DNA of 9,167 bases, taken from contig PXTR01000024.1 of assembly GCA_003023245.1 (NCBI GenBank), positions 1 through 9,167 of the forward strand, in the 5' to 3' direction. The stretch's first letter is position 1. Every line of letters starts with the position of its first letter. Positions 1 through 9,167 of the stretch are shown piece after piece. Below the pieces are notes generated by a model. The model made no database searches. It saw nothing but the letters and a program-made list of their open reading frames with translations, and was not told the origin of the DNA. Both the position numbers and the translations under genes were made by a program. This DNA comes from Bacteroidetes bacterium QS_8_68_15. GTDB taxonomy: Bacteria; Bacteroidota; Rhodothermia; Rhodothermales; Salinibacteraceae.

Positions 1-13
1 CCCCGGTTCTCCT

Positions 14-83
14 CAATCGCCAATCGAAAACCGACAATCGAAAACCGACAATCGAAAACCGACAATCGAAAATCGCCAATCGC
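14..83. repeat. Heptameric tandem repeat array, ten units, downstream of menC
   Basis: Ten consecutive 7-bp units run without interruption, with consensus [CA]AA[TC]CG[AC]. CAATCGA and AAACCGA alternate in the middle, giving a 14-bp super-period repeated about three times (21-62), and the edges drift to CAATCGC. The array ends about 11 bp before the menC stop codon, so it lies in the 3' region of that transcript or in the gap to the next gene. It encodes nothing I can recognise and has no clear hairpin. The 7-bp period recalls the short heptamer repeats known from cyanobacterial genomes, but the sequence differs. The period is directly visible; any function is unknown. Confidence 0.9.
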
Positions 84-94
84 ACGACCGATCG

Positions 95-1189
95 CTACAC
101 CTCGCGCAGCATGTGCCCGTTGAGGGTGCGCTTGACGGTGACGGCCTCCTCCACGTCGATGGCCGAGGCGTCGACTTTAATACGCGGACGCATCACGTCT
201 TGCTCGATCCAGCGGTAGGTGTCAGCCCCCAGCGGGGCGGCGTCGCCGTCGGCGCAGGCGGCCAGCGCGACGAGGCCCATCATGCCGATGCCTGCTTCGT
301 AGGCGCTGCTCCACACCGGGCGCAGGCCCAGGTCGGTCGCCTTGTCGGCCAGGTAGACCAACCCCGAGAAGCCGCCCAGCACGGTGGGTTTGAGCACGAC
401 GGTGTCGGCGTAGTCGGCGTGATCGGAGAGCGTGACGAGCGAAACTGAACGCATCGTCTCGTCGAGCGCCACGGGGAGGCCGGTGTCTTCGACGAAGGCC
501 GGCAGGGCGTCCGGGTCCTCGAGCGGCTCTTCGAGATAGTCGAGGTCGACGCCGGCGATGCCGTCGGCGAAGCGGCGTGCCTCCTCGGGCGTCCAGGCGC
601 GGTTGGCGTCGAGGCGCAGCGCCACGCCTGCGCCCAGCCGCTCGTCCAACTGCTCGACGAGCTGGACTTCATCGTCGAGCGGGCGGCGCCCCACCTTGAG
701 CTTGACGGCGCGGAACCCGTCTTCCTTGAAGTCCGCGAGCCGGTCGAGGATGTCGTCGGGCTCCCCGGTCAGCAGGCGGCTCAGGGGCAGCGTTTCGTGC
801 GGGTCGTCCATCATGAGCCGGTGGACGGGCTCCTCGAACTGTTCGGCGGCGAGCGTCCAGGCGGCCTGTTCGAGCGCAAAGCGCGTGGAGGCGGACAGCT
901 CGGGGTTGTCGAGGAGACGGCTGAAGTCGTCGTTGTCCTCGAACCACCGGCCGTCGATCTCGCGCCCGGTGGCAATGCGCTTCAGCTTGAACGCCTCGCG
1001 CGTGGCCTGCTGCAGGCGCTCTTCGCTGAAGCCCGGCAGCGGTGCGGCCTCCCCCCAGCCGACGTCCCCGGCGTCGCTGGCCAGGCGCAGGAGCAACCCC
1101 TCGCGGCGGTAGAGCTGGCGGCGTGGCATCTGAAGCGGCTCGACGAGCGGCAGCTTGTAGCGGAAGACTCCGAAAGACGAAATGCGCAT
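95..1189 (-). CDS. menC: o-Succinylbenzoate synthase (MenC)
   Basis: MenC dehydrates SHCHC to o-succinylbenzoate in cytoplasmic menaquinone synthesis. The 364-residue product has the enolase-superfamily layout: an N-terminal capping domain (about 1-125) and a TIM barrel. Barrel-strand motifs appear in order: KLK (K163, K165, the latter the expected catalytic lysine), LDAN (D194), YLEEP (E220/E221), ALDE (D243) and VLKP (K267). The D, E, D metal ligands and the two opposed lysines are what the MLE/OSBS group needs. The GEAAPLPGFS segment near residue 46 is typical of the capping-domain loop that covers the substrate. OSBS activity rather than N-acylamino-acid racemase or dipeptide epimerase is inferred from the men context. 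Start: the ATG has no Shine-Dalgarno sequence, but translation begins exactly at the usual family N-terminus. The gene follows menA with an 83-bp gap and ends with TAG. Confidence 0.95.
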   Translation of the reverse strand: MRISSFGVFRYKLPLVEPLQMPRRQLYRREGLLLRLASDAGDVGWGEAAPLPGFSEERLQQATREAFKLKRIATGREIDGRWFEDNDDFSRLLDNPELSASTRFALEQAAWTLAAEQFEEPVHRLMMDDPHETLPLSRLLTGEPDDILDRLADFKEDGFRAVKLKVGRRPLDDEVQLVEQLDERLGAGVALRLDANRAWTPEEARRFADGIAGVDLDYLEEPLEDPDALPAFVEDTGLPVALDETMRSVSLVTLSDHADYADTVVLKPTVLGGFSGLVYLADKATDLGLRPVWSSAYEAGIGMMGLVALAACADGDAAPLGADTYRWIEQDVMRPRIKVDASAIDVEEAVTVKRTLNGHMLREV

Positions 1190-1210
1190 GGGCGCGCTGG
1201 CGGTTGGGTT

Positions 1211-1245
1211 GTTAAAGGGTCAACGTTGAATGTTGGAGGGTTTTC
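1211..1245. repeat. Degenerate heptamer-spaced motif between menA and menC
   Basis: GTT-initiated words begin at 1211, 1225 and 1232, all in one 7-bp phase (roughly GTTNAAN or GTTGNAN), inside the 83-bp menA-menC gap. The match is far weaker than the arrays at 14-83 or around menF and only a few units agree, so this may be a decayed array of a different heptamer family or chance. No terminator hairpin or promoter is evident in the gap. Confidence 0.35.
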
Positions 1246-1272
1246 GAGCCGCGAGCGGTCCGTCGGGGGTCC

Positions 1273-2190
1273 TCACAGGTTCCAGCCGACCGAGAAGACG
1301 AGGCTGTAGGCGACGAGCAGGCGCGCGGTGCGGCCCAGGAGCGGTCCAAACGCGCGGGGGCCGGCCGCCTGCCGGAGGCGGCGCAGTAGCGGGACGCCGC
1401 CGCCGCCCACCGCGCCGGTGGCCGCAAGCGCCCAGGCGTGGTCGCCCGTCCAGCCGACCAGCGCCACGGGCACGAGCGCCGCACCGGCGACGCAGCCGAC
1501 GTAGAGCCAGCGTCCCGTTCCCCGCCCGAAGCGCACGACGAGCGTCTTTTTGCCGGCGCGGGCGTCCTCCTCGCGGTCGCGCAGGTTGTTGACCAAAAGG
1601 ATCCCCGTCGCCAGAAGACCCGGCGCCAGCCCGGCAACCCCCACCGGTGCGTTCAGTGAGAGCGCCTGCACGTAGTACGTTCCGCCCACCGCCACCGGGC
1701 CGAAGAAGACCAGCACGAACAGATCCGCCAGCCCCAGGTACGCCAGCGACCAGCGCCCGGCGGTGTACCACACGCCCGAGGCGATGGAGCACAGCCCGAC
1801 GGCCAGCACCGCCGCGCCGCCGCGCCAGATCAGGTAGAGGCCGCTGGCAAAGGCGAGCGCGAACGTCAGGATCGTCGCGCGCCGCATGGCCTGCACGCTG
1901 ACCCAGCCGGCCTGCGTGGCGCGGGGGGGACCGCGGCGGCTTTCGCGGTCAGCCCCTTTCACGAAATCGAGGTAGTCGTTGCTGAAGTTGGTGCCGATCT
2001 GGATGAGGACGGCCCCGAGCGCCGCGCACAGCGCCGAGGCGGCGTGAAAAGCGCCCGCTTCGAGGGCCATCGCCGTGCCGACGACCACCGGCGCCACCGC
2101 CGCGCCGAGCGTCTTGGGCCGCGCCGCCTGCACCCATACCCCAACTGCCGACGGTCGTCTGGAGGCAGATTCGGAATCGGGGGCCGTCAT
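1273..2190 (-). CDS. menA: 1,4-dihydroxy-2-naphthoate polyprenyltransferase (MenA)
   Basis: MenA joins DHNA to a polyprenyl diphosphate in the membrane, with loss of CO2, giving demethylmenaquinone. The 305-residue protein is a UbiA-superfamily integral membrane enzyme with about eight or nine hydrophobic segments. Both diagnostic Asp-rich motifs are present: [11 protein letters not shown] (residues 71-81, with D72, D75 and D81), followed by the MenA-type segment [12 protein letters not shown], and [17 protein letters not shown] (201-217, with D205 and D209). The [10 protein letters not shown] segment (19-28) is the usual MenA N-terminal signature. The ATG start leaves an 18-residue polar leader before it. 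It is separated from menH by 101 bp, where I see no convincing promoter, terminator or heptamer array, and from menC by 83 bp. Cotranscription with menH and menC is plausible. The assignment is secure because the second motif separates MenA from UbiA and chlorophyll or haem prenyltransferases. Confidence 0.95.
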
Positions 2191-2291
2191 CGAAACGCTG
2201 ACGTCGAAAAAAGACAGGTTTGCGCGCCGACCAAAAACAGCGAAAGGGTAACAAAGGTCTATCCCGCACGCAGAAAGAAGATCGCCTCAGG

Positions 2292-3038
2292 CTACGAATC
2301 TTCTCCTAAAAACGCCCGCAGGCGGGCCGCAAAGCGCTCCGGGCGCTCGGCGTGGACGTTGTGCCCGGCGTCTTCGACGACCGTGCGCCGCAGTCGGCCC
2401 TTCGACCGTGCGGCCATCGCCTCGGTGAGGCGGCAGTACTTCTCGTCGAGCGCCCCGGTGAGCACGAGCGCCGGCATCGCCAGCTCCGGCAGCCGCGGCC
2501 ACAGCGACGGCTGCCGACCGGTGCCCATCCCCTCGAGCGAACGCACCAGCTCGGCGGGGTCGTTGTCCAGCCGCCGCGCGACGGCTTCCTCGACGAGCCC
2601 GTGACGGGAAAGCGACGCGAAGAGCGGCATCCGGTACCAGTCTTCGAGAAAGGCGCGGAAGTCGCCGCTGATGCGGCGGGCGCGCTCGGCGTCGGTGCGG
2701 CGGCGGTCGGCGCGCGCCGTCTCGGTCTCCAGCCCCGGCGAGGCGGATTCGAGCAGAAGGCGACGGCAGCGCTCCGGCCACTGGAGCGCAAAGTAGAGCG
2801 CGAGCCGCCCGCCCATCGAGTAGCCCACCACGGCGACCCGGCTCAGGTCCTGCGTGTCGAGCGTGGCGGCGAGTGCGTCGGCGGCTCCGTCCATCGTGTA
2901 GTCGTCGTCGGATAGGCGCCCGGTCGCCGACCCATGCCCCGGCAGATCGACCGCGAGGCAGCGCGCGCCGTCCGTCAGTCGCCCCGCGATGGGTTGCCAG
3001 TTCGCCGCCGCGCCCATGAAACCGTGCAGAAACAGCAC
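2292..3038 (-). CDS. menH: SHCHC synthase (MenH), alpha/beta hydrolase; N-terminus uncertain
   Basis: MenH eliminates pyruvate from SEPHCHC to give SHCHC. The fold is an alpha/beta hydrolase. In the 248-residue form begun at GTG 3038, the first motif LFLHGFMG carries the oxyanion-hole turn, DLPGHG is at 31-36, the nucleophile elbow GYSMGG holds S74, the acid is D198 (TGALDEK), and the catalytic base is H226 in AGHNVHAERP, which closely resembles other MenH enzymes. A DWYRMPLF lid segment lies near 133-140. Oddity: at this GTG the protein would begin in the middle of its first core beta strand. The same frame is open upstream to the menD stop and reads like an ordinary hydrolase N-terminus (PIRPLPVTDFGGP), but contains no ATG, GTG or TTG. 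The functional start is therefore probably upstream by about 17-30 codons. Position directly after menD supports MenH over a generic hydrolase. Confidence 0.9.
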   Translation of the reverse strand: MLFLHGFMGAAANWQPIAGRLTDGARCLAVDLPGHGSATGRLSDDDYTMDGAADALAATLDTQDLSRVAVVGYSMGGRLALYFALQWPERCRRLLLESASPGLETETARADRRRTDAERARRISGDFRAFLEDWYRMPLFASLSRHGLVEEAVARRLDNDPAELVRSLEGMGTGRQPSLWPRLPELAMPALVLTGALDEKYCRLTEAMAARSKGRLRRTVVEDAGHNVHAERPERFAARLRAFLGEDS

Positions 3039-3164
3039 ACGCGGCGCCCCGGCGGGTCCTCCGAAGTCGGTGACGGGAAGCGGTCGGATGGGGACGGGCG
3101 TGCGGGAGTGGGGAGATTCTCGATGGCAAAAGTGAGCGAGAGGAGAAACGCCAGGCGCCCCGCG
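3039..3164 (-). other. Open in-frame stretch between menD stop and menH GTG
   Basis: These 126 bp are exactly 42 sense codons in the menH frame and begin immediately after the menD TAG (3165-3167), so menD and menH share a frame with one stop between them. The last 17 or so codons look like the real MenH N-terminal strand. No ATG, GTG or TTG occurs in this frame; a TTG at 3127-3129 lies in another frame and would reach menH only through a one-base shift, for example in the four-G runs at 3110-3113 or 3090-3093. No terminator or promoter is seen. Explanations are a sequencing indel, a rare start codon (an ATC sits at 3087-3089), or stop-codon readthrough. Confidence 0.7.
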
Positions 3165-4934
3165 CTAAGCGCCGAGCGCCTCGCGCACAGCCTCGGCGAC
3201 GCGCGTGTCCAGCCGCTCGTGGAGGGCGCGGTTTTCGCGGCGGTCGGTGCGCACTTCGATGAGGGCGGGCGCGCCGCTGCGGCTGCGCTCGCGGTAGGCA
3301 GCGGCGAAGGCCTCAGGCGTGGCGGGTCGGTCGTAGGGAAGGTCGAACATCGCGGCGGCCTCTTCGAAGGAGCGATCGTGCGGCGTCGTGAAGTGCGGCT
3401 CGAATACGTCGGGCCGCTCGGCGATGGGCAGGAAGTGAAAGATGCCCCCGCCGCCGTTGTTGACGGCCACGACGGTGACCGGTCGGTCGCGGAGCAGCGC
3501 CAGCGCGCCCAGGTCGTGTAGCAGCGCCAGGTCGCCGATCAGCAGCGTGACGGGGTGCTCTTCGCCATCGGGGGCCGCTTCGGACCGTCCCGTGCAGACG
3601 CCCGCGGCGGTGGCGACGGTGCCGTCGATGCCGCTGGCGCCGCGGTTGGCGAAGACGGGCGTCAGCGGCGCGTCGCTGAGGCTGTCTGCGCCGGCGAAGC
3701 CATCCGCGTCGGGGCCGGGACGCGCGTAGCGGTTGAAATCGCGCACGGGCATGCTGCTGCCCAGCACGAGCGCCCCGCCGGGCGGGCGATGCCGACTCAC
3801 GAGGCGCGCGACGAGTGGTTCGCTCACGGCGTCGGCCTCGGCGGCGAAGGCGTCGAGCGTGCGCGCGGCGGCTTCGTTTGCGCGCTGCCATTGGCTCTCG
3901 TCGCCGTCGCGTGGTCCCGGCGCATCGAGGCGCTCGACCAGGCCGTCGCAGAACGGCGCGACCGTGGTTTCGACGTGATCGGTCACGCGGTGGTCGGGAT
4001 CGAGGCGGCGCGCGTCGGGGCGCGCGACGACGTAGGGGGCGGGGCGGTGCTCCTCGAGCATGAGGCGCAGGCGTTTCGAGACCGTGCGCCCGCCCAGGTG
4101 GATCACCGCCTCGGGCGCGCAGGCTTCGCGGAAGGCGTCGCTGACGAGCAGTTGGTCGACGTACGGCACGATGGGTCCATCGGCCGCGAGGCGCAGGCGC
4201 GAGGTGGCGTCCGGCGCGAGCGGCCAGCCCAGCGCCTCGGCCAGGCGAACGGCGGCGTGCGCGTCGGCCTCCGCGTCGAGGCGGTCGGGCGGTGCGGCGG
4301 GCACGGCGACGGGCCGCCGGGTGTACGGGCGGTCGCCCCGTCGCCGGCGCGCAGGGGCGTCAGCTTCTTGCCGTGTCTTTTCGTCTTCCCGACGGGGCGG
4401 ATCGAGCGGTTTGCGAAACATGCAGTTGAGGTGCACCGGGCCGGGCGGGGAGCGGCGCGCGAAGTGCACCGCCTGGTCGGCCGTAGTAAGCAGCATCTCG
4501 GGCGCGATTTCGTCGGTCGGCGCGGGCAGATCGACGGCCCAGCGCGTGTATTTGCCGAAGATCCCCGGCTGGTCGATGGTCTGGTTGGCGCCGGTGTCAC
4601 GCTTTTCGGGCGGGCGGTCGGCGGTGAGCAGAAGGATCGGCACGCCGTCGGTGTGCGCTTCGACGGCGGCGGGCAACCCGTTGGCCACCGCCGTGCCGCT
4701 GGTGGTGATCCAGCCGGCGGGGCGGCCGGTCGCACGCCCGTAGCCCAGCGCGGCGAAGGCCGAGGCGCGCTCGTCGTAGTGAAGCGTGGCCTGCGCCCGC
4801 TCGTGGCGCGCCACCGCGGCGACCAACGGCGTCGAACGCGAGCCGGGCGCGACGAAGAAGCGCCTCACCCCGCAGCGGATGAGCTCCTCGACCAGTAGGC
4901 CGGCCCAGCGGGTGTTGAGGCGAGCGGTGGACAT
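3165..4934 (-). CDS. menD: SEPHCHC synthase (MenD), thiamine-diphosphate enzyme
   Basis: MenD uses ThDP and Mg2+ to decarboxylate 2-oxoglutarate and add the succinyl-semialdehyde carbanion to isochorismate, forming SEPHCHC; it is the committed step of the pathway. The 589-residue protein is slightly longer than usual (about 550-580), mainly through a charged linker at about 177-215. Pyr domain: APGSRSTPL (R33), YDERASAFAALG with the ThDP-activating E55, TTSGTAVAN (77-85) and DRPPEKRDTGANQTIDQ (R107, Q118). Middle domain: SKRLR (286-290). PP domain: GSSMPVRD (392-399, S394, R398), NRGASGIDG (430-438), then the ThDP/Mg motif GDLALLHDLGAL (467-478) ending in VNNGGGGIFHFLP (491-503). All active-site residues I can place are intact. 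The ATG is preceded by a short A-run (CAAAAATG) and no Shine-Dalgarno sequence. The 175-bp gap to menF upstream is mostly occupied by a repeat element; the TAG stop is in frame with menH. Confidence 0.98.
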   Translation of the reverse strand: MSTARLNTRWAGLLVEELIRCGVRRFFVAPGSRSTPLVAAVARHERAQATLHYDERASAFAALGYGRATGRPAGWITTSGTAVANGLPAAVEAHTDGVPILLLTADRPPEKRDTGANQTIDQPGIFGKYTRWAVDLPAPTDEIAPEMLLTTADQAVHFARRSPPGPVHLNCMFRKPLDPPRREDEKTRQEADAPARRRRGDRPYTRRPVAVPAAPPDRLDAEADAHAAVRLAEALGWPLAPDATSRLRLAADGPIVPYVDQLLVSDAFREACAPEAVIHLGGRTVSKRLRLMLEEHRPAPYVVARPDARRLDPDHRVTDHVETTVAPFCDGLVERLDAPGPRDGDESQWQRANEAAARTLDAFAAEADAVSEPLVARLVSRHRPPGGALVLGSSMPVRDFNRYARPGPDADGFAGADSLSDAPLTPVFANRGASGIDGTVATAAGVCTGRSEAAPDGEEHPVTLLIGDLALLHDLGALALLRDRPVTVVAVNNGGGGIFHFLPIAERPDVFEPHFTTPHDRSFEEAAAMFDLPYDRPATPEAFAAAYRERSRSGAPALIEVRTDRRENRALHERLDTRVAEAVREALGA

Positions 4935-4960
4935 TTTTGCAGTCGCGTTGCTTGTATACT

Positions 4961-5122
4961 GCGTGATGCGTGTTGCGTGATGCGTGAGGACAGCAGGCCG
5001 ATTCGTTCGCGGTCAGAGATCTACCGGCAGACGCCTTTCCGAAAGGGAAACGCTTGAATCTGTTCTCAACGACCGCAGATCAGCAACCTCACGCATCACG
5101 AATCACGCATCACGGATCACGA
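4961..5122. repeat. Intergenic repeat element, copy 1 (heptamer arrays in inverted orientation)
   Basis: The left end holds four heptamers GCGTG[AT][TG] (4961-4988). The right end holds five heptamers [CA]TCACGN (5088-5122) in the opposite orientation. Together they make an inverted repeat of 30 bp with 27 matches by eye (4960-4989 against 5087-5116) around a core of about 97 bp. The core matches copy 2 (6565-6709) in order and spacing: GACAGCAGGCCGA at 4989-5001, a block at 5020-5034, TTTCCGAAAG at 5036-5045 and a 22-bp block at 5067-5088. A small CCTTT/AAAGG hairpin lies at about 5035-5046. The element fills the menF-menD gap, ends 26 bp before the menD ATG and runs into menF, whose stop codon it supplies. 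It has no ORF. Best description: ERIC-like or MITE-like non-coding repeat; function unknown. Confidence 0.8.
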
Positions 5123-6561
5123 AAAAGCGCTGTAAAGTTCCCCAGCTTCTGTTCCAGTTCGTTCCACTCGGCCTCCGGCTCAGAACCGTCCACCAGCCCG
5201 GCCCCGGCGAACAGGTCGAGCCGGTCGTCGTCGCCGTCGTTCGGGCGTCGCACCAGCCCGGAGCGGATGCCCACGGCCAGCTCGGCCGCGGGCGCGCCGC
5301 CTTCGCCCCGCCCCACCCAGCCGACGGGCGCGGCGTACCACCCTCGGTCGAAGGGCTCGCGCCGGCGAATGAACCGCTGCGCCGCCGCCGACGGGCGACC
5401 GCTCACGGCAGGGGTCGGGTGGAGCGCGCCCAGCACGTCGGCGGGCGAAACGCCGTCGCGGAGCTGCCCCCGGAAGCGGGCGTAGAGGTGGCGCCCCCGC
5501 TGGAGGGTAAGCGCGGCCGCGTCGCGCTCATCGAGCGAGGTGCACAACGGGTCGAGCGCCTCGCGGACGTAGCGCTGCACGAAGGCGTGCTCGCGGCGGT
5601 CCTTGTCGCTTTCCAGCAGCTCCCGACGGAGCGCATCGTCCGCATCGGGAGCGGAGGCGCGGGGGCGCGTGCCGGCCACCGCTTCGCTCCACACGCGGCG
5701 TCCGCGCTGGCGGAAGAGGCGCTCCGGCGAGACGCCCAGAAAGGCCCCGGCGCGGCGCGGCTGAAACAAAAACGCGAACCCGCCGGGCGCGAGCGCGCGG
5801 AGGCGCTCCAGCACAGGCACCGGATCGAGCGACTGCTCGAAGCGAAACGTCGTTCGCCGCGCGAGGACGACTTTTTGCACGGTCCCCTCGTCGATGGCGC
5901 GCAGCGCCGCCTCGACGCGCTCCTCCCAGGCCGACCGCCCGGGGTGGTCGTCGCGGCGCGTCGGGCGCGGCAGGGCTGGGTCCGCCGACGAGGACGGAGC
6001 AGGCGGCGCGAGTTGCTCGATCTCCGCCGCTACCGGCCCGGCCTTTTCGCCGGGAGCGAGGTGACAGGCGAGGCGCGCTTCACCGTCGTCATCGTCGGAG
6101 CCGTCGCGAACGCGGCGCAGCTCGAAGCGCGGGAGCACGAACGCGCCGGGGCCGAAGTGCTGCCACCCGTCAGCGGCCGCTCGCGCGCGGTCGAAGCGCA
6201 CGCCGCCGTAGCAGCGCAGCGCGTCGGGCCCGGACGCCGCTTCGTCGTCGGAAGACGGCTCGTTTTGTAGCCGTTCGTCGAGGTGGGCAGGCGTCTCGAA
6301 GCGATCAGCGACGCCGGCAAACGCGCGCGCCTCGCCGCCGCGGTCCTTCCAGAACCCGCGCGGCGCCGGCTGGGCGCGAAGCCAGCCGATCAGGTCGGCA
6401 TCCGACACGCCCACCTCGACGCGGCGAAAGCCTTGCCTGGCCCCCTCTTCTTCCGGACTCCGACGGCGCACCGCCCGGGCCAGCACGCGGCCGGCGCCGC
6501 GCAAGCCGTCGGACCGGTCGGCAGCAGGATCGGCACGTCGCGGCGTCGAGCCGGCGGGCAT
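5110..6561 (-). CDS. menF: Isochorismate synthase (MenF)
   Basis: MenF isomerises chorismate to isochorismate with Mg2+, diverting chorismate into menaquinone. The 483-residue length fits menaquinone-type isochorismate synthases. The variable N-terminal half (1-205) is followed by the chorismate-binding domain. Visible motifs: QKVVLARR (229-236) with the water-activating lysine K230, GAFLGVSPERLF (272-283), SEAVAGTRPR (292-301) with the expected general acid E293, SDKDRREH (318-325) with metal ligand E324, LHPTPAVSGRP (380-390), FDRGWYAAPVGW (404-415), GIRS (431-434) and AGAGLVDGSEPEAEWNELEQK (452-472). The K/E pair and the Mg2+ glutamates mark it as an isochorismate synthase rather than anthranilate or aminodeoxychorismate synthase; salicylate synthase is unlikely next to menD. 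The ATG lies 3 bp from a heptamer array, without a Shine-Dalgarno sequence. Oddity: the last codons and the TGA stop lie inside the heptamer array of the menF-menD element. Confidence 0.96.
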   Translation of the reverse strand: MPAGSTPRRADPAADRSDGLRGAGRVLARAVRRRSPEEEGARQGFRRVEVGVSDADLIGWLRAQPAPRGFWKDRGGEARAFAGVADRFETPAHLDERLQNEPSSDDEAASGPDALRCYGGVRFDRARAAADGWQHFGPGAFVLPRFELRRVRDGSDDDDGEARLACHLAPGEKAGPVAAEIEQLAPPAPSSSADPALPRPTRRDDHPGRSAWEERVEAALRAIDEGTVQKVVLARRTTFRFEQSLDPVPVLERLRALAPGGFAFLFQPRRAGAFLGVSPERLFRQRGRRVWSEAVAGTRPRASAPDADDALRRELLESDKDRREHAFVQRYVREALDPLCTSLDERDAAALTLQRGRHLYARFRGQLRDGVSPADVLGALHPTPAVSGRPSAAAQRFIRRREPFDRGWYAAPVGWVGRGEGGAPAAELAVGIRSGLVRRPNDGDDDRLDLFAGAGLVDGSEPEAEWNELEQKLGNFTALFRDP

Positions 6562-6564
6562 GGG

Positions 6565-6709
6565 GCGTGATTCGTGATGCGTGATGACAACAGGCTGAAG
6601 AGCTTGCGCCTCGCGTCTGCCAGCAACGCGATTCAGAAAGCGTGAGGTTCGAACGAATGCTCCTTCAACCTCCGTAGACGCGCAACCCTGGGGGCATCAC
6701 GTTTCACGC
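6565..6709. repeat. Intergenic repeat element, copy 2 (diverged)
   Basis: The left end has three heptamers [GT]CGTGAT (6565-6585). The right end has CATCACG plus TCACG (6695-6708), spaced as in copy 1 and in the opposite orientation, though more decayed. Core blocks colinear with copy 1: GACAACAGGCTGA at 6586-6598 (11 of 13 matches), TCTGCCAGCAACGC at 6616-6629, ATTCAGAAAG at 6631-6640 (8 of 10) and a 22-bp block at 6666-6687 (16 of 22). Offsets from the first block are 0, 30, 45 and 80 here against 0, 31, 47 and 78 in copy 1. It occupies most of the 168-bp gap between the acylase gene and menF, beginning 3 bp upstream of the menF ATG and ending about 20 bp after the acylase stop. I see no ORF and no convincing promoter. 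Confidence 0.72.
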
Positions 6710-6729
6710 ACGACGATTCAGGCGCCACG

Positions 6730-8967
6730 CTAAAATCGCGCTCGCACCGCCTCCGGCGTCGCCGTCGTGCCGGCGGGGACGAGGCGGGTGGTGCTGCTCG
6801 GAGCGCGCGCGCCCTCGAAGCGGAGCGGGAGCGGGTCGGGGGCGCTGCGCTGCGCACGGTAGCGCCCGAAGGGGGTGCTCGTGTCGAAGCGGCGGCGGCG
6901 CACGTAGAGCGTCCGCCACCGGTCGGTGCTGAGCCAGGCTTCGTAGGCAGCGGGGGCCGGCAGGCCGAGGCTGATCGGCGAGGCGCCCTGGCGCAGCGTC
7001 GAAAGGTGACCGCCGCCGGGAATGTCGATGGGCGCGTAGCGCGTTTCGGCGAGCGTGCGGAGGCGCCTCCCCGAGAGCGAGTCGCTCCAGCCGGGGAAGC
7101 GGCGCGTGTCGGGGGCGACCCGCTCCCAGCGCCACTGCTCGATGTCTTGCCCGTGCAGGCGCGCCAGCCGCGAAACGGCGTCCCCGAGCAGGCGGAAGCG
7201 GCGTCGGTCTTCGCGGGCGCGCAGCGAGTCGGACGTCGCCAGCGAGTCGGTTCGGGAGCGCACGCCCGGCAGGCGGCCCGTGTCGCGTCGGTAGGCGGCG
7301 ACCCACGTGTCGAAGATGGACGCGCCGATGGACGCGCCGTCGTAGGAGAAGTTCCAGTTGCGCAGATAGCGAATGGCGCGCCCGAAAAGGTCGGTACGCT
7401 CTTCGTAGGTGAAGGTGCCGCTCCGCGTACGCGAGAGCGAGTCCACGGAGGCGAGCAGGTCGGGGGCGACCCGGGCGGCCCAGGCGCTCGAATCGGCGCG
7501 CACCCACTGTTGCGGGCGGATGGGGGCGGCGGCGGCCGTGTCCGCCTCGGCGTCGAACTGCGTGAGGCGCGTCTGCACCTGTTCGGCCAGGGACGGCGTC
7601 CAGGCCGGCGTGCCGGAGGCCACGAGCCCCTCGTCGAAGCGCACGGCCCGCGCGGGCGTACCGAAGAGGGAAAAGCTACCGGAAGAGTCGGCCGTGAGGC
7701 CGCCGGCGCGCAGCAGTTGGAAGCCGGCGCTGCCCCCGCTCTCCCCCCCGCCGGGCGGTTCGCCGCCGGCCAGGGCGCGCCAGGCCGCCAGGTCGGTGAC
7801 GGGCCGGAAGCCGCCCCAGCGTACCTGCCAGAGCGAGTCGGCGCGCGCAGTGTCGGGACGCGCGGTGTCGGGACGCGCGGCGGCTCCGGCTCCGGCGGTG
7901 CGCGTCGTGTCGGAGCGCAATCTCGTGGCGGGGGGATCGCTCTGCGCAGAGCCGGAGCGTGCGGGCGCGCCATCGCCCAGCAACAGGGCGTCGTCGGTGC
8001 GGCGCATGGTGACGAGGTGCTCGCTGCCGTCGGCGCCGAGGATGCGCTCATGCAGCGGCTTATCGGCGCTCGTGTCGTAGGGGGCGCGCACCACGTCGAG
8101 CGGCGGGCCGGACGGCAGGAGCGCCCAGGCGCGGCGTCCGGCGCGTCCGGCCGGCAGGAAGGGCGTGCCCGGCAGCGAAAGGGCGGCGACGTGGCCCTGG
8201 TCGCCGGGGCGTCGCAGGAGCACCGCCTGGAGCACCGGGATCGCCGACGCGCCGTAGACGTGGCGGTAAAAGAGGTGCGTCGCTTCGGGGCCGCGGGCGG
8301 CCCAGGCGGCGCTCTGGTCGAAGTCGTGCAGGTGCAGCCAGCGGCGCAGCGAGCTGTCGGCGCGCAGGAAGCGGCGGGCGGCGGGCGGGGCGCCGGGCCC
8401 GAGGCTGTCGGGCCGCGGGGGCGAGCTGGCGAGGTAGGCGTAGAGGCGCTCGATGGCCAGCGCGTGCCACGGCTCCCAGGCGTCGGGCGTTTGCTCCAGC
8501 AGCGCGAACTCGCCCCGGTTCCGCACGGCCTCGCTTCCGAGGGCCGCGTTCATGCCGTCGGCGTAGGCGCGCAGCAGCGCTTTTTGCTCACCGGGAAGAT
8601 CTGTGTAGGCGCGGCGCGCCAGCTCGGCGAAGCCCAGGCGGCGCGTCAGGCGGTCGAGCCGCAGGGGGCGCTCGCCGAACCACTCGCCGAGGCGCCCGGT
8701 GGCCGTCTGGCGCCACAGCGTCACCAGCCAGGGCCGTTCGGCGCCGTGGACGTAGCCGAGCGCCGCGTAGCGGTCGCGCACCGAGTCGGCGCGGATGGTC
8801 GCCACGCCCGCGTCGTTCCAGGCGATCTCGACGGGGCGCGCGAGGCCCGGCACGCGGTCCTCGGCGGGCGGGGCGGTGCTCACGCCGTACGTGAAATACC
8901 ACAGCGCCCCCCCGGCGACGATCAGTACGGCGAGCACGGCGAGGAGGGGGTAGAGCGCGCGACGCAC
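6730..8967 (-). CDS. Penicillin acylase family protein (Ntn hydrolase), membrane-anchored, catalytic motifs degenerate
   Basis: Family members are amide hydrolases that self-cleave to expose an N-terminal Ser. From GTG 8967 the product has 745 residues: RR, then one hydrophobic segment (about 4-28) that should anchor it facing the periplasm. The alpha-chain signature follows (NDAGVATIRADS, YAALGYVHGAERPW, TGRLGEWFGE). The processing site aligns with QSAAW (S219, codon 8311-8313), where the family normally has GSN.W. SLPGTPF and AGRAGRRAWAL (about 264-282), DLAAWRALAGG (392-402), LRNWNFSYDGASIGASIFDTW (535-555) and IPGGGHLSTL (649-658) keep family order. Missing or altered: the Asn after the Ser, the NDPH segment, the usual ANN (here GLVASGTPAW) and the C-terminal GQSG. 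A low-complexity Arg/Ala/Asp/Thr insert lies at 357-377. Substrate unknown; activity doubtful. An upstream TTG at 9159 would extend it through repeats and the promoter and is disfavoured. Confidence 0.85.
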   Translation of the reverse strand: MRRALYPLLAVLAVLIVAGGALWYFTYGVSTAPPAEDRVPGLARPVEIAWNDAGVATIRADSVRDRYAALGYVHGAERPWLVTLWRQTATGRLGEWFGERPLRLDRLTRRLGFAELARRAYTDLPGEQKALLRAYADGMNAALGSEAVRNRGEFALLEQTPDAWEPWHALAIERLYAYLASSPPRPDSLGPGAPPAARRFLRADSSLRRWLHLHDFDQSAAWAARGPEATHLFYRHVYGASAIPVLQAVLLRRPGDQGHVAALSLPGTPFLPAGRAGRRAWALLPSGPPLDVVRAPYDTSADKPLHERILGADGSEHLVTMRRTDDALLLGDGAPARSGSAQSDPPATRLRSDTTRTAGAGAAARPDTARPDTARADSLWQVRWGGFRPVTDLAAWRALAGGEPPGGGESGGSAGFQLLRAGGLTADSSGSFSLFGTPARAVRFDEGLVASGTPAWTPSLAEQVQTRLTQFDAEADTAAAAPIRPQQWVRADSSAWAARVAPDLLASVDSLSRTRSGTFTYEERTDLFGRAIRYLRNWNFSYDGASIGASIFDTWVAAYRRDTGRLPGVRSRTDSLATSDSLRAREDRRRFRLLGDAVSRLARLHGQDIEQWRWERVAPDTRRFPGWSDSLSGRRLRTLAETRYAPIDIPGGGHLSTLRQGASPISLGLPAPAAYEAWLSTDRWRTLYVRRRRFDTSTPFGRYRAQRSAPDPLPLRFEGARAPSSTTRLVPAGTTATPEAVRARF
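7851..7880. repeat. Perfect 15-bp tandem duplication inside the acylase gene
   Basis: TGTCGGGACGCGCGG occurs twice in direct succession. It keeps the reading frame and encodes a doubled Arg-Pro-Asp-Thr-Ala unit in the low-complexity insert of the acylase. A 6-bp CTCCGG duplication follows at about 7883-7894. It is probably a slippage-prone spacer that could vary in copy number between strains. Confidence 0.9.
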
Positions 8968-9010
8968 GGCAGTCGGTGGACGAGCGGGGAACGAGTGAGA
9001 CCGTTTGGGG

Positions 9011-9038
9011 AATATACAAAACAGGGCGGTCCGCTCAA
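9011..9038 (-). promoter_or_regulatory. Candidate promoter for the acylase (and possibly men) transcript
   Basis: On the minus strand TTGAGC (9033-9038) and TATATT (9011-9016) are separated by 16 bp, close to a sigma-70-type arrangement. TTTG at the -33 side also resembles part of the Bacteroidota consensus, although the -7 box only partly matches TAnnTTTG. Transcription would begin near 9004, giving a leader of about 37 nt before GTG 8967, which supports that start over the TTG at 9159. The AT-rich TATATT stands out in GC-rich surroundings. Assigned by eye. Confidence 0.45.
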
Positions 9039-9084
9039 ACAGGGCCTTGTGTGCGTTTTGTAATACCCGCGTTGCAGGATTTCG

Positions 9085-9167
9085 CGTGGCGCGTCGAACG
9101 GGGCGCGTCGAACGTTCCCGACGCCGCGTGCGACGCAAAACGTGCGACTGCTGTGTCAATCGTCAAT
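9085..9167. repeat. Degenerate heptamer-period tract upstream of the acylase promoter
   Basis: Read in 7-bp steps from 9085, related words recur in one continuous phase. CGTCGAA falls at 9092 and 9106, part of a 13-bp direct repeat GGCGCGTCGAACG at 9088 and 9102. CGTGCGA falls at 9127 and 9141, and GTCAATC/GTCAAT at 9155 and 9162. The main repeats are therefore spaced 14 bp (two heptamers) apart, as in the array at 14-83. The last words resemble that array (CAATCG) and may continue beyond the window. The tract lies upstream of the candidate promoter. Confidence 0.6.

Follow-up and report, generated by a model that had tools for sequence, protein, structure and literature searches.

The window, by which we mean the whole 9,167-nucleotide stretch analysed, carries menC, menA, menH, menD and menF on the minus strand, with a penicillin-amidase-family gene beyond. 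The isochorismate synthase gene menF (5110..6561, minus strand) lies between two copies, A and B, of a small element whose coordinates are given on the plus strand. Copy A (4961-5121) occupies the menF/menD gap, and menD (3165..4934, minus strand) lies downstream of it in the transcription sense. It consists of a left array of CGTGATG-type heptamers (4961..4987), which is one arm of inverted repeat I3, a core (4988..5088) that is homologous to that of B and shows no conserved fold, and a right array of the inverted heptamer (5089..5121), which holds the menF stop codon. Copy B (6565-6709) lies between the amidase-family gene and menF; its left array (6565..6584; inverted repeat I20) comes within 3 bp of the menF start codon (6559-6561), its core (6585..6688) is 0.81 identical to the family consensus, and its right array (6694..6709) is short. 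The plan of the unit on the plus strand is CGTGATG-type heptamers, a core of ~97-100 bp and the heptamers inverted, ~150 bp in total. Direct repeat D7 (41 nt, 80%) corresponds to the left blocks of A and B, and I3 (28 nt, 93%) to the arms of copy A. The sequence-only reading had placed copy A in an intergenic gap and each copy just 5' of a men start codon. This describes menD (copy A) and menF (copy B) correctly, but A lies equally 3' of menF and B equally 3' of the amidase-family gene, and copy A is not intergenic throughout: its right array, running to 5121, overlaps the 3' end of menF.

At the 5' edge of the window (1-84), just past the menC stop, lies another heptamer array, of the CGATTGT/CGGTTTT type, whose far side falls outside the window. 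In the related genome G008, whose men locus is 80-82% DNA-identical to the window, a full copy of the CGTGATG-ended element stands at the same place after menC (L107:179-330).

We aligned A (4950-5130) with B (6555-6720), using 2000 dinucleotide-shuffled pairs as the control. The full sequences gave a colinear local alignment of ~150 bp in the same orientation with a score of 50 (2/-3 scoring; best shuffle 32), which bears out the earlier description of two colinear, equally oriented copies. For the cores without arrays the outcome depended on the scoring: scores of 156 at 5/-4 (shuffle maximum 117) and 25 at 1/-1 (shuffle maximum 20) were reached by 0/2000 shuffles, whereas the strict 2/-3 score of 20 was reached by 99/2000 and is not significant. 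A core-only profile built from 15 cores of the window and of a second relative, G001, with zero G008 sequence, found 70 places in G008 and 0 in reversed G008; another, built from 38 G008 cores, found 77 places in G008, 41 of them outside the training set, and 0 in reversed DNA. These results confirm that A and B are homologous beyond their heptamer arrays.

Copies in related genomes and occupancy of gene gaps

Loci of relatives came from a MenD scan, which gave L001 (MAG QS_8_68_28, 67% identity) and 15 other loci, and genomes were searched with copy A, one G001 copy and a sequence-only model of four copies. Full-length homologues were present in G001, to which L001 belongs, and in great number in G008. 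The G008 sample comprised 60 stretches (809,321 bases) picked for model matches on their contigs, so the 102 matches found there by iterated nhmmer, 79 of them at E<1e-9, give a copy density that is biased upward; in 926,746 bases read from G001 there were 15 matches at E<=1e-3. When a 58-copy model was run against 119 relatives, with the best 25 candidates per genome scored and the counts being lower bounds, at least 8 of the 119 gave matches at E<=1e-5 among those listed: several apiece in G008, G001, G007 and G003, and one or two, all weak, in each of four others. The further copies for which a search had been proposed thus exist; they are numerous in G008 and less so in G001, G007 and G003. 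Agreement with the consensus is 0.83 per position in the arrays and 0.68 in the cores.

No near-identical distant copies were found in G008. The closest pair (L163:918-1073 and 1594-1695; 89% core identity) lies 676 bp apart on one contig, and the copies at L133:19733 and L134:1756, ~2 kb apart on one contig, have 19 of 22 departures from the consensus in common. Since the only clearly close pairs are neighbours on the same contig, local duplication does occur.

By a simple ORF caller, which makes the gap classes approximate, the 79 G008 copies fall into 45 tandem, 11 convergent and 8 divergent gaps, with another 9 at the edge of a stretch and 6 within crude ORFs; those in tandem gaps run 25 with the gene direction and 20 against it, showing no orientation bias. 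The genes on either side of 21 G008 copies both had counterparts in the G001 stretches, no more than 2.5 kb from one another. Three of these gaps are occupied in both genomes, in equal orientation (L142/L037, L146/L053 and L155/L218), and 18 hold no element in G001 at E<=1e-3. From the 18 we dropped one whose interval spans menF and regarded three as weak (two with intervals >1 kb, one with protein identities of 43 and 37%), leaving 14 fair empty sites. In the window and G008 alike, both men gaps hold a copy, again in equal orientation; by eye no element is present in the menF-menD gap of L001, L002 (GSL.Bin8) or L004 (Salinibacter altiplanensis). The contrast of occupied with empty orthologous gaps points to mobility, and together with the many G008 copies and the lack of orientation bias it favours one of the two alternatives raised by the sequence-only reading, a dispersed ERIC/MITE-like repeat. 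No clear target duplication was found at the ten orthologous gaps read, where the flanks are too diverged.

Five pairs of copies share a gap. Their core identity of 0.47-0.60 (all pairs: mean 0.55, sd 0.06) places them between the 9th and 77th percentile among the full set of 4077; by the share of consensus departures that the two copies of a pair have in common, they lie between the 1st and the 91st; in a separate ranking they stood 46 and 54 of 61 and 65, 59 and 20 of 72. Inherited similarity at the same gap is ruled out as a visible signal, the five pairs being no more alike than random ones, and their unlikeness may reflect saturation, replacement or repeated insertion. A rearrangement hot spot was also rejected: 1 of 20 element gaps was broken, as against 2 of 41 element-free gaps of >=100 bp (7 more at stretch edges set aside).

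Heptamer arrays as ends and as a source of stop codons

Arrays with periods 7 and 14 are enriched in G008 (150 and 168, as against 4-40 at periods 5, 8, 10, 11 and 13; counts at multiples of 3 are raised by codons), and the period-7 excess in G001 is slight (34, as against 27 at period 8). Where two similar arrays lay 15-260 bp from each other, the pair was inverted in 13 cases and direct in one in G008, and inverted in one case in G001. Other heptamers follow the same plan (L117:1140-1226, L145:1588-1738 and L150:587-679), and Salinibacter altiplanensis is among the relatives that carry short versions, whose cores measure ~10-35 bp.

A search of 119 genomes for the inward pattern CGTGANNCGTGA-N5..35-TCACGNNTCACG gave 195 forward matches, overlaps within longer arrays counted, in 21 genomes; in the same set the outward order was found in 0/119. 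G008 contributed one inward match and G001, G003 and G007 none, because the spacers of their units are longer or the letters differ. When the pattern was relaxed in its letters and in its spacer (now up to 138 bp), the ratio of inward to outward arrays was 16:0 in G008, 1:0 in G001 and 2:0 in the window. Array polarity is fixed and inward-facing. Descent within one family could also preserve one polarity, though the short cores look unrelated by eye. Covariation of whole arms was rejected: across 61 copies, own partners scored 11.26 and permuted partners 11.73, with 8857 of 10,000 permutations reaching the own value. The innermost heptamer alone does covary between arms (55 of the 61 copies tabulated; Fisher p 7e-5, a value that overstates independence because the copies are related).

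Several other array-bearing units were seen. G032 holds 11 inward-array elements, most with a different ~35 bp core, the ends of which prolong the arms (GAGGGTGC ... GCACCCTC), and these apparently form a separate family with the same ends. In MAG QS_8_64_10, the two gaps (L003:5908-5981 and 4336-4480) carry inverted array pairs, of the GCGTATT type between menF and menD and of an AATTGAG-like type before menF. A second unit in G008, unit II, comprises hairpins such as GAGGGGATGACCTGTCGGCCCCTC or AAGGGCATGACCCGCAGGGGGCCCTT in or against heptamer arrays (L107, L113, L118, L120, L133, L134, L145, L148 and others) and is far better conserved than the cores of the main element; 3 of its 20 exact word matches (L115, L122 and L148:7663) are not adjacent to a CGTGA array. 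It looks REP-like, and closer to a REP than the main element is.

We suggest, tentatively, that inward heptamer arrays may be a distinct type of end common to the clade around Salinibacter, with fixed polarity, exchangeable heptamers and unrelated cores of ~10-100 bp. The ends, and not the cores, would then be conserved, recognised by a protein and able to supply a stop in all frames on both sides. We hold this broader proposal to be possible rather than probable.

The arrays also bear on how neighbouring genes end. In G008, 66 genes of at least ~100 codons run into a copy; 39 of them end between 14 bp outside and 33 bp inside the copy edge, 26 end earlier and 1 further in. Among the 39, the stop is TGA in 33 and the TGA of a CGTGA word in 24; in other G008 genes, TGA accounts for 327 of 552 stops (30 stopless frames set aside). 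The menF stop of the window is itself the TGA of a CGTGA word (minus strand, 5110-5112) inside the right array of copy A, and its G008 counterpart likewise stops on such a TGA; menF of L001 has its stop in its own sequence. Since 7 is not divisible by 3, a run of three CGTGATG units gives TGA in all three frames from either entry side, and the exit-side arm of the element holds no stop. As a general reason for polarity, stop supply was rejected: the CGATTGT-type heptamer holds no stop, and the stop-based polarity argument is therefore offered for the CGTGATG type only.

Origin of the repeat and alternative explanations

Taking the repeat family, its plan, its polarity, the polymorphism of its gaps and its supply of stop codons as observed, we lean towards regarding A and B as two copies of a small dispersed repeat that is non-autonomous and resembles MITEs or ERIC elements in its behaviour. 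Its copies would have arisen by transposition in trans, with the heptamer arrays, perhaps together with the bases just inside them, as the putative recognised ends, and slippage would keep the arrays array-like while the core drifts. An element inserted at gene ends would close the upstream frame cleanly. Closure of every frame on entry would explain how the element is tolerated between packed genes, and the all-frame stop would partly explain the absence of the outward order. Against a mobile repeat stand the lack of a clear target duplication, of a named mobiliser and of near-identical distant copies, the unlikeness of same-gap copies, and whole arms that pair no better with their own partners. 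Y1 transposase, the sole family searched, was absent from G001, G004, G007 and G008 and present once in G003, the assemblies of G001, G003, G007 and G008 being 1.6-1.9 Mb and maybe incomplete.

Several of these observations would also suit an element that has ceased to move and is retained, much like a BIME, for a job that it does at gene ends throughout the chromosome: it might halt ribosomes or RNA polymerase, shield mRNA or serve as a binding site for a nucleoid protein. That 39 of 66 entering genes end at a copy edge, that arrays are better conserved than cores, that array polarity is fixed and that the men gaps are occupied alike in the window and G008 all accord with such a job. Eight divergent gaps hold copies too, however, most comparable G001 gaps are empty and no fold is conserved, and we consider retention for this purpose unlikely.

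Local birth of the arrays by replication slippage and template switching, with inverted pairs as by-products and the core hitchhiking, would account for the enrichment of periods 7 and 14 in G008, for the similar array pairs built of other heptamers and for the covarying inner heptamers. It predicts both polarities, of which the outward one is absent, and the period-7 excess in G001 is small. A conserved core common to ~70 places cannot arise locally, which disfavours this origin for the core, and as an account of the element we rate it distinctly improbable.

A shared regulatory RNA was the other alternative of the sequence-only reading. An RNA or operator acting on the men genes would suit the position of both window copies just upstream of men start codons, the copies at equal gaps in the G008 men locus and the good fold of copy A on its own (z -6.5; B -2.2, E1 -2.4 and E2 -1.2, mostly via the arrays). 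The comparison of copies told against it: RNAalifold found 0 consensus pairs in 58 copies, where covariance had been suggested as a check, and Rfam gave no match at E<=1 for window positions 4800-6900. Moreover, in the window both copies run antisense to the men genes, and by eye the menF-menD gap is without the element in L001, L002 and L004. Because copies lie in every type of gap, and in tandem gaps in both orientations (25 versus 20), the element is not a men regulator, a very unlikely role that this spread refutes for practical purposes; there is nothing special in its lying next to two men start codons. That two GC-rich gaps with comparable simple repeats look alike by chance, for which the masked cores speak at strict scoring (99/2000), is refuted by the other core scorings and by the core-profile search (70 places versus 0 reversed) and can be dismissed.

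Reading A and B as copies of a MITE- or ERIC-like repeat gives a name to a repeat of high copy number in a poorly studied lineage of halophiles, where a gene-by-gene reading would call it a regulator. Its heptamer arrays act as inverted ends with a polarity and are not simple slippage repeats. The supply of stop codons is relevant to the question of how genomes with closely packed genes tolerate small repeats, and same-gap copies that have position and orientation in common but not sequence present a puzzle for repeat turnover.

Comparison with known repeats

In the searched open-access literature, judged by titles and the starts of abstracts, we found no description of this repeat, nor, in the portions of text covered, of heptamers as inverted polar ends of a common core. 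According to excerpts of two reports, ERICs, or enterobacterial intergenic repeat units, are ~127 bp long, mostly intergenic, quasi-palindromic and of high and variable copy number (PMC10969869, PMC2759123), and the present element resembles them in these respects. The likeness is one of description; here the ends are heptamer arrays of fixed polarity, and the phylum is different.

Like MITEs, the element is short (~150 bp), has no coding capacity, carries terminal inverted repeats in the form of inverted heptamer arrays at both ends, occurs in many dispersed copies and may be present at a site in one genome and missing from the orthologous site in another. In Porphyromonas gingivalis, a MITE is described, in the available part of the source, as containing a minisatellite; that tandem repeat is internal, whereas here the tandem heptamers are the inverted ends (PMC4596501). 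MITEs are also marked by a target duplication at insertion and by ends in common with an autonomous transposon; no duplication was clear in the ten gaps read, with their diverged flanks, and the search for the Y1 family found no parent transposase.

With REP/BIME repeats and their RAYT transposases, the comparison rests on high-copy extragenic palindromic repeats. REPs are 20-40 bp long with GTAG or CGTC tags, unlike the main element, and CGTC REPs are said, in the extract consulted, to be without a dedicated transposase (PMC3733652). A RAYT-driven REP was rejected on the Y1 search described above. Structured cis-regulatory RNAs are set apart by conserved structure and fixed orientation, against which stand the 0 pairs in 58 copies and the 25 to 20 split found here.

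In cyanobacterial STRR sequences, tandem heptamers likewise lie by genes, with mixed heptamers and indels of 7. The direct repeats of the heptamer TAACTGA known from Beggiatoaceae, Cyanobacteria and Bacteroidetes, as far as the accessible text of the report describes them, also place tandem heptamers beside genes and also show mixed heptamers and indels of 7; they differ in being direct and near start codons, with a single indirect repeat (PMC4679880).
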